Assembly (NCBI RefSeq): GCF_025602895.1
Contig: NW_026516212.1
Coordinates: forward strand, 1 to 64,000
DNA from: Polychytrium aggregatum
Taxonomy: Eukaryota; Chytridiomycota; Chytridiomycetes; Polychytriales
Reading direction: 5' to 3'
DNA length: 64,000 nt
Position 1 is the first letter of the stretch. The number at the start of each line of letters is the position of its first letter. Positions 1 through 64,000 of the stretch are shown piece after piece. The notes below the pieces were generated by a model. That model saw nothing but the letters and a program-made list of their open reading frames with translations. It had not been told where the DNA came from and searched no databases. The translations under genes were made by a program, and so were the position numbers.

Positions 1-222
1 CTAGGCTACTCTAGCGGACGTGAGCTCGGGGAGCACTTACGTTTATTCACGATAAAACCGAACTCCAGACAAACGGGGGGGAACGGGGGCAACCCGCAGG
101 TATACCCTGCGGTGGCCTGCCTGCGGTGCGTGAAAACGCAAAGCGCAGCACAGGTCACGACCCACTGCGCCGCGAGTACGCGCAGTACGCGCAGCACAGC
201 GTCGGAGATACCATCTCCTACA
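1..222 (-). repeat. A1 downstream (3') LTR, partial
   Basis: It matches positions 42156-42377 of the A2 LTR and is cut by the window edge. It contains the inverted repeat CCGCAGG/CCTGCGG around TATA, short GCGCAGTAC iterations, and the terminal hairpin GGAGAT-ACC-ATCTCC. Confidence 0.9.
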
Positions 223-231
223 CTCCCACAC

Positions 232-907
232 TTAAGAAGGCTCCTGCGAGGAGCCCTGCGTGTGCTCTTTATTTGGGGCTCCTCGAGGTTTTACCGTATT
301 TACTCAGCTCCTCGGGTGCATGGGACAAGTCCTCCAGTGTTTGCCATGTGTTGCCCGAGTGTGGGTAACCACCCACTTGACATAAAACCGAAGTGACCCA
401 TCAGCCACTTTCTTGTGCCTCACGATCCTTTCGACTTCATATTCTTGAGTATAGTATTGTCCGAGGTCGTCTTCCAGTGGTGCGTCGTCCGGGACACCTT
501 CGTCGGCTCGGGGAACTGTGCTGGACTGCGGGTCGTGTGGCGACGCAGCTTGGACACATGGAGGACAGGATGGAGCTTGCTTCCAGGTGGCAAGTCCAAC
601 AGGTAGTTGAGGGGACTGGGTCGGGCCGCTATCTTGAACGGTCCTCGGTACTTGGGCAACAACTTCTTTGACTGGGCTTCGGGGACCTTGATGTTGTTCG
701 GCGGTCAAGGTAGACAAGGTCTCCAACTTCAAAGGAGTACATCCTGGTGTCCGGCGGTCGTAGTACTTCGCCATCACTGTGGTTGCGGCATCCGTGAGGC
801 GCGTCCGGCGAGCATCTTGTGTCGGACTTGATGATCTTTGACAAAGGCAGCTTGGTTTGAGGCAATCCAGCCGTGGACTCGGCTCAGTGTCAAGGATGGT
901 GGAAACA
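232..907 (-). pseudogene. A1 pol, 3' fragment (integrase C-terminus and chromodomain)
   Basis: This block corresponds to the last ~225 codons of the A2 pol. It encodes the integrase C-terminal region and the chromodomain ([10 protein letters not shown]... FYVKWV). Compared with A2 it has several one-base insertions and deletions, for example near 510, 700-750, 785-830 and 850-900, so no frame spans it. Because the block 7317-9591 of the same element is clean, these indels may be consensus errors rather than decay. Confidence 0.85.
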
Positions 908-1699
908 TGTTAGGGATAGCTCCTGCTTGTTCTCCACTTTGACTGCACACTTGGCTATTCTTTTGCCTTTCTGTTTGTTTGTGTGTAGCCTTGCAGTTCC
1001 CCTCCGATTTTCCGCCTTTTGCCTGTCTTTTCCGCTCCTTCCGCACTTCCGTTTTCCCGCGCTGCTCCGCTTCCTTTGTCTTCTTCGCACGCGCCGGTTT
1101 GTTTGTGCACGCGCCTTGCTGCGATTGGTTGCAATTCGGCTGCCGGTCATGTGTCCCCCACCGGTGATCATGACCTGCCCTGACCGCCCCGATCTCTTGT
1201 TCATCTCGCATGCATTGCCCCAACCTTATACTTGACCAATCGCTTCTTGGACGTTGAGTCACATTGCTTCGCCTTTTGCACGTTTCTCCTGCCAGGTGCT
1301 TCGCTTTGCTTGCGCCTCTCTCGCTTTGGTTTCTCTGCCTGTCTCGGTGGTCCTTCTCGGCCCTCGTTCGTGCATCGCCCCCTTCGCCCTGCTCGATCGC
1401 CCACTTTTCCCTCCCTTGGCCGCCCTTCGCTGCCAAGTCCGGACTTGTCTATAAATAGCCTGACCCCCGCGATGTGTAGTCGAACCTTTAGCGTTCAAAA
1501 ATAGGACTAAATAAAGTGCCTTCTACTTTATTCTCTGAGTGTTCCTCACGTCTCATTTCGAGGACAAGTCTTATCTTGAACGGATCTTTGCTTCCCTCGC
1601 TCCCTCTCCGAGTCCACTTCGGACTCTACCCTTGCTTTCCCTGAGCTCACTTCGAGCTCACTTCTTCTTTTGCCGTTGAGTCCCCTTTGGACTCTAACA
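908..1699 (+). repeat. B1 5' LTR
   Basis: 792 bp, against 791 bp in the other B LTRs. It differs by homopolymer indels (CCCCCA, ATGCATTG, CCAATCG and an extra A in the primer-like AGCGTTCAAAAAT). It has a TATA box TATAAATA at 1450-1457 and the poly(A) signal AATAAA shortly downstream. Confidence 0.92.
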
Positions 1700-1770
1700 T
1701 CATTTTGAACGCTCCCTCTTGGCTTCCCGGCCTTTCTTCTTCTTTCGCCTCTCTTTCCCTCGTCGATCCG

Positions 1771-2726
1771 ATGGCTGAGCCTGCTGCACCCCGGCAGATC
1801 TCAATGCGTACCTGGCGCGCATGGAGGAGCGTATGAACGCCCTCATGACCCAGAACGCTGCTCTCCATCGTCAGATCCAAGATCTGCAAGCTCCCGCCGC
1901 CGCTCCCCGCCAAGTCTACCAGGTGAACAAGCCCAAGGAGTTCCTAGGTTCCCGCGACGAGGACGACGGCCTTCCTCGCCCAGTGCCACCTCGTCTTCCT
2001 CGCCGATCCTGCCTTCTTTGCGCCCGAGCGCCAGAAGGTCCTTTATGCCACCTCCTTCCTCCGCGGCGAAGCTTTCAAATGGTACGAGGCCGCCCTTTTA
2101 TATGGCCAACCGCTTCCCGGCTTCCTTCGCGGATTTTGAAGTTGCCCTCAAGTCGACCTTCGGTGAGGACACGGCCTCCTCGCAAGATAAGGCCTTGAAC
2201 GACCTCAAACGCTTGGTCCAGCTCAAGTCCTGCCAAGCCTTCGCCACCCGCTTCGTCCAGCTCGCCGCCCGCGTCCAGACTGACGAACCCACCAAGATGC
2301 ACTTCTTCAAGGAGGGTTTGAAGTCTGAGGTCAAGTTCCACCTCATCGGTCTCCGCCCCGCTCCCGCTTCCTTGCCCGAGTTGATCAAGGCAGCGGTCGA
2401 GTACGACGATGCCCTCCATCGTCTCAAGGTCTCCTCCCGTTCCCAACCTCCTCCTCCTTCTTCTCGCTCTGCTCCCCATCACCACCATTCTCCCGCGCAT
2501 GTTTCTTCTTCCTCCTCTTCTGCACCCACTCCCATGGACCTTGACTCTGTCTCGGTCCGCCCTGCTAAGCTCTCCGACGTCGAGAAAAAGCGACGTCGTG
2601 AGCAGGGTCTCTGCTTGTACTGCGGGGAAAAAGTCTTGTCCCGGCAGTCGCGATGTTCAGCAGTGCCCGGTTCTGGTCAAACGGAACTCGGGAAATGCTC
2701 ACAGCCGAGCAGCACCTCGCAAGTAA
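1771..2726 (+). pseudogene. B1 gag, frameshifted
   Basis: Same ATG context as the intact B2 gag (ATGGCTGAGCC). One C is missing in the run at about 1788-1791, and single bases are gained near 1960, 2093 and 2630 compared with B2, so the frame breaks four times. The capsid-like part and the single CCHC-type Cys cluster (LCLYCGEK) are recognisable. All changes lie in or next to short runs, which fits sequencing error as well as decay. Confidence 0.85.
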
Positions 2727-5700
2727 GCGAGGTGGTCTGTTCGGCGATACGAACATCTTCCCCCTCTGACTCGTCACTATCGGACGATAAGCTTCTTCTT
2801 CCGGCCACTCTTATCGTCATGAGTCTTTCTGGCCCGGTCTCCATCTCCCTTTCTGTTTTTATTGATGATGGATGTTCCGCTCTTGCCCTCATTGATCCTG
2901 CCTTTGCCGATCTCCATAAACTCTCTCTTATCCCTCTTTCTACTCCTTACTCCGTTTCCCTTGCTGATGGTTCTTCGGCCGGTTTCATTCGTTTCCAAAC
3001 CGCGCCTTTGACTCTGACCATTGGTTCCCACACCGAGTCGATTTCTTTTCTTGTGACTCGACTCTCCACCACTCCCATCACTCTTGGTCTTCCCTGGATG
3101 CGCTTGCATAATCCAGTTGTTAATTGGAAGTCCCTCTCCCTTTCATTCTCCGATCCCTCTTGCCTTGCTGATGGACACATCCTCGCGGATGTCTCTGCTT
3201 CTTCCTTGGACACTCCGTCCGCTTCCGGCTCCTCGCCTCCCCCTTCGGGCACTTCGCCTTTGACTCCTCCTCCCTCCGGTCCTTCCCTTACACCGGTTCC
3301 CTCCTTTGGCACTTCGCCTTCCCTTTCTTCCCGCCTTGACTCTGCTTCGCTTTCTGAAGAGCCAACGGCTTTATCTTCACCCGACATTGAGCTCGTTAAT
3401 GCGGCGAGTCTTCTCCGTCTTGCACGGGAAGACAAGCTCGACATTTTCGCTGCCCAAATGGATATCCGTCCTCCTTCGCCGGAGACGTATCCTACGGTGT
3501 CGATAAGGTCCGTGCTCACGACGAAGGTGTATGCCGAGTCTGGCACCCCTGTTGACTCTCGAGGCGTCCCACTCAAATACAATGAGTTTGGCGACGTTTT
3601 CAGCCTCAAGTCTGACCCTCCTTCTTCCTTGCCTCCTCAGCGTCCGTATGACTTGTCCATTGAGTTTGTACGGACCGAGGATGGAAAGGAACCTCGTTTG
3701 CCAAAGCCGGGGAAAGTCTATCCTTTGTCCCCGGCCGAGGAATCTGCTCTTTCGGAGTATCTGACCAACGCCCTCGCACGTGGTTGGATCTCCAAATCCT
3801 CTTCTCCCGTTGGTGCTCCCTGCTTCTTCGTGAAGAAGCCCAATGGTGGTCTTCGCCTTTGCGTCGACTACCGAGGCCTCAATGCCATCACGAAGAAGAA
3901 CCGTTACCCACTTCCCCTCTTCCAGGATCTTCTGGATAAACTTTCTTCTGCCCGCGTCTTCTCACACCTCGACCTTCCTGATGCTTACCACTTGGTTCGT
4001 GTCAAGAAGGGCGATGAGTGGAAGACTGCTTTTGTTTGCAAATCTGGCTCATTTGAGTACAATGTTATCCCCTTTGGTCTTTCGAATGCCCCCGCTGCTT
4101 TTCAGTTTTTATGAACGACATCTTCTCGGACCTCCTTGGTGTCTGTGTTGTCATTTATCTTGACGACATCCTGATCTTCTCAAAAGATCCCCAGGAGCAT
4201 GAGGAGCATGTTAAGCTTGTTCTCTCTCGCCTTCGTGAACACTCCCTTAAGGTCAATCCGGCCAAGTGTTCTTTTGACCTTTCTGAAGTTGACTTTCTCG
4301 GCATGATCATTTCTGCCGATGGCATCAAAATGGACCCTGCCAAGGTCGAGGCCGTTTCCCTTTGGCCTGTTCCCTCTTCTGCTCGCGATATCCAAGTCTT
4401 TATTGGTTTCGCAAACTTTTACCGCCGCTTCGTCAAGGACTTTTCCGCACTTGCTCGTCCTTTGACTTCCCTCACTACCAAATCCTCCACCTTCTCTTGG
4501 TCTCCCGAGGCCCAAGAGGCTTTTGATTCTCTTAAACTTTCCTTCACTTCCGCACCTATTCTTCGATACTTTGATTTCTCTAAACCCGCTGTCATCGAGC
4601 CCGATGCTTCTGACTTTGCTTTGGGTGCCGTCCTTTCTCAGTTTGACCCTGACGGCGCTCTTCACCCCGTTGCTTTTCACTCTCGGCAATTCCGTCCCGC
4701 CGAGGTGAATTATGACACTCACGACAAAGAGCTCCTCGCCATTGTCGATTCCTTTACCGCCTGGCGTCATTACTTGATGGCTGCCGACCCTGATATTCCC
4801 ACTCTTGTTTTCTCTGATCATCAGAACCTTACCCGGTTCACTGCCGCTTCTCAACTTTCTCGCCGCCAGTTCCGGTGGGCCCAATTCCTTTCTGACTTTG
4901 CTTTTCGCATTTACCACCGCCCTGGTCGTCTCAACACCAAAGCCGATGCTCTCAGTCGCCGTTCTGACTTTGAGATAAAGCCTGGTGACTCCCTCCACTC
5001 CACCAACTTCCTTCAGCTGTTCGAGTCTATTTCTCTCGACAGCATCACTGTTATCGGCTCGAATCCCGACTTTCTTTCCGAGATTCGAGCTGCCACCCTT
5101 TCTTGTTCCCTCCTTTCTGACTTTAACGCCAAACGTCTTGATGGCGATTACTCCTTCCGTGACGGTCTCCTTTACTTTAAAGACCTGATCGTTGTCCCTT
5201 CCCCCGAGCTCCAGCTCAAAGTGTTTGAGCAACGTCACTGCTCCGCTGCCGCTGGTCACTTTGGTCTTGCCAAGACCGTTGAGCTCGTCTCCCGGGACTT
5301 TCACTGGCCCCGGCTTCGTAAGTCTGTGCGTCGCTTCATTGCTAATTGTGAAGCGTGCCAGCGAGCCAAGCCGTCCCGTCACTCCCCTTATGGTTTACTT
5401 CATCCTCTCCCCGTTCCTTCCGAACGTTGGTGGGACCTGTCGATGGACTTCATCACGGATCTCCCACCTTCGAACGGTTTTGACTCGATCTTCGTGGTTA
5501 AGGACCGCCTGTCCAAACAAGCACACTTTGTGCCCACCACGAAGACGGTTACAGGCGAGCAAACCGCCGAACTCTTCCTCTCCCACATCTTCCGCTTGCA
5601 TGGTTGTCCCCGGTCTATTGTTTCGGACCGAGGAACTCAGTTTACTTCGGCCTTCTGGAGGCGCTTCAATGAGCTTCTGAAGACGAAGATTTCCCTTTCT

Positions 5701-6513
5701 TCTGCCTTCCACCCCGAGACCGACGGTTCGACCGAGGTTCTCAACCAGGTCATCGAGCAGTATTTGCGTATCCATTGCAATTACCTGCAAGACGACTGGA
5801 CCCTTCACCTTCCCCTTGCCGAGTTCACTTACAACAACTCGGAAAACACCTCCACTGGCATGACTCCCTTCTTTGCAGTCCATGGCCATCACCCCATTTT
5901 CGATCCCTCTATCATTCGTGATCCCTCTGTTGTGCCCTCTGCCGAAGAACGTGTCGACCGACTTCAGACCGTTCTCGAGGATCTCAAGGCCAACCTCCGG
6001 GTTGCCCAAGAGTCCTACACTGTGCAGGCCAACAAATCCCGTCTCCCCACTCCCGACATCTCCGTTGGCGACCTCGTTTTTCTGGATCGTCGCCACATTC
6101 GCACCCTTCGTCCCTCCAACAAGCTTGACCAGAAAAAGCTTGGCCCCTTTAAAGTTCTTCGCCGCATCAACCCCGTTGCCTTTGAGCTTAAACTCCCTTC
6201 CACACTTAAAGTTCACCCCGTTTTCCATGTATCCCTCCTTGAACCCCGAACGAAGGACATTGTTCCCGAGTTCACCCAACCAGAACCACCTCCCATTCTT
6301 GTTAACTCCCAGGAAGAGTTTGAGGTCGAGACTGTTCTCGATTCTCGGCTCTTCCGTGGTCGCTTACAGTACTTGGTTCAGTGGAAGGGCTATTCCGAGA
6401 CTGACCGGTCTTGGGAGCCCGCTGCCAATGTTTCCCACGCCACTGATCTTGTTGCTGACTTCCACCTTCGCTATCCCTCAAAGCCGAAGGCGACGTCCGG
6501 AGTTCGTCGCTAA
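2690..6513 (+). pseudogene. B1 pol, one frameshift
   Basis: Pol polyprotein read from the GGGAAAT slip site at 2690-2696. The order is retropepsin-like (IDDGCS), reverse transcriptase (YLDD), RNase H, integrase (HHCC zinc finger and DDE core) and chromodomain. The only break is at about 4106-4111: CAG followed by five T here, six T in B2, which splits pol inside the RT just before the YLDD motif. A Q/H difference at about 3640 is one of very few substitutions relative to B2. Confidence 0.9.
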
Positions 6514-6525
6514 GGAAGGGGATGA

Positions 6526-7316
6526 TGTTAGGGATAGCTCCTGCTTGTTCTCCACTTTGACTGCACACTTGGCTATTCTTTTGCCTTTCTGTTTGTTTGT
6601 GTGTAGCCTTGCAGTTCCCCTCCGATTTTCCGCCTTTTGCCTGTCTTTTCCGCTCCTTCCGCACTTCCGTTTTCCCGCGCTGCTCCGCTTCCTTTGTCTT
6701 CTTCGCACGCGCCGGTTTGTTTGTGCACGCGCCTTGCTGCGATTGGTTGCAATTCGGCTGCCGGTCATGTGTCCCCCCACCGGTGACTCATGACCTGCCT
6801 GACCGCCCCGATCTCTTGTTCATCTCGCATGCATTTGCCCCAACCTTATACTTGACCAATCCGCTTCTTGGACGTTGAGTCACATTGCTTCGCCTTTGCA
6901 CGTTTCTCCTGCCAGGTGCTTCGCTTTTGCTTGCGCCTCTCTCGCTTTGGTTCTCTGCCTGTCTCGGTGGTCCTTCTCGGCCCTCGTTCGTGCATCGCCC
7001 CCTTCGCCCTGCTCGATCGCCCACTTTTCCCTCCCTTGGCCGCCCTTCGCTGCCAAGTCCGGACTTGTCTATAAATAGCCTGACCCCCGCGATGTGTAGT
7101 CGAACCTTAGCGTTCAAAATAGGACTAAATAAAGTGCCTTCTACTTTATTCTCTGAGTGTTCCTCACGTCTCATTTCGAGACAAGTCTTATCTTGAACGG
7201 ATCTTTGCTTCCCTCGCTCCCTCTCCGAGTCCACTTCGGACTCTACCCTTGCTTTCCCTGAGCTCACTTCGAGCTCACTTCTTCTTTTGCCGTTGAGTCC
7301 CCTTTGGACTCTAACA
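6526..7316 (+). repeat. B1 3' LTR
   Basis: 791 bp, looks identical to the B2 LTRs. TATAAATA lies near 7071. Three stem-loops with 6-bp stems and 5-nt loops lie at 7227-7243, 7260-7276 and 7295-7311. Confidence 0.95.
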
Positions 7317-9591
7317 CAAAGGCACTTGGTTTGGGAGGCAATCCAGCCGTGGACTCGGTCAGTGTCAAGGAGGTGGGAACATCAGGCTGGAATCCGTAGA
7401 GCGCCTCAAAGGGGCTCAAGCCAGTTGTGCTCGACTTGGCGGTGTTGTATGCAAACTCTGCATGACTCAGCTGTATGTCCCAGTCGTCTTGGCTGGTCGA
7501 GGCGTATGTCCTCAGGTATTGCTCGAGGGTGCGGATCGTCCGCTCGGACTGTCCATCCGTTTGTTGGTGGTGCGAGGTTGACATGTTCAGCTTGGTGCCG
7601 AGATGGTCGAACAGACTTGTCCAAAACAAGGAGGTGAATCGGGGGTCTCGATCACTGACGATGGACTTTGGGAGGCCGTGGTGCTTGAACACATGCTTGA
7701 AGAACAGCAGTGCAAGGTCAGGCGCGGAGCATGTCGTCTGGCACGGCACAAAGTGTGCCATCTTGCTGAACCTGTCGACAAAGACAGCGATTGCATCGTG
7801 GTCCAACTTGGTCGTCGGTAGATGCGTGATGAGATCCATGGACATGCTGGTCCAGGGGCGGTCGGGAACAGGCAGGGGTTGCAGCAATCCTTGCTCTCGG
7901 GTCGTGCGTGACTTGACCATCTTGCAGGTATGGCAGGACTCGATGTACTTCTCGACGGTGCGCTTCATTCCAGGCCAGTATGCGACTTTGGCCAGTCGGT
8001 CGTATGTCTTCTCGACTCCAAAGTGTCCAGCGAGGGGCGAGTCGTGGACCTCTTGGAGCAACTTGGTCTTCAACGACGGAATGTCCGGCACACAGACACG
8101 GCTGTCCTTCTTCAGGAGGAGCAGGCCATCACGCACTGTGTACTCGGATGATTCGTCGTCCTTGGGGAGCTTAGACACCTTTCGGAACAGTTCTCCGAAC
8201 TGTTTGTCGTTGGCGATGTTGTCTCGGACAACATCCAGCATCGTGTTGTCGACACTGACAGTCGACTCGTACAGTGACGCCAATTGGTAGTCGGGGCGTC
8301 GGGACAGTGCGTCAGGCACCACATTGAGTTTGCCTTTCTGGTATACAACCTCGTAGTTGTACTCGGCGAGGAACTCCATCCATCGCGCTTGGCGTCGGCT
8401 CAGGTTCTTCTTGGTGTCGAGGTAACGCAGTGACTGGTGGTCCGTCACAATCTTGAAGGGCTTGGCGGTACCGTGGAGGTACACTCGGAACTTCTGCAGC
8501 GCGTAGATGATCGCAAGCTGCTCCTTCTCGTGCACGGGATAGTTGATCTCGTGTTGGGACAGTTTGCGCGACTCGAAGGCAACGGGCCTTCCCTCCTGCA
8601 TCAAAACAGCTCCCACCGCAAAGTCGGAGGCGTCGGTGTGCACGGAGACATCCGTGTTCGGGTCGAACACAGCGAGGACAGGAGCGTTCGTCAAGGCGTG
8701 CTTGAGGGTCTCGAACGCTTGGCGTTGTGGGTGGTCCCACACGAAGGGGCACTCTTTGCGGAGTAGGTCTGTGAGTGGACCGGCAGTGCGCGCCAGATCG
8801 GGGATGAATCGGCGGTAGTAGTTGACGAGACCGAGAAACGACTGCACGTCAGAGACGCATGCGAGCGGCGGCCACTCGACCACAGACTTGACCTTGGCGG
8901 GGTCGACTTCGATTCCTCTTCCTGAGACAACGTGTCCCAGGAACGGGACTTGATTCTTGAAGAACTCACACTTGGACAGTTTGGCATACAACTTGTGCTC
9001 GCGTAGCTTGGCCAGCACGCGGGCGACATGACCTTCATGGGTCGCTTCATCCTTGCTGTACACAAGGATATCATCCAGGTACACGATGACAGAGTTGTCG
9101 AGCTCTTGGCGGAACACATCGTTCATCAGCTGCATGAACGTGGCAGGTGCGTTCGTCAATCCGAACGGCAGCACTAGGAACTCGTACAGTCCGTAGCGAG
9201 TCCTGAAGGCGGTCTTGTGGACATCATCCTCGTGGATGCGGATCTGATGGTAGCCTGAGCGGAGGTCTATCTTGCTAAAGACCTTTGCTCCACTCAGACG
9301 ATCCATCAACTCGTCGATCCTGGGCAACGGGTAGGTGTTCTTGATGGTCTGTTTGTTTAGTGCGCGATAGTCGACGCACATCCTGAGATCACCTTCTTTC
9401 TTCTTGACAAAGAGCACTGGTGCACCATACGGTGACTGGCTCGGGCGGATGAACCCATGGGCGAGGAGGTCATCCAACTGGCGCTTGAGTTCGTCCATCT
9501 CCGTCAGCGACAGTTGGTACGTCGGTCTTGACGGAGGCGACGAGCCTGGTTCGATGTCGATGCGATGATCGACGGTGCGTTGGGGTGGCAG
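7317..9591 (-). pseudogene. A1 pol, central fragment (RT to integrase)
   Basis: Open on the minus strand and essentially identical to 42992-45266 of A2. It encodes RT (VDYRALN, YLDD), RNase H, the integrase zinc finger and the DDE core. The frame runs at its 3' end into B1 LTR sequence and picks up a foreign tail and stop, so an ORF caller would report a false 744-residue gene. It is cut on the right by C1. Confidence 0.93.
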
Positions 9592-10010
9592 TGTAAGGAG
9601 TGAACAAGCGCAAGGACGAAGACCAAGTGCTTGGTATGAGCTTTATTAGCTTTTAGCCCCGAACACCAAAGAACAAGTTTTGTTCGAACTGGTGTTCAAC
9701 ATAGGCTCAGACATGCAGGGCTATTTATAGACCGGGAGAAGGTCGAGGGGCAAAAGTGGGCGAGAAGGGTGGAGCATCACAGAGAAGCGAGAAGGGGGTG
9801 CGAGAGTGGCTGGTGTGCAAGCGAGAGAGGCTTGGCACAGCCCGGGGACATGTGCCGAGCGGTGGGGGAGGCAGGAAACCAGTAGACGCGGGTGGCAACG
9901 GCGCGTGCTCATGCATGGGGGCAAACAAACACGTGGGGACTCATGATTGGTGCGGAGGGCGAGAGCATGCGGGACAATCTCATTGGTCCGTTGTGATGCT
10001 GGTCATCACA
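9592..10010 (-). repeat. C1 3' LTR
   Basis: Starts TGTAAGG and ends ATCACA on the plus strand. It carries a minus-strand TATA box (plus TATTTATA, 9722-9729) and a minus-strand AATAAA. Confidence 0.95.
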
Positions 10011-13000
10011 CTATCTCCTCCTTAAACTACGGCGTGTTCCATCTTGAGTTCTCCTGGGGCCAGGCTTGTCTGGGTAGCGTCGGTGGTACTCCGCGGCCAC
10101 CGTTGGGGCAAAGACAATGTCGGCGGGCTCCCAACTTCGATCGGTGACCGGGTAGCCTTTCCAATCGATGAGATAGTGCAGCTTTCCGCGCACGAACTTG
10201 GAGTCTAAGATCTCTTCGACCTCCCACTCCAAGTTCCCATCGATGACCACCGCAGGGGGCGGCGCTTGCACCCGACCCGGAAGCGAGTTCTTCTTGTAGG
10301 GCTCAAGAAGAGACACATGGAACACCGGGTGCACCTTTATGTCCTTTGGCAAGTCCAGGCGGAAAGCCAATGTCCCGACGGCCTCGAGGATGGTGAATGG
10401 TCCAATCCTCTGGTAATCCAGCTTCTTGCTTGGGCGAGTGGTGCTGATGTTACGAGTCAGCACCCAGACTTGATCGCCCGGACGCAAGTCGGGAGCCTGG
10501 GACCTCCGGAGATCTGAGAAGTGCTTGTAGTCAGACTTTGCCTTCTCAAGATTCTCCTTCAACAGTGCCAGGTTCCGCTGGAGATGTTCAACCCTCTCCG
10601 TGGCAGAGGGAACATCAGGGCCGCCAGCGACAACGGGGACTTCGAACCTTGGGTGGAACCCATAGGTTGCCAAGAATGGCGAGGCATGTGTTGACGAGTT
10701 CTCGAGGTTATTGTAAGAGAACTCGGCCAACGGCAGCAGCTCGGCCCAGTCATCTTGCTGATACGACGTGTAACAGCGCAGGTATTGGTTGATGACCTGG
10801 TTGACCCTCTCAGTCTGTCCATCGGTCTGGGGATGGAAGGCCGTGGACAGACTGGTTTGGATCCCGAGCTGCGTGCAGAGTGCCTTCCAGAACCGAGAGG
10901 TGAACTGACTTCCTCGGTCTGAAACCACTGTGTCGGGGAGGCCATGGAGACGAAAGACATTGTCGAGGAACAGTGACGCAGTCTCCTCCGCCGACGGCAG
11001 TGAACGCCAGGACATAAAGTGTGCCATCTTTGTGAGGCTGCATACCACCACAAAGATGCAGGTGTGACCCTTGGACTTTGGCAGATCAGTGATAAAGTCC
11101 ATGGTCAGTGTCCCCCAGGGTCGATCGGCTGTCTGGAGTGGCAACAGGAACCCAAACGGCTTGTGTCGCGGAGCTTTCGAGCGTGCACAGGTGTCGCACG
11201 TCGAGACGTACTCTTTGACATCTTTCCGATAGGTTTGCCACCAAAACTGTCGCGATACCAGAGCCAGAGTCCGTCGGATGCCTGGATGACCCACAGCGAC
11301 TGGGTCATGGCACGACTTGAGCGCCGGAACTCGGCACGACTCTGGGACCACAATCCTGTTCTGGAAGGTGAGGTACTGGCCATTCCAGACGAACTTCGGG
11401 TCACGACGGTATTTGTCTAGACCGGGATCCCGAGCCTGCTCTTCGGCTATGAGCTGCAGCAAATCCACAGGGTCACTGCGACTTGCAACCGAAGAGCGGG
11501 CGTCTCTGCTTCGGAGCACGCGTATCACCGCGGCAGGATCGAGAAGCAGAGGCGGATCCCTCGACACGGAGGCCGACGAAGGGATGTAGTCCGAGCGACG
11601 AGACAGGGCATCGGCCTTGCCGTTCCTCGCACCAGGACGGTACTGGATGCGGATGTCGAACCGAGACAAGAACTGGGACCACCGTGCATGACGCTGGTTT
11701 AGGATGCGAGCCGTTGCCAGGTACTCCAAGTTCTTGTGATCGGTCAGAACGGCAACGGGATGCTGGGCGCCTTCGAGGTAGTGTCGCCACGCCTCGAAAG
11801 CCTCCTTGATCGCCAACAGCTCTTTCTCGTATATGCTGTAGTTACGTTCAGCATTCGAGAGTGTCCGCGAATGGAACGAGCAAGGATGAAGGCGATCATC
11901 AGCACCCCGCTGGGAGAGCACGCATCCAAGCGCAAAGTCCGACGCATCTGACTCTACGACGAACGGCTTGGATGGGTCCGGATGCACCAGAACGGGCTCC
12001 GAAACGAAGGCATCCTTCAAGGATCTGAATGCTTTATCGGCTTCGCGGGACCACTGGAAGCCATGCGTCTTCCGGAAGAGCCGAGTCATGGGCCCCGCGA
12101 TCTTTGCGTATCCATCGATGAAGCGTCGATAGAAGTTCGCAAACCCGACAAAGGATCGAAGATCCGAGATGTTGCGCGGTATGGGCCAATCCAAGATCGC
12201 AGAGAGCTTGGATCGCTCCATACCGATGCCCTCGGGCGAGACCATGAAACCAAGGAACGAGACCGAGGTTTTGGAGAACTCGCACTTCTCCAGCTTGCAA
12301 TACAGCTTTGCAGCTCGGAGCTTCGAGAGGACCTGCTTGACGTGCTCTACATGCTGCGACGGATCAGCACTGTAGATCAAGATATCGTCAAGATACGCAA
12401 TTGCGAACTGGTCCAACTCGGTGCGCAGGACGTCGTTGATGAAGTGCTGGAACGTCGCTGGCGCGTTGGTGAGCCCAAAGGGCATCACCAAGTACTCGAA
12501 GTGCCCATATCGAGTACGGAAAGCTGTCTTCCACTCGTCCCCGGAGCGGATGCGCAGCAGATTGTAGGCTCCACGAAGGTCCAGCTTAGTGAACACCTTC
12601 GCGCCTCGAAGTCGGTCCAGCAGCTCGCCGATCAGCGGTAAAGGGTAACGGTTCTTTACCGTGATACCGTTCAGTGCGCGGTAGTCAACGCAAAGACGAA
12701 GTGAGCCGTCCTTCTTCTTGACGAAGAGGATTGGTGAGCCTGCTGGGGACGACGAAGGACGAACGAATCCCTTGGCAAGATTCTCGTCGAGATAGTCACG
12801 CAGAGCGTGAAGTTCGGGCTCGGACAGTGAGTACAGAGGCCCGAACTTTGGCGACTTGCCCGGCTCCAAGTCAATGGGGCAGTCATAAGGGCGATGCGGA
12901 GGCAAGGAGTCAGCTTCCTGTTTAGAGAAAACAGACAGGAAGTCCTTGTACTCCGCAGGCACTTCGACAGTCGCAGTGCTCGGCTCGTCAGTGGGCAGGA

Positions 13001-14117
13001 CATGGACCTGAAAGATGGTCAGGGGTTGCGTTCCATGCCTGCATGCATCCAAAGACTCGCGCATCGAGCGGTAATCAATGCTGCAGACGCGGAGAGGAGC
13101 GTCCGAGCTGAGAGGAGGGGCGTGGACAAGGTCAGAATAATGTTCGACGGTTACTTTATTCTGAACAATGTCCGAAGAACAAACAACAGGAGGAGGTACA
13201 TCAAGGAGGGAAAGAGAACTGACAACAGAAGAAGGGGTTTGGGAAGAGCGAAGGGGTTCGGGAGGAACAAGACAAGAAGGGGAAGACGAAGGTGGGAGCG
13301 TAGGAGAGGAGCTTAGATCAATCAAAGGAGTGGAATCATCAAGAAGGGGAGTGACATTGGAGGAAGTGGAGCAAGACGAAAGAGAAGTAGTGCATGGAGA
13401 GGGGTCGGAATCAACAGAAGGAGGGAGACAAAGAAGACCGCGAGACCAGACAATCTTGGGCTCGGCGGTGCGCAACCAAGGAAAGCCAAGGATAAGTGGT
13501 TGATGTGGAGACCTGATCACATCGAACCGAAGGCGTTGCGAGACGTCCCCGAGAATCACCTCGAGTGGAGCAGTCTCGCGGAGGATGGGGCCAGACGACA
13601 GCGGCTTACCATCCACGCCTTCCACTGCCAAGGGCGAAGCCTTGGAGCAGGTGGGGACAGAGTGTCGAGCAACAAAGTCCTCGTCGATAAAGTTGCCAGA
13701 GGCACCAGAATCGACAAGTCCTTCGCACGACAGAGAATCACCAGAAGGAAGACGAACAGCGACGGGAACAACCAACGAGCAACGACGAACAGACGAAACA
13801 CAAGACTTTGGTTCGGTACCAGCTTCGGCACCAGGGTTGCGGCTAGCACAGACAGTTAACTTTGCCGAGGGTTGGCAGGACAGCTCAGGTATTTGCACCT
13901 GTGGATGAGGTGCAGTTCCCAGTGACACCAGAGGTGCCACGGGTACTATGCCAGAGCTGAGAGTGTCCGCCGGTCCAGAGGCAAGGCGAAGCTGTCCGCA
14001 CATCACTGCTTCCCCAGTACTTACCAAAGGCACCTTACCAATGTCTTCACTTTCGGAAGGCGGTGGGCACGGCTCCGGTTCAAGGCCTTCACTTAGAACC
14101 GGGCCTGGTCGTTTCCC
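10011..14117 (-). CDS. pol: C1 Pol polyprotein (-1 frame relative to Gag)
   Basis: Intact frame entered by a -1 slip at 14111-14117, with no ATG near its start. Domains in order, counted from position 14033: retropepsin with DSGAS near residue 108, RT (VDYRALN; YLDD near 553), RNase H (SDASDFALG), integrase zinc finger and DDE core (TMDFITDLP, VVSDRGSQF), and a C-terminal chromodomain with WKGYPVTDRSWEP near 1280. The chromodomain places C among chromoviruses, whose integrases are thought to be steered to modified chromatin. The TAG stop overlaps the polypurine tract and abuts the 3' LTR, so coding capacity is used to the last base. Confidence 0.95.
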   Translation of the reverse strand, partial: GKRPGPVLSEGLEPEPCPPPSESEDIGKVPLVSTGEAVMCGQLRLASGPADTLSSGIVPVAPLVSLGTAPHPQVQIPELSCQPSAKLTVCASRNPGAEAGTEPKSCVSSVRRCSLVVPVAVRLPSGDSLSCEGLVDSGASGNFIDEDFVARHSVPTCSKASPLAVEGVDGKPLSSGPILRETAPLEVILGDVSQRLRFDVIRSPHQPLILGFPWLRTAEPKIVWSRGLLCLPPSVDSDPSPCTTSLSSCSTSSNVTPLLDDSTPLIDLSSSPTLPPSSSPSCLVPPEPLRSSQTPSSVVSSLSLLDVPPPVVCSSDIVQNKVTVEHYSDLVHAPPLSSDAPLRVCSIDYRSMRESLDACRHGTQPLTIFQVHVLPTDEPSTATVEVPAEYKDFLSVFSKQEADSLPPHRPYDCPIDLEPGKSPKFGPLYSLSEPELHALRDYLDENLAKGFVRPSSSPAGSPILFVKKKDGSLRLCVDYRALNGITVKNRYPLPLIGELLDRLRGAKVFTKLDLRGAYNLLRIRSGDEWKTAFRTRYGHFEYLVMPFGLTNAPATFQHFINDVLRTELDQFAIAYLDDILIYSADPSQHVEHVKQVLSKLRAAKLYCKLEKCEFSKTSVSFLGFMVSPEGIGMERSKLSAILDWPIPRNISDLRSFVGFANFYRRFIDGYAKIAGPMTRLFRKTHGFQWSREADKAFRSLKDAFVSEPVLVHPDPSKPFVVESDASDFALGCVLSQRGADDRLHPCSFHSRTLSNAERNYSIYEKELLAIKEAFEAWRHYLEGAQHPVAVLTDHKNLEYLATARILNQRHARWSQFLSRFDIRIQYRPGARNGKADALSRRSDYIPSSASVSRDPPLLLDPAAVIRVLRSRDARSSVASRSDPVDLLQLIAEEQARDPGLDKYRRDPKFVWNGQYLTFQNRIVVPESCRVPALKSCHDPVAVGHPGIRRTLALVSRQFWWQTYRKDVKEYVSTCDTCARSKAPRHKPFGFLLPLQTADRPWGTLTMDFITDLPKSKGHTCIFVVVCSLTKMAHFMSWRSLPSAEETASLFLDNVFRLHGLPDTVVSDRGSQFTSRFWKALCTQLGIQTSLSTAFHPQTDGQTERVNQVINQYLRCYTSYQQDDWAELLPLAEFSYNNLENSSTHASPFLATYGFHPRFEVPVVAGGPDVPSATERVEHLQRNLALLKENLEKAKSDYKHFSDLRRSQAPDLRPGDQVWVLTRNISTTRPSKKLDYQRIGPFTILEAVGTLAFRLDLPKDIKVHPVFHVSLLEPYKKNSLPGRVQAPPPAVVIDGNLEWEVEEILDSKFVRGKLHYLIDWKGYPVTDRSWEPADIVFAPTVAAEYHRRYPDKPGPRRTQDGTRRSLRRR

Positions 14118-15070
14118 GAACTGAAGTCTTGCACTTCTCCATCTTCGTAAACGATGGTGCGGATGATCCTCGGGCCGGGAGGTCCAGGGGGCGGTCCGGT
14201 AGCTCTGGTAGATCCAAACTTGACGGGGCAGTTTCGTACCAAGTGGCCCTTCTTGCCACAGTACAGGCAGAGTCCAAAGCGGCGGCGGCGTTGTTTCTCC
14301 TCGGCGGTCAGGGGTCCAGAGACGGCAGAGTCCACTTGCATGGGCTCGGAAACAATGTAGGAGGGGTGCGGCGGAGCGAGGACGGGCGCGGGAGCGATGG
14401 CGGGAACGGCAGCGGAGGCGGAACCAAAGGCGAACTGGGAAGACCGGTAGCGGGCAGGCGTGCTTCGGCGCTCTTGACGGCGCTCGCGGATTCGTGCATC
14501 GAGCTCGTTACAAAGCTCGATGTACTCCTCCAGATCTCGTGGCAGAGGGCGAACTCGCGAAAGTTCGTCTCTGACATCATCCGACAAGCCAAGTCGGAAG
14601 AACGAGATCTTTGCACCGTCGTTCCAAGTCGTATCGGCGGCAATACGAAGGAACTCGGATGCATAGACTGCGCACGGGCGGTTGCCCTGAGACAGTGTGG
14701 TGATCACTGACTCGGCAGTCCTGGCCCGATCAGGGTCGTCAAACACTTTGGAAAAGCGTTCTAGGAAATCGCCAAAAGAGTTGAGTCGGGGATCACCCAT
14801 CTCAAGCATCGGAGTCGCCCACTGGAGAGCCGGTCCAGTGAGCAGACTAATGACGAATCCGACCTTAATCGGGTCAGCAGGGAACCGGTGGGGCTGCATT
14901 CGTATATACAGTTTGCACTGATTTACGAATGCCCGGAACCCTTGCCGGTTACCGTCGTAACGGTCCGGCATCTGCACGCTGTACCCAGCGGCAGGAGCAT
15001 CGCGAGCTGTCCGGAGCTCGGCGAGCTCGGCCTCCAAGGCACGGAGGCGGTCCACGAGGGCAGGATCCAT
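14093..15070 (-). CDS. gag: C1 Gag (capsid/nucleocapsid)
   Basis: 325 residues. The start is the ATG at 15070 (MDPALVDRL); the frame upstream has no ATG and runs into a poly(A)/poly(T) stretch. It has an N-terminal coiled-coil-like Leu/Glu-rich segment, a gypsy capsid core (FRAFVNQCKLYI, PALQWA, FLERFSKVF) and one CCHC zinc knuckle (CLYCGKKGHLVRNC). It forms the particle that packages element RNA. Its last codons contain the slip heptamer, and the stop is at 14093-14095. Confidence 0.94.
   Translation of the reverse strand: MDPALVDRLRALEAELAELRTARDAPAAGYSVQMPDRYDGNRQGFRAFVNQCKLYIRMQPHRFPADPIKVGFVISLLTGPALQWATPMLEMGDPRLNSFGDFLERFSKVFDDPDRARTAESVITTLSQGNRPCAVYASEFLRIAADTTWNDGAKISFFRLGLSDDVRDELSRVRPLPRDLEEYIELCNELDARIRERRQERRSTPARYRSSQFAFGSASAAVPAIAPAPVLAPPHPSYIVSEPMQVDSAVSGPLTAEEKQRRRRFGLCLYCGKKGHLVRNCPVKFGSTRATGPPPGPPGPRIIRTIVYEDGEVQDFSSGNDQARF
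14111..14117 (-). promoter_or_regulatory. -1 ribosomal frameshift site GGGAAAC in C1
   Basis: In the Gag frame the bases read tcG GGA AAC, the X XXY YYZ arrangement for a -1 slip, five codons before the Gag stop. Reading on in the -1 frame enters pol without a stop. Elements A and B carry the same motif at the same place. Confidence 0.85.
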
Positions 15071-15234
15071 GGCGGGACTGGGACTGGGACTGGGAAAAAA
15101 AAAAAAAGCGAGGAGGTTCAAGAACAGGAGAGCGAAGAGGGCTCAGACACAAGTGTGCTTGAGGTTCGGACAGGACTAGGAAAGGGGCGGGGCTAGGAGC
15201 GGAAGATACCAAGCAGGTGGTATCAGTAGAAGAG

Positions 15235-15246
15235 AGTTCGAACAAA
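15235..15246 (-). promoter_or_regulatory. C1 self-complementary primer-binding site
   Basis: The 12 bases beside the 5' LTR (plus AGTTCGAACAAA) are the exact reverse complement of 15335-15346 in that LTR, 39 nt downstream of the start of its TATA box, which is where the transcript should begin. This is the layout used by Tf1-type self-priming retrotransposons. Confidence 0.75.
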
Positions 15247-15247
15247 G

Positions 15248-15666
15248 TGTAAGGAGTGAACAAGCGCAAGGACGAAGACCAAGTGCTTGGTATGAGCTTT
15301 ATTAGCTTTTAGCCCCGAACACCAAAGAACAAGTTTTGTTCGAACTGGTGTTCAACATAGGCTCAGACATGCAGGGCTATTTATAGACCGGGAGAAGGTC
15401 GAGGGGCAAAAGTGGGCGAGAAGGGTGGAGCATCACAGAGAAGCGAGAAGGGGGTGCGAGAGTGGCTGGTGTGCAAGCGAGAGAGGCTTGGCACAGCCCG
15501 GGGACATGTGCCGAGCGGTGGGGGAGGCAGGAAACCAGTAGACGCGGGTGGCAACGGCGCGTGCTCATGCATGGGGGCAAACAAACACGTGGGGACTCAT
15601 GATTGGTGCGGAGGGCGAGAGCATGCGGGACAATCTCATTGGTCCGTTGTGATGCTGGTCATCACA
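15248..15666 (-). repeat. C1 5' LTR
   Basis: 419 bp, looks identical to 9592-10010. TATA box (plus TATTTATA) at 15378-15385; predicted transcript start about 15346. Confidence 0.95.
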
Positions 15667-16709
15667 GGCAGGCATTGTGGCAACTGGTCGGGGAATACGT
15701 CCTTGTACTCGTCGAGCAGCTTGGTCACCACAGGCGGGGGACCGGGACCGGCTTGGTCGGTGTCGTCGACCTCACGCACGACACAGAGGAACGACGTGTC
15801 CTTCTTGATCAGCCTCTTGAATTGCATGGCTGAGAGGAGAGGTGGCATGTTGGGTGAGGCCATGCCCTGCAGGACAATGTCAGGGCCAACACGGACAGTG
15901 CGGCCTTTCCAGTCGACGACTGGAGTCGGCTCGGCACGAGCAAGCCAGCTCATGCCGAGGATGGCATCGAACTTGGTGTCGATCACTTGGAACAACAGGA
16001 CAGGATGGTACTTGGGATGGAGGGCCACTCGCAGGACCACTTGGTGTGTGCACTGCTGCACACGATCGTCTGCAAGCGCCACACTCATCGGCGACTTCTT
16101 CTTGGTTGCATGTATGTTGAGCTCCTGGAGCAAGCGTCTGCTGACAAAGTTGCAGCTTGCTCCAGAGTCCACCATCATTCGGACGGTGTGACCTTGGACG
16201 GTGGCAGGGAGGTACAGCAGGGACTCTTCATGGTCCTCCTGCACAGCCTCCTGCACCATGACTTGACTTGGGGGAACGGGCGACACTTGGTCTTGGTTGG
16301 CTTCATCACGGCCACTCGGACATTTTGGATAGGGTTCGGCCATTGCGGGGGCCTGCGGCGTCAGCACGCCATTGCACACGACGTCCACGGCTTGCGGACA
16401 CATGTCGGAAGCATCCGACACACACGACTTGACAGGGGTGAGGGCACAGGCGGTCCTGTCCCTCAAGGGTTCTTGATTTTCTTTTTTGTTTTGGTTTTCA
16501 ATTTTGGTTTTCTCTTCACGTTCGTGGAGAGGCAGGCGGCTTGCGCCACCATGCACCTCTCGCACGACGCACAACACTTGGTTTGTTTCTCCTTCGGGGG
16601 AGGGGGCGAGGTGAACTTCCTCTGGAGACGCGTGGACTGCATTGAGCAATCCACGGCGTTGGTCTCCTACTAGGGCTCCAGAGCCACCTAGTAGGGTCGG
16701 CCGTTTCCC
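15667..16709 (-). pseudogene. A1 pol, 5' fragment (protease and linker)
   Basis: N-terminal part of A pol from the slip site at 16703-16709 to the C1 insertion point. It includes the retropepsin motif [10 protein letters not shown] and looks identical to the matching part of A2. It is separated from the RT part by the 6.1-kb C1 insertion, so no functional Pol can be made. Confidence 0.92.
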
Positions 16710-17509
16710 GACTTCATGGGGCACTCCTTGGCCTGGTGTCCCGGTCGGTGACAGAAGAAGCAGGAACCATGGCGGAGGTCCTCCTGCTTCTGTCTGTCCT
16801 TGGGGGAGACAGTGGCAGCTTGCTGGAACCGGGAGCGGGGAGGGCCACGAGCCTCCATGGCGTTGACGTCAACGTCCATGGGCTCAGGCATGGGTCTTGC
16901 GGGCGGGGCCGGGCGAGGCGGACGGGCTGGGACGTGATGAGACCGATGGCCGCCTGCCAGCTGCGGGTAGAACTGGCGGCCATGGTACTGGACGTTGTCG
17001 AGGTTCTCGGCAACGTCCATCATCACGTCCAGGGACTTGCGGGCATCAGGGTTGCTGGCGATGTACTCTCTGATCTTGGGCTTGAGGCCCTTCTGGAAGA
17101 GGTACATCGCATCAGCAGAGCCCAGCTCCTCAATCTGGGAGGAGAGGTCTTCAAACTCCTCGATGTAGCGGGTCACAGAACCACGCTGCACGAGAGAGTA
17201 TAGCTTGTCACGGGCAATGAGTTCAGCATTGGGGCTGCCGAAGCGGCGACGGAGGCGGTCCTTGAAGTCGTCAAACACACCTTCGCTCTGCTCGTCGAAC
17301 CCTTGGCGGCGGTACCAACGGTACGCCTGGTCCTTTAAGCAGAGCTTGGCGGCGACGATGTGGTGGGTGGGGGCGACTTGGGCAGCATCGAGGTAGTCCT
17401 CGAGTTGCTGCAGCCAGTCCTCCACCGAGGAGGAGCGGCTCTTCCCAGTAAACACTGGGGCACGGAAGGTCTTGAGGAAGGCTTCCGGAAGTGGGCGGGG
17501 GTTGCTCAT
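16688..17509 (-). CDS. gag: A1 Gag
   Basis: 273 residues, complete and identical in appearance to the A2 Gag. ATG at 17509 (MSNPRPLPE). It has a retrotransposon capsid core ([38 protein letters not shown]), a proline-rich linker and one CCHC knuckle ([14 protein letters not shown]). It could still be expressed from the adjoining 5' LTR although pol is interrupted, and so could supply particles in trans (inference). Confidence 0.9.
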   Translation of the reverse strand: MSNPRPLPEAFLKTFRAPVFTGKSRSSSVEDWLQQLEDYLDAAQVAPTHHIVAAKLCLKDQAYRWYRRQGFDEQSEGVFDDFKDRLRRRFGSPNAELIARDKLYSLVQRGSVTRYIEEFEDLSSQIEELGSADAMYLFQKGLKPKIREYIASNPDARKSLDVMMDVAENLDNVQYHGRQFYPQLAGGHRSHHVPARPPRPAPPARPMPEPMDVDVNAMEARGPPRSRFQQAATVSPKDRQKQEDLRHGSCFFCHRPGHQAKECPMKSGNGRPY

Positions 17510-17631
17510 GGCAGGGGCAGGCTCCAGGGACAGAGAGGAGAGTCGGTCGGCAAGAGAGGCGGGATCCAGCTTGAGGATCTAGAAAGAGGACAAACAGGAC
17601 GAAAACAAGACGAGGATTTCCGATGCTACCA

Positions 17632-17941
17632 TGTAACGTCCACTACTGGGACGTTGGGGCAAGACGGGGAGGGAGGGGGTACAAGACAAGACAGGACGGG
17701 GCAGAACAGGGCGGTGCTAGGCTACTCTAGCGGACGGGTGAGCTCGGGGAGCACTTACGTTTATTCACGATAAAACCGAACTCCAGACAAACGGGGGGGA
17801 ACGGGGGCAACCCGCAGGTATACCCTGCGGTGGCCTGCCTGCGGTGCGTGAAAACGCAAAGCGCAGCACAGGTCACGACCCACTGCGCCGCGCAGTACGC
17901 GCAGTACGCGCAGCACAGCGTCGGAGATACCATCTCCTACA
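17632..17941 (-). repeat. A1 5' LTR
   Basis: 310 bp, one G longer than the A2 LTRs. It is followed on the minus strand by a TGGTAGCATC primer-binding site. The right flank GCCCG lies 15-20 bp upstream of the ATG of the next gene. Confidence 0.93.
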
Positions 17942-17960
17942 GCCCGGGGTGAAGACCATT

Positions 17961-18845
17961 ATGGCCCGTCAGATGAAAAATGCCCAGGACCACATTCAAG
18001 GAGACGATGATGACAACCACCTGCCGACTTCCACATCACCGCAGAGGCAGCTGATGCTCACACTCGCAGTCAGCGGATACGAGAGCCTGTTGAGGTACTT
18101 TATGCAAGATGCCCATCTACACGTACCTCTTGGACGGAGCCTTTACGAGTCACTGCGGTTCGGACACCACCGATTCGCCAAGCGATTGATCGAGCTGGGG
18201 ACGACGCCCAGGCAGCAGCGGCTGCGGCTTGCGGTCAAGCAGATCCGCCGGGCGGTCACCAACGGGGAGCCATCCATCTTGCTTGCCCTGTGGCTCGAGC
18301 CGGACCTATGGGAAGCCAGTGAGTTCACCACGATATTCCCAAACGACGAGCACTGGAGCTATGGGATATCCAGTGGTCTCTATCCACGCTCGATCCAGGA
18401 CGTTGCCACGACGGTTGCGCTGATGCTTGGGATCGACCTCAGCCGAACCCAAATCGTGCTGCTGTGCATGATTGCCACCAAGACCAAGCGGTTCCCGGGA
18501 GAGCTCATCCACAATCTACTGTACCTGTCACCGAACGTCTTTTACATTCTTGCTGCGATCGGGCGGTCGGCGTTTTCGGTCGGGTTGTTGAAACTGGTGC
18601 GGCAGTACCAGCAGTGCCCGCATCTGAACCGAGTGTACCAGCCGCATCCTGCGCTCTTTGAGTTTTTCCAATTGTGCGTTCCGGCCTCGACGATGCTTGC
18701 TGTCATCGAAGTGGTCCAAGTCCAAACGAGTCGACTGGACTTGGACATTGAACGAGAGCCACAGAGCTGCTACTATCGATCGACCCCGCCGCCGAGGCTT
18801 CTCAGACTGTACCAGGACCAAAAAAAAATTCTATTGGTTCAGTAG
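17961..18845 (+). CDS. Unknown protein, helical/ankyrin-like
   Basis: 294 residues from the ATG at 17961 (MARQMKNAQDH). The open frame continues upstream, but only into A1 LTR sequence, so the native start is taken. The body is helical with short Leu-rich segments (RQLMLTLAVSGYESLLRYF, YESLRFGHHRFAKRLIELG) whose spacing resembles degenerate ankyrin repeats. No catalytic motif is seen. A1 inserted about 20 bp before the start, so the native promoter is displaced by 17.9 kb of retroelement. It ends 29 bp before the next gene on the same strand. Confidence 0.65.
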   Translation: MARQMKNAQDHIQGDDDDNHLPTSTSPQRQLMLTLAVSGYESLLRYFMQDAHLHVPLGRSLYESLRFGHHRFAKRLIELGTTPRQQRLRLAVKQIRRAVTNGEPSILLALWLEPDLWEASEFTTIFPNDEHWSYGISSGLYPRSIQDVATTVALMLGIDLSRTQIVLLCMIATKTKRFPGELIHNLLYLSPNVFYILAAIGRSAFSVGLLKLVRQYQQCPHLNRVYQPHPALFEFFQLCVPASTMLAVIEVVQVQTSRLDLDIEREPQSCYYRSTPPPRLLRLYQDQKKILLVQ

Positions 18846-18874
18846 CAGACACCTCCCAAAGTTCAGTTTCACAC

Positions 18875-19414
18875 ATGGATCAATATGCGCAATACGTCGA
18901 CGGTGCCCACAAATCCATCAACCTCTACACCGAGCCATGGGTCAACCGACTTACCGAACCCGTTTTCGCCGCCATCATCACGGTGTTCTTCTTCACCATG
19001 GCCGGCCACTTTGCGCCTCAGCTCGAGCTTTCCCAGTATGCCCAGATGCCTGCTGTCCAGGCGGTCGTCATGGCCCTGATCCTGTTCATCAAGAACCACG
19101 ATATCACCATGTCGCTGGTTATTGCGTTGGCCTTCCTGTTCCTGCTGCACCACATCACCGCCGTCAAGCAAAAGAAAGCCCAGCAGGAGTCGTTCTCGCC
19201 GATGACCAGCATCATCCCCGGCTGCCTGAATGTCAAGATGACCGACATCTACACCAGCTTTGCCAACGACCAGGAGAAGATGCTCCAGGCCATCCGCTGG
19301 TCGCAGTTCCCCGGCAATGTCCCCCTGACGGACGAATACGCCCCTCTCGTTGCCACGTACCTGATCAACGCTGGCTACGCCATCAGCGCTGCAGGTTGTG
19401 GTGCACCAAACTGA
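18875..19414 (+). CDS. Small membrane protein with about three TM segments
   Basis: 179 residues, ATG at 18875 (MDQYAQYVDG). Hydrophobic segments lie at about residues 27-46 (VFAAIITVFFFTMAG), 58-72 and 78-97 (MSLVIALAFLFLLHH). They are followed by a soluble C-terminal half with several Cys and Ala-rich stretches and a GCGAPN end. I do not recognise the family. It lies 29 bp after the upstream gene and overlaps the 3' end of a small minus-strand ORF by about 30 bp. Such packing is more typical of a compact viral genome than of a fungal one (inference). Confidence 0.65.
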   Translation: MDQYAQYVDGAHKSINLYTEPWVNRLTEPVFAAIITVFFFTMAGHFAPQLELSQYAQMPAVQAVVMALILFIKNHDITMSLVIALAFLFLLHHITAVKQKKAQQESFSPMTSIIPGCLNVKMTDIYTSFANDQEKMLQAIRWSQFPGNVPLTDEYAPLVATYLINAGYAISAAGCGAPN

Positions 19415-19634
19415 GCGCAACCCCGGGAAACTTTTTCTCGACCTCCTGGACGACACCTTCGGCCAGGGAGCGGGATATCGGCACACAGGCGAGTTCGTGC
19501 GTGCGTTTTGGATAATAAAACGATATATAGTCCAATGAGCCCTCGTCTAAGGACTCATCGGGCAGCAGATCGTAGAGGAGGTTCTCAATGAAGAGATGGA
19601 GGTTGGGGAGCGAATCCTCGAACTGGAGCGACAT
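19383..19634 (-). CDS. Small hypothetical protein
   Basis: 83 residues if the ATG at 19634 (MSLQFEDSLPNLHLF) is used. It is acidic, with a regular helical pattern (LFIENLLYDLLPDESLDEG) and then a basic/hydrophobic second half. It converges on the membrane protein gene and diverges from the fibre-like gene 54 bp away. Composition looks protein-like but no family is recognised; a chance frame cannot be excluded. Confidence 0.4.
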   Translation of the reverse strand: MSLQFEDSLPNLHLFIENLLYDLLPDESLDEGSLDYISFYYPKRTHELACVPISRSLAEGVVQEVEKKFPGVALSLVHHNLQR

Positions 19635-19688
19635 TCGGTCGGGATTCTTGAGGGGGTGAGCAGAAAAAAAGATTGTCCATCGGCAAAG

Positions 19689-22305
19689 ATGTCTGTCAGT
19701 CCTGACCAATTCACGGTTCCAAATATCTTTTCAATCAATCCAAACAACAACGTTACCATCTTTGCGACAACGGATGCGACGAGCTCGACGGCTGGTGGCA
19801 GCTTGACGGTGCAAGGAGGCGGTGCCGTCGCCAAGTCGTTCTGGGTTGGCACCCAAGTCAACGCGGCCACGCTTGCTACCACAGGCAATGCGGTGATTGG
19901 CGGCACGCTGTCGGTCACGGGGACAAGTGCCGTGGCGGGTCTGTCTGCATCGAGCCTGAGCGTTTCGGGCTCGTCGTCGTTGGGGGCGATCTCGGCCTCT
20001 GGGATTATTGCCTTCACCAATACCACCGACGCAACATCGTCAACCACCGGATCCCACACTCTGGCTGGAGGTATGGGAATCATCCAAGTCGCTCTATGTC
20101 GGCACATTCGATCAATTCGGCCACCTTAAGCACCACTGGTAATGCTAGCGTCGGAGGGACGTTGGGGGTGACCGGATCGACAACTCTTGCGGGTCTGGGT
20201 GCTGGAACGACCACTCTTGGATCTCTTTCCGTCACAGGCACCACGGCTCTTTCATCGGCAACCACAGGAACAACACTCAGTCTCTCGGACACCACGGACG
20301 CTGCTTCGACTCCAGCCGGTGCATTGCAGGTGAGTGGAGGTATCTATGTGGGTAAATCGATTTATGTCAACAGCACAACGGCATCCGACAACCACATCCA
20401 CAGGATCGATCGTGGCAAAGGGCGGCCTCGGACTCGCAGGGAGCTGCTAACATCGGAGGAGCACTTGCGGTGACAGGCGCAACAACACTCTCGTCCACAC
20501 TTGGAGTTACAGGAACGACAACGGCAGCTGCAATCAATGCCTCTGGAGCAGTGAATATTAGCAATTCTACGGCATCCAGTAGCAGCTCGACAGGTGCCTT
20601 GATCGTCTCAGGTGGTGCCGGAATTGGTGGTGCTCTCAATATTGGAGGAAATGGAAGCATTGGGGGCACCCTTTCGGTTACTGCCGCCACAACTCTCTCA
20701 TCCACTCTGGGAGTGACCGGAACGACGACCGTGGCTGCAATTAACGCTTCAGGTATCGTTTCCTTGAATAACACCACCGATGCCACATCAACATCCACCG
20801 GATCACTCACCTTGGCGGGTGGTATGGGAGTCGGTAAGTCACTTTATGTCGGCACTTCGATCAACTCGGCCTACCTTAAGCACCGACTGGTAATGCCAGC
20901 GTAGGAGGGACGTTGGGGGTGACCGGATCGACAACTCTTGCGGGTCTGGGTGCTGGAACGACCACTCTTGGATCTCTTTCGGTCACAGGCACAACGGCTC
21001 TCTTCATCGGGCAACCACAGGGAACCACACTCAGTCTCTCGGACACCTACGGACGCTGCTTCGACTCCAGCCGGTGCATTTCAGGTGAGTGGAGGTATCT
21101 ATGTGGGTAAATCGATTTATGTCAACAGCACAACGGCATCCACAACCACATCCACAGGATCGATCGTGGCAAAGGGCGGCCTCGGACTCGCGGGAGCTGC
21201 TAACATCGGAGGAGCACTTGCGGTGACAGGCGCAACAACACTCTCGTCCACACTTGGAGTTACAGGAACGACAACGGCAGCTGCAATCAATGCCTCTGGA
21301 GCAGTGAATATTAGCAATTCTACGGCATCCAGCAGCAGCTCGACAGGTGCCTTGATCGTCTCAGGTGGTGCCGGAATTGGTGGTGCTCTCAATGTCGGTG
21401 GAAATGGAAGCATTGGAGGGACACTGGGAATCACAGGTACGACAACTGCAGCTGCGATCAATGCTTCTGGCGTCGTCGCCTTCACCAACACCACCGACGC
21501 TACCTCATCAATCACCGGTTCGCACACTCTGGCTGGAGGTATGGGAATCGGTAAGTCACTTTATGTCGGTACATCGATCAACTCAGCCACCTTGAGCACG
21601 ACTGGTAATGCCAGTGTCGGAGGGACATTGGGTGTGACTGGTGCAGCAACGCTCTCATCCACGCTCGGAATTACAGGAACGACAACGGCCGCTGCGATCA
21701 ACGCTTCTGGAGCAGTGAATATCAGCAACTCGACGGCATCCAGCAGCAGCTCGACGGGTGCCCTGATCGTTTCCGGCGGCGCTGGAATCGGCGGTGCTCT
21801 CAATGTCGGTGGAAATGGAAGCATTGGAGGGACACTGGGAATCACAGGTACGACAACGGCAGCTGCAATTAATGCTTCGGGCGTGGTAAATATCAGCAAC
21901 TCGACAGCATCCAGCAGTAGCTCGACAGGTGCCTTGATCGTTTCTGGCGGTGCAGGTGTCGGCGGCTCCCTCTATGTTGGCGGGTCGATCACATCCTCCG
22001 GCGATGTCACCGCCTTCTCGGATATCCGACTCAAGAAGCAGGTCTCGACACTCACCGATGCACTCGACAAGGTCAAGCGGCTGCGTGGAGTCCGGTTCTT
22101 GCGCAAGGACACGCGCGAGGAATGTATCGGTCTCATTGCCCAGGAAGTCGAGAAAGTCATCCCGCAAGTCGTTCACGAGCGCACCCTGGCCGTCGGCGAT
22201 CCCGAGACAAAGTACAAGAGTGTCGCTTATGGAAACATTGTGGCTTTATTGATTGAGGCAGTCAAGGAGCTTGCACAAATGATGGAAAGCAATTTCTCTC
22301 AATAA
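19689..22305 (+). pseudogene. Fibre-like repeat protein with C-terminal S74 chaperone domain, frameshifted
   Basis: Starts at the ATG at 19689 (MSVSPDQFTVPN). The body is a long run of Gly/Thr/Ser/Ala-rich beta-structured repeats (VGGTLGVTGTTT, ISNSTASSSSSTGALIVSGG, LAGGMGVGKSLYVGTSIN), as in phage and giant-virus tail or fibre proteins. The end has the Peptidase_S74 / intramolecular chaperone signature SDIRLKKQV...GVRFL...IGLIAQEVEKVIPQVV, a domain that trimerises beta-helical fibres and then cleaves itself off. Frame breaks by single added bases occur near 20090, 20386, 20873-20885 and 20999-21050, and repeat copies elsewhere in the gene show the unbroken version. The stop overlaps the convergent helicase by 7 bp. 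Confidence 0.8.
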
Positions 22306-24357
22306 ACTCGGGATTCTCCATCTCTCTCAAATACTGCGCCTTGTTGTTCAGAATCGCATAAGGTCGCCTCGATCGATGGGGCTGGATTGGTGACTTCCAC
22401 AATCTCGCCCGTCAGGGTGTTGAAGCAGTATGCATGCGTGGCACCCGTGATCCACTTGTACAGCGCCGTCTGCAGGACATGCTCTGGGGTGAGCATACTC
22501 ACACTCTTGAGCTCGATCACGATGCGGCTCATCGACTGCACCGGCTCGATCCACATATCCAGTCGTCCGCTGATCTTGAACGATTCGGTCTCGAGGCTCA
22601 CGGGTCTCTCAAAGATGGTATCCTTGGCCAGCACCGCCTCAGGTTCGGCGATACCGTGCTCTTCGGCCAACAAGCGCTTCAGTAGAGCATATCCGTTGCG
22701 GCAGCATCGATTGAACTCGACAGAGTCCAGCCAGTTCAAGCTGCTGATTTGGTGCAGCAGGTGAGGCTGGTCCTTGAGCGTGGCATAGTGGGCCAGGCGC
22801 AGGATCAGGCGGTTCGTCTCGACGTTGTCTCTGTCTTCTGGTCTGGGCTCAAAGATTTCCGAGGGGCAGCTGAAGCAGCTGGGTACAGGTGCCTGCTTGC
22901 CATGCTTGAAGCACTCGCGCCACTTGCGACGATTGGGTGTCTTGATCAGGCCCATACAAGCCAACTCCAGCTTCATCGAGATGGCGTTGCCATTGATGGC
23001 CGAGACATCCTCAGTGGAGGCGGATGCCGTTGTATTCCTGGGTACTCTGGTTGCGGATATTGATGCGATAGCTCTCCTCATAGACCGTGCGGATGTTGAC
23101 CGAGCGGAAGGCATCGATCATCTGGCGTTGGGGGAGGTGTGAGAGCAGCTGGCCAACCGAGAGCATCTTCTTGGTCTTGGGCTGCTTGGCGGCCTTGTCG
23201 GCTCGGTCGGTGATCAGCTCCTCTCGCTTGCGCTTCAGCTCCATCTGAACCGCTGGAAGGCCGCTGGTATCGGTCAAACTCGGGCCGCTGGTCGCCCTTG
23301 GGAGTCACCAGATACAGAGTATCCGTGGCTCGGGTCATGGCAACAAAGACAGAAGTCGGCAGCTGGGGCTCGTATCGGAACTTTTTGGTGCCATAGTCGA
23401 CCAGGAAGGTGTGGCGGCACTGCAGGCCCTTGGAGCGGATGAAGGTCATGATCCGGAGCTTGCCGCGCTGCAAATCGAGCTTGGACTCTGCGAGATCGCC
23501 GGCAATGAACAGGGGGATACGGCGCAGAGTGAGCTGCTGGTCGAGCTCGCCCACAGTGGTGGGGCGGTTGTACTGCACGAGCTTGGTGGAGTTGGCCAAG
23601 ATAATAATGTCGTCGTAGGCAACGCTGAAGTGGTCGTGCAGCTTGATGATCTCCTCGACCACATCATGGACACTGTGCAAGTCAGTGGCGGATGGCGTGG
23701 TGGTGACGGCGGCTGCCGACGAGCTTGACCTTCTCCATGCCGGTGATGTGCTGCTTCATGTAGTCGACCACACCCTCGGTCAGCCGGTGCGAGACGGAGA
23801 GGCCGAAGCGGCCCCATTGGCGGTCCGGGTAGATATCAGAGACCATGGTCAGATATCGGGCGTCGCCGCCGCGGTAGCCGTAGATGGCCTGCAGCGGATC
23901 GCCCAGGAAGACGAGCTGCAGCGGGCGCTGCTTGGTAAGTCTCGAGGTCACGGATGAAGCAGTGGATGTACTGGTTCAGGCCCTCGTCGAGATCCTGGCA
24001 CTCGTCGACGACAAAGACATCGACGGCCTTGGGCGGGGTGATGATGCGGTCGGGCATGTGCACCAGCTGGTCGAGGGCAATGGCGTTGGGGGACAGGAAC
24101 TGGTAGTAGTCCGTGGTCGAGCTGTTCACGGTGCAGACATGGACATTGCGCAGACCCAGCTGGTTGAACTTGTGGACGGTCTCCTCGCGCAGGTTGCGGC
24201 CAAAGGACAGCACAAGAAAGTAGCGCTCGGGGAAGGCCTTGGCCAGCAGCGAGATCGTCGTGGTCTTGCCGCTGCCGGGAACGGCCGAGATGACCAGGTT
24301 GTTGGCGGTGTCGGCAAAGTGGGTCAGGATCGCGTGCTGCTCGTCCGTGGCCTGCAT
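22299..24357 (-). pseudogene. UvrD-like SF1 helicase with PD-(D/E)XK nuclease domain, frameshifted
   Basis: ATG at 24357 (MQATDEQHAILTHF). Motifs in order: Walker A AVPGSGKTTT, motif II VFVVDECQDL, motif III LVFLGDPLQAIYGYRGGD, a motif IV/V region, and motif VI VFVAMTRATDTLYLV. These are followed by a Cys-containing linker and a RecB-like nuclease core (ISGRLDMWIE, then IVIELKSVS and a helix with ALYKW). The order fits a DNA helicase-nuclease. Four frame changes, near 23935, 23690, 23270 and 23035, break it into five pieces, so it is a pseudogene or a poorly polished gene. It lies 105 bp downstream of the kinase-Sel1 gene and overlaps the fibre gene tail to tail. Confidence 0.8.
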
Positions 24358-24462
24358 GGTGGTGTCGGTGTCGGGCGTAGATGCGTCGGTGCTATGCCAT
24401 GGTATGGTAAAATATCTTTATTGATAATTCACAAGAGTGTGGTACATCATGATGGGAGTGGA

Positions 24463-27400
24463 TTATTTGGATTTGGCGAGGCGCTCGAGTGCGGTTTTCG
24501 CTCTTTCGTGACCTTGGTCCGCTGCCTTCTGGTACCAGGATCGGGCAGTCTCGATGTCTTTGGAGACACCTTTGCCATCACGGTAGCAGTTGCCGATATT
24601 GTTCTGACCCCATACATTCCCCTGATTGGCGGCCTTGGTATACCACTCGATTGCCTTGACGTAGTCCTGGGCGACACCTTTGCCATTACGGTAGCAGTTG
24701 CCGATATTGTTCTGACCCCATGCATTCCCCTGATTGGCGGCCTTGGTGAACCACTCGACTGCCTTGGCATAATCTTGGTCGACACCTTGGCCGCCGTAGT
24801 AGCAGTTGCCGATATTGTTCTGACCCCATACATTCCCCTGATTGGCGGCCTTGGTATACCACTCGATTGCCTTGACGTAGTCCTGGGCGACACCTTTGCC
24901 ATTACGGTAGCAGTTGCCGATATTGTTCTGACCCCATGCATTCCCCTGATTGGCGGCCTTGGTGAACCACTCGACTGCCTTGGCATAATCTTGGTCGACA
25001 CCTTGGCCGCCGTAGTAGCAGTTGCCGATATTGTTCTGACCCCATACATTCCCCTGATTGGCGGCCTTGGTGAACCACTCGACTGCCTTGGCATAATCTT
25101 GGTCGACACCTTGGCCGCCGTAGTAGCAATCGCCGAGGCTATTCTGAGCCGCTGCATTTCCCTGATTGGCGGCCTTGGTGAACCACTCAACTGCCTTGGT
25201 GTAGTCCTGGGCGACACCATTTCCGTCGTAGTAGCAATCGCCGAGGTCGTTCTGAGCATCTGCATTTCCCTGCTCAGCGGCCTTGGTATACCACTCGACT
25301 GCCTTTTTGAGGTCCTTCTTGACACCTTTGCCGACGGCGTAGTGGACACCGAGGCTATTCTGAGCCGCTGCATTTCCCTGATTGGCGGCCTTGGTGAACC
25401 ACTCAACTGCCTTGGTGTAGTCCTGGGCGACACCATTTCCGTCGTAGTAGCAATCGCCGAGGTCGTTCTGAGCATATGCATTTCCCTGCTCAGCGGACTT
25501 GGTGTACCACTCGACAGCCTTGGTGTAGTCCTGGGCGACACCATCTCCGTTGTAGTAGCAGTTACCGAGGTTGTTCTGAGCATCTGCATTTCCCTGTTCA
25601 GCGGCCTTGGTATACCACTCGACTGCCTTGGTGTAGTCCTGGGCGACACCATCTCCGTTGTAGTAGCAGTTACCGAGGTTGTTCTGAGCATATGCATTTC
25701 CCTGTTCAGCGGACTTGGTGAACCACTCGACTGCCTTGGTGTAGTCCTGGGCGACACCATTACCGTCGTAGTAGCAATCGCCGAGGTTGTTCTGAGCATC
25801 TGCATTTCCCTGTTCAGCGGACTTGGTGTACCACTCGACAGCCTTGGTGTAGTCCTGGGTGACACCTTTGCCGTCGTCGTAGCAAACGCCGAGGTTGTAT
25901 TGACCCCAGGTATATCCCTGATTGGCGGCCTTGGTATACCACTCGACTGCCTTTTTGAGGTTCTTCTTGAAGCCTTGGTCGTATTGATAGAAATCGCCGA
26001 AAATTTGCTGGCTGATCGCGTGTCCTTTCTCGGCCAAATCTTGGAAATCTTCGAATATCTTGGTTTGGTTCAAGCGAGCGCCAAATCGGTGAAATCGACA
26101 TATCGTCGCCAAGTGCTTGCAAACCCAGTTGAGAGAGGATGTTGTATCGCAGAGTCTGAAGAACTCCTTTGCGGCTTCTGTCATCGATTCTACCCGGATA
26201 CTAAGATCGATCAATCCGACGCCCAAGTTGAAGTCATCGGTTATCGATTCGAGCATCAGATTGTATCCTCTCGGGATGTCCATGGCGACTCCGAATCCGT
26301 GGTAGTAGCACCACCCCATCATGAGCGTGGCGATGGGCTTCATGACAGGATCGGACGAGCTGTCGTAGACGGTTTGCCAGTTCGTAACTGCGTCTCGGTA
26401 TTCTTCGAGTACGAGCAGATCCCAAGCCCTTTTGAAAGCTTCTGGGATGTTGGTGATATCGGGTTGCTCGACGACGACCGGTGCGACGGACGCTTCATTT
26501 TCCGTATACTCAGGAGGGTTGTCGTCCGAGATCGTAGGTGCCGGGGCAGGGGTTGGGACGGTTGGGTTCTGGGTATCATCATCGGCGTCGAGGTCGATAC
26601 AGACGATCTTGGTTGGCCTGTGCTCGTCATTCGTCTGGGTCGACACCTCGAGTGGTCGCTTCATGGTAGCCGGAATCGATACCGGAGGAGGTGTGGGTTT
26701 GGTAGGAATATTTGTAAGACGTCGATAATGCTCGAGTCGAGGCACGATCTGGACGAAAGTCGGGCGATGCTGTGGTTCTTGATGCCAGCAGTGCTCGATC
26801 AATGCCCATATGTCATGAGGAATACCCTCAAACCGATCAGGACGTTTGTTGTCTTCAATGAGTGTTAACATTCTGTGTGCGCTCATGGGTCTGTTATCAC
26901 TCGCGAGCCATAATGGACCACAGTTCTTGAGGACGACGTAGAGCATTACACCATAGGCGAAGACATCGGAAGACTTTGTGTAGCCCCCCTGGAAATTATC
27001 CTTGCTAATTTCCGGAGCGATAAAGGCATAAGTGCCGCTCAAGGGAGCTCCAATGGTCTTGGTGGCTTCGGTGGGTGTGGTTTCTCTCTTGTACCTTGCG
27101 GTACTAAAATCCGACATCACAGCGTTGAAGTCGGAATTCAGCAGGACGTTGGATGGCTTCAGATCCCCATGCACCATATCTTTCGAATGCAGATACTGCA
27201 TCTCACATGCCACTTGGAACATCCAGCGAAGTTTCTCCTCGATGGACGTTTGGTGTTGGCGGAGGTACTTGTCGAGTGAGCCGTTTTTCATGAACTCGGA
27301 AACCATGACTCCTCCACCATCTTGGATGTAAGCACCCACGAGGGTGAGGATGCCCAGATCGCGACAATTCCACCAGAGATCGATCTCTTTGCGGAGGGTT

Positions 27401-27618
27401 GTGACCTTCTCGGTGGTGGTGACGCCATGTATCTTCTTCACAGCGACTTTGAAACCATTGTAATCGGCGGTATGAATTTCGCCAAAACCACCGACAGCGA
27501 AGGGTTCGGGAGAAATGTCGACCACCCGATCTGGATCAATCCACCAGGGTGGTCTCCTGCAAAGGATGCGAGCAAGTGTGTCGTCAGTGTCTACCCCGGG
27601 TCGATAGTCCCCAGACAT
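24463..27618 (-). CDS. TKL-type protein kinase with 14 Sel1 repeats
   Basis: 1051 residues, ATG at 27618 (MSGDYRPGVDTDD); no earlier in-frame ATG. The kinase domain covers about residues 35-300: glycine loop VGGFGEI, VAVKKI, catalytic loop HGDLKPSN, a DFS in place of DFG, and IAPE. A Gly replaces the usual Arg of HRD and a Ser the Gly of DFG, so activity is uncertain. A linker with acidic and proline-rich parts follows. Fourteen tandem Sel1-like repeats of 36 residues (pattern LGxCYxxGxGVxxDxxKAVEWxTKAAxQGxxxAQ) occupy about 555-1040. Such proteins are usually scaffolds or signalling adaptors. An upstream block with two CCAAT boxes is shared with the neighbouring Sel1 gene. Confidence 0.9.
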   Translation of the reverse strand: MSGDYRPGVDTDDTLARILCRRPPWWIDPDRVVDISPEPFAVGGFGEIHTADYNGFKVAVKKIHGVTTTEKVTTLRKEIDLWWNCRDLGILTLVGAYIQDGGGVMVSEFMKNGSLDKYLRQHQTSIEEKLRWMFQVACEMQYLHSKDMVHGDLKPSNVLLNSDFNAVMSDFSTARYKRETTPTEATKTIGAPLSGTYAFIAPEISKDNFQGGYTKSSDVFAYGVMLYVVLKNCGPLWLASDNRPMSAHRMLTLIEDNKRPDRFEGIPHDIWALIEHCWHQEPQHRPTFVQIVPRLEHYRRLTNIPTKPTPPPVSIPATMKRPLEVSTQTNDEHRPTKIVCIDLDADDDTQNPTVPTPAPAPTISDDNPPEYTENEASVAPVVVEQPDITNIPEAFKRAWDLLVLEEYRDAVTNWQTVYDSSSDPVMKPIATLMMGWCYYHGFGVAMDIPRGYNLMLESITDDFNLGVGLIDLSIRVESMTEAAKEFFRLCDTTSSLNWVCKHLATICRFHRFGARLNQTKIFEDFQDLAEKGHAISQQIFGDFYQYDQGFKKNLKKAVEWYTKAANQGYTWGQYNLGVCYDDGKGVTQDYTKAVEWYTKSAEQGNADAQNNLGDCYYDGNGVAQDYTKAVEWFTKSAEQGNAYAQNNLGNCYYNGDGVAQDYTKAVEWYTKAAEQGNADAQNNLGNCYYNGDGVAQDYTKAVEWYTKSAEQGNAYAQNDLGDCYYDGNGVAQDYTKAVEWFTKAANQGNAAAQNSLGVHYAVGKGVKKDLKKAVEWYTKAAEQGNADAQNDLGDCYYDGNGVAQDYTKAVEWFTKAANQGNAAAQNSLGDCYYGGQGVDQDYAKAVEWFTKAANQGNVWGQNNIGNCYYGGQGVDQDYAKAVEWFTKAANQGNAWGQNNIGNCYRNGKGVAQDYVKAIEWYTKAANQGNVWGQNNIGNCYYGGQGVDQDYAKAVEWFTKAANQGNAWGQNNIGNCYRNGKGVAQDYVKAIEWYTKAANQGNVWGQNNIGNCYRDGKGVSKDIETARSWYQKAADQGHERAKTALERLAKSK
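24601..25032. repeat. Perfect 216-bp duplication within the Sel1 array
   Basis: 24601-24816 and 24817-25032 read the same base for base as far as I can follow. Each is two 108-bp Sel1 units. Other units in the array (to about 25990) are diverged, so this is a fresh expansion by unequal exchange. Confidence 0.85.
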
Positions 27619-28002
27619 GAGTCTATGCCAACATACGTCTGCGGAGTTGGCGGTGCCTGCATTTTGATGGAGCCGTGGATAGGTTGTGTCGTGAGTGATG
27701 GGCAATGGACGACGGCGGTGGTGTGAGGGAGGCCCAGTGCAGAACCTGGGGTTTTGAAGCCCTCTCCAGCAGAAAACGCCGCCTCCTCGGACATCGGCCG
27801 CTTTTCCCGCAAGACGCGCACCAGCCGTTGGCGCAGGTGATGGCGTCAGCCATGCACCTCTCTATTGGCGCATCCTCGAGCCACCAATCACCGCGACCCC
27901 AGCGGCCTGCTGCGCAGCAACTCGCGCACCAACCACACGCAAGAACAGCCCCACCCACGAGCCACACGAGTCATTGGATATCGCCTGTATTTGTTGTCAA
28001 TT
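27619..28002. other. Upstream region of the kinase-Sel1 gene
   Basis: No gene seen. It contains a segment resembling the region upstream of the second Sel1 gene (AGCAGAAAACGC and CTCGGACATC words, near 27768-27795) and the shared CCAAT block at 27837-27909. It ends at the target duplication TCAAT of the solo LTR. Confidence 0.6.
27837..27909 (-). promoter_or_regulatory. Shared promoter block with paired CCAAT boxes (copy 1)
   Basis: About 73 bp, matching 30769-30842 with one base difference. It carries CTCTATTGGCG (CCAAT on the minus strand) and GCCACCAATCACC (CCAAT on the plus strand). It lies 219-291 bp upstream of the kinase-Sel1 ATG; CCAAT boxes bind the HAP/NF-Y complex in fungi. Confidence 0.6.
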
Positions 28003-28793
28003 GTTAGGGATAGCTCCTGCTTGTTCCCCACTTTGACTGCACACTTGGCTGTTCTTTTGCCTCTCTGTTTGTTTGTGTGTAGCTTTGCAGTTCCCCCTCC
28101 AATTTTCCGCCTTTTGCCTGCCATTTCTGCTCCTTCCGCACTTCCGTTTTCCCGCGCTGCTCCGCTTCCTTTGTCTTCTTCGCACGCGCCGGTTTGTTTG
28201 TGCACGCGCCTTGCTGCGATTGGCTGCAATTCGACTGCCGGTCATGTGTCCCCCCACCGGTGACTCATGACCTGCCTGACCGTCCCGATCTCTTGTTCAT
28301 CTCGCATGCATTTGCCCCAACCTTATACTTGACCAATCCGCTTCTTGGACGTTGAGTCACATTGCTTCGCCTTTGCACGTTTCTCCTGCCAGGTGCTTCG
28401 CTTTTGCTTGCGCCTCTCTCGCTTTGATTCTCTGCCTGTCTCGGTGGTCCTTCTCGGCCCTCGTTCGTGCATCGCCCCCTTCGCCCTGCTCGATCGCCCA
28501 CTTTTCCCTCCCTTGGCCGCCCTTCGCTGCCAAGTCCGGACTTGTCTATAAATAGCCTGACCCCCGCGATGTGTAGTCGAACCTCAGCGTTCAAAATAGG
28601 ACTAAATAAAGTGCCTTCTACTTTATTCTCTGAGTGTTCCTCACGTCTCATTTCGAGACAAGTCTTATCTTGAACGGATCTTTGCTTCCCTCGCTCCCTC
28701 TCCGAGTCCACTTCGGACTTTACCCTTGCTTTCCCTGAGCTCACTTCGAGCTCACTTCTTCTTTTGCCGTTGAGTCCCCCTCGGACTCTAACA
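28003..28793 (+). repeat. Solo LTR of element B
   Basis: 791 bp, flanked by the perfect duplication TCAAT (27998-28002 and 28794-28798). It is close to the B1/B2 LTRs, with more substitutions in its first 200 bp, so it is an older insertion reduced by LTR-LTR recombination. The right-hand TCAAT contains the stop codon of the neighbouring Sel1 gene. Confidence 0.95.
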
Positions 28794-30611
28794 TCAATTC
28801 ACAGCACATGAAACCTTCTCAAGCGCTTCTGCGCTGTCGAGGTTCTCCAAAGATGATATTGCGTCTCGATGACCTCTCGTGGCTGCCCTTTCATACCAAG
28901 ATCTGGCAGTCTTGACGTCATGGACAACACCCCGACCACCATGATAACAGCAACCCACTTTGTACTCGCCATCGGCATCACCCTGGCTGGCAGCCTTCCT
29001 GTACCACTGGATCGCCTTTGTGTGGCTCGGTGAGACACCTTCTCCCTCTGCAAAGCAGTTACCGAGATTGACTTGGGCCAACGCATATCCCTGTTGAGCG
29101 GACTTGGTGAAAAATTCGTATGCCATTCTGGGATCTCTCTTGACACCAAGACCATATCGGTAGCAGTAACCAAGTTTGTTCTGAGCTTCGGGGTAGCCCT
29201 GTTCGACCGCCTTGGTGTACCACTTAAATGCTGTTCTGAAAACCCTCTTGACTCCATGTCCATTTTCGTAACACAGACCAAGGTTGAATTGAGCCTGAGC
29301 ATTCCCTTCGTTGGCTGATTTGCGAAACCATTCGACCGCTTTGGTGTAATCCTGAGTGATGTCTTGGCCTCGGTGGTAGCAACTGCCGATTTCAAACTGC
29401 GCTTGTGGGTCGCCTCGTTTTGCAGCTGGCCAGTGCTCGTTCTTCTCGATACCATCATTTGCAAAATCCAAAAGCCCTCGTTCTTTGATCATTTTGAGAC
29501 ATAGTGTGGCTTGCTTGTTGCCCTGGGCGGCGGCTCTGGAAAACCAGGCGACTGCTTCGATATTGTCCTCGTCGACATCTTTCCCGTAGTAGTAGCGAGA
29601 TGCAATCGCATATTGACCCCAGTGCAACCCCTGGTCGGCCGAGTCTTGATACAACTTCAAGGCCTTGACGCTGTCCTTTTTGACACCATTCCCTTTTGCG
29701 TAGCAGATACCGAGTTTGTACTGGGCAGTCCGAAGCCCGGCATCTGCCGATTTCCTGTACCACTTGACGGCCAGCTCAAAGCTTTGGGTGACCTCGTCTC
29801 CCTTGTAGTAGCAGTCACCAAGCATGACTTGAGCGTAGGAGTACCCTTGGTTGGCCGATTCGATGATCAACGATATCATCTTTGTCAGGTTTTTCTCGAC
29901 GCCCGTGCCTGTGTTGTAACAGATTCCGAGGACGTATGTGCTGACGGCATGGTCGTCGCTCGACAGCTCTTTGAAGCGTTCTACTGCTCCGGAGTGGTCG
30001 ACTTGTGTACCCAGTCCGTGGAGCTTGAAGGCGGCGACTAGATGCTTGCACACCCAGCTGCGATCAGCGCCGGCCGAGCAGCGTCTGAAAAACTCGACGA
30101 CGGGGGGTGACATCGACTCAGCCAGCTGAATATCATCGAGTGCGAAAAACCACAAGACGAAATCGGGCCTCTGGGATTTGAGCATGAGCCGATAACCCTC
30201 TGGGATGTCCGCCTCAATTCCGAGTCCCAGGAAGGTGCACCATCCCAGCATGAAGGTGCTGATGCATGCTGCGATAGGGTCCGTGGATGTGGACGAGACG
30301 ACGCGCCATCGGTCGAGGGTGGTTGGGAACTCGGACTCGATAAACGCATTCCACGCTTGATCGAAAGCATTCTGCACGTTGTCCGTTCCAGGCGGCTCGG
30401 GGGGTGATTCCACATCATCGGGGTTCTCGTTGGATCCACTATTGTCGACGGATTGGTGGGATTCGGCGGCAGGAGATGTGACCATCTCCGAAGGGGAATC
30501 ATCTCCCTCGAGACGAGAGAGTCTGCTGGAATGGGCATCTTCCGACTCGGTCGAGGGTGATCGGATGCGTTTGACGCCCCTAGAGAGGTGTTTGGATTTT
30601 CTGGAGGGCAT
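28794..30611 (-). CDS. Sel1-repeat protein
   Basis: 605 residues, ATG at 30611 (MPSRKSKHLSRGVKRI). The N-terminus is basic with a possible nuclear signal, followed by an acidic Ser/Pro-rich linker. A conserved helical region (WNAFIESEF, FMLGWCTFLGLGIEADIPEGYRLML) resembles the linker-side region of the kinase-Sel1 protein (MMGWCYYHGFGVAMDIPRGYNLML), so the two are paralogues. About nine or ten Sel1 repeats follow. There is no kinase domain. The stop TGA at 28796-28794 lies inside the target duplication of the solo LTR, so the 3' UTR is now LTR sequence read antisense. Confidence 0.88.
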   Translation of the reverse strand: MPSRKSKHLSRGVKRIRSPSTESEDAHSSRLSRLEGDDSPSEMVTSPAAESHQSVDNSGSNENPDDVESPPEPPGTDNVQNAFDQAWNAFIESEFPTTLDRWRVVSSTSTDPIAACISTFMLGWCTFLGLGIEADIPEGYRLMLKSQRPDFVLWFFALDDIQLAESMSPPVVEFFRRCSAGADRSWVCKHLVAAFKLHGLGTQVDHSGAVERFKELSSDDHAVSTYVLGICYNTGTGVEKNLTKMISLIIESANQGYSYAQVMLGDCYYKGDEVTQSFELAVKWYRKSADAGLRTAQYKLGICYAKGNGVKKDSVKALKLYQDSADQGLHWGQYAIASRYYYGKDVDEDNIEAVAWFSRAAAQGNKQATLCLKMIKERGLLDFANDGIEKNEHWPAAKRGDPQAQFEIGSCYHRGQDITQDYTKAVEWFRKSANEGNAQAQFNLGLCYENGHGVKRVFRTAFKWYTKAVEQGYPEAQNKLGYCYRYGLGVKRDPRMAYEFFTKSAQQGYALAQVNLGNCFAEGEGVSPSHTKAIQWYRKAASQGDADGEYKVGCCYHGGRGVVHDVKTARSWYERAATRGHRDAISSLENLDSAEALEKVSCAVN

Positions 30612-31309
30612 GATACGAGACGTTTGAGTCACTGGATGGTGGCGATCGAGGGGGATGAGCGCAGAACCCAGGCTTTTTGTCGACCCCAAGCAGAAAACGC
30701 AACCCCTCGGACATCTGCCACACCCACGCGAGTCGCGCACAAGGCGCTTATGTCAGCCGTTGGTGCATGTGATGGCGTCAGCCATGCACCTCTCTATTGG
30801 CGCATCCTCGAGCCACCAATCACCGCGACCCCCAGCGGCCTGGCTGTGCTGTGAACCACTCGCGACGCGACGAGTGGGGCCAGCCAAACGCGCACAATCC
30901 ACCGCGTCCGTGTGTGGCCAGAGGCACCCACGCCTGGGTCAGCATTGCCATTGCGCTCATGTATTCATGGACGAGACGGCGACATGTGGATCTGGAACAT
31001 TTCAAGTCCATGACGACCATCATCTTGGTTGAGTCGTCGAAGGTGTTCCTGGGCATGTTCATTGTCCCCTGGCTGGCTGCTGCTCGGATCGTAGATCGTG
31101 GCGAAGTGTGGGATGCCTGCCCACCGAGTTTTGTTGGATGCGCAAAGTTGTGGGTGAACCTGGCCGCTTTGTGCTCGGGAGGTGGCTGCGTCGCACCACA
31201 AACGAAGACCAGTCGCCGCTGCGGCAAGCGGCTGGACAAGACCCCCTCGAAGACAAAAAGACACGGCGCCTCCCCCCTTGATCGCCTGTCCATACCACCC
31301 CATTTCACC
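30612..31309. other. Intergenic region between divergent Sel1 genes
   Basis: About 700 bp without a convincing gene. It holds the second copy of the CCAAT block (30769-30842) and words shared with 27760-27800. The open frame crossing it on the plus strand lacks protein-like features upstream of 31310. Confidence 0.5.
30769..30842. promoter_or_regulatory. Shared promoter block with paired CCAAT boxes (copy 2)
   Basis: Matches 27837-27909. It lies 158-231 bp upstream of the minus-strand Sel1 ATG and about 470 bp upstream of the plus-strand Sel1-like gene, so it could serve both. Confidence 0.6.
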
Positions 31310-32122
31310 ATGTCGATCGCCGACTTTCGTCGCCAACTTCGAGAGATCGCCCCTTGTGTCGATCCCACTATTCACAGCTTCATCGAGCGCTGCGAGGAAC
31401 TCATCGATGCGTCCCTCCCACTCAAGGACGTTCGGTCGGCCTGGAAATCCCCCAAGTCCCTGCTCGAGAGGAGCGCCAAGAAGCTTCGTATACGCAAGTT
31501 TGAATTCTACCTCGCCTGGATGCACTACCTCGGTCTGGGGACACCTGTGGACACCGACAAGGCCTTTGCGCTGTGGAAGAAGGTCTACGAACGCAGCCAA
31601 GATCCGATCTTGATGAACCTGGCTGGCTTCATCGTCAAGTGTTGCTACGCTGCTGGCCAGTGCAGATCCTTCAATTGGTGCGAAGTTGAGATGAATACCT
31701 CCGAGTGGACTCTTGGCTGCGAACAAGTCCAGCTTCGATGCTTGCAGTTTTGCACACTCGGAGCTGAGCAGGGTGACTGGTTCTGCCAGTTCCTCAAGGC
31801 CCAATGCCTTCTCAATGGAGTTGGGCTCCAGGAACCCGATTTCGGCAGCGCATTTATGATTCTCGAAGGGCTAGCGCTACGAGGACATGCCATCGCACAG
31901 TGTCATCTCGGCGAGATGATTGAGGATGGACTCACTCCCCAGCCCAAGGACGGCCCCAGCATGACGTGGTGGTACGCACAGGCTGCAGCACAAGGGTACC
32001 CTGAAGCTCAATACGCTCTTGGACGCTGTCATTTGATGGACGATGATCGTCTCGACTTGGCCATGTTCTGGTTCGAGCTGGCAGCTCGGAACGGACATGG
32101 AGATGCGATTGCGATGCTTTGA
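31310..32122 (+). CDS. Sel1-like protein
   Basis: 270 residues, ATG at 31310 (MSIADFRRQLREIAP). An N-terminal helical region is followed by weak then clear Sel1 motifs (AFALWKKVYERSQDP, AIAQCHLGEMIEDGL, WYAQAAAQGYPEAQYALGRC, WFELAARNGHGDA). It is a paralogue of the split gene on the opposite strand: both share the LAGFIVKCCYAAG / LAGFLVHWCYAAG segment and the GDWFCQFLKAQC / GNWFCEFLLAQC segment. The two converge, with 70 bp between stops. Confidence 0.8.
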   Translation: MSIADFRRQLREIAPCVDPTIHSFIERCEELIDASLPLKDVRSAWKSPKSLLERSAKKLRIRKFEFYLAWMHYLGLGTPVDTDKAFALWKKVYERSQDPILMNLAGFIVKCCYAAGQCRSFNWCEVEMNTSEWTLGCEQVQLRCLQFCTLGAEQGDWFCQFLKAQCLLNGVGLQEPDFGSAFMILEGLALRGHAIAQCHLGEMIEDGLTPQPKDGPSMTWWYAQAAAQGYPEAQYALGRCHLMDDDRLDLAMFWFELAARNGHGDAIAML

Positions 32123-32192
32123 AAATACAGTCATTCATACCACCACACACATACAAGCATGAGCGAGGTATCTGGGTATATATATTCACATT

Positions 32193-32300
32193 TCAGAGGA
32201 GCAGATCCAACAACTTCAAAGAATCACCAGCAGCAGTGTGTCCATGGTCGACAGCCAGCTGGTAGAAATATTTTGCCACTCGAATGTCAGAGGTGGCGCC
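32193..32300 (-). pseudogene. Split Sel1-like gene, 3' part
   Basis: Last ~35 codons of the gene that starts at 36012. It reads from the target duplication GCGCC (32296-32300) to a TGA at 32195-32193 and encodes the end of a Sel1 repeat (KYFYQLAVDHGHTAAG) and a Leu-rich tail. Removing element D and one GCGCC gives 753 nt, an exact 251 codons, so the gene was intact until the insertion. Confidence 0.8.
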
Positions 32301-32527
32301 TGTCAAGACTGGACAACGGGGCAAGCAGGGAAGTGCGCAAGAGTCCTAATACAAGACTCGAACGTAGGGAGAGGAGCGGGGACTGGACTGGGACACAGAG
32401 TGTCAAGTGTAAAGCCAAAGTTTTATTCTAGATCCAAGGCTTAGGATACTAAAAATACAAAGTTCATTTCAAGGACAAGGCAAGATAACTAGGCAAGATA
32501 CAAGGCAAGGAAACTCGGTTCATGACA
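32301..32527 (-). repeat. D 3' LTR
   Basis: 227 bp, identical in appearance to 35136-35362. It contains a minus-strand AATAAAA poly(A)-type signal. Confidence 0.93.
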
Positions 32528-32538
32528 CTATCTCCCCC

Positions 32539-33843
32539 TTATAGGTCAGCCATAATGGCTCGATAGGACTGGAACATGAACGGCACCCCAGCTCGGGCTT
32601 TTCCGAAATTCAGTGTCAGCATCGGTTTCGAACCGGCAACCTCCAGACTGGTATGCAGACACCTTAAACGAACTCGGCGAACTGGGGCACTGGCAGGGGA
32701 CTCGGAACGGCGGATGAAACCCTTGGACAAGTTTTCTTGGATGTAGGTGTGGAGGGCGTCCATCTCCGGCTTGGAGAGGTTGTAGACGGGCCCAAACGAC
32801 GGAGACGCACCTTCGACCAACGGGATCGTGTGGTCGTGAGGGCGGTGCTGGGGGAGCTTGTCGGCCTCGGACTTGGAAAACACCTTGGCAAAGGACGAGT
32901 ACTTGGAGGGGACAGAGGGTTCGGCCTTGGGCTTGGCTCCAGCGTCGACGGAGCAGAGGGACAGGACTCGGGCAGCATCCAAGAGGAACACTTCCAGGCC
33001 TTCCTTCTGGACGGCGTGCTGGAAGGGGATGCTGCCGATCAGGCTGACGCTGGGCAGGGACGGGGTCTTGGTCTTGGTCTTTGGGACGGCAGGAGGCAAG
33101 GCAGGACTGGGCTTGGGCACGGCAGGAGGCAAGGCAGGGAGGATCTCGGGCTCGGCTGGGGACTCGGCTGGGGACTTCTTGGACTCGGGCAGGGACACGG
33201 CAGGCTCGGCGGGGACCTCAGCAGGGGACTCGGCAGGCGGCTCGGCAGGGCTGGACCTAGAGGACTGTGGCTCGGGAGAGAACGGGGAGGCCAAACTGTG
33301 GATAGAGGTGCAAGGCAAGAAAATAGAGTCATGGTGCCAGTCAAAGTAGGGTTTGTGTTTCTTGATCCAATCCATACCCAAGATGATCGGGTATGAAGCC
33401 AAGGGAATCAGCGCGAACGAGATTTGTTCATAGTGGCTGATGCCTGTGATCATAGAAACACAAACTCCAAGACTAGACTCCATCGAAGAACCATCGGCAA
33501 GAGTGATGACGAAGGAAGTTTCAAAGGTGGGGAGAGCGTGGGTTGCGGCGAATCCAGTGTCCATAAACGAAGTAACCGCGCCGGTATCGATCATGGCGGT
33601 TGCCCGTATGGACTCTGGACCGCACAGCAGAGTCACAGCGAGGGAGGGCTGACGTTGGATGTCAGGCTCGGGAGGCGAAGACGAAGAAGCAAGAGCGGTG
33701 GAAACGGTGGCAATGGTGACGGGGGCAAGATGGCAAAAGGCAGAAGAGTGATTTACCGTGGAGACATTTACAGGAGGAAGATTTATGACATGATTGACGC
33801 CTAGGAAAGCTCCTCCGACCTTTTCTAGGCAGAGAAGTTTTCC
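32539..33843 (-). pseudogene. D pol, truncated (protease and start of RT only)
   Basis: The frame is -1 relative to D gag and open from the overlap. It has a retropepsin (MIDTGAVTSFMD, then IILGMDWI), a long Pro/Ala/Glu-rich linker, and the first RT segment (MDALHTYIQENLSKGFIRR). Homology to gypsy RT stops abruptly after SPASAPV, and about 45 unrelated codons lead to the stop near the polypurine tract. RT, RNase H and integrase are missing, so an internal deletion made this a non-autonomous element. Confidence 0.85.
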
Positions 33844-35063
33844 TGGTCGTCAAGTTTATTCACATCAACGACAGCCAAAGAAGCATCGATGGCAGCCAAG
33901 CGGGAGGAGGTCTTATTGGGGCAGCGAAGGGCAATGTGTCCTTCCTGCTTGCAATAAAAGCAGCGGTTGGCAGCACGGAGGGCGGCCTTGTCCTCGGCGG
34001 TCAGCCTGCGAGCGGAAGCCTGGCTGAGGTCCATGGGCTGCGGAACGTTGAAGGCTTGAGCGGGGCGAGGAGGAGGAGCAGGAGCGAACGGACGAGGAGC
34101 CGGACGGAAAGGGAGAGGAGCCGGACGAGCAGGAGCAGGAGCAGGAGCGGAGCGGTGGTTGGGACGGCGGGAGCGTTGGTCCTCCTGGCGGTTGTCGATG
34201 GCGATCGCCGCTTGCATGAGATCTTCGAGGTTGTCGAAGGAGCGGCGGGAGAGTTCGTCTTGGACCGAGGGCTTGAGTCCACTCTCGAAGTGGAACATGA
34301 GAGGGTCTTGGGACCAAGTGACGAGGTGGACGGCTTGGCGGCGGTACTCGGCGGCATAGGCGGCGGCGGAGGTGACTTGGTAAAGCCTGACCATCTCGCG
34401 AGCAGCGGCGATGGTGGGCTGAACCTGGCCAAAGGCAGCACGGAGCCACTCGGAGAAACCGGCAAAGTCACGGATGGCAGGGGGGGAGCACTCGGGGTCT
34501 CTCTCCAACTGATCGATGTACGGCTGCATGTAGTCTGCAGCAGTACCATCGAGATAGGATAAGGCGTAAAACACCTTATCCCTTTCAGTCTGGAAGAGGG
34601 GAGGGTTGGACACGAAGGCCAGTCTGCAATGCGAGAGGAAGGCATTGCAGCGGCTCGGGTCCTTACCAGAGAAGCGGTCGGGAGGACCTATCTGCCTGGT
34701 GGCAGAGTTGCGACCAGCAGAGTGATCCTCGGGGTCTTGGGCAGGATCATCGACGTCGTCAGGTACGCCGAAGTAGGGGCGACCTGCGCGACGGATCGGG
34801 GCGGGAGCGGGAGCAGGAGGAGGTAGCTGGGCCTGGTAGCTGCGGAGGGCCTCCTGGACACTGGCGGCGACAACTTGGCGGACATCCTCTTCACGGCGAG
34901 CCAGGACCTGGTCCATACGATCGGTGATGCGGTTGAGCGCATCATCCTGATCGTGGAGGAACTTGGAAAAGTCCTGGAGAGAACGGGCGTTCTCGGCGGA
35001 CTGGATAATGACCGCACGGATGGCCTGGAGCTCGGGCTCGGAAAGGCCAGAAGGGGAAGCCAT
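33825..35063 (-). CDS. gag: D Gag
   Basis: 412 residues from the ATG at 35063 (MASPSGLSEPELQ). It has an N-terminal coiled-coil-like region (LNRITDRMDQVLARREEDV), a capsid core (CNAFLSHCRLAFVSN, FSEWLRAAFGQVQ), an Ala/Pro/Arg-rich linker and a CCHC knuckle (CFYCKQEGHIALRC). Intact, so D could be mobilised if another element supplies Pol. The Gag stop is preceded by G GAA AAC (33837-33843), a weaker relative of the slip site in A, B and C. Confidence 0.9.
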   Translation of the reverse strand: MASPSGLSEPELQAIRAVIIQSAENARSLQDFSKFLHDQDDALNRITDRMDQVLARREEDVRQVVAASVQEALRSYQAQLPPPAPAPAPIRRAGRPYFGVPDDVDDPAQDPEDHSAGRNSATRQIGPPDRFSGKDPSRCNAFLSHCRLAFVSNPPLFQTERDKVFYALSYLDGTAADYMQPYIDQLERDPECSPPAIRDFAGFSEWLRAAFGQVQPTIAAAREMVRLYQVTSAAAYAAEYRRQAVHLVTWSQDPLMFHFESGLKPSVQDELSRRSFDNLEDLMQAAIAIDNRQEDQRSRRPNHRSAPAPAPARPAPLPFRPAPRPFAPAPPPRPAQAFNVPQPMDLSQASARRLTAEDKAALRAANRCFYCKQEGHIALRCPNKTSSRLAAIDASLAVVDVNKLDDQENFSA

Positions 35064-35135
35064 TGGTAAAAGAGATAGCGAAGGGAACGGGGGCAAAGGC
35101 AGGGCAAGTGGGGGGTTGTTGAAGGTCTTGCCAAG

Positions 35136-35362
35136 TGTCAAGACTGGACAACGGGGCAAGCAGGGAAGTGCGCAAGAGTCCTAATACAAGACTCGAACGT
35201 AGGGAGAGGAGCGGGGACTGGACTGGGACACAGAGTGTCAAGTGTAAAGCCAAAGTTTTATTCTAGATCCAAGGCTTAGGATACTAAAAATACAAAGTTC
35301 ATTTCAAGGACAAGGCAAGATAACTAGGCAAGATACAAGGCAAGGAAACTCGGTTCATGACA
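35136..35362 (-). repeat. D 5' LTR
   Basis: 227 bp. The bases beside it on the minus strand (CTTGGCAAGA) can pair at 9 of 10 positions with the complement of 35324-35333 inside the LTR, a possible decayed self-priming pair. Confidence 0.9.
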
Positions 35363-36012
35363 GCGCCCAAACCAGCCTCCACGCAGTGCGCCAACTTGTA
35401 CATGGCATCAGCGTACCCCTGGTTCGCTGCTGCAAAGTAGAGATGTGTCATCATCATTTGGTCTGCACTTGACTTGGTGAATCGCTCTTGAATGCAGTCA
35501 GCCAAGGCGCACTGGGCGACAGCGCGACCCTCCAAGGCAAGCTGCTCGAGCAGCGACGATGCGTATTCTAGATTGCAGCTGGGGGCTCCGATGCTGTGGA
35601 TCCAGCACTGGGCGAGGAGGAACTCGCAGAACCAGTTGCCTCGCCCATTTCCTTCTTGACACCACTCAAAGAGTTCGCGGTGGAGCTGGGTTTTCCCTTC
35701 CCAGTCGGTCATGACGAACTCGGCTTCGTTCCAGTCGCTCGCAATGCCCACGCCAGCGGCGTAGCACCAATGGACCAGGAATCCAGCGAGGTCGCCAAGG
35801 ACGTCGGCCTTGCTGTCGTCGTAGATCTGGAACCAGAGCTGGAATGCTTCTTCACGTTTGTGTTGCAGGAAGAGATCACAGGCCCAACGGAAATTGCAGA
35901 CGTCTTGAACCATGGCGATGACATCGACGTCGTCGTGTCTCGAGTTCTCCTGGCCAAGACGAGCGAGCCAGCGGCGGTAGAGAGCGATTTCGTCTGCGGC
36001 GATGGTGGTCAT
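35363..36012 (-). pseudogene. Split Sel1-like gene, 5' part
   Basis: ATG at 36012 (MTTIAADEIALYRRW), about 120 bp after the thymidylate kinase stop on the same strand. It encodes the N-terminal helical region and Sel1-like motifs (FQLWFQIYDDSKAD, LLEQLALEGRAVAQCALADC, LYFAAANQGYADAMYKLAHC). It is cut by element D at codon ~215 and now runs into the LTR after GLGA, gaining a short foreign tail. About 34 C-terminal codons are displaced to 32193-32295. Confidence 0.82.
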
Positions 36013-36134
36013 TTTCGGAGTTGCGACTAGGAGAGCGATCGAGTATCTGCGATTTTTTATGGGGGGCGACGAAGCGGACGACATCGACAGCGGCAGACCC
36101 CACCCCCCACCGCACGGCCACCCCGGTCGTCGTG

Positions 36135-36728
36135 TCAAGGCAGCGAAACGCAGCGCTGGGCAGCGACAAGGACCTCCTTGGCCACGTTCTCCGGAGGCAG
36201 GCTGGCGTCGAGGACCACCCAGCTCGCATCCTGCAATTCAGCAAAGGCGTTGTACACTCTCTGCTGCAGCTCGACGTTTTCGTATAGCTCAGCCCCATAG
36301 CCGCCCCGCCCTGCGGCGACGGTGGGTGGTGCGTCCAGATAGATGACGAGATCTGGGTGGGGAAGCCCGATATCGGTGGCTCTGCACCACTCGACATCGA
36401 GGCCTCGGGCCATGGAGTACGCCAGCCCAGAGTGGACGTATCTGTCCAGCACCAGCGTCACCCCGGCGCGCTGCTGACGCTCCATCCAGGCCTTGAAGCC
36501 CCAGCGATTTGCCGAGAAGAGGAGGTGGATGCTGTGGTCGTCGAGCTCGGCGTCGCCCTTCAGATGGCGATCGATGATCTTGCCGATGACGGTGGTGCGA
36601 TCGGGGAACTTGACGAGCTCCGTGGGCACCCCGGCATCGCGGAGACGCTGAACGAGAAGGGCAGCTTGCGTGCTCTTGCCAGAGCGATCACAACCCTCGA
36701 TGGCGATGAGGGCACCCCTGGACGCCAT
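36135..36728 (-). CDS. CDC8: Thymidylate kinase (dTMP kinase)
   Basis: 197 residues, a usual length for the family, ATG at 36728 (MASRGALIAIEGCDR). It phosphorylates dTMP to dTDP for DNA synthesis. Visible motifs are the P-loop EGCDRSGKST at residues 11-20, the FPDRTT dTMP-binding segment, the DRYVHSG motif near residue 95, PDLVIYLDAPP, and a lid region with GRGGYGAELYE. All expected key residues are present. Single-copy housekeeping gene, useful as an anchor for assigning the organism. Symbol given by homology to yeast CDC8. Confidence 0.94.
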   Translation of the reverse strand: MASRGALIAIEGCDRSGKSTQAALLVQRLRDAGVPTELVKFPDRTTVIGKIIDRHLKGDAELDDHSIHLLFSANRWGFKAWMERQQRAGVTLVLDRYVHSGLAYSMARGLDVEWCRATDIGLPHPDLVIYLDAPPTVAAGRGGYGAELYENVELQQRVYNAFAELQDASWVVLDASLPPENVAKEVLVAAQRCVSLP

Positions 36729-37005
36729 GATTCGCTCGCTCTACCACCAACCCCCCAGAAAACGAATGCTGTGTCCAGCGCGAGTGGATATTTGTATTTG
36801 TGCGATGCCCTACTCCTCTTGCTTGGGTGCAAGAGTAGACTTGATGGTGTCGGGGTGTGTGGCGGGGTGTCTCCCTGGATTGGAGAGGAGGAAAGCGAGT
36901 CCCCCAGCAACCCCGCCGACTCACCGACCCATAAGAGTCGCGATCGCCGAAACCCGCACCTCGCCCTCATCGCATTCGCCTTCCCTCAACTGCTTACCCC
37001 CAGTC

Positions 37006-37851
37006 ATGGATCATCCCGCCAAGAAACGTCGTCTCATCTCGGCCCCGGCTCCTCCAGTCCAGCAAGTATCGGACATCCCTGATCTAGCTCCCCAGGTCCA
37101 GCAAGACACTGATGCTCCTCCCCAGTCCGAGTCTGTGGGTGATCAGATCTCTACAACAAGCGTGGAGATGACCGAGCCTACCGGCCCTGCACCAGCCCAA
37201 CCACCCAAGCCCGCCAAGAAGCGCAATCCCAGGACCAAGACGATCCCGGAAGGAACCCAGGTCTTCAATGGGCATCCGCTGCTCCAACCCTATCCCCAGA
37301 ACCTGCTTTCTCCTCGCGACCCCAACAGCACCGACCCGGTGGATCCGATCATCCGCATGCACAAAAATGCACGAAGATGCCAAGACACACCATTGGGGTT
37401 CATCAGCGTTGTCAAGCTCCCAGATGGTAGATCGCTTGTTGATGCTCGAGAGGCCATCGCTCTTGCTGATGGCAAGCATCATTTCCGGGGCTATACTCCC
37501 AATAGGACCAAAGAAGCCAAGGCTGAGGCAAACAGCATCATGGTCAAATGGTCCAGGACTCTCACTACCATTCCAGCTGTGTACATCAAGTTTGGAAAGG
37601 CCATACATGCAGTTCCCTTTGTCGATGATGACGGGTTCTTGGATATTATCGAGATGGGTTTTGGAGGCCGAACAAAGATTGAAAAAGCCAGACAGCGCCG
37701 ATTTGTGAAGGCAGTCCTAGCATATGATCTCCAAACTCTTGATGAGATTCGTGAAGAGATGGAGTTTGAAAATCGCCGCCAGGAGAACGAAAATCAAAAC
37801 TTTGTATTTATTACTTGTGCTGCGTTTCAACGAAGGAACAGGGAACAATAA
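37006..37851 (+). CDS. Unknown protein with basic N-terminus
   Basis: 281 residues, ATG at 37006 (MDHPAKKRRLISAP). The frame is open upstream but that part overlaps the promoter side of thymidylate kinase and looks non-coding. It begins with a KKRR nuclear-signal-like cluster, then a Pro/Gln/Thr-rich low-complexity stretch and a second basic cluster (PAKKRNPRTK). The folded C-terminal half contains VKLPDGRSLVDAREAI, FRGYTPNRTKEAKAE and a charged helix. Family not recognised. It is followed directly by a 35-bp tandem repeat and Fanzor-derived sequence; no evidence links it to them functionally. Confidence 0.6.
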   Translation: MDHPAKKRRLISAPAPPVQQVSDIPDLAPQVQQDTDAPPQSESVGDQISTTSVEMTEPTGPAPAQPPKPAKKRNPRTKTIPEGTQVFNGHPLLQPYPQNLLSPRDPNSTDPVDPIIRMHKNARRCQDTPLGFISVVKLPDGRSLVDAREAIALADGKHHFRGYTPNRTKEAKAEANSIMVKWSRTLTTIPAVYIKFGKAIHAVPFVDDDGFLDIIEMGFGGRTKIEKARQRRFVKAVLAYDLQTLDEIREEMEFENRRQENENQNFVFITCAAFQRRNREQ

Positions 37852-37886
37852 ATCTTCTTGTCTCATGTGTCCGAGTGTGTCTCAAT

Positions 37887-38061
37887 GTACCTTATGTCCC
37901 GGTAATGGAGTGACAAGCAGAGTACCTTACGCCACGGTAATGGAGTGACAAGTAGAGTACCTTACGCCACGGTAATGGAGTGACAAGCAGAGTACCTTAC
38001 GCCACGGTAATGGAGTGACAAGCAGAGTACCTTACGCCACGGTAATGGAGTGACAAACAGC
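37887..38061. repeat. 35-bp tandem repeat, five units
   Basis: Unit starts GTACCTTACGCCACG and continues GTAATGGAGTGACAAGCAGA. Units begin at 37887, 37922, 37957, 37992 and 38027, with one to four substitutions among them. The last unit blends into Fanzor-derived sequence (GACAAACAGCAGTACTTC). There are no unique spacers, so it is not a CRISPR array. Confidence 0.92.
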
Positions 38062-38371
38062 AGTACTTCAGCCTGACTCGGCGACGGCGATTCAAGCGAC
38101 TCGATCTCCACAGCAAGCGACAGCGCACTGCCCACGAGATGTGCAAGCAGGTCATTGACCAGGTACCACCGGAGACCGAGGTGGTGATTGCCTTTGGGAA
38201 TGCCTCCTGGAAGCAATGGGATGGATATGCGTCCAGTCCACAGAGGCTCGGAATCGCCAAGTATTTCGCGCAGTTCACCCACCAGAGACACCCACAAGGA
38301 CAGGAAACAATCGCACGGTCTGTGTCGCTGATGCCAGGAAGGAACTGTCCCGTTTCTTTCTGGTTTGACTG
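38051..38371 (+). pseudogene. Relic right end of a second Tc1-Fanzor element
   Basis: 38051-38297 matches Fanzor codons ~680-762 of the full gene (RRRRFKRLDLHSKRQR, VVIAFGNASW) at roughly 90% by eye. The zinc finger and RuvC-III part is deleted, and 38299-38371 matches the conserved 3' end of the full element, finishing with the same 26-bp right TIR (38346-38371) followed by TA. It is dead as a gene, but the right-end region that would encode the guide RNA scaffold is partly kept. It lies 44 bp before the left TIR of the full element. Confidence 0.85.
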
Positions 38372-38417
38372 TATATTCAAGGTCGTTCTGTCAATCTCAG
38401 AAGGCAAGTCTGAGATA

Positions 38418-38443
38418 CAGCCAATCCAATAAAAAACGGGACA
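38418..38443 (+). repeat. Left TIR of the Tc1-Fanzor transposon
   Basis: Starts CAGCCAATCC, ends AAACGGGACA, preceded by TA. With the relic right TIR at 38346-38371 it forms a ~98-bp imperfect palindrome. Confidence 0.88.
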
Positions 38444-38500
38444 CCCAGGTTTTGACCATTGATCGAATATTTTGTTACCCAAAACCATCGCGCGCTGGCC

Positions 38501-39433
38501 ATGACCATTCGCCACACATCCGACTTTCGCACCGCCGCATTGCGATGCTACGCCCTCATCCATAGCCTGCGTAAGGTCGCCTCCATATTCAGTGTATCCA
38601 AGAGCACCATCCATCGATGGCACCGAGGATGCAAGCTGGATGACCCATCCCGGGTCCCAGCTCGCAGATCCACTTTCTTCGAGCAGGCATGTCCAGTCAT
38701 TCGCACCCTGATTGAACAGGACCCGTTCCAGACTGGTCCTGTGTTGCGGTGCAAGCTCGAGTCCATCCTCCAGAGGAAAGTATCACTCTCACTCTGCCAC
38801 ACTGCCATCCAGCGAGCAGGCCTCTCACACAAGAGGGCAACACACCTCTACAAGTCCAAGCGACTGGATGAGCGAGTGGCACAGTTCAGGGACCAGGTCC
38901 GCTCCATCGACCCGCGGCGATTCGTTTTTGTCGATGAGACAGGGATCAGGAGATCCATTTTCCCTCTCTACGGATACTCACCGAAGGGCGTCCCACTCCG
39001 TCAGCGCAATCACATGAAGCACAAGTCTGTCTCGGCTGCATTTGCCATCAACCACTCTGGTGTGCTGCATCGCATGTACATCCCCACAACATTCAAGACA
39101 CACTCGATGGTCGAGTTCTTTGAGCGAGCGGCCTTCCCAGATGGCTCTGTGATTGTGATGGACAATGTCAGCATGCACAAGACAATGGCTGTCCTGGACT
39201 GCATCGAGCGCCGAGGATGGTCAGTGATCTTCACCCCATCTGCTTCACCCGACTTCAATCCCATCGAGAACTTCTTTGGGATTGTGAAGCATCAGTACAG
39301 GAAGGCAGCAGCGCTGAATGCGTCTGAGGGGTTCAAGATCGGGATGGTGACCCTGTTCGAGTCCGCCGTGCGGAGGGTGCTTCCAGATGTCTTCCCACCG
39401 CTGATTGAGCGCGCGATGCGTTTCTGGGCGTGA
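38501..39433 (+). CDS. Tc1/IS630-like DD34E transposase
   Basis: 310 residues, ATG at 38501 (MTIRHTSDFRTAALR). An N-terminal helix-turn-helix (RKVASIFSVSKSTIHRWH) should bind the TIRs, with a second HTH-like region around LSLCHTAIQRAGLSHK. The catalytic triad is complete: D in FVFVDETGIRR, D in VIVMDNVSMHK, and E in DFNPIENFF, with 34 residues between the last two, the DD34E spacing of Tc1-like and IS630-like enzymes. It excises and inserts DNA at TA. Not frameshifted, so the element may be autonomous apart from damage by A2. It is followed after 87 bp by Fanzor. Confidence 0.93.
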   Translation: MTIRHTSDFRTAALRCYALIHSLRKVASIFSVSKSTIHRWHRGCKLDDPSRVPARRSTFFEQACPVIRTLIEQDPFQTGPVLRCKLESILQRKVSLSLCHTAIQRAGLSHKRATHLYKSKRLDERVAQFRDQVRSIDPRRFVFVDETGIRRSIFPLYGYSPKGVPLRQRNHMKHKSVSAAFAINHSGVLHRMYIPTTFKTHSMVEFFERAAFPDGSVIVMDNVSMHKTMAVLDCIERRGWSVIFTPSASPDFNPIENFFGIVKHQYRKAAALNASEGFKIGMVTLFESAVRRVLPDVFPPLIERAMRFWA

Positions 39434-39520
39434 ATCATACCATCGAAAAAGTGCGTCATAATCACCCTTGGTTTTTTCTTGCCTATAGGTAGAATCAACG
39501 GGGTGTCGAAATCGCGACAG

Positions 39521-42073
39521 ATGCCTCCCCGCAAGAAAAAATCCCCGCCTGACCCAAATCCAGATCCTGGACAACCCAGTGACGCACCTGCTGACAAGAA
39601 ACCCGTCATCAAATCATGTCGTGCCTGTGGATTGACCAACCACGTCAAGCCATTCACCAAGAAATGCAAGGCCCGAACCGAGTTGGCCCCCCCTTCTGAC
39701 TCGGCGTCTGCCTTTGGCGCCGTTTGCCAAGCACCCCCTCCAGACGAGTCCAGCGAAGACATCGCCGTTCCGGCCCTCGTGGTCGAGATGCCTGCACCAA
39801 AAGTCCCTGTATGTACCACGTGTGGGGAAGAGGGTCATGCCAGAAGCAGCAGCTCGTTGTGTTCAAAAAAGAACCCCCTCTGGAGCTCTACCGAGCCCGA
39901 CTGTGGTCCAAACGAGTATGCCAAGGCAGAGTACTCGGTCATCAAGTGCACCCTCGACACCATCATCAAGAACGATGCCTTGCACGACAAGATCGAGGAG
40001 ACTGTCCGGGCTATGACACACGTGCAGTACGAAGCATCTCGGCTCCTGGAGCTGCATCTCAGGCGATGCTTGGACGAGGGCATCACCATCCCCACTGTGT
40101 CGTCGAGTGACCCTTCGTTCGTTCGAAAGTGTTTCAACATGGTGCATACCGGAGCTACAGATGTCAAGAATGGCACGACCCAAGAAGACAAGCACCTCCT
40201 CGACACCTATGAGCTGTATCGAAGTACATGGGGTGGATCGTGTGCCCTACCTCCTGTAACCCTCCCAAAGGGCACTGGTTCACAGGTCCTCACATTGGCT
40301 GTCAAGACCTATGCAATCAACTGTGAGACACACATTCTCGATCGATATTGGTCCCTTCTACGCCGATTCTGCAATCTGGCCCTGATTGCTCCCAAGGATG
40401 TCAAGCGACATACACACGTCGATGAGTGTATGAAGCTGATGGAGAATCCCCTCTCCGATACACTCCTCGGTGATCTGAGGAAATCCTTCGCCCACCATGC
40501 CGACCAGCTCTACATCTTTCGCTACACAAGCCAACAGGACCTGTACAAAGTCGTACCAGTATTGGCCAGTGAAGTCTCTCAGCTGACCCACCGAAAGGAG
40601 ACACTATTCGTGGCGACCATTCGAAACAGAATCATCCCCAGGCTCGTGAGGGATACCGATGATCTGAAAGGAGAGTGTGGACGACTGAACGAGGAGATGT
40701 GTCGCGCGATCGAACGAAGGCAGTCGGATCAATACAACGCACTCCACAAACGGCACGAGGAGGTGGAGAAGCAGGTCACCGTCAACACGAAGCGAATCAA
40801 GCGATTGACCGACCGACTTGCTCAGACCAGGAAACGACACAACGTCCCTCGAGCACAGTGCACCTTGGTCCCGCTCTGCGATGCCAGAGCCAAGTATGTC
40901 AAGCTCGACACCAAAGCATTGTGGGAGTTCCTTGGTTCCCAGAAGGGTACTGGTTTCAAGTGGAACGACCTGAAGACCAAGGTCAATGGCACCACAAAAC
41001 AAGAGATCTTCTGGCGAAGGACCTTCAAGCTGGAGTCGAGACTCTTTGGTGCCAGGAAAGAGGGGAAGCAGCTCTTTGGTTGCGAGATCAGCACCGATGG
41101 GGTCGGGTGCTCGATCACCACACTCAGATATAAGATCCTGGAGAAGAAGGGCCCCGATGCCAAGCCGGTACCCAAGACCAAGGTGAACACACTCACTCCC
41201 GAGCAGAAGATCCAGACCAGGGTCGGTCCCATTGACGACTCTCGGACCACATGGATCGGGATCGACCCTGGAGTGGGATCGATCTTCACCGCTGTCAATC
41301 GAGCACCCGGTCAACCATCCATCCAGGAGCAAGACGGTGTCAAGGTGACCAAGGCACAGCGCGCCAACGAGAAGATCGTGTCGTTCTCCAACAAGGAGTA
41401 CCAGCATCGAACTGGCACCAGTCAGGCGACCAAGTGGATCCAGAGCACCCACAAGGCCCTTGATCTGCAGGAATGGATGAGCACCACACCAAGTCCCAAG
41501 ATCCCCGGGGTGGCCCCCTTCCTGCGATACATTCGCCATGTGTTCGATGGAGACATGCTGGACAAACAGCTGTACTTCAACCTGACCCGGCGACGGCGAT
41601 TCAAGCGACTCGATCTCCACAGCAAGCGACAGCGCACTGTCCACGAGATGTGCAAGCGAGTCATCGACCAGGCAGCAAGGGAGACCGAAGTGGTGATTGC
41701 CTTTGGGAATGCATCCTGGAAACAGGGGAAGGGATATGCCTCCAGTCCCAGGAGACTCAGGTTTGCCAAGTACTTTGAGCAATTCCACCATCACCAGAGA
41801 CGCCCACCAGACCCATCCGTCTCCAAGATCCATGTGTGCTCGGTGAACGAGTTCAACACATCCCAGGTGTGCTCACATTGTCGGGAAGCCAAGCGACTCG
41901 AGTCACCCGAGTATCTTGATATCGAGAAACCACACTTTGTACGGAGCTGTACAAGCTGCCATACGCTGTGGGATCGAGACATCAATGCAGCCAGGAACAT
42001 GATCTCGGTATGCCAGTCGATCATCGCCACAGGAGATCGACCGAGTGTATTCAAGACTGTGCTTCCGGTGTAA
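39521..42073 (+). CDS. Fanzor (Fanzor1, eukaryotic TnpB-like RNA-guided nuclease), C-terminus altered
   Basis: 850 residues, ATG at 39521 (MPPRKKKSPPDPN). N-terminal basic cluster, then two zinc-knuckle-like motifs (CRACGLTNHVKPFTKKC near residue 33; CTTCGEEGH near 99), helical wedge/REC-like parts and a long charged coil near 400-440. The RuvC core is complete: RuvC-I IGIDPGVGSIF near 580, the RuvC-II region EVVIAFGNASW near 723, zinc finger CSHC...CTSC at 784-812, and RuvC-III DRDINAARN near 817. TnpB/Fanzor proteins cut DNA with a guide RNA made from the element's own 3' end. The natural last six codons are replaced by V-stop because LTR A2 begins TGTAA here; catalytic parts are untouched. 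Confidence 0.92.
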   Translation: MPPRKKKSPPDPNPDPGQPSDAPADKKPVIKSCRACGLTNHVKPFTKKCKARTELAPPSDSASAFGAVCQAPPPDESSEDIAVPALVVEMPAPKVPVCTTCGEEGHARSSSSLCSKKNPLWSSTEPDCGPNEYAKAEYSVIKCTLDTIIKNDALHDKIEETVRAMTHVQYEASRLLELHLRRCLDEGITIPTVSSSDPSFVRKCFNMVHTGATDVKNGTTQEDKHLLDTYELYRSTWGGSCALPPVTLPKGTGSQVLTLAVKTYAINCETHILDRYWSLLRRFCNLALIAPKDVKRHTHVDECMKLMENPLSDTLLGDLRKSFAHHADQLYIFRYTSQQDLYKVVPVLASEVSQLTHRKETLFVATIRNRIIPRLVRDTDDLKGECGRLNEEMCRAIERRQSDQYNALHKRHEEVEKQVTVNTKRIKRLTDRLAQTRKRHNVPRAQCTLVPLCDARAKYVKLDTKALWEFLGSQKGTGFKWNDLKTKVNGTTKQEIFWRRTFKLESRLFGARKEGKQLFGCEISTDGVGCSITTLRYKILEKKGPDAKPVPKTKVNTLTPEQKIQTRVGPIDDSRTTWIGIDPGVGSIFTAVNRAPGQPSIQEQDGVKVTKAQRANEKIVSFSNKEYQHRTGTSQATKWIQSTHKALDLQEWMSTTPSPKIPGVAPFLRYIRHVFDGDMLDKQLYFNLTRRRRFKRLDLHSKRQRTVHEMCKRVIDQAARETEVVIAFGNASWKQGKGYASSPRRLRFAKYFEQFHHHQRRPPDPSVSKIHVCSVNEFNTSQVCSHCREAKRLESPEYLDIEKPHFVRSCTSCHTLWDRDINAARNMISVCQSIIATGDRPSVFKTVLPV

Positions 42074-42377
42074 CGTCCACTACTGGGACGTTGGGGCAAG
42101 ACGGGGAGGGAGGGGGTACAAGACAAGACAGGACGGGGCAGAACAGGGCGGTGCTAGGCTACTCTAGCGGACGGGTGAGCTCGGGGAGCACTTACGTTTA
42201 TTCACGATAAAACCGAACTCCAGACAAACGGGGGGAACGGGGGCAACCCGCAGGTATACCCTGCGGTGGCCTGCCTGCGGTGCGTGAAAACGCAAAGCGC
42301 AGCACAGGTCACGACCCACTGCGCCGCGCAGTACGCGCAGTACGCGCAGCACAGCGTCGGAGATACCATCTCCTACA
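42069..42377 (-). repeat. A2 3' LTR
   Basis: 309 bp; plus-strand start TGTAACG supplies the new stop codon of Fanzor. It has small hairpins at both tips (AACGTCC/GGACGTT and GGAGAT/ATCTCC) and a minus-strand AATAAA. Confidence 0.95.
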
Positions 42378-42386
42378 CTCCCACAC

Positions 42387-45300
42387 TTAAGAAGGCTTCC
42401 TGCGAGGAGCCCTGCGTGTGCTCTTTATTTGGGGCTCCTCGAGGTGTTTACCGTATTTACTCAGCTCCTCGGGTGCATGGGACAAGTCCTCCAGTGTTTG
42501 CCATGTGTTGCCCGAGTGTGGGTAACCAACCCACTTGACATAAAACCGAAGTGACCCATCAGCCACTTTCTTGTGCCTCACGATCCTTTCGACTTCATAT
42601 TCTTGAGTATAGTATTGTCCGAGGTCGTCTTCCAGTGGTGCGTCGTCCGGGACACCTTCGTCGGCGTCGGGGAACTGTGCTGGACTGCGGGTCGTGTGGC
42701 GACGCAGCTTGGACACATGGAAGACAGGATGGAGCTTGCTTCCAGGTGGCAAGTCCAACAGGTAGTTGAGGGGACTGGGTCGGGCCGCTATCTTGAACGG
42801 TCCTCGGTACTTGGGCAACAACTTCTTTGACTGGGCTTCGGGGACCTTGATGTTGTCGGCGTCCAGGTAGACAAGGTCTCCAACTTCAAAGGAGACATCC
42901 TGGTGTCGGCGGTCGTAGTACTTCGCCATCACTTGTTGCGCATCCGTGAGCGCGTCGGCGATCATCTTGTGTCGGACTTGATGATCTTTGACAAAGGCAC
43001 TTGGTTTGGGAGGCAATCCAGCCGTGGACTCGGTCAGTGTCAAGGAGGTGGGAACATCAGGCTGGAATCCGTAGAGCGCCTCAAAGGGGCTCAAGCCAGT
43101 TGTGCTCGACTTGGCGGTGTTGTATGCAAACTCTGCATGACTCAGCTGTATGTCCCAGTCGTCTTGGCTGGTCGAGGCGTATGTCCTCAGGTATTGCTCG
43201 AGGGTGCGGATCGTCCGCTCGGACTGTCCATCCGTTTGTTGGTGGTGCGAGGTTGACATGTTCAGCTTGGTGCCGAGATGGTCGAACAGACTTGTCCAAA
43301 ACAAGGAGGTGAATCGGGGGTCTCGATCACTGACGATGGACTTTGGGAGGCCGTGGTGCTTGAACACATGCTTGAAGAACAGCAGTGCAAGGTCAGGCGC
43401 GGAGCATGTCGTCTGGCACGGCACAAAGTGTGCCATCTTGCTGAACCTGTCGACAAAGACAGCGATTGCATCGTGGTCCAACTTGGTCGTCGGTAGATGC
43501 GTGATGAGATCCATGGACATGCTGGTCCAGGGGCGGTCGGGAACAGGCAGGGGTTGCAGCAATCCTTGCTCTCGGGTCGTGCGTGACTTGACCATCTTGC
43601 AGGTATGGCAGGACTCGATGTACTTCTCGACGGTGCGCTTCATTCCAGGCCAGTATGCGACTTTGGCCAGTCGGTCGTATGTCTTCTCGACTCCAAAGTG
43701 TCCAGCGAGGGGCGAGTCGTGGACCTCTTGGAGCAACTTGGTCTTCAACGACGGAATGTCCGGCACACAGACACGGCTGTCCTTCTTCAGGAGGAGCAGG
43801 CCATCACGCACTGTGTACTCGGATGATTCGTCGTCCTTGGGGAGCTTAGACACCTTTCGGAACAGTTCTCCGAACTGTTTGTCGTTGGCGATGTTGTCTC
43901 GGACAACATCCAGCATCGTGTTGTCGACACTGACAGTCGACTCGTACAGTGACGCCAATTGGTAGTCGGGGCGTCGGGACAGTGCGTCAGGCACCACATT
44001 GAGTTTGCCTTTCTGGTATACAACCTCGTAGTTGTACTCGGCGAGGAACTCCATCCATCGCGCTTGGCGTCGGCTCAGGTTCTTCTTGGTGTCGAGGTAA
44101 CGCAGTGACTGGTGGTCCGTCACAATCTTGAAGGGCTTGGCGGTACCGTGGAGGTACACTCGGAACTTCTGCAGCGCGTAGATGATCGCAAGCTGCTCCT
44201 TCTCGTGCACGGGATAGTTGATCTCGTGTTGGGACAGTTTGCGCGACTCGAAGGCAACGGGCCTTCCCTCCTGCATCAAAACAGCTCCCACCGCAAAGTC
44301 GGAGGCGTCGGTGTGCACGGAGACATCCGTGTTCGGGTCGAACACAGCGAGGACAGGAGCGTTCGTCAAGGCGTGCTTGAGGGTCTCGAACGCTTGGCGT
44401 TGTGGGTGGTCCCACACGAAGGGGCACTCTTTGCGGAGTAGGTCTGTGAGTGGACCGGCAGTGCGCGCCAGATCGGGGATGAATCGGCGGTAGTAGTTGA
44501 CGAGACCGAGAAACGACTGCACGTCAGAGACGCATGCGAGCGGCGGCCACTCGACCACAGACTTGACCTTGGCGGGGTCGACTTCGATTCCTCTTCCTGA
44601 GACAACGTGTCCCAGGAACGGGACTTGATTCTTGAAGAACTCACACTTGGACAGTTTGGCATACAACTTGTGCTCGCGTAGCTTGGCCAGCACGCGGGCG
44701 ACATGACCTTCATGGGTCGCTTCATCCTTGCTGTACACAAGGATATCATCCAGGTACACGATGACAGAGTTGTCGAGCTCTTGGCGGAACACATCGTTCA
44801 TCAGCTGCATGAACGTGGCAGGTGCGTTCGTCAATCCGAACGGCAGCACTAGGAACTCGTACAGTCCGTAGCGAGTCCTGAAGGCGGTCTTGTGGACATC
44901 ATCCTCGTGGATGCGGATCTGATGGTAGCCTGAGCGGAGGTCTATCTTGCTAAAGACCTTTGCTCCACTCAGACGATCCATCAACTCGTCGATCCTGGGC
45001 AACGGGTAGGTGTTCTTGATGGTCTGTTTGTTTAGTGCGCGATAGTCGACGCACATCCTGAGATCACCTTCTTTCTTCTTGACAAAGAGCACTGGTGCAC
45101 CATACGGTGACTGGCTCGGGCGGATGAACCCATGGGCGAGGAGGTCATCCAACTGGCGCTTGAGTTCGTCCATCTCCGTCAGCGACAGTTGGTACGTCGG
45201 TCTTGACGGAGGCGACGAGCCTGGTTCGATGTCGATGCGATGATCGACGGTGCGTTGGGGTGGCAGGCATTGTGGCAACTGGTCGGGGAATACGTCCTTG

Positions 45301-46304
45301 TACTCGTCGAGCAGCTTGGTCACCACAGGCGGGGGACCGGGACCGGCTTGGTCGGTGTCGTCGACCTCACGCACGACACAGAGGAACGACGTGTCCTTCT
45401 TGATCAGCCTCTTGAATTGCATGGCTGAGAGGAGAGGTGGCATGTTGGGTGAGGCCATGCCCTGCAGGACAATGTCAGGGCCAACACGGACAGTGCGGCC
45501 TTTCCAGTCGACGACTGGAGTCGGCTCGGCACGAGCAAGCCAGCTCATGCCGAGGATGGCATCGAACTTGGTGTCGATCACTTGGAACAACAGGACAGGA
45601 TGGTACTTGGGATGGAGGGCCACTCGCAGGACCACTTGGTGTGTGCACTGCTGCACACGATCGTCTGCAAGCGCCACACTCATCGGCGACTTCTTCTTGG
45701 TTGCATGTATGTTGAGCTCCTGGAGCAAGCGTCTGCTGACAAAGTTGCAGCTTGCTCCAGAGTCCACCATCATTCGGACGGTGTGACCTTGGACGGTGGC
45801 AGGGAGGTACAGCAGGGACTCTTCATGGTCCTCCTGCACAGCCTCCTGCACCATGACTTGACTTGGGGGAACGGGCGACACTTGGTCTTGGTTGGCTTCA
45901 TCACGGCCACTCGGACATTTTGGATAGGGTTCGGCCATTGCGGGGGCCTGCGGCGTCAGCACGCCATTGCACACGACGTCCACGGCTTGCGGACACATGT
46001 CGGAAGCATCCGACACACACGACTTGACAGGGGTGAGGGCACAGGCGGTCCTGTCCCTCAAGGGTTCTTGATTTTCTTTTTTGTTTTGGTTTTCAATTTT
46101 GGTTTTCTCTTCACGTTCGTGGAGAGGCAGGCGGCTTGCGCCACCATGCACCTCTCGCACGACGCACAACACTTGGTTTGTTTCTCCTTCGGGGGAGGGG
46201 GCGAGGTGAACTTCCTCTGGAGACGCGTGGACTGCATTGAGCAATCCACGGCGTTGGTCTCCTACTAGGGCTCCAGAGCCACCTAGTAGGGTCGGCCGTT
46301 TCCC
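42387..46304 (-). CDS. pol: A2 Pol polyprotein (-1 frame relative to Gag)
   Basis: Intact frame entered at the GGGAAAC slip site (46298-46304). Domains, counted from about 46319: retropepsin DSGAS near residue 185, RT (VDYRALN near 418; YLDD near 521), RNase H ([12 protein letters not shown]-type VHEKEQLAI) near 670-760, integrase zinc finger (HFGVEKTY ... CHTCK) near 880, DDE core ([32 protein letters not shown]), and a C-terminal chromodomain ([27 protein letters not shown]) near 1240. It lacks nothing expected of a Ty3-type Pol. Confidence 0.95.
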
Positions 46305-47104
46305 GACTTCATGGGGCACTCCTTGGCCTGGTGTCCCGGTCGGTGACAGAAGAAGCAGGAACCATGGCGGAGGTCCTCCTGCTTCTGTCTGTCCTTGGGG
46401 GAGACAGTGGCAGCTTGCTGGAACCGGGAGCGGGGAGGGCCACGAGCCTCCATGGCGTTGACGTCAACGTCCATGGGCTCAGGCATGGGTCTTGCGGGCG
46501 GGGCCGGGCGAGGCGGACGGGCTGGGACGTGATGAGACCGATGGCCGCCTGCCAGCTGCGGGTAGAACTGGCGGCCATGGTACTGGACGTTGTCGAGGTT
46601 CTCGGCAACGTCCATCATCACGTCCAGGGACTTGCGGGCATCAGGGTTGCTGGCGATGTACTCTCTGATCTTGGGCTTGAGGCCCTTCTGGAAGAGGTAC
46701 ATCGCATCAGCAGAGCCCAGCTCCTCAATCTGGGAGGAGAGGTCTTCAAACTCCTCGATGTAGCGGGTCACAGAACCACGCTGCACGAGAGAGTATAGCT
46801 TGTCACGGGCAATGAGTTCAGCATTGGGGCTGCCGAAGCGGCGACGGAGGCGGTCCTTGAAGTCGTCAAACACACCTTCGCTCTGCTCGTCGAACCCTTG
46901 GCGGCGGTACCAACGGTACGCCTGGTCCTTTAAGCAGAGCTTGGCGGCGACGATGTGGTGGGTGGGGGCGACTTGGGCAGCATCGAGGTAGTCCTCGAGT
47001 TGCTGCAGCCAGTCCTCCACCGAGGAGGAGCGGCTCTTCCCAGTAAACACTGGGGCACGGAAGGTCTTGAGGAAGGCTTCCGGAAGTGGGCGGGGGTTGC
47101 TCAT
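46283..47104 (-). CDS. gag: A2 Gag
   Basis: 273 residues, ATG at 47104 ([13 protein letters not shown]). Capsid core with [12 protein letters not shown] and [16 protein letters not shown], a Pro/Arg-rich linker, and one CCHC knuckle ([14 protein letters not shown]) just upstream of the slip site. It ends 15 bp after the heptamer. Same length as the A1 copy. Confidence 0.94.
46298..46304 (-). promoter_or_regulatory. -1 ribosomal frameshift site GGGAAAC in A2
   Basis: Gag frame reads tcG GGA AAC; the -1 frame is open into pol. The Gag stop TAG is four codons further. The same site in A1 is 16703-16709. Confidence 0.85.
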
Positions 47105-47208
47105 GGCAGGGGCAGGCTCCAGGGACAGAGAGGAGAGTCGGTCGGCAAGAGAGGCGGGATCCAGCTTGAGGATCTAGAAAGAGGACAAACAGGACGAAAA
47201 CAAGACGA

Positions 47209-47226
47209 GGATTTCCGATGCTACCA
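47209..47226 (-). promoter_or_regulatory. A2 primer-binding site, tRNA type
   Basis: The minus-strand sequence directly after the 5' LTR is TGGTAGCATCGG. TGG pairs with a tRNA 3' CCA end, and GCTACCA resembles initiator-Met tRNA ends. It has no complement in the A LTR, unlike B and C. Confidence 0.6.
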
Positions 47227-47535
47227 TGTAACGTCCACTACTGGGACGTTGGGGCAAGACGGGGAGGGAGGGGGTACAAGACAAGACAGGACGGGGCAGA
47301 ACAGGGCGGTGCTAGGCTACTCTAGCGGACGGGTGAGCTCGGGGAGCACTTACGTTTATTCACGATAAAACCGAACTCCAGACAAACGGGGGGAACGGGG
47401 GCAACCCGCAGGTATACCCTGCGGTGGCCTGCCTGCGGTGCGTGAAAACGCAAAGCGCAGCACAGGTCACGACCCACTGCGCCGCGCAGTACGCGCAGTA
47501 CGCGCAGCACAGCGTCGGAGATACCATCTCCTACA
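47227..47535 (-). repeat. A2 5' LTR
   Basis: 309 bp, identical in appearance to 42069-42377. It ends CTCCTACA and is followed by the duplication TCCGG. Confidence 0.95.
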
Positions 47536-47540
47536 TCCGG

Positions 47541-47674
47541 ACCCACCCAAAACAAAGTGATTGCCAACCAGGACGGGAAACAATCGCACGACCTGCCCAC
47601 TGGGGTCTACGGATCAGCAGACATGTGTCGCTGATGCCAGGAAGTGACTGTCCCGTTTCTTTCTGGTTTGACTG
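47541..47674 (+). ncRNA. Candidate Fanzor guide RNA (fRNA) scaffold region
   Basis: The part of the Tc1-Fanzor element between the original Fanzor stop (TGA at 47558-47560) and the right TIR. Two blocks are kept in the relic copy: GGACGGGAAACAATCGCACG (47571-47590) and TGTGTCGCTGATGCCAGG (from 47624) running into the TIR. In TnpB/Fanzor systems the guide RNA comes from this end and reads through it into the flank, which acts as the guide. The A2 insertion has moved it 5.5 kb from the Fanzor ORF. No RNA evidence is available. Confidence 0.5.
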
Positions 47675-49722
47675 TAAAGAGAGGATTTCATGCTATCCCA
47701 AGACAACAAATCACCTCGCTTGAAAACAAACAATTTCAAGATAACAATAACAAAGGTGTGCAAATCATGAAAGTACATTCTCGTGGATTCACCAGAATCG
47801 GAAATAGCCATCGAGCTCCAATTTTCGATCGAGTTTCCCCCAATGAACTCCTTCGCAGCAACTTCATCGAACCAATGAACGACGATTTCTTCCGCGGCAC
47901 GAAAGATACGCGCCTTCCTGGATTCGGGACGAATCGACTGGAAGAATGCGTTGATCTCGCTGTTGCCCTCGATGAGCTGCTTCACCGACTTGAAGTTGCC
48001 GGGGCTGGTGTCGATGGGCTGGGTGAAGGCGTGCTTGAGTGCAGCGACGTCGAGCGCCTGGAATGACCAAGACTCGTCAGGTTGCTCCTCGATGACGGGT
48101 TGAGCTGGGGGAGTCGCTTTCTGAACCGGAGCCGGAGGAGCCGTGGTTGCTGGCGTGGCCGGGGTGACAGGGGCCGTGGGTTCAGGAGCGGTGCCCAAGG
48201 TCGATTTGATTTCTCTGAAGATCAGGGTCACCATGCTCTCAGGAATCAATGGTTTTCCTTCCGCGGCAGTCTTGACGATGCTACTGAGAAAGCGCCCCGT
48301 GAGGCGCTCATCGGCTTCGATTTTCATCTTTGCCTTTCGTTCAGCGGATCGATTCATTGCTTCCAACTTGGCGAGCTCCAACTTGGAAGCATGGTCAAGG
48401 ACAGCATTGACCTTGTCCATGGGCATCGATACAGCGCACACATGATGGATGACTCGTTCCATCATCGTTTCACCATCGTTACCCGCATCGAGCTGATCGG
48501 CCTTCCTCTTGCGAGTCAGGGTAGAGCTCGTCGTGGGCAGCTGATCGACAACGACGGGTTCCTCAACAAAGGTGGTATCGCCATCCTCGGTGACCTCCTC
48601 CATGGTCTCGGGATCAGCGGCTCCGTTGTTGTCGAGGCTGCCTGGCTCCTCAACGATCAGATCGTCGTTGGAAGGAATGGGTGCTTCCACAGTGCTGCCG
48701 AGATGAGACGATCCATCGGGCTGGTTGGAAGTCTCGATCGATCCGGCAGAGCCGACGGGGGCCGGCAAGCCAATTGCTTCGGCTGCGTTGCTGGGGGGCT
48801 CCTGGTTGGCAAGATCGGGAGAGTCATCGAAATCCATCGCATCGGCGACTTGATCGCTATCTGGAGCTGGGTCAGCCAAGCCGGGTGAGACGCTGTGCGT
48901 GAGTGTGACCTCGATGATGGGTTCGGCGGAACGGGAGGTCTCGGGAACCACGGTTGCTTGTCCAGTGAGGAAGGTTTCGAGCTTTGTGAAATCTCTGTCG
49001 TGCGGGAAATCTCTTGAGACTCTATCTGAATCAAGGCAGACATTTTGGAATGGATGGACAAGTCTGTAGGGGTGTGGTCTGTAGTTGTTGATGATGGGGA
49101 ACTCCAAACCCTTGAAGAGCTTCTGGCGTTTTCGCTCGTATGCAGTGCCATATGCCCTTCTCCAAATCTCGCGACGAGCGATCGTGGTGTGGCAGATGAA
49201 GTATGGGCGAACCCTCTCCTGCTCGGCCAAGTCGTCGGGGCACACAAGAGCCACGTATACGTGGCGAAGAGCCTCGATCTCGTATTGATTGGCAAAGAAA
49301 TCGAAGTGGTGACTGAGCTCCAGTCCATATTCACCAATCTTTTCGAAATTGCGCTGAACAAGCTGATCGATCAAACGAAGCGTGTCGCCCCAATGATCTG
49401 CAGGACGATCCTCTTTGATCCTGTCGTATTGCTCAAGGAAATAAGTGAGCAACACGAAGATATATCGACGAACATACGCAATGTCGTCAATAGACCAGAT
49501 GCAAGAGGCAAAGACAGGGTGTCCATTCCCGTCGAAACCTCTGGGTCGATCGAGTTTGGGGTTGGTCATCTCGTACGTCAAGTTCCAGTGATCTACACCG
49601 CGGATTCTGGTCCTGACGTCCAAAGAGAAGTGCTCCCTATAGGGAGGAATGTGAGAGGCCACAGTGTTCTGGCGCCCATTAGTTCGGTGGAAGTGTAACG
49701 TATCCTTCTTCCTGCGAGGCAT
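47614..49722 (-). CDS. Unknown host protein with transposon-derived C-terminus
   Basis: 702 residues, ATG at 49722 (MPRRKKDTLHFHRTN). The N-terminal third looks folded (WNLTYEMTNPKLDRP, YVRRYIFVLLTYFLEQYDR, YEIEALRHVYVALVC). The middle is acidic, Pro/Ser-rich and disordered, followed by a helical segment with TRKRKADQLD and a coiled-coil-like stretch, then a C-terminal globular part. Family not recognised. The last 20 residues (YSQTRKKRDSHFLASATHVC) come from the right end and TIR of the Tc1-Fanzor transposon. Without it the gene would end LRLAF then stop at 38397-38399, giving exactly 689 codons. Conserved intergenic words upstream are shared with the LRR gene. Confidence 0.75.
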   Translation of the reverse strand: MPRRKKDTLHFHRTNGRQNTVASHIPPYREHFSLDVRTRIRGVDHWNLTYEMTNPKLDRPRGFDGNGHPVFASCIWSIDDIAYVRRYIFVLLTYFLEQYDRIKEDRPADHWGDTLRLIDQLVQRNFEKIGEYGLELSHHFDFFANQYEIEALRHVYVALVCPDDLAEQERVRPYFICHTTIARREIWRRAYGTAYERKRQKLFKGLEFPIINNYRPHPYRLVHPFQNVCLDSDRVSRDFPHDRDFTKLETFLTGQATVVPETSRSAEPIIEVTLTHSVSPGLADPAPDSDQVADAMDFDDSPDLANQEPPSNAAEAIGLPAPVGSAGSIETSNQPDGSSHLGSTVEAPIPSNDDLIVEEPGSLDNNGAADPETMEEVTEDGDTTFVEEPVVVDQLPTTSSTLTRKRKADQLDAGNDGETMMERVIHHVCAVSMPMDKVNAVLDHASKLELAKLEAMNRSAERKAKMKIEADERLTGRFLSSIVKTAAEGKPLIPESMVTLIFREIKSTLGTAPEPTAPVTPATPATTAPPAPVQKATPPAQPVIEEQPDESWSFQALDVAALKHAFTQPIDTSPGNFKSVKQLIEGNSEINAFFQSIRPESRKARIFRAAEEIVVHWFDEVAAKEFIGGNSIENWSSMAISDSGESTRMYFHDLHTFVIVILKLFVFKRGDLLSWDSMKSSLYSQTRKKRDSHFLASATHVC
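47649..47674 (-). repeat. Right TIR of the Tc1-Fanzor transposon
   Basis: Inner end TGTCCCGTTT, outer end TTTGACTG, followed by TA at 47675-47676. Identical to the relic right TIR at 38346-38371. Confidence 0.88.
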
Positions 49723-50550
49723 TTTGAGAGATGAGTATCAAAGACGAAACCCCCTCGGTCGCTCTTTTATTGCCGGGTCGGCCTGGGGGAGGGTGACCCA
49801 CCTGTCTGTCCAGAGTCGGAGGATGGCGAAGGGAAAAGAGGGCTCCAGTCGCCCCTGTTCATGTGGTCCAACTCCACCTTCCAGGTGCTTCTTCTGCAAC
49901 GTCATTGGTCGCAGAGTGAGGTCGCACTGCTGCGCACGGATTCTGTGCTCGCCGTTCTGACACAGACACCAGCGCTCACGGGGCCGCTGACCTCTCCACG
50001 ATTCGTGAGTTGTACGCTCCTGTGCATTTGGAGAGGGCATGTGCGTATCCTTTTCCCTTCCCCGCTCCATGCCCACCAACCACACACCCCCACACCACCC
50101 CATCCCATCACCGTGGTGTTTGTGGATATGCAAATGGCTCGTAAGAGACTCAGAAGAGACCTATCGAGTGGTCAGAAGTGATTCGGAAGTGAAACTTTTC
50201 ATGGAGTGTGATAATATTATCATCTAACACTGAAAACATGGAGAGAATACCAGCGCGGAACTCACTCGGAAGTGATTTGGAAGTGAATATGGAGTGAGAA
50301 GCTCTTTTGGGGGCGGTTGGGGCATCGGAGAAGAAAAACAAATATTTCAAGAAAAAAAAGATAATTCAAGGCCGGGAAGGATTTGGGGCCCACCCACCCA
50401 TTCATGGAGTGGACTCGGAAGAGACTCGGAAGAGAGGCTCACTCGATAAACATGGTGTGGGGCTGAAAACTCGTAAGAGACTCGGAAGTGAAACGTCGTC
50501 GCTTGTGAGCGGGTCGGAAGAGGATTGGAAGAAGGGGTTGTACACTGCAT
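49723..50550. other. Intergenic region with GGAAGAG/GGAAGTG words
   Basis: No gene seen. The right half (50140-50530) has many scattered copies of ACTCGGAAGAG/ACTCGGAAGTG and of ATGGAGTG without a fixed period. The left half shares words with 61080-61270 (TGCTGCGCACGGAT, CGTGAGTTG, GGAGAGGG). Confidence 0.6.
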
Positions 50551-50902
50551 TCACTGCATGCATACCTCGCGAATGAGCCTCTCGTAGCGAGACCAAATAG
50601 CAGCACCATTGTTCTTGACCATGATGGAGCGCTTGAGCAAGTCCATAAACACGGCTTGAACCTGTGGATCGTTTCTGGCTGCAACGATATGGCTCGGAGC
50701 GATCATATCAACCCAGTGATCAGGACGATCCCAGTGATGTGGTGCACTGGGGGAAATGCTGAGGATTTGCTGGCGTGCTATCATGCTGCCATCCCTGTAC
50801 GCCATGAGCAGCCTATACTGATACGTCGCCTTGCAGTTCATCCATCGAGGGAAGCCAATCGAGTTCTTCATGCAGTAGATTGACAGAAGGGTCCTGTCCC
50901 TT
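50551..50902 (-). pseudogene. Split F-box/Sel1-like gene, 3' part
   Basis: Last ~115 codons of the gene starting at 58198, from the target duplication CCCTT to the stop at 50553-50551. It encodes a helical segment (YQYRLLMAYRDGSMIARQQ, VQAVFMDLLKRSIMVKNNG). Joining it to 57310-58198 with one CCCTT removed gives 1236 nt, an exact 412 codons, so only the B2 insertion breaks the gene. Confidence 0.85.
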
Positions 50903-51693
50903 TGTTAGGGATAGCTCCTGCTTGTTCTCCACTTTGACTGCACACTTGGCTATTCTTTTGCCTTTCTGTTTGTTTGTGTGTAGCCTTGCAGTTCCCCTCC
51001 GATTTTCCGCCTTTTGCCTGTCTTTTCCGCTCCTTCCGCACTTCCGTTTTCCCGCGCTGCTCCGCTTCCTTTGTCTTCTTCGCACGCGCCGGTTTGTTTG
51101 TGCACGCGCCTTGCTGCGATTGGTTGCAATTCGGCTGCCGGTCATGTGTCCCCCCACCGGTGACTCATGACCTGCCTGACCGCCCCGATCTCTTGTTCAT
51201 CTCGCATGCATTTGCCCCAACCTTATACTTGACCAATCCGCTTCTTGGACGTTGAGTCACATTGCTTCGCCTTTGCACGTTTCTCCTGCCAGGTGCTTCG
51301 CTTTTGCTTGCGCCTCTCTCGCTTTGGTTCTCTGCCTGTCTCGGTGGTCCTTCTCGGCCCTCGTTCGTGCATCGCCCCCTTCGCCCTGCTCGATCGCCCA
51401 CTTTTCCCTCCCTTGGCCGCCCTTCGCTGCCAAGTCCGGACTTGTCTATAAATAGCCTGACCCCCGCGATGTGTAGTCGAACCTTAGCGTTCAAAATAGG
51501 ACTAAATAAAGTGCCTTCTACTTTATTCTCTGAGTGTTCCTCACGTCTCATTTCGAGACAAGTCTTATCTTGAACGGATCTTTGCTTCCCTCGCTCCCTC
51601 TCCGAGTCCACTTCGGACTCTACCCTTGCTTTCCCTGAGCTCACTTCGAGCTCACTTCTTCTTTTGCCGTTGAGTCCCCTTTGGACTCTAACA
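50903..51693 (+). repeat. B2 5' LTR
   Basis: 791 bp, TGTTAG...CTAACA. TATAAATA at 51447-51454, AATAAA near 51507, AGCGTTCAAAAT at 51486-51497 (predicted transcript 5' end), and three evenly spaced stem-loops in the last 90 bp. Confidence 0.95.
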
Positions 51694-51695
51694 TC

Positions 51696-51707
51696 ATTTT
51701 GAACGCT
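51696..51707 (+). promoter_or_regulatory. B2 self-complementary primer-binding site
   Basis: ATTTTGAACGCT, two bases after the 5' LTR, is the exact reverse complement of 51486-51497, which lies 39 nt downstream of the start of the TATA box. Element C has the same 39-nt spacing. Confidence 0.75.
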
Positions 51708-51764
51708 CCCTCTTGGCTTCCCGGCCTTTCTTCTTCTTTCGCCTCTCTTTCCCTCGTCGATCCG

Positions 51765-52718
51765 ATGGCTGAGCCTGCTGCACCCCCGGCAGATCTCAAT
51801 GCGTACCTGGCGCGCATGGAGGAGCGTATGAACGCCCTCATGACCCAGAACGCTGCTCTCCATCGTCAGATCCAAGATCTGCAAGCTCCCGCCGCCGCTC
51901 CCCGCCAGGTCTACCAGGTGAACAAGCCCAAGGAGTTCCTAGGTTCCCGCGACGAGACGACGGCCTTCCTCGCCCAGTGCCACCTCGTCTTCCTCGCCGA
52001 TCCTGCCTTCTTTGCGCCCGAGCGCCAGAAGGTCCTTTATGCCACCTCCTTCCTCCGCGGCGAAGCTTTCAAATGGTACGAGGCCGCCTTTTATATGGCC
52101 AACCGCTTCCCGGCTTCCTTCGCGGATTTTGAAGTTGCCCTCAAGTCGACCTTCGGTGAGGACACGGCCTCCTCGCAAGATAAGGCCTTGAACGACCTCA
52201 AACGCTTGGTCCAGCTCAAGTCCTGCCAAGCCTTCGCCACCCGCTTCGTCCAGCTCGCCGCCCGCGTCCAGACTGACGAACCCACCAAGATGCACTTCTT
52301 CAAGGAGGGTTTGAAGTCTGAGGTCAAGTTCCACCTCATCGGTCTCCGCCCCGCTCCCGCTTCCTTGCCCGAGTTGATCAAGGCAGCGGTCGAGTACGAC
52401 GATGCCCTCCATCGTCTCAAGGTCTCCTCCCGTTCCCAACCTCCTCCTCCTTCTTCTCGCTCTGCTCCCCATCACCACCATTCTCCCGCGCATGTTTCTT
52501 CTTCCTCCTCTTCTGCACCCACTCCCATGGACCTTGACTCTGTCTCGGTCCGCCCTGCTAAGCTCTCCGACGTCGAGAAAAAGCGACGTCGTGAGCAGGG
52601 TCTCTGCTTGTACTGCGGGGAAAAGTCTTGTCCCGGCAGTCGCGATGTTCAGCAGTGCCCGGTTCTGGTCAAACGGAACTCGGGAAATGCTCACAGCCGA
52701 GCAGCACCTCGCAAGTAA
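51765..52718 (+). CDS. gag: B2 Gag
   Basis: 317 residues, ATG at 51765 (MAEPAAPPADLNAY); the open frame upstream has no ATG and lies in the LTR/leader. It has an N-terminal helix, a capsid core (EFLGSRDETTAFLAQCHLVF, FKWYEAAFYMANRF), a His/Ser/Pro-rich linker and a reduced zinc-knuckle-like Cys cluster (CLYCGEKSCPGSRDVQQC) that lacks a normal CCHC histidine. It overlaps pol in the -1 frame. Confidence 0.93.
   Translation: MAEPAAPPADLNAYLARMEERMNALMTQNAALHRQIQDLQAPAAAPRQVYQVNKPKEFLGSRDETTAFLAQCHLVFLADPAFFAPERQKVLYATSFLRGEAFKWYEAAFYMANRFPASFADFEVALKSTFGEDTASSQDKALNDLKRLVQLKSCQAFATRFVQLAARVQTDEPTKMHFFKEGLKSEVKFHLIGLRPAPASLPELIKAAVEYDDALHRLKVSSRSQPPPPSSRSAPHHHHSPAHVSSSSSSAPTPMDLDSVSVRPAKLSDVEKKRRREQGLCLYCGEKSCPGSRDVQQCPVLVKRNSGNAHSRAAPRK
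52682..52688 (+). promoter_or_regulatory. -1 ribosomal frameshift site GGGAAAT in B2
   Basis: Gag frame reads tcG GGA AAT; the -1 frame continues into pol. The same position in B1 is 2690-2696. It differs from A and C only in the last base. Confidence 0.75.
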
Positions 52719-55700
52719 GCGAGGTGGTCTGTTCGGCGATACGAACATCTTCCCCCTCTGACTCGTCACTATCGGACGATAAGCTTCTTCTTCCGGCCAC
52801 TCTTATCGTCATGAGTCTTTCTGGCCCGGTCTCCATCTCCCTTTCTGTTTTTATTGATGATGGATGTTCCGCTCTTGCCCTCATTGATCCTGCCTTTGCC
52901 GATCTCCATAAACTCTCTCTTATCCCTCTTTCTACTCCTTACTCCGTTTCCCTTGCTGATGGTTCTTCGGCCGGTTTCATTCGTTTCCAAACCGCGCCTT
53001 TGACTCTGACCATTGGTTCCCACACCGAGTCGATTTCTTTTCTTGTGACTCGACTCTCCACCACTCCCATCACTCTTGGTCTTCCCTGGATGCGCTTGCA
53101 TAATCCAGTTGTTAATTGGAAGTCCCTCTCCCTTTCATTCTCCGATCCCTCTTGCCTTGCTGATGGACACATCCTCGCGGATGTCTCTGCTTCTTCCTTG
53201 GACACTCCGTCCGCTTCCGGCTCCTCGCCTCCCCCTTCGGGCACTTCGCCTTTGACTCCTCCTCCCTCCGGTCCTTCCCTTACACCGGTTCCCTCCTTTG
53301 GCACTTCGCCTTCCCTTTCTTCCCGCCTTGACTCTGCTTCGCTTTCTGAAGAGCCAACGGCTTTATCTTCACCCGACATTGAGCTCGTTAATGCGGCGAG
53401 TCTTCTCCGTCTTGCACGGGAAGACAAGCTCGACATTTTCGCTGCCCAAATGGATATCCGTCCTCCTTCGCCGGAGACGTATCCTACGGTGTCGATAAGG
53501 TCCGTGCTCACGACGAAGGTGTATGCCGAGTCTGGCACCCCTGTTGACTCTCGAGGCGTCCCACTCAAATACAATGAGTTTGGCGACGTTTTCAGCCTCA
53601 AGTCTGACCCTCCTTCTTCCTTGCCTCCTCATCGTCCGTATGACTTGTCCATTGAGTTTGTACGGACCGAGGATGGAAAGGAACCTCGTTTGCCAAAGCC
53701 GGGGAAAGTCTATCCTTTGTCCCCGGCCGAGGAATCTGCTCTTTCGGAGTATCTGACCAACGCCCTCGCACGTGGTTGGATCTCCAAATCCTCTTCTCCC
53801 GTTGGTGCTCCCTGCTTCTTCGTGAAGAAGCCCAATGGTGGTCTTCGCCTTTGCGTCGACTACCGAGGCCTCAATGCCATCACGAAGAAGAACCGTTACC
53901 CACTTCCCCTCTTCCAGGATCTTCTGGATAAACTTTCTTCTGCCCGCGTCTTCTCACACCTCGACCTTCCTGATGCTTACCACTTGGTTCGTGTCAAGAA
54001 GGGCGATGAGTGGAAGACTGCTTTTGTTTGCAAATCTGGCTCATTTGAGTACAATGTTATCCCCTTTGGTCTTTCGAATGCCCCCGCTGCTTTTCAGTTT
54101 TTTATGAACGACATCTTCTCGGACCTCCTTGGTGTCTGTGTTGTCATTTATCTTGACGACATCCTGATCTTCTCAAAAGATCCCCAGGAGCATGAGGAGC
54201 ATGTTAAGCTTGTTCTCTCTCGCCTTCGTGAACACTCCCTTAAGGTCAATCCGGCCAAGTGTTCTTTTGACCTTTCTGAAGTTGACTTTCTCGGCATGAT
54301 CATTTCTGCCGATGGCATCAAAATGGACCCTGCCAAGGTCGAGGCCGTTTCCCTTTGGCCTGTTCCCTCTTCTGCTCGCGATATCCAAGTCTTTATTGGT
54401 TTCGCAAACTTTTACCGCCGCTTCGTCAAGGACTTTTCCGCACTTGCTCGTCCTTTGACTTCCCTCACTACCAAATCCTCCACCTTCTCTTGGTCTCCCG
54501 AGGCCCAAGAGGCTTTTGATTCTCTTAAACTTTCCTTCACTTCCGCACCTATTCTTCGATACTTTGATTTCTCTAAACCCGCTGTCATCGAGCCCGATGC
54601 TTCTGACTTTGCTTTGGGTGCCGTCCTTTCTCAGTTTGACCCTGACGGCGCTCTTCACCCCGTTGCTTTTCACTCTCGGCAATTCCGTCCCGCCGAGGTG
54701 AATTATGACACTCACGACAAAGAGCTCCTCGCCATTGTCGATTCCTTTACCGCCTGGCGTCATTACTTGATGGCTGCCGACCCTGATATTCCCACTCTTG
54801 TTTTCTCTGATCATCAGAACCTTACCCGGTTCACTGCCGCTTCTCAACTTTCTCGCCGCCAGTTCCGGTGGGCCCAATTCCTTTCTGACTTTGCTTTTCG
54901 CATTTACCACCGCCCTGGTCGTCTCAACACCAAAGCCGATGCTCTCAGTCGCCGTTCTGACTTTGAGATAAAGCCTGGTGACTCCCTCCACTCCACCAAC
55001 TTCCTTCAGCTGTTCGAGTCTATTTCTCTCGACAGCATCACTGTTATCGGCTCGAATCCCGACTTTCTTTCCGAGATTCGAGCTGCCACCCTTTCTTGTT
55101 CCCTCCTTTCTGACTTTAACGCCAAACGTCTTGATGGCGATTACTCCTTCCGTGACGGTCTCCTTTACTTTAAAGACCTGATCGTTGTCCCTTCCCCCGA
55201 GCTCCAGCTCAAAGTGTTTGAGCAACGTCACTGCTCCGCTGCCGCTGGTCACTTTGGTCTTGCCAAGACCGTTGAGCTCGTCTCCCGGGACTTTCACTGG
55301 CCCCGGCTTCGTAAGTCTGTGCGTCGCTTCATTGCTAATTGTGAAGCGTGCCAGCGAGCCAAGCCGTCCCGTCACTCCCCTTATGGTTTACTTCATCCTC
55401 TCCCCGTTCCTTCCGAACGTTGGTGGGACCTGTCGATGGACTTCATCACGGATCTCCCACCTTCGAACGGTTTTGACTCGATCTTCGTGGTTAAGGACCG
55501 CCTGTCCAAACAAGCACACTTTGTGCCCACCACGAAGACGGTTACAGGCGAGCAAACCGCCGAACTCTTCCTCTCCCACATCTTCCGCTTGCATGGTTGT
55601 CCCCGGTCTATTGTTTCGGACCGAGGAACTCAGTTTACTTCGGCCTTCTGGAGGCGCTTCAATGAGCTTCTGAAGACGAAGATTTCCCTTTCTTCTGCCT

Positions 55701-56506
55701 TCCACCCCGAGACCGACGGTTCGACCGAGGTTCTCAACCAGGTCATCGAGCAGTATTTGCGTATCCATTGCAATTACCTGCAAGACGACTGGACCCTTCA
55801 CCTTCCCCTTGCCGAGTTCACTTACAACAACTCGGAAAACACCTCCACTGGCATGACTCCCTTCTTTGCAGTCCATGGCCATCACCCCATTTTCGATCCC
55901 TCTATCATTCGTGATCCCTCTGTTGTGCCCTCTGCCGAAGAACGTGTCGACCGACTTCAGACCGTTCTCGAGGATCTCAAGGCCAACCTCCGGGTTGCCC
56001 AAGAGTCCTACACTGTGCAGGCCAACAAATCCCGTCTCCCCACTCCCGACATCTCCGTTGGCGACCTCGTTTTTCTGGATCGTCGCCACATTCGCACCCT
56101 TCGTCCCTCCAACAAGCTTGACCAGAAAAAGCTTGGCCCCTTTAAAGTTCTTCGCCGCATCAACCCCGTTGCCTTTGAGCTTAAACTCCCTTCCACACTT
56201 AAAGTTCACCCCGTTTTCCATGTATCCCTCCTTGAACCCCGAACGAAGGACATTGTTCCCGAGTTCACCCAACCAGAACCACCTCCCATTCTTGTTAACT
56301 CCCAGGAAGAGTTTGAGGTCGAGACTGTTCTCGATTCTCGGCTCTTCCGTGGTCGCTTACAGTACTTGGTTCAGTGGAAGGGCTATTCCGAGACTGACCG
56401 GTCTTGGGAGCCCGCTGCCAATGTTTCCCACGCCACTGATCTTGTTGCTGACTTCCACCTTCGCTATCCCTCAAAGCCGAAGGCGACGTCCGGAGTTCGT
56501 CGCTAA
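52682..56506 (+). CDS. pol: B2 Pol polyprotein (-1 frame relative to Gag)
   Basis: Intact. Order, counted from about 52628: retropepsin-like domain near residue 70-160, where the active-site triad reads IDDGCS rather than DTG/DSG, and PWMRLHNPVVNW as the second motif; a Ser/Pro-rich linker; RT (VDYRGLN, YLDD near 507); RNase H (DASDFALGAVL); integrase zinc finger (HFGLAKTVEL ... CEACQ) and DDE core (SMDFITDLP, IVSDRGTQF, STEVLNQVIEQY); chromodomain (FEVETVLDSRL, WKGYSETDRSWEP) near 1240. Stop 12 bp before the 3' LTR. Confidence 0.94.
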   Translation, partial: GKCSQPSSTSQVSEVVCSAIRTSSPSDSSLSDDKLLLPATLIVMSLSGPVSISLSVFIDDGCSALALIDPAFADLHKLSLIPLSTPYSVSLADGSSAGFIRFQTAPLTLTIGSHTESISFLVTRLSTTPITLGLPWMRLHNPVVNWKSLSLSFSDPSCLADGHILADVSASSLDTPSASGSSPPPSGTSPLTPPPSGPSLTPVPSFGTSPSLSSRLDSASLSEEPTALSSPDIELVNAASLLRLAREDKLDIFAAQMDIRPPSPETYPTVSIRSVLTTKVYAESGTPVDSRGVPLKYNEFGDVFSLKSDPPSSLPPHRPYDLSIEFVRTEDGKEPRLPKPGKVYPLSPAEESALSEYLTNALARGWISKSSSPVGAPCFFVKKPNGGLRLCVDYRGLNAITKKNRYPLPLFQDLLDKLSSARVFSHLDLPDAYHLVRVKKGDEWKTAFVCKSGSFEYNVIPFGLSNAPAAFQFFMNDIFSDLLGVCVVIYLDDILIFSKDPQEHEEHVKLVLSRLREHSLKVNPAKCSFDLSEVDFLGMIISADGIKMDPAKVEAVSLWPVPSSARDIQVFIGFANFYRRFVKDFSALARPLTSLTTKSSTFSWSPEAQEAFDSLKLSFTSAPILRYFDFSKPAVIEPDASDFALGAVLSQFDPDGALHPVAFHSRQFRPAEVNYDTHDKELLAIVDSFTAWRHYLMAADPDIPTLVFSDHQNLTRFTAASQLSRRQFRWAQFLSDFAFRIYHRPGRLNTKADALSRRSDFEIKPGDSLHSTNFLQLFESISLDSITVIGSNPDFLSEIRAATLSCSLLSDFNAKRLDGDYSFRDGLLYFKDLIVVPSPELQLKVFEQRHCSAAAGHFGLAKTVELVSRDFHWPRLRKSVRRFIANCEACQRAKPSRHSPYGLLHPLPVPSERWWDLSMDFITDLPPSNGFDSIFVVKDRLSKQAHFVPTTKTVTGEQTAELFLSHIFRLHGCPRSIVSDRGTQFTSAFWRRFNELLKTKISLSSAFHPETDGSTEVLNQVIEQYLRIHCNYLQDDWTLHLPLAEFTYNNSENTSTGMTPFFAVHGHHPIFDPSIIRDPSVVPSAEERVDRLQTVLEDLKANLRVAQESYTVQANKSRLPTPDISVGDLVFLDRRHIRTLRPSNKLDQKKLGPFKVLRRINPVAFELKLPSTLKVHPVFHVSLLEPRTKDIVPEFTQPEPPPILVNSQEEFEVETVLDSRLFRGRLQYLVQWKGYSETDRSWEPAANVSHATDLVADFHLRYPSKPKATSGVRR

Positions 56507-56518
56507 GGAAGGGGATGA

Positions 56519-57309
56519 TGTTAGGGATAGCTCCTGCTTGTTCTCCACTTTGACTGCACACTTGGCTATTCTTTTGCCTTTCTGTTTGTTTGTGTGTAGC
56601 CTTGCAGTTCCCCTCCGATTTTCCGCCTTTTGCCTGTCTTTTCCGCTCCTTCCGCACTTCCGTTTTCCCGCGCTGCTCCGCTTCCTTTGTCTTCTTCGCA
56701 CGCGCCGGTTTGTTTGTGCACGCGCCTTGCTGCGATTGGTTGCAATTCGGCTGCCGGTCATGTGTCCCCCCACCGGTGACTCATGACCTGCCTGACCGCC
56801 CCGATCTCTTGTTCATCTCGCATGCATTTGCCCCAACCTTATACTTGACCAATCCGCTTCTTGGACGTTGAGTCACATTGCTTCGCCTTTGCACGTTTCT
56901 CCTGCCAGGTGCTTCGCTTTTGCTTGCGCCTCTCTCGCTTTGGTTCTCTGCCTGTCTCGGTGGTCCTTCTCGGCCCTCGTTCGTGCATCGCCCCCTTCGC
57001 CCTGCTCGATCGCCCACTTTTCCCTCCCTTGGCCGCCCTTCGCTGCCAAGTCCGGACTTGTCTATAAATAGCCTGACCCCCGCGATGTGTAGTCGAACCT
57101 TAGCGTTCAAAATAGGACTAAATAAAGTGCCTTCTACTTTATTCTCTGAGTGTTCCTCACGTCTCATTTCGAGACAAGTCTTATCTTGAACGGATCTTTG
57201 CTTCCCTCGCTCCCTCTCCGAGTCCACTTCGGACTCTACCCTTGCTTTCCCTGAGCTCACTTCGAGCTCACTTCTTCTTTTGCCGTTGAGTCCCCTTTGG
57301 ACTCTAACA
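56519..57309 (+). repeat. B2 3' LTR
   Basis: 791 bp, identical in appearance to 50903-51693; preceded by the polypurine tract AAGGAAGGGGATGA. Confidence 0.95.
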
Positions 57310-58198
57310 CCCTTTCAGGGAGACTGTGTCCCGACGAATCCGACAACCAATGCCAGACGGACGATGCTTGGGGCGCATTTCGGATCCACCCGTGTCGGCA
57401 GATGTCGTAGATCTGCTGGGCGCTGTCGTGATAACCACCTCGAGCGCATTCGACCAGAAGATTCAAGGCTCTGGTCGGGTTGGCATCAGTACCTCTGCCA
57501 TATCGATAGCATTCGTGGAGGGCGAACTTGACCTTCAGTTCGGATGCGTCCAATGACTCGAGCCACTGAAAGTACGCCTGGTTGATCTCGATCGATGGTG
57601 ATCCGAGGAAGATGTCACGTTCTTCGAGGAGGAAGTCGTCGAGCGCCTTGGATTTGTTGCTCAAGACGGAAAGGCATTTGCTGACGATTTCGCCATTCCA
57701 GACCATGCGCTTGACAAACCACATTGCAGTGGGGACGTGCTTGGCCTCGAGGAGTCGTCGTACGATCTGGAACTCGGAGTTGTCTCGGCGGAAACGAGTG
57801 ACGACTCGGACGAACTCGGCTGAAACCACGGTCCCCGGAATGAACTTGAACCACTTGAGGTTGAAGGCAACTGGTCCAGCAGGGAAATACTTGACCAGTT
57901 GGACGCAGTCATCGGAGAGGAGCCTGGTGTGGTGTTGCTTGTTGAACCACTCGGCCCAGATGCGAATCCCCACGGTCTTGGTCGAGAGCAGAGCCCTCAC
58001 GTCGCTGGAAGTTGCCTTGAGCTTCGCGAGACTGCAAGCGGGGAGCATCTCGATCAGCTCGGGGACCGAGAGGACGACCAGGAGGACAGAAAGGGTTTCT
58101 TCGATTCCCAAGGAGACCAGTTGTTCATGGACACGTTGGCGCTTGGCAGTACGGGTGCTCATCGAGCGGGTGATGCGCTTGGTAGCCTGGGAGGACAT
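57310..58198 (-). pseudogene. Split F-box/Sel1-like gene, 5' part
   Basis: ATG at 58198 (MSSQATKRITRSMST); earlier in-frame ATGs exist (58258) but the sequence before 58198 looks like leader. An N-terminal basic stretch is followed by an F-box-like helix set (LVVLSVPELIEMLPACSLAKLK), a middle region (WAEWFNKQHH, FNLKWFKFIPG) and Sel1-like motifs (LHECYRYGRGTDANPTRALNLLVECARGGY). It runs into LTR B2 after PER and gains a false tail. F-box proteins recruit targets to SCF ubiquitin ligases; the role here is unknown. Confidence 0.83.
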
Positions 58199-58392
58199 GG
58201 CGATGAAGGAAAGTTGGCTAGACGGGGTGCTCCAGCAACGCACACCGGGCTCCCTCATATACCCCATGCCCGGCCGCTTGGGGACGATTGTGTCTGTCAC
58301 TCGAATTCCTGTCACTCGAATTCCTGTCAGCCATGACAGATTCTACCATTCCTGTCAGCCACGTGATCCAAATTGAGACGATACGGTCCGTG

Positions 58393-58647
58393 CACGCGCT
58401 ACTCCGCTGTAGTCGGTGGTTTGCGCATTGGGAAGCGCGCACCGTCTTGCAACGTGATGCCGCGGGTTCGATCCCCGTATCCCACCATCGGGGCGTATCT
58501 TTGGCCGCCCTCGGAGGAAGTTAGTCCGCCCCCATCTGGTGATAGCGGATGACGCACGAGCTCCCTCAGAGTTCATGCCGAGCGTGCCGGTGGGGCCCAG
58601 CTGCTTAAGCCTTTGGTCGCTATTGGTGCGTTCCGAACTTTTTTTTT
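58393..58647 (+). ncRNA. Possible RNA polymerase III transcript with tRNA-like B box
   Basis: A B-box match GGTTCGATCCC at 58465-58475 lies in a T-arm-like stem. Upstream is a strong hairpin (GCGC-attgggaa-GCGC within GGTG...CACC), and a run of nine T at 58639-58647 would end Pol III transcription. The segment 58520-58635 is GC-rich and structured. It does not fold as a normal tRNA because the 3' ATCCCAC has no partner where the 5' acceptor strand should be. Could be a tRNA-derived SINE, an intron-containing or decayed tRNA, or another Pol III RNA. Confidence 0.3.
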
Positions 58648-58759
58648 CACCACTCTCGACGCCTGATTTTTGCATCGTTACGAAACATCATCCGGGACAA
58701 CACCCCACACCCCACGCTCGAAAATAGAGTTTCGCATGAATGGACGTCACTTTATTGAT

Positions 58760-60979
58760 TTAATCATTGGAAACAAACGACTCGACGAAAATATAAACGG
58801 GCTCGGGACGATCGTGAAGGCGGCGATAGTTCTCACCCCAGGTGATGCGCTTAGAACACTGGTGCATATTCTGATTCACCACCAACTGCTGGATAACAAA
58901 GCGACAGGTATCCATATAGGAGGGGAACTTGAATGACTTGGAAATGTCCAGCTTCACCAGGCTCGTAACGTTCAATCCGGCAAAATCCAAGAAGCTCCTT
59001 GGCATGACGATGTGTTGAAGATTGGGGATTTCAGGCATACCTGCGAAACTCCTGAGCCTGGTGCACTTGGAGAGATCGAGTTTATGGAGGTTTGTGCGAG
59101 GTAGCTTGTTCAATTCGTTCAGGAACTTGAAATTCTCGGGAAGTGCCAATGAGCGAAGAGTCACCACATTCTCGAGGTGTGCGTCGATTTCAACCATATT
59201 GATACAGCGGGAGAGATCAAGACTGGCCAATCTGGGAAGCGTTGCGTCGGCCAGTGGTTCAAGGGAGACGACATCCTTCGGCAACTTAAGCTCGAGCAGC
59301 TGTGGAACCGTCTTCGTGATGCCCAAGAGAGACACCAGCTGTTCACAATTCTCCAGTCCAGTGATAGTTGTCATGGCCGGAAGGTTCAAGGGCATCCCAA
59401 AGAGATTCAAGGTTGTGCCAGGCGGGATCTCCAAATTCTTGAGTCGGGGAAGGGTGAACGGAAAGTCGGATAGTCTCGTCAAGTTTCGGTTATTGACAAT
59501 CCCAGTAAGGAGCTCGAGCTCCTTCATAGACTTGGGAAGGCCGGCCGTGGTCTCGAGGCTCGTCGGAAGTCGGAGAACTTTCAACTTGTCCATCGCCGAG
59601 GGCATCTTCACAATTGACTCGAGAGAGGTGCAGCCTGAAAGATCGAGCATTTCCAAACCCGAGAGCACCTCTGGCATCCTCCCGAGTTTTTGAAGACCAG
59701 AGATGCCCAAAGACAGATCAGTCAAAAATGGCATGCTTGGGAAATCGCTCCAGTGGAAAGAAACATCGGGGTTCAGCATCGGGTAAGATGTGGAGTACTC
59801 GATTGCCAATTTGACGACATTCGAAAGAGCAAGGGGCCAGTCGCCTACAGTGCTGAAAGTACAGAAATGCAAGTGCAAGAAAACATCCTGAGACACCTTA
59901 GACGACGTCCTAGGCTCTGAAGGGGTCAACATCTCGATCTGAAATCGTTCAAGGGGAAGGAGTCTATCCTGGGCACCGAGAATTCGAAGCGGGGGCTGAA
60001 CATCATCAGGGGTGCGGAAGATCAAAAGATGACGATGGGTCGAATCCACATCCTCAACCATGGGGAGATACTCAGACAACATCATGGCCGGGTCAAAGAG
60101 AGCAAAAACATCAGAGTGAACAAAATCAAACACTCCAGAGTCGAATGATTGACTCTGCTCCCTCAACTTTGCCTGAATGTATCTGGTCTTCAAGGGGCCC
60201 GTGATTTCCTTGAGGATATGCTCGAAGTGACGAACGTTGTCCGTAGGGATGCTTCTAAGCCTTTCGCACTTCATGACCGATTTGCGGAACTCGGCGTTGT
60301 TGGCCACGGCTTCCCAGAGGTGGCGCTCGGACTTGAACCAGGTCGACGAACGCGGAATCCTCAACTTGACCGGGGACTCAAAACCTCCAACGAAGCTTTC
60401 TCTTCTGCCTTCAACAAAGCAATAGAGCCCTTGGAGGACGAGGTGTAGGTTCTCGAGGTCGAAGGTGCCCCAGTCCTGCAACCCGAAATGTTCGACGATA
60501 CGTTGGCACATGGCAGGATAGGCATCATTTCGCAACACAATATCGTCCGTGTATACCATGACCATGCCTGTGCCAACGTATCTGTCAAAGTCCGGGATGC
60601 TGACTTTGAAGATCTCCTTGAGCTCGGCGTACTTCATATCTTCGGGCGGGGGCTGAGGGCCTTCATATATGCGCTTGCTGGACGTGCCGATAGGCGGGCA
60701 GTATTCTGCTCGACGCTTGCCTTTGTCCACAACGACGACTGGAGAATTTGTGGATTCGCTGGACGACGGTGTAAAATCTTCGAGGGGGTCATGCTCATCC
60801 TCAGATTCAAAGGCATCGTCGGGCAGCTCTCGTTCGATGAGTTGGGTGTCGGTGATTCGATCTCCGACGAGCAATGTATCGGACTGGAGCGACTCGTCTC
60901 CGCTGTCGTCCAGTGAACCACCACCCATGAGGGGTTTGCAGTTGCTCCTGTTTCCCGGCTTGAACTGGAATGGGTTCAT
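58760..60979 (-). CDS. Leucine-rich repeat protein
   Basis: 739 residues, ATG at 60979 (MNPFQFKPGNRSN). The N-terminus is acidic and Ser-rich with a KGKRR cluster. The middle region (residues ~130-370) may contain a degenerate F-box-like helical part. From about 400 to 690 there are irregular LRRs of the type LxxLxLSGCxSLxxI (LEMLDLSGCTSLESI, LASLDLSRCINMVEI, LHKLDLSKCTRLRSF). LRR arrays bind proteins, and many fungal F-box proteins have this layout. The upstream region shares words with that of the gene starting at 49722. Confidence 0.85.
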   Translation of the reverse strand: MNPFQFKPGNRSNCKPLMGGGSLDDSGDESLQSDTLLVGDRITDTQLIERELPDDAFESEDEHDPLEDFTPSSSESTNSPVVVVDKGKRRAEYCPPIGTSSKRIYEGPQPPPEDMKYAELKEIFKVSIPDFDRYVGTGMVMVYTDDIVLRNDAYPAMCQRIVEHFGLQDWGTFDLENLHLVLQGLYCFVEGRRESFVGGFESPVKLRIPRSSTWFKSERHLWEAVANNAEFRKSVMKCERLRSIPTDNVRHFEHILKEITGPLKTRYIQAKLREQSQSFDSGVFDFVHSDVFALFDPAMMLSEYLPMVEDVDSTHRHLLIFRTPDDVQPPLRILGAQDRLLPLERFQIEMLTPSEPRTSSKVSQDVFLHLHFCTFSTVGDWPLALSNVVKLAIEYSTSYPMLNPDVSFHWSDFPSMPFLTDLSLGISGLQKLGRMPEVLSGLEMLDLSGCTSLESIVKMPSAMDKLKVLRLPTSLETTAGLPKSMKELELLTGIVNNRNLTRLSDFPFTLPRLKNLEIPPGTTLNLFGMPLNLPAMTTITGLENCEQLVSLLGITKTVPQLLELKLPKDVVSLEPLADATLPRLASLDLSRCINMVEIDAHLENVVTLRSLALPENFKFLNELNKLPRTNLHKLDLSKCTRLRSFAGMPEIPNLQHIVMPRSFLDFAGLNVTSLVKLDISKSFKFPSYMDTCRFVIQQLVVNQNMHQCSKRITWGENYRRLHDRPEPVYIFVESFVSND

Positions 60980-61931
60980 CGTTGCGGGGGGAATAGCGAC
61001 GAAAACGCAAAAAGGGGGATGTGGGGATTTTTCTTCTCTGCCGTGCCCCAGGACCTCGGACGGCGCGAACGCGACCCTGGGGCACAGTGCTGCGCACGGA
61101 TCCACGTGTTTGAAGCGCCACCCGTGGTATGGCGACGGGCGGGATCCCGGTCATGGAGTGCGCAAGTGCCACTTCCAATATCATCTGGTCATCGATAGCG
61201 CTCCACAATCCGTGAGTTGCACGCACTTATGCATTAGATTTCGGGATTCATGGAGAGGGTGTGTCGGGGTTCTGCATTAGGTTTCATCATGGAGTGAGTG
61301 CTATTTGTACTCTCATTTGTTCTCAAGGAGTGATGTTGTCGAGTGAGGGTGTGGTTGTGTCGGTGCTGTGTATTAGAAATGAGTTTCGTGGAGTGAGGGT
61401 CTTGTCGTCGTTGCCAGCTACCCCAAAATACAGAAAATTCAAAAAATTTCAATCACTTTCTTGGCCAGGACTTTCAACCAGTTCATCCAGGACCCATGGA
61501 GTGGGGCGGGTTTCAGAGCGAACGCAGCCACTCCATGAACCATGGAGACGTTTCGGGTCATGTGTATTAGCGTAGATCAGCCGTGCATCAGGCATGGAGA
61601 GGGTGTGCATCAGGACGACGTTTTTCTGCATTAGCCTTCGAGTGGGTGTGTATTAGCGATCCGTTATCTCCCACACCACCAACATGGAGGGCGAACGTCA
61701 CCTTCCTATTCACTCACCCAAGCAAACGCCAATCCATCCCGTCATCTTCTGTGGCTAGCCTCAGCATGGCTATCCAGCCAAATGAATTCCGTGTTCGTGG
61801 TTACTGCCACAGAAACACGCGTGTCCATGAGACCCAGCCTTGCTTCCCCCAAGCCAACAAAGTCCTCCATCCCCTTGTCATCTCGCACCATTCCCTCCAT
61901 CCTCGATACCCACCAATACCCCCACCACATC
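60980..61931. other. Intergenic region with recurring ATGGAG and GCATTAG/GTATTAG words
   Basis: No convincing gene. Words such as CATGGAGTG, CATGGAGAGGGTGTG and TGCATTAG/TGTATTAG recur between 61150 and 61660 without a fixed period. The left part shares TGCTGCGCACGGAT and CCGTGAGTTG with 49920-50040. Resembles a shared regulatory region between divergent genes. Confidence 0.5.
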
Positions 61932-62699
61932 ATGACCATGTACAGCTGGATTCAGATGGTCACTCGCAAAGAGCGTGGTATCTCCATTTTCAAAGATGGA
62001 GACCGCCGCACGCCCGAGGGCCTCGATTTCGCTCGAGAGAAGACTCGTCTCCTCATCTCGGACATTCGCGCTCGCTTCTCCTCCGGCGACCAACTCCCTT
62101 TCGACCTCAGGTTCATAGAAACCCTTCGCTCTCTCCTCGACCATACCTCTGGTGAACTCGCCGATGGAGACTTGTTTCTGACCGAGGAACAGGTCATGGC
62201 CCTGCACAGCGCTGTCGTCACCCTCTATCGCGACGAACTTTCGGACGACGAAGACGATGTTTCTCGCTTCCTGCAGTACACCAAGAGCAGCATCGTCAAT
62301 GGTGTTTCGCCCGGCAAACGACAGGAATCGGCAGCGACTCCCATCGGCTCCAGCTCTCGCTTGTTTGCACGTCGCTCGACCCCCCGTCGTCTGAAGAGAA
62401 AGTCACCTCCTCACCAGAGCCCCGAGCTCGCTACCGAGGATACCCGATCTTCGCCCAGTCCCCCTACTCAAGTTCGCCGCCGACTTCCCAGCCCTGAAGT
62501 CGCAGCAGAGGTCGTCATTGAAACCACGGAGCAGGCGAACACCCCGACCAATATCGAAGATCCGATGATGATGCTCAAGCGCAGGAACCTCGAGCTCCAA
62601 AACGAGCTCCTTCTCGAACGCATCGAAACGGAACGAGCCCTCCGCCAAGAAAGGATCGCTGCCATCAGACGTGGCGACGCCAGAACGTCCTCCCACTGA
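61932..62699 (+). CDS. Unknown small charged protein
   Basis: 255 residues from the ATG at 61932 (MTMYSWIQMVTRKER); an in-frame ATG at 61782 would add 50 low-complexity residues, and I prefer the later one. The N-terminal half is folded-looking (REKTRLLISDIRARF, RFIETLRSLLDH, EEQVMALHSAVVTLYRDEL). The rest is a basic, Ser/Pro-rich linker with RRLKRKSPP and a C-terminal coiled coil (LKRRNLELQNELLLERIETERAL). Possibly nuclear. Not recognised as a known family. Confidence 0.6.
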   Translation: MTMYSWIQMVTRKERGISIFKDGDRRTPEGLDFAREKTRLLISDIRARFSSGDQLPFDLRFIETLRSLLDHTSGELADGDLFLTEEQVMALHSAVVTLYRDELSDDEDDVSRFLQYTKSSIVNGVSPGKRQESAATPIGSSSRLFARRSTPRRLKRKSPPHQSPELATEDTRSSPSPPTQVRRRLPSPEVAAEVVIETTEQANTPTNIEDPMMMLKRRNLELQNELLLERIETERALRQERIAAIRRGDARTSSH

Positions 62700-62894
62700 C
62701 TTGTTCGCTGTCAGCTACAGCTGTGATCAATATATCGCACCTATTGACCCCTTGATTTGCTTCCTGTCCCTGACGAGTCCCTGAGTGGGGCGGAGGACGA
62801 CCCTGATGTGACTTGCGCTGGATGGGGGGTTGTGATTTTCATACAAAAACCACAAGCATCTGCCACCGGCCCGCACCCCCCAACCCGATCCACC

Positions 62895-64000
62895 ATGCCT
62901 CGCAAGCGCAAAGCCCAGTCGTCCGTTTCCGCCGAACCCACCAGCTCCAAGCGAGCCAAGGCCAATCCCACAGCTCCTGCCGCAGAGCCGCCCAAACCCA
63001 CCGGCCCAGTGGTGACATGGTCGCCCACGCCCATGCCTGAGTTACCTGTCGAGATCATCCAGCTCATCTCGGACTTCATGCCTGCTGCCGCTGCTGCAAG
63101 ATTCGCCAAGACCAGTCGCTACCACCATGCCGCCGTCAACGACGTCCACTACTGGGCCGTGCGTCTCCACAAGCATCCATCCAAGCCTGCCTTCACCGAG
63201 GAGCTGAAGACCTGCAAGAGCATCATGGCCTGGATCCACTGCCTCGATACCACTCTGTGTGTGGGGTGTCGTCGCATCAGGATTCCCAGAAACAGCTACC
63301 CTTGTATTCCCTACCCCATTTGCTACAACTGCACCTTTGACCACGATTCTTGCATTTATGGGTTGGTCTCGGTCAGTACCATGTACAAGCTCTACAAGAT
63401 CAAGCCCGGAGACATGCCAACGGGATCGATCTGCATCAGCAAGAAGTGCAGATTCACCTTTGGCACCTATTACTTGCGCCCTCAGGTCATGGCCCGCGTC
63501 GCCGAGCTGCATGGGAGCTGGACCGCCTTCAAGGAGCGAGCCGTGGTCAAGAGATGCCAGAAGGGCCAGCATATCCTCGAGCGCAAGCAAAAGATCGCAG
63601 CCCTCCCCAAGAAGACGTACGAGTTCTCCAAGGACATGGTCGCCGCATTCCTCGCCAACGGCAGGGGCTGGCGTGAGCTCAAGAAGCGACTCGAGCGCGA
63701 CTATGATTTCCTGGAGACGATGAAGTCGCGCAGCTACCCGTACACACCAGCCGAATATGCCCGCTATCGAGACGAGCACATCAAGACGCCCGAGGAGCTG
63801 CTTGTGTGGATCGATCGCCACGCAGCAGGCAAAGATGCCTTCAAGGACAGCATTGTGGCGATATTCCCGGCCATCGCTGAGCGAGTCGAGCAGGCAGTCG
63901 CTGCACTCCCCGAGCTCCAGCGAGACCATCGAGTATCGTGGCTCAATGATATCATCGTCCCGCTCATGGGCGTGAGTGTCCAGGACATTCGCAGCAAGTC
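62895..64000 (+). CDS. F-box protein with Cys-rich motif, partial at window end
   Basis: Open from the ATG at 62895 (MPRKRKAQSSVSAEP) to the window edge, at least 368 residues with no stop. It has a basic N-terminus with two Lys/Arg clusters, an F-box-like motif near residue 50-90 (PELPVEIIQLISDFMPAAA, ARFAKTSRYHHAAV), a Cys cluster CVGC...C...CYNC near 118-145 that could bind zinc, and long charged helices towards the C-terminus. It is probably an SCF substrate adaptor of the lineage-expanded F-box class. The opposite strand also has long open frames, but the F-box and codon pattern favour the plus strand. Confidence 0.78.
   Translation, partial: MPRKRKAQSSVSAEPTSSKRAKANPTAPAAEPPKPTGPVVTWSPTPMPELPVEIIQLISDFMPAAAAARFAKTSRYHHAAVNDVHYWAVRLHKHPSKPAFTEELKTCKSIMAWIHCLDTTLCVGCRRIRIPRNSYPCIPYPICYNCTFDHDSCIYGLVSVSTMYKLYKIKPGDMPTGSICISKKCRFTFGTYYLRPQVMARVAELHGSWTAFKERAVVKRCQKGQHILERKQKIAALPKKTYEFSKDMVAAFLANGRGWRELKKRLERDYDFLETMKSRSYPYTPAEYARYRDEHIKTPEELLVWIDRHAAGKDAFKDSIVAIFPAIAERVEQAVAALPELQRDHRVSWLNDIIVPLMGVSVQDIRSK

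Follow-up and report, generated by a model that had tools for sequence, protein, structure and literature searches.

In a 64,000-nucleotide stretch of the Polychytrium aggregatum genome (hereafter the window; contig NW_026516212.1 of assembly GCF_025602895.1, positions 1 to 64,000, forward strand), positions 38416-47676 are one Tc1/mariner element that combines a DD34E transposase, a Fanzor1 nuclease, and a putatively structured right end. As judged from the sequence, the first module is the left terminal inverted repeat (TIR) with the Tc1-like transposase, and the second the Fanzor1 gene with the structured right end and the right TIR. We consider it probable that this is a composite two-module element with self-programmed retention by Fanzor and an exchangeable cassette. 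Its interest is raised by what appears to be a natural experiment in the same genome, where one transposase is combined with two Fanzor cassettes and a one-sided flank signature follows the cassette. The features of the locus, with the basis for each, were as follows.

38052-38373 (+): 3' remnant of an older related Fanzor element (RuvC part, right end, and TA); direct repeats
38416-38417: left TA target-site duplication; sequence, with a single TA in the unoccupied counterparts of two other copies' sites
38418-38443 (+): left TIR; inverted repeat I3, an end that recurs in other copies
38501-39433 (+): Tc1-like DD34E transposase, 310 aa; open reading frame, DDE_3 PF13358, IS630 NF033545, and pooled pN/pS
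39434-39520 (+): boundary of the exchangeable left half with the Fanzor half; type II elements (see below) cease to be similar near the transposase stop
39521-42073 (+): Fanzor1 reading frame; its native part (849 codons) ends at 42067 and is followed by a Val and a stop supplied by a long terminal repeat (LTR)
41264-41266 (+): RuvC-I aspartate D582 of the GIDPG motif; alignment
41849-41980 (+): rearranged RuvC-II glutamate E777, C4 zinc finger, and RuvC-III D820; alignment and the fingerprint in the accessible text of PMC10711439
42064-42068 and 47536-47540: target-site duplication TCCGG of the retrotransposon
42069-47535 (-): Ty3/gypsy chromodomain LTR retrotransposon, foreign to the mariner element; reading of the sequence, repeats, and gag and pol domains
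42069-42377 and 47227-47535: LTRs of the retrotransposon; direct repeats, with 300-nt repeats identical
42387-46319 (-): pol of the retrotransposon
46283-47104 (-): gag of the retrotransposon
47586-47676 (+): putative omega-RNA scaffold at the right end; conservation and predicted fold, in which 47608-47612 pairs with 47672-47676
47649-47674 (-): right TIR; inverted repeat I3, an end that recurs in other copies
47675-47676: right TA target-site duplication; sequence, the following bases being the putative guide

Direct reading of the transposase gave 34 residues between the second D (in VMDN) and the E (in PIEN), a DD34E arrangement. The protein matched the profile DDE_3 PF13358 (E 3e-23) and the IS630 model NF033545 (121 bits, cut-off 100), and the DD34E transposase proposed in the first-pass annotation was confirmed; an N-terminal helix-turn-helix match (HTH_23, E 0.0017) scored 18.6 bits, below its cut-off of 24.6. 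The TIRs were imperfect, with 82% pairing over 28 nt including the TAs and about 21 of 26 positions without them. Taken together, the DD34E transposase, the TIRs shared among copies, and the TA insertion with duplication indicate membership in the IS630-Tc1-mariner group.

In the Fanzor frame, alignment placed D582-P-G in RuvC-I, T-D-G at 525-527 (WED region), E777 six residues before C784, and a zinc finger formed by C784/C787/C810/C813 and followed by R-D820, in agreement with the earlier description of a Fanzor with RuvC motifs and a zinc finger. The frame thereby carries the Fanzor1 fingerprint given in the accessible text of PMC3627910 and PMC10711439 (D-X-[TS][TS]-XX-C4 zinc finger-RD, DPG in RuvC-I, and E six residues before the zinc finger); the D-to-E spacing of about 195 exceeds the 120-160 of the search pattern described in PMC10711439. 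When a structure model was ranked against solved structures, SpuFz1 occupied ranks 1-4, PpFz1 ranks 6 and 9, GtFz1 rank 11, and the mimivirus Fanzor2 rank 23, and Cas12j (CasPhi) appeared at ranks 5, 7, and 8, matching the RuvC half. The modeled fold thus appears closest to solved Fanzor1 structures, with moderate model confidence (pLDDT 63.6, pTM 0.45) and an rmsd of about 20 A in the SpuFz1 alignments; the Fanzor1 class assignment used here is one made by motifs, profile, and structure rankings. A search of the PDB with Fanzor as a single protein led nowhere, and a phage tblastn search returned weak matches covering about 15% of the query. The full-length Fanzor had no match among 8000 scored candidate proteins, and the RuvC region matched 15 proteins. 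Five of these (P0001, P0002, P0003, P0005, and P0006) were annotated P. aggregatum proteins containing 81-92% identical Fanzor RuvC-region stretches; one is named for a male sterility domain, one is kinase-like, and the others are uncharacterized, as could result from gene-model fusions or exaptation.

Uninterrupted Fanzor frames encoded about 855 aa in three copies (L071, L073, and L075). In the window copy, the retrotransposon swapped the last native codons (VLP, then DPPKTK and the stop, according to L071) for the Val and stop, and it moved the right end 5.5 kb away from the Fanzor frame. Because the insertion both cuts off these codons and separates the frame from the right end, the window copy must be considered damaged.

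Genome searches covered the 64.7-Mb, 418-contig assembly. Some insertion sites carried the same flank on two contigs, so the assembly contains duplicates of some regions, and the genome counts given here include them. For the family of the window element (type I), ten Fanzor loci were fetched (L069-L078), of which six had both ends in one piece, with TA flanking both ends and the Fanzor inside. Their lengths were 3787, 3785, 3786, 3786, 3657, and 3788 bp, and the 3785 bp previously calculated for the window unit after removal of the later insertion is in line with the five copies of 3785-3788 bp. Both frames were open (>250 aa) in four of the six; L074 and L076 had the Fanzor frame alone, with no transposase frame above 250 aa. 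A joined-flank search of the genome recovered unoccupied counterparts with a single TA for two of nine insertion sites, namely that of L076 at four places (98-99%) and that of L073 at one place (98%). For the other seven, including the window's own site and a full type II site, no full-length unoccupied counterpart was found in the genome.

If the transposase and the Fanzor belonged to two unrelated elements, adjoining or nested, the second Fanzor remnant and the LTR element at the locus would be readily accommodated, as would the commonness of transposase loci with another right half. This explanation is extremely improbable given the outer ends common to six copies with TA on each side, the existence of unoccupied counterparts, and the set lengths of type II copies reported below; two adjacent elements were rejected on the first two grounds. 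The proposal that both genes lie in one unit bounded by TIRs and TA is accordingly upheld by six same-ended copies, four of them with both frames open.

Three observations concern particular type I or type-I-like copies. Over 63 bp, the right flank of the copy on C72 (L074) was the same as unoccupied window sequence at 31854-31916, and its left flank was not. On C268 (131826-134307) and C302 (14056-16537), two type-I-like right ends lay about 2.5 kb apart and pointed toward one another, as would be expected of an element with a right end on both sides. In a Fanzor-I-like copy on C378, the upstream transposase was reduced to its last 53 bp; the Fanzor copies also include some of 80-86% identity.

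When 30 transposase loci were fetched (L039-L068), six continued into the type I Fanzor and 24 into other sequence, here called type II. The 24 matched the left end and transposase at 95.7-97.1%, and divergence began at the transposase stop. The downstream sequence was common to all 24 and encoded a second Fanzor in all four loci translated; its start was present in all 22 loci checked (the 24 without L058 and L059). A sister family with a bare transposase was therefore rejected. Over its N-terminal 415 aa, the type II Fanzor shared about 34% identity with type I. Its C-terminus (read in one deletion copy) had the late RuvC and zinc-finger residues, and the type II right TIR differed from that of type I. 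A search with this Fanzor gave at least 101 matches of 94-100% (101 scored of 387 candidates). Among the first 100 type II left ends listed, at least 57 could be paired, within 12 kb, with a type II right end that matched exactly, a lower bound since exact right ends were counted; 32 of these pairs spanned 3600-3800 bp, 12 spanned 3177-3599 bp, four about 1114 bp, and nine less than 400 bp. From the 1114-bp class, the one copy that was read proved to be a type II element with an internal deletion. The first-pass annotation had named, as grounds for giving up the single element, copies in which the left TIR always ended with a different right TIR directly after the transposase; what the genome holds is a sister family carrying another Fanzor.

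Since 24 of the 30 loci have the same left half joined to a different Fanzor with its own right end, the Fanzor half appears to be exchangeable as a cassette. Exchange is also suggested on a smaller scale: in L076 and L077, Fanzor segments fell to 85-91% identity with other type I copies while the transposase remained at 97-99.6%, which points to recombination within type I. In a 595-bp chimeric copy (L027, C157:642670-643266), the left end is of type II and the right end of type I, and no unoccupied counterpart of this copy was found; it adjoins a full type I copy in the opposite orientation.

Pooled pN/pS was 0.18 for the transposase (30 copies) and 0.47 for partial frames of the type II Fanzor (22 copies), and dN/dS of Fanzor I ranged from 0.25 to 0.46 in all 28 pairs of eight copies; these are pairwise counts among related, hence non-independent, copies. 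Such low values suggest that both genes stayed functional as the element spread.

No stretch of the element is more conserved than the right end. From the TGA that closes the L071 frame to the right TA, 116 bp were the same in each of the 15 pairwise comparisons among six copies; the window copy had one different base, and copies from other loci differed more. AGA replaces this TGA in L074, L076, and L077, where the Fanzor frame continues for about 28 codons into the right end; with three of the six copies affected, part of the conservation could be coding. RNAalifold was run on 12 aligned right ends, the more distant of which were 85-90% identical to that of the window. In the predicted structure, UACGG pairs with the terminal CUGUA and encloses two further hairpins, which would place the TA duplication within the closing stem. 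Compared with shuffled alignments, the consensus structure had more pairing cells (96.0% vs 95.2%, reached by 34 of 500 shuffles), more double-change cells (7 vs 3.6; 6 of 500), and a higher covariation score (0.123 vs 0.106; 33 of 500). Double-change pairs and further pair types were not above the shuffles (241 and 481 of 500), so that two of the five covariation measures gave no signal. Single-sequence fold energies were at most modestly lower than those of shuffled sequences, with a z of -1.25 for 118 nt; three right ends gave -1.98, -0.90, and, for a distant sequence, +1.43, and two type II right ends gave -1.76 and -2.14. Conservation of the right end is thus strong and covariation modest, and no Rfam model matched it at the gathering threshold. 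The predicted arrangement agrees with the accessible text of PMC10711439, in which the TIR and target-site duplication lie in the Fanzor1 RNA scaffold. Three deletion copies that were read (312, 385, and 1114 bp) retained no less than 168 bp at the right end, which includes the entire 3' noncoding region, and in this they resemble the 'ghost' loci of S. punctatus described in PMC10432273.

The flanks of type II copies were asymmetric. By exact pattern counts of 211 left ends of this type, the base before the TA was T in 203 and A, C, or G in eight; because the assembly repeats some sites, the 211 stand for a smaller number of independent events. The window background, counted on both strands, was T before 16.5% of 2806 TAs. 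The base after the right TA was A in 26, C in 50, G in 38, and T in 24 cases (n=138, up to contig C360, with the G share counted by hand), with whole-genome exact counts of 35 for A and 43 for G. With a palindromic preference (a symmetric TTAA target), A should be as frequent on the right as T is on the left, which the counts make doubtful. At unique type I left sites, the -1 base was T in five, C in two, A in one, and G in one (n=9), a lower share of T than in type II (203/211 vs 5/9; Fisher p 0.0006) under transposase proteins that are 96-97% identical at the fetched loci. Unique right sites of type I and relatives were followed by C in nine, T in nine, A in two, and G in one (n=21; hand count including the remnant at 38373). 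No duplication longer than TA was seen at four type II junctions examined. Neither a whole-genome search with one full type II construct nor a comparison of four against fetched sequences gave a type II unoccupied site, and a genomic origin of the type II T at -1 is presumed from the transposase that both types have in common.

The -1 base would belong neither to the element nor to the RNA, and the only roles that we see for it are in capturing the target or in recognizing an empty site. It is located directly 5' of the TA and the putative guide-matching sequence, which is the place of a TAM. Because the difference between 203/211 and 5/9 arose under near-identical transposases, Fanzor is favoured as the cause of the cassette-dependent signature, although the type I sites are few. 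A TTA motif read by Fanzor and imprinted by selective retention would explain the asymmetry best. The broader reading, that insertion sites are imprinted by the nuclease rather than the transposase, with each Fanzor lineage keeping mainly those insertions that lie at a motif of its own (TTA in type II, something looser in type I), we put forward tentatively, as somewhat short of an even chance. At least three of the eight non-T left ends (C101:204944, C371:43637, and C376:136664) lie beside long open type II Fanzor frames, so T is not obligatory.

The asymmetry could instead come from the transposase, the left TIR half preferring T and the right half not, with Fanzor uninvolved. The two TIRs do differ. 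T was also enriched at left ends of the CAGYC kind (T 15, A 5, and C 4 among 24 exact matches listed, from a pattern that excluded G, of which at least one case exists), and ten paired type II copies below 400 bp, too short for Fanzor, had nine T and one A. Such a preference is possible, if doubtful: the Tc1-like elements ZB, SB, and Bari prefer palindromic ATATATAT according to the accessible text of PMC7913693, near-identical transposases here differ in their share of T, and the short derivatives that were read retain the right-end RNA region and could thus be served in trans. If the imprint comes from the nuclease, the type II TAM is predicted to end in TTA, that of type I to be looser, and the guide to be the right flank itself, all checkable by existing TAM and retention assays. 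Such an imprint, if true, would amount to evidence, natural and in vivo, for a eukaryotic Fanzor that maintains or propagates its transposon by cutting the empty allele; the many copies hint that the nuclease helps to decide which insertions survive. In the mostly non-subscription Fanzor literature available, no report of a flank signature specific to a Fanzor lineage was found.

The two modules probably cooperate as follows. The transposase would cut and paste the element. Transcription of the right end through the TIR and TA into the flank would give an omega-RNA with the right flank as guide, by which each copy would be programmed against its own empty site. Fanzor would then read a short motif ending in TA (TTA for type II) in an unoccupied homologue or an excised site and cut there; Tc1-like elements are described in PMC7913693, as far as accessible, as leaving footprints of 0-4 bp. 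Repair from the occupied chromosome would restore or spread the element, and copies at a motif readable by Fanzor would persist better, leaving the one-sided signature. As the transposase would need compatible ends only, the Fanzor half (nuclease, RNA, and right end) could be swapped as a cassette. The first-pass annotation had compared the pairing with bacterial IS elements, in which TnpB helps to retain a transposon after excision. The pairing itself stands, and the functional parallel receives indirect support from the target-site asymmetry, the right-end fold, and the signs of selection; cleavage and retention by Fanzor we infer.

Alternatively, Fanzor may be a hitchhiker that gains from the transposon and gives nothing back, acting elsewhere, for example by cutting competing elements through guides of other loci. 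The accessible text of PMC10432273 states the role of Fanzor as unknown and proposes a trans effect on other transposons, and internal-deletion copies without a whole Fanzor frame were amplified here. We regard this as unlikely because two diverged Fanzor lineages occupy the same slot with frames under purifying selection, and because the most conserved stretch is the very right end that would program self-targeting.

The pairing of a mariner transposon with Fanzor is already known (Bao & Jurka, 2013; PMC3627910), and the first-pass annotation had named mariner-like transposons among those reported to carry Fanzor1. In the accessible text of that paper, PUl-1 of Pythium ultimum and PGv-1 of Phaeocystis globosa virus are mariner elements encoding a transposase and Fanzor1, with Fanzor-only relatives, and they share with the present element a mariner-type transposase and a Fanzor1 in one unit bounded by TIRs and TA. 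By description, the PGv-1 group is single-copy, whereas the present element has many copies, two Fanzor lineages with one transposase, and deletion derivatives. SPu-1/SpuFz1 of Spizellomyces punctatus (Saito et al., 2023, PMC10432273; Bao & Jurka, 2013; both as far as accessible) is likewise a chytrid Fanzor1 with TIRs, TA duplications, a right-flank guide, and 'ghost' copies, and SpuFz1 is the solved structure to which the modeled Fanzor appears closest; however, no transposase was found between the ends of SPu-1 (PMC10432273), and the present element has one. The TAM of SpuFz1 is CATA and that of GtFz1 TTAAN (PMC10432273), compared with the TTA proposed here for type II; PpFz1 has ATN, and WED contacts to the TAM vary, according to the accessible text of PMC11423790. 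The Fanzor1 reRNAs of SfAV and insect viruses (Yoon et al., 2023, PMC10711439, accessible text) have the TIR and target-site duplication in the predicted scaffold, as here; the SfAV-type element is non-autonomous, of unknown transposon family, and with measured expression, whereas the present one is known from its sequence. Like IS200/IS605 with TnpA and TnpB, it combines a transposase with an RNA-guided nuclease that takes a flank as guide; TnpB acts as a drive against element-free plasmids (PMC11870625, accessible text). IS200/IS605 elements have a tyrosine-type TnpA without TIRs or target-site duplications (PMC3627910), in contrast to the DDE cut-and-paste type with TIRs and TA duplication found here. 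The benefit of Fanzor to hosts or transposons is described as unknown or little known in the accessible parts of PMC10432273 and PMC10711439. No paper among the matches listed dealt with Fanzor and P. aggregatum together.

The surroundings of the element contained further repeats and frames. The remnant at 38052-38373, overlooked in the first-pass annotation, matched the element by direct repeats D4 (85%, 233 nt), D6 (96%, 53 nt), and D15 (84%, 32 nt); its right end is that of the element, and its TA at 38372-38373 lies 42 bp before the left TA. A tandem array of 35-bp repeats (37887-38061) abuts this remnant at 38052. Identical 227-nt direct repeats at 32301-32527 and 35136-35362, 2835 bp apart, are probably the LTRs of another recent element. 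On the minus strand, a 702-aa frame without a Pfam match (47614-49722) has its last approximately 20 codons antisense to the right TIR and the putative RNA end, and its C-terminus may have been replaced by insertion of the element.
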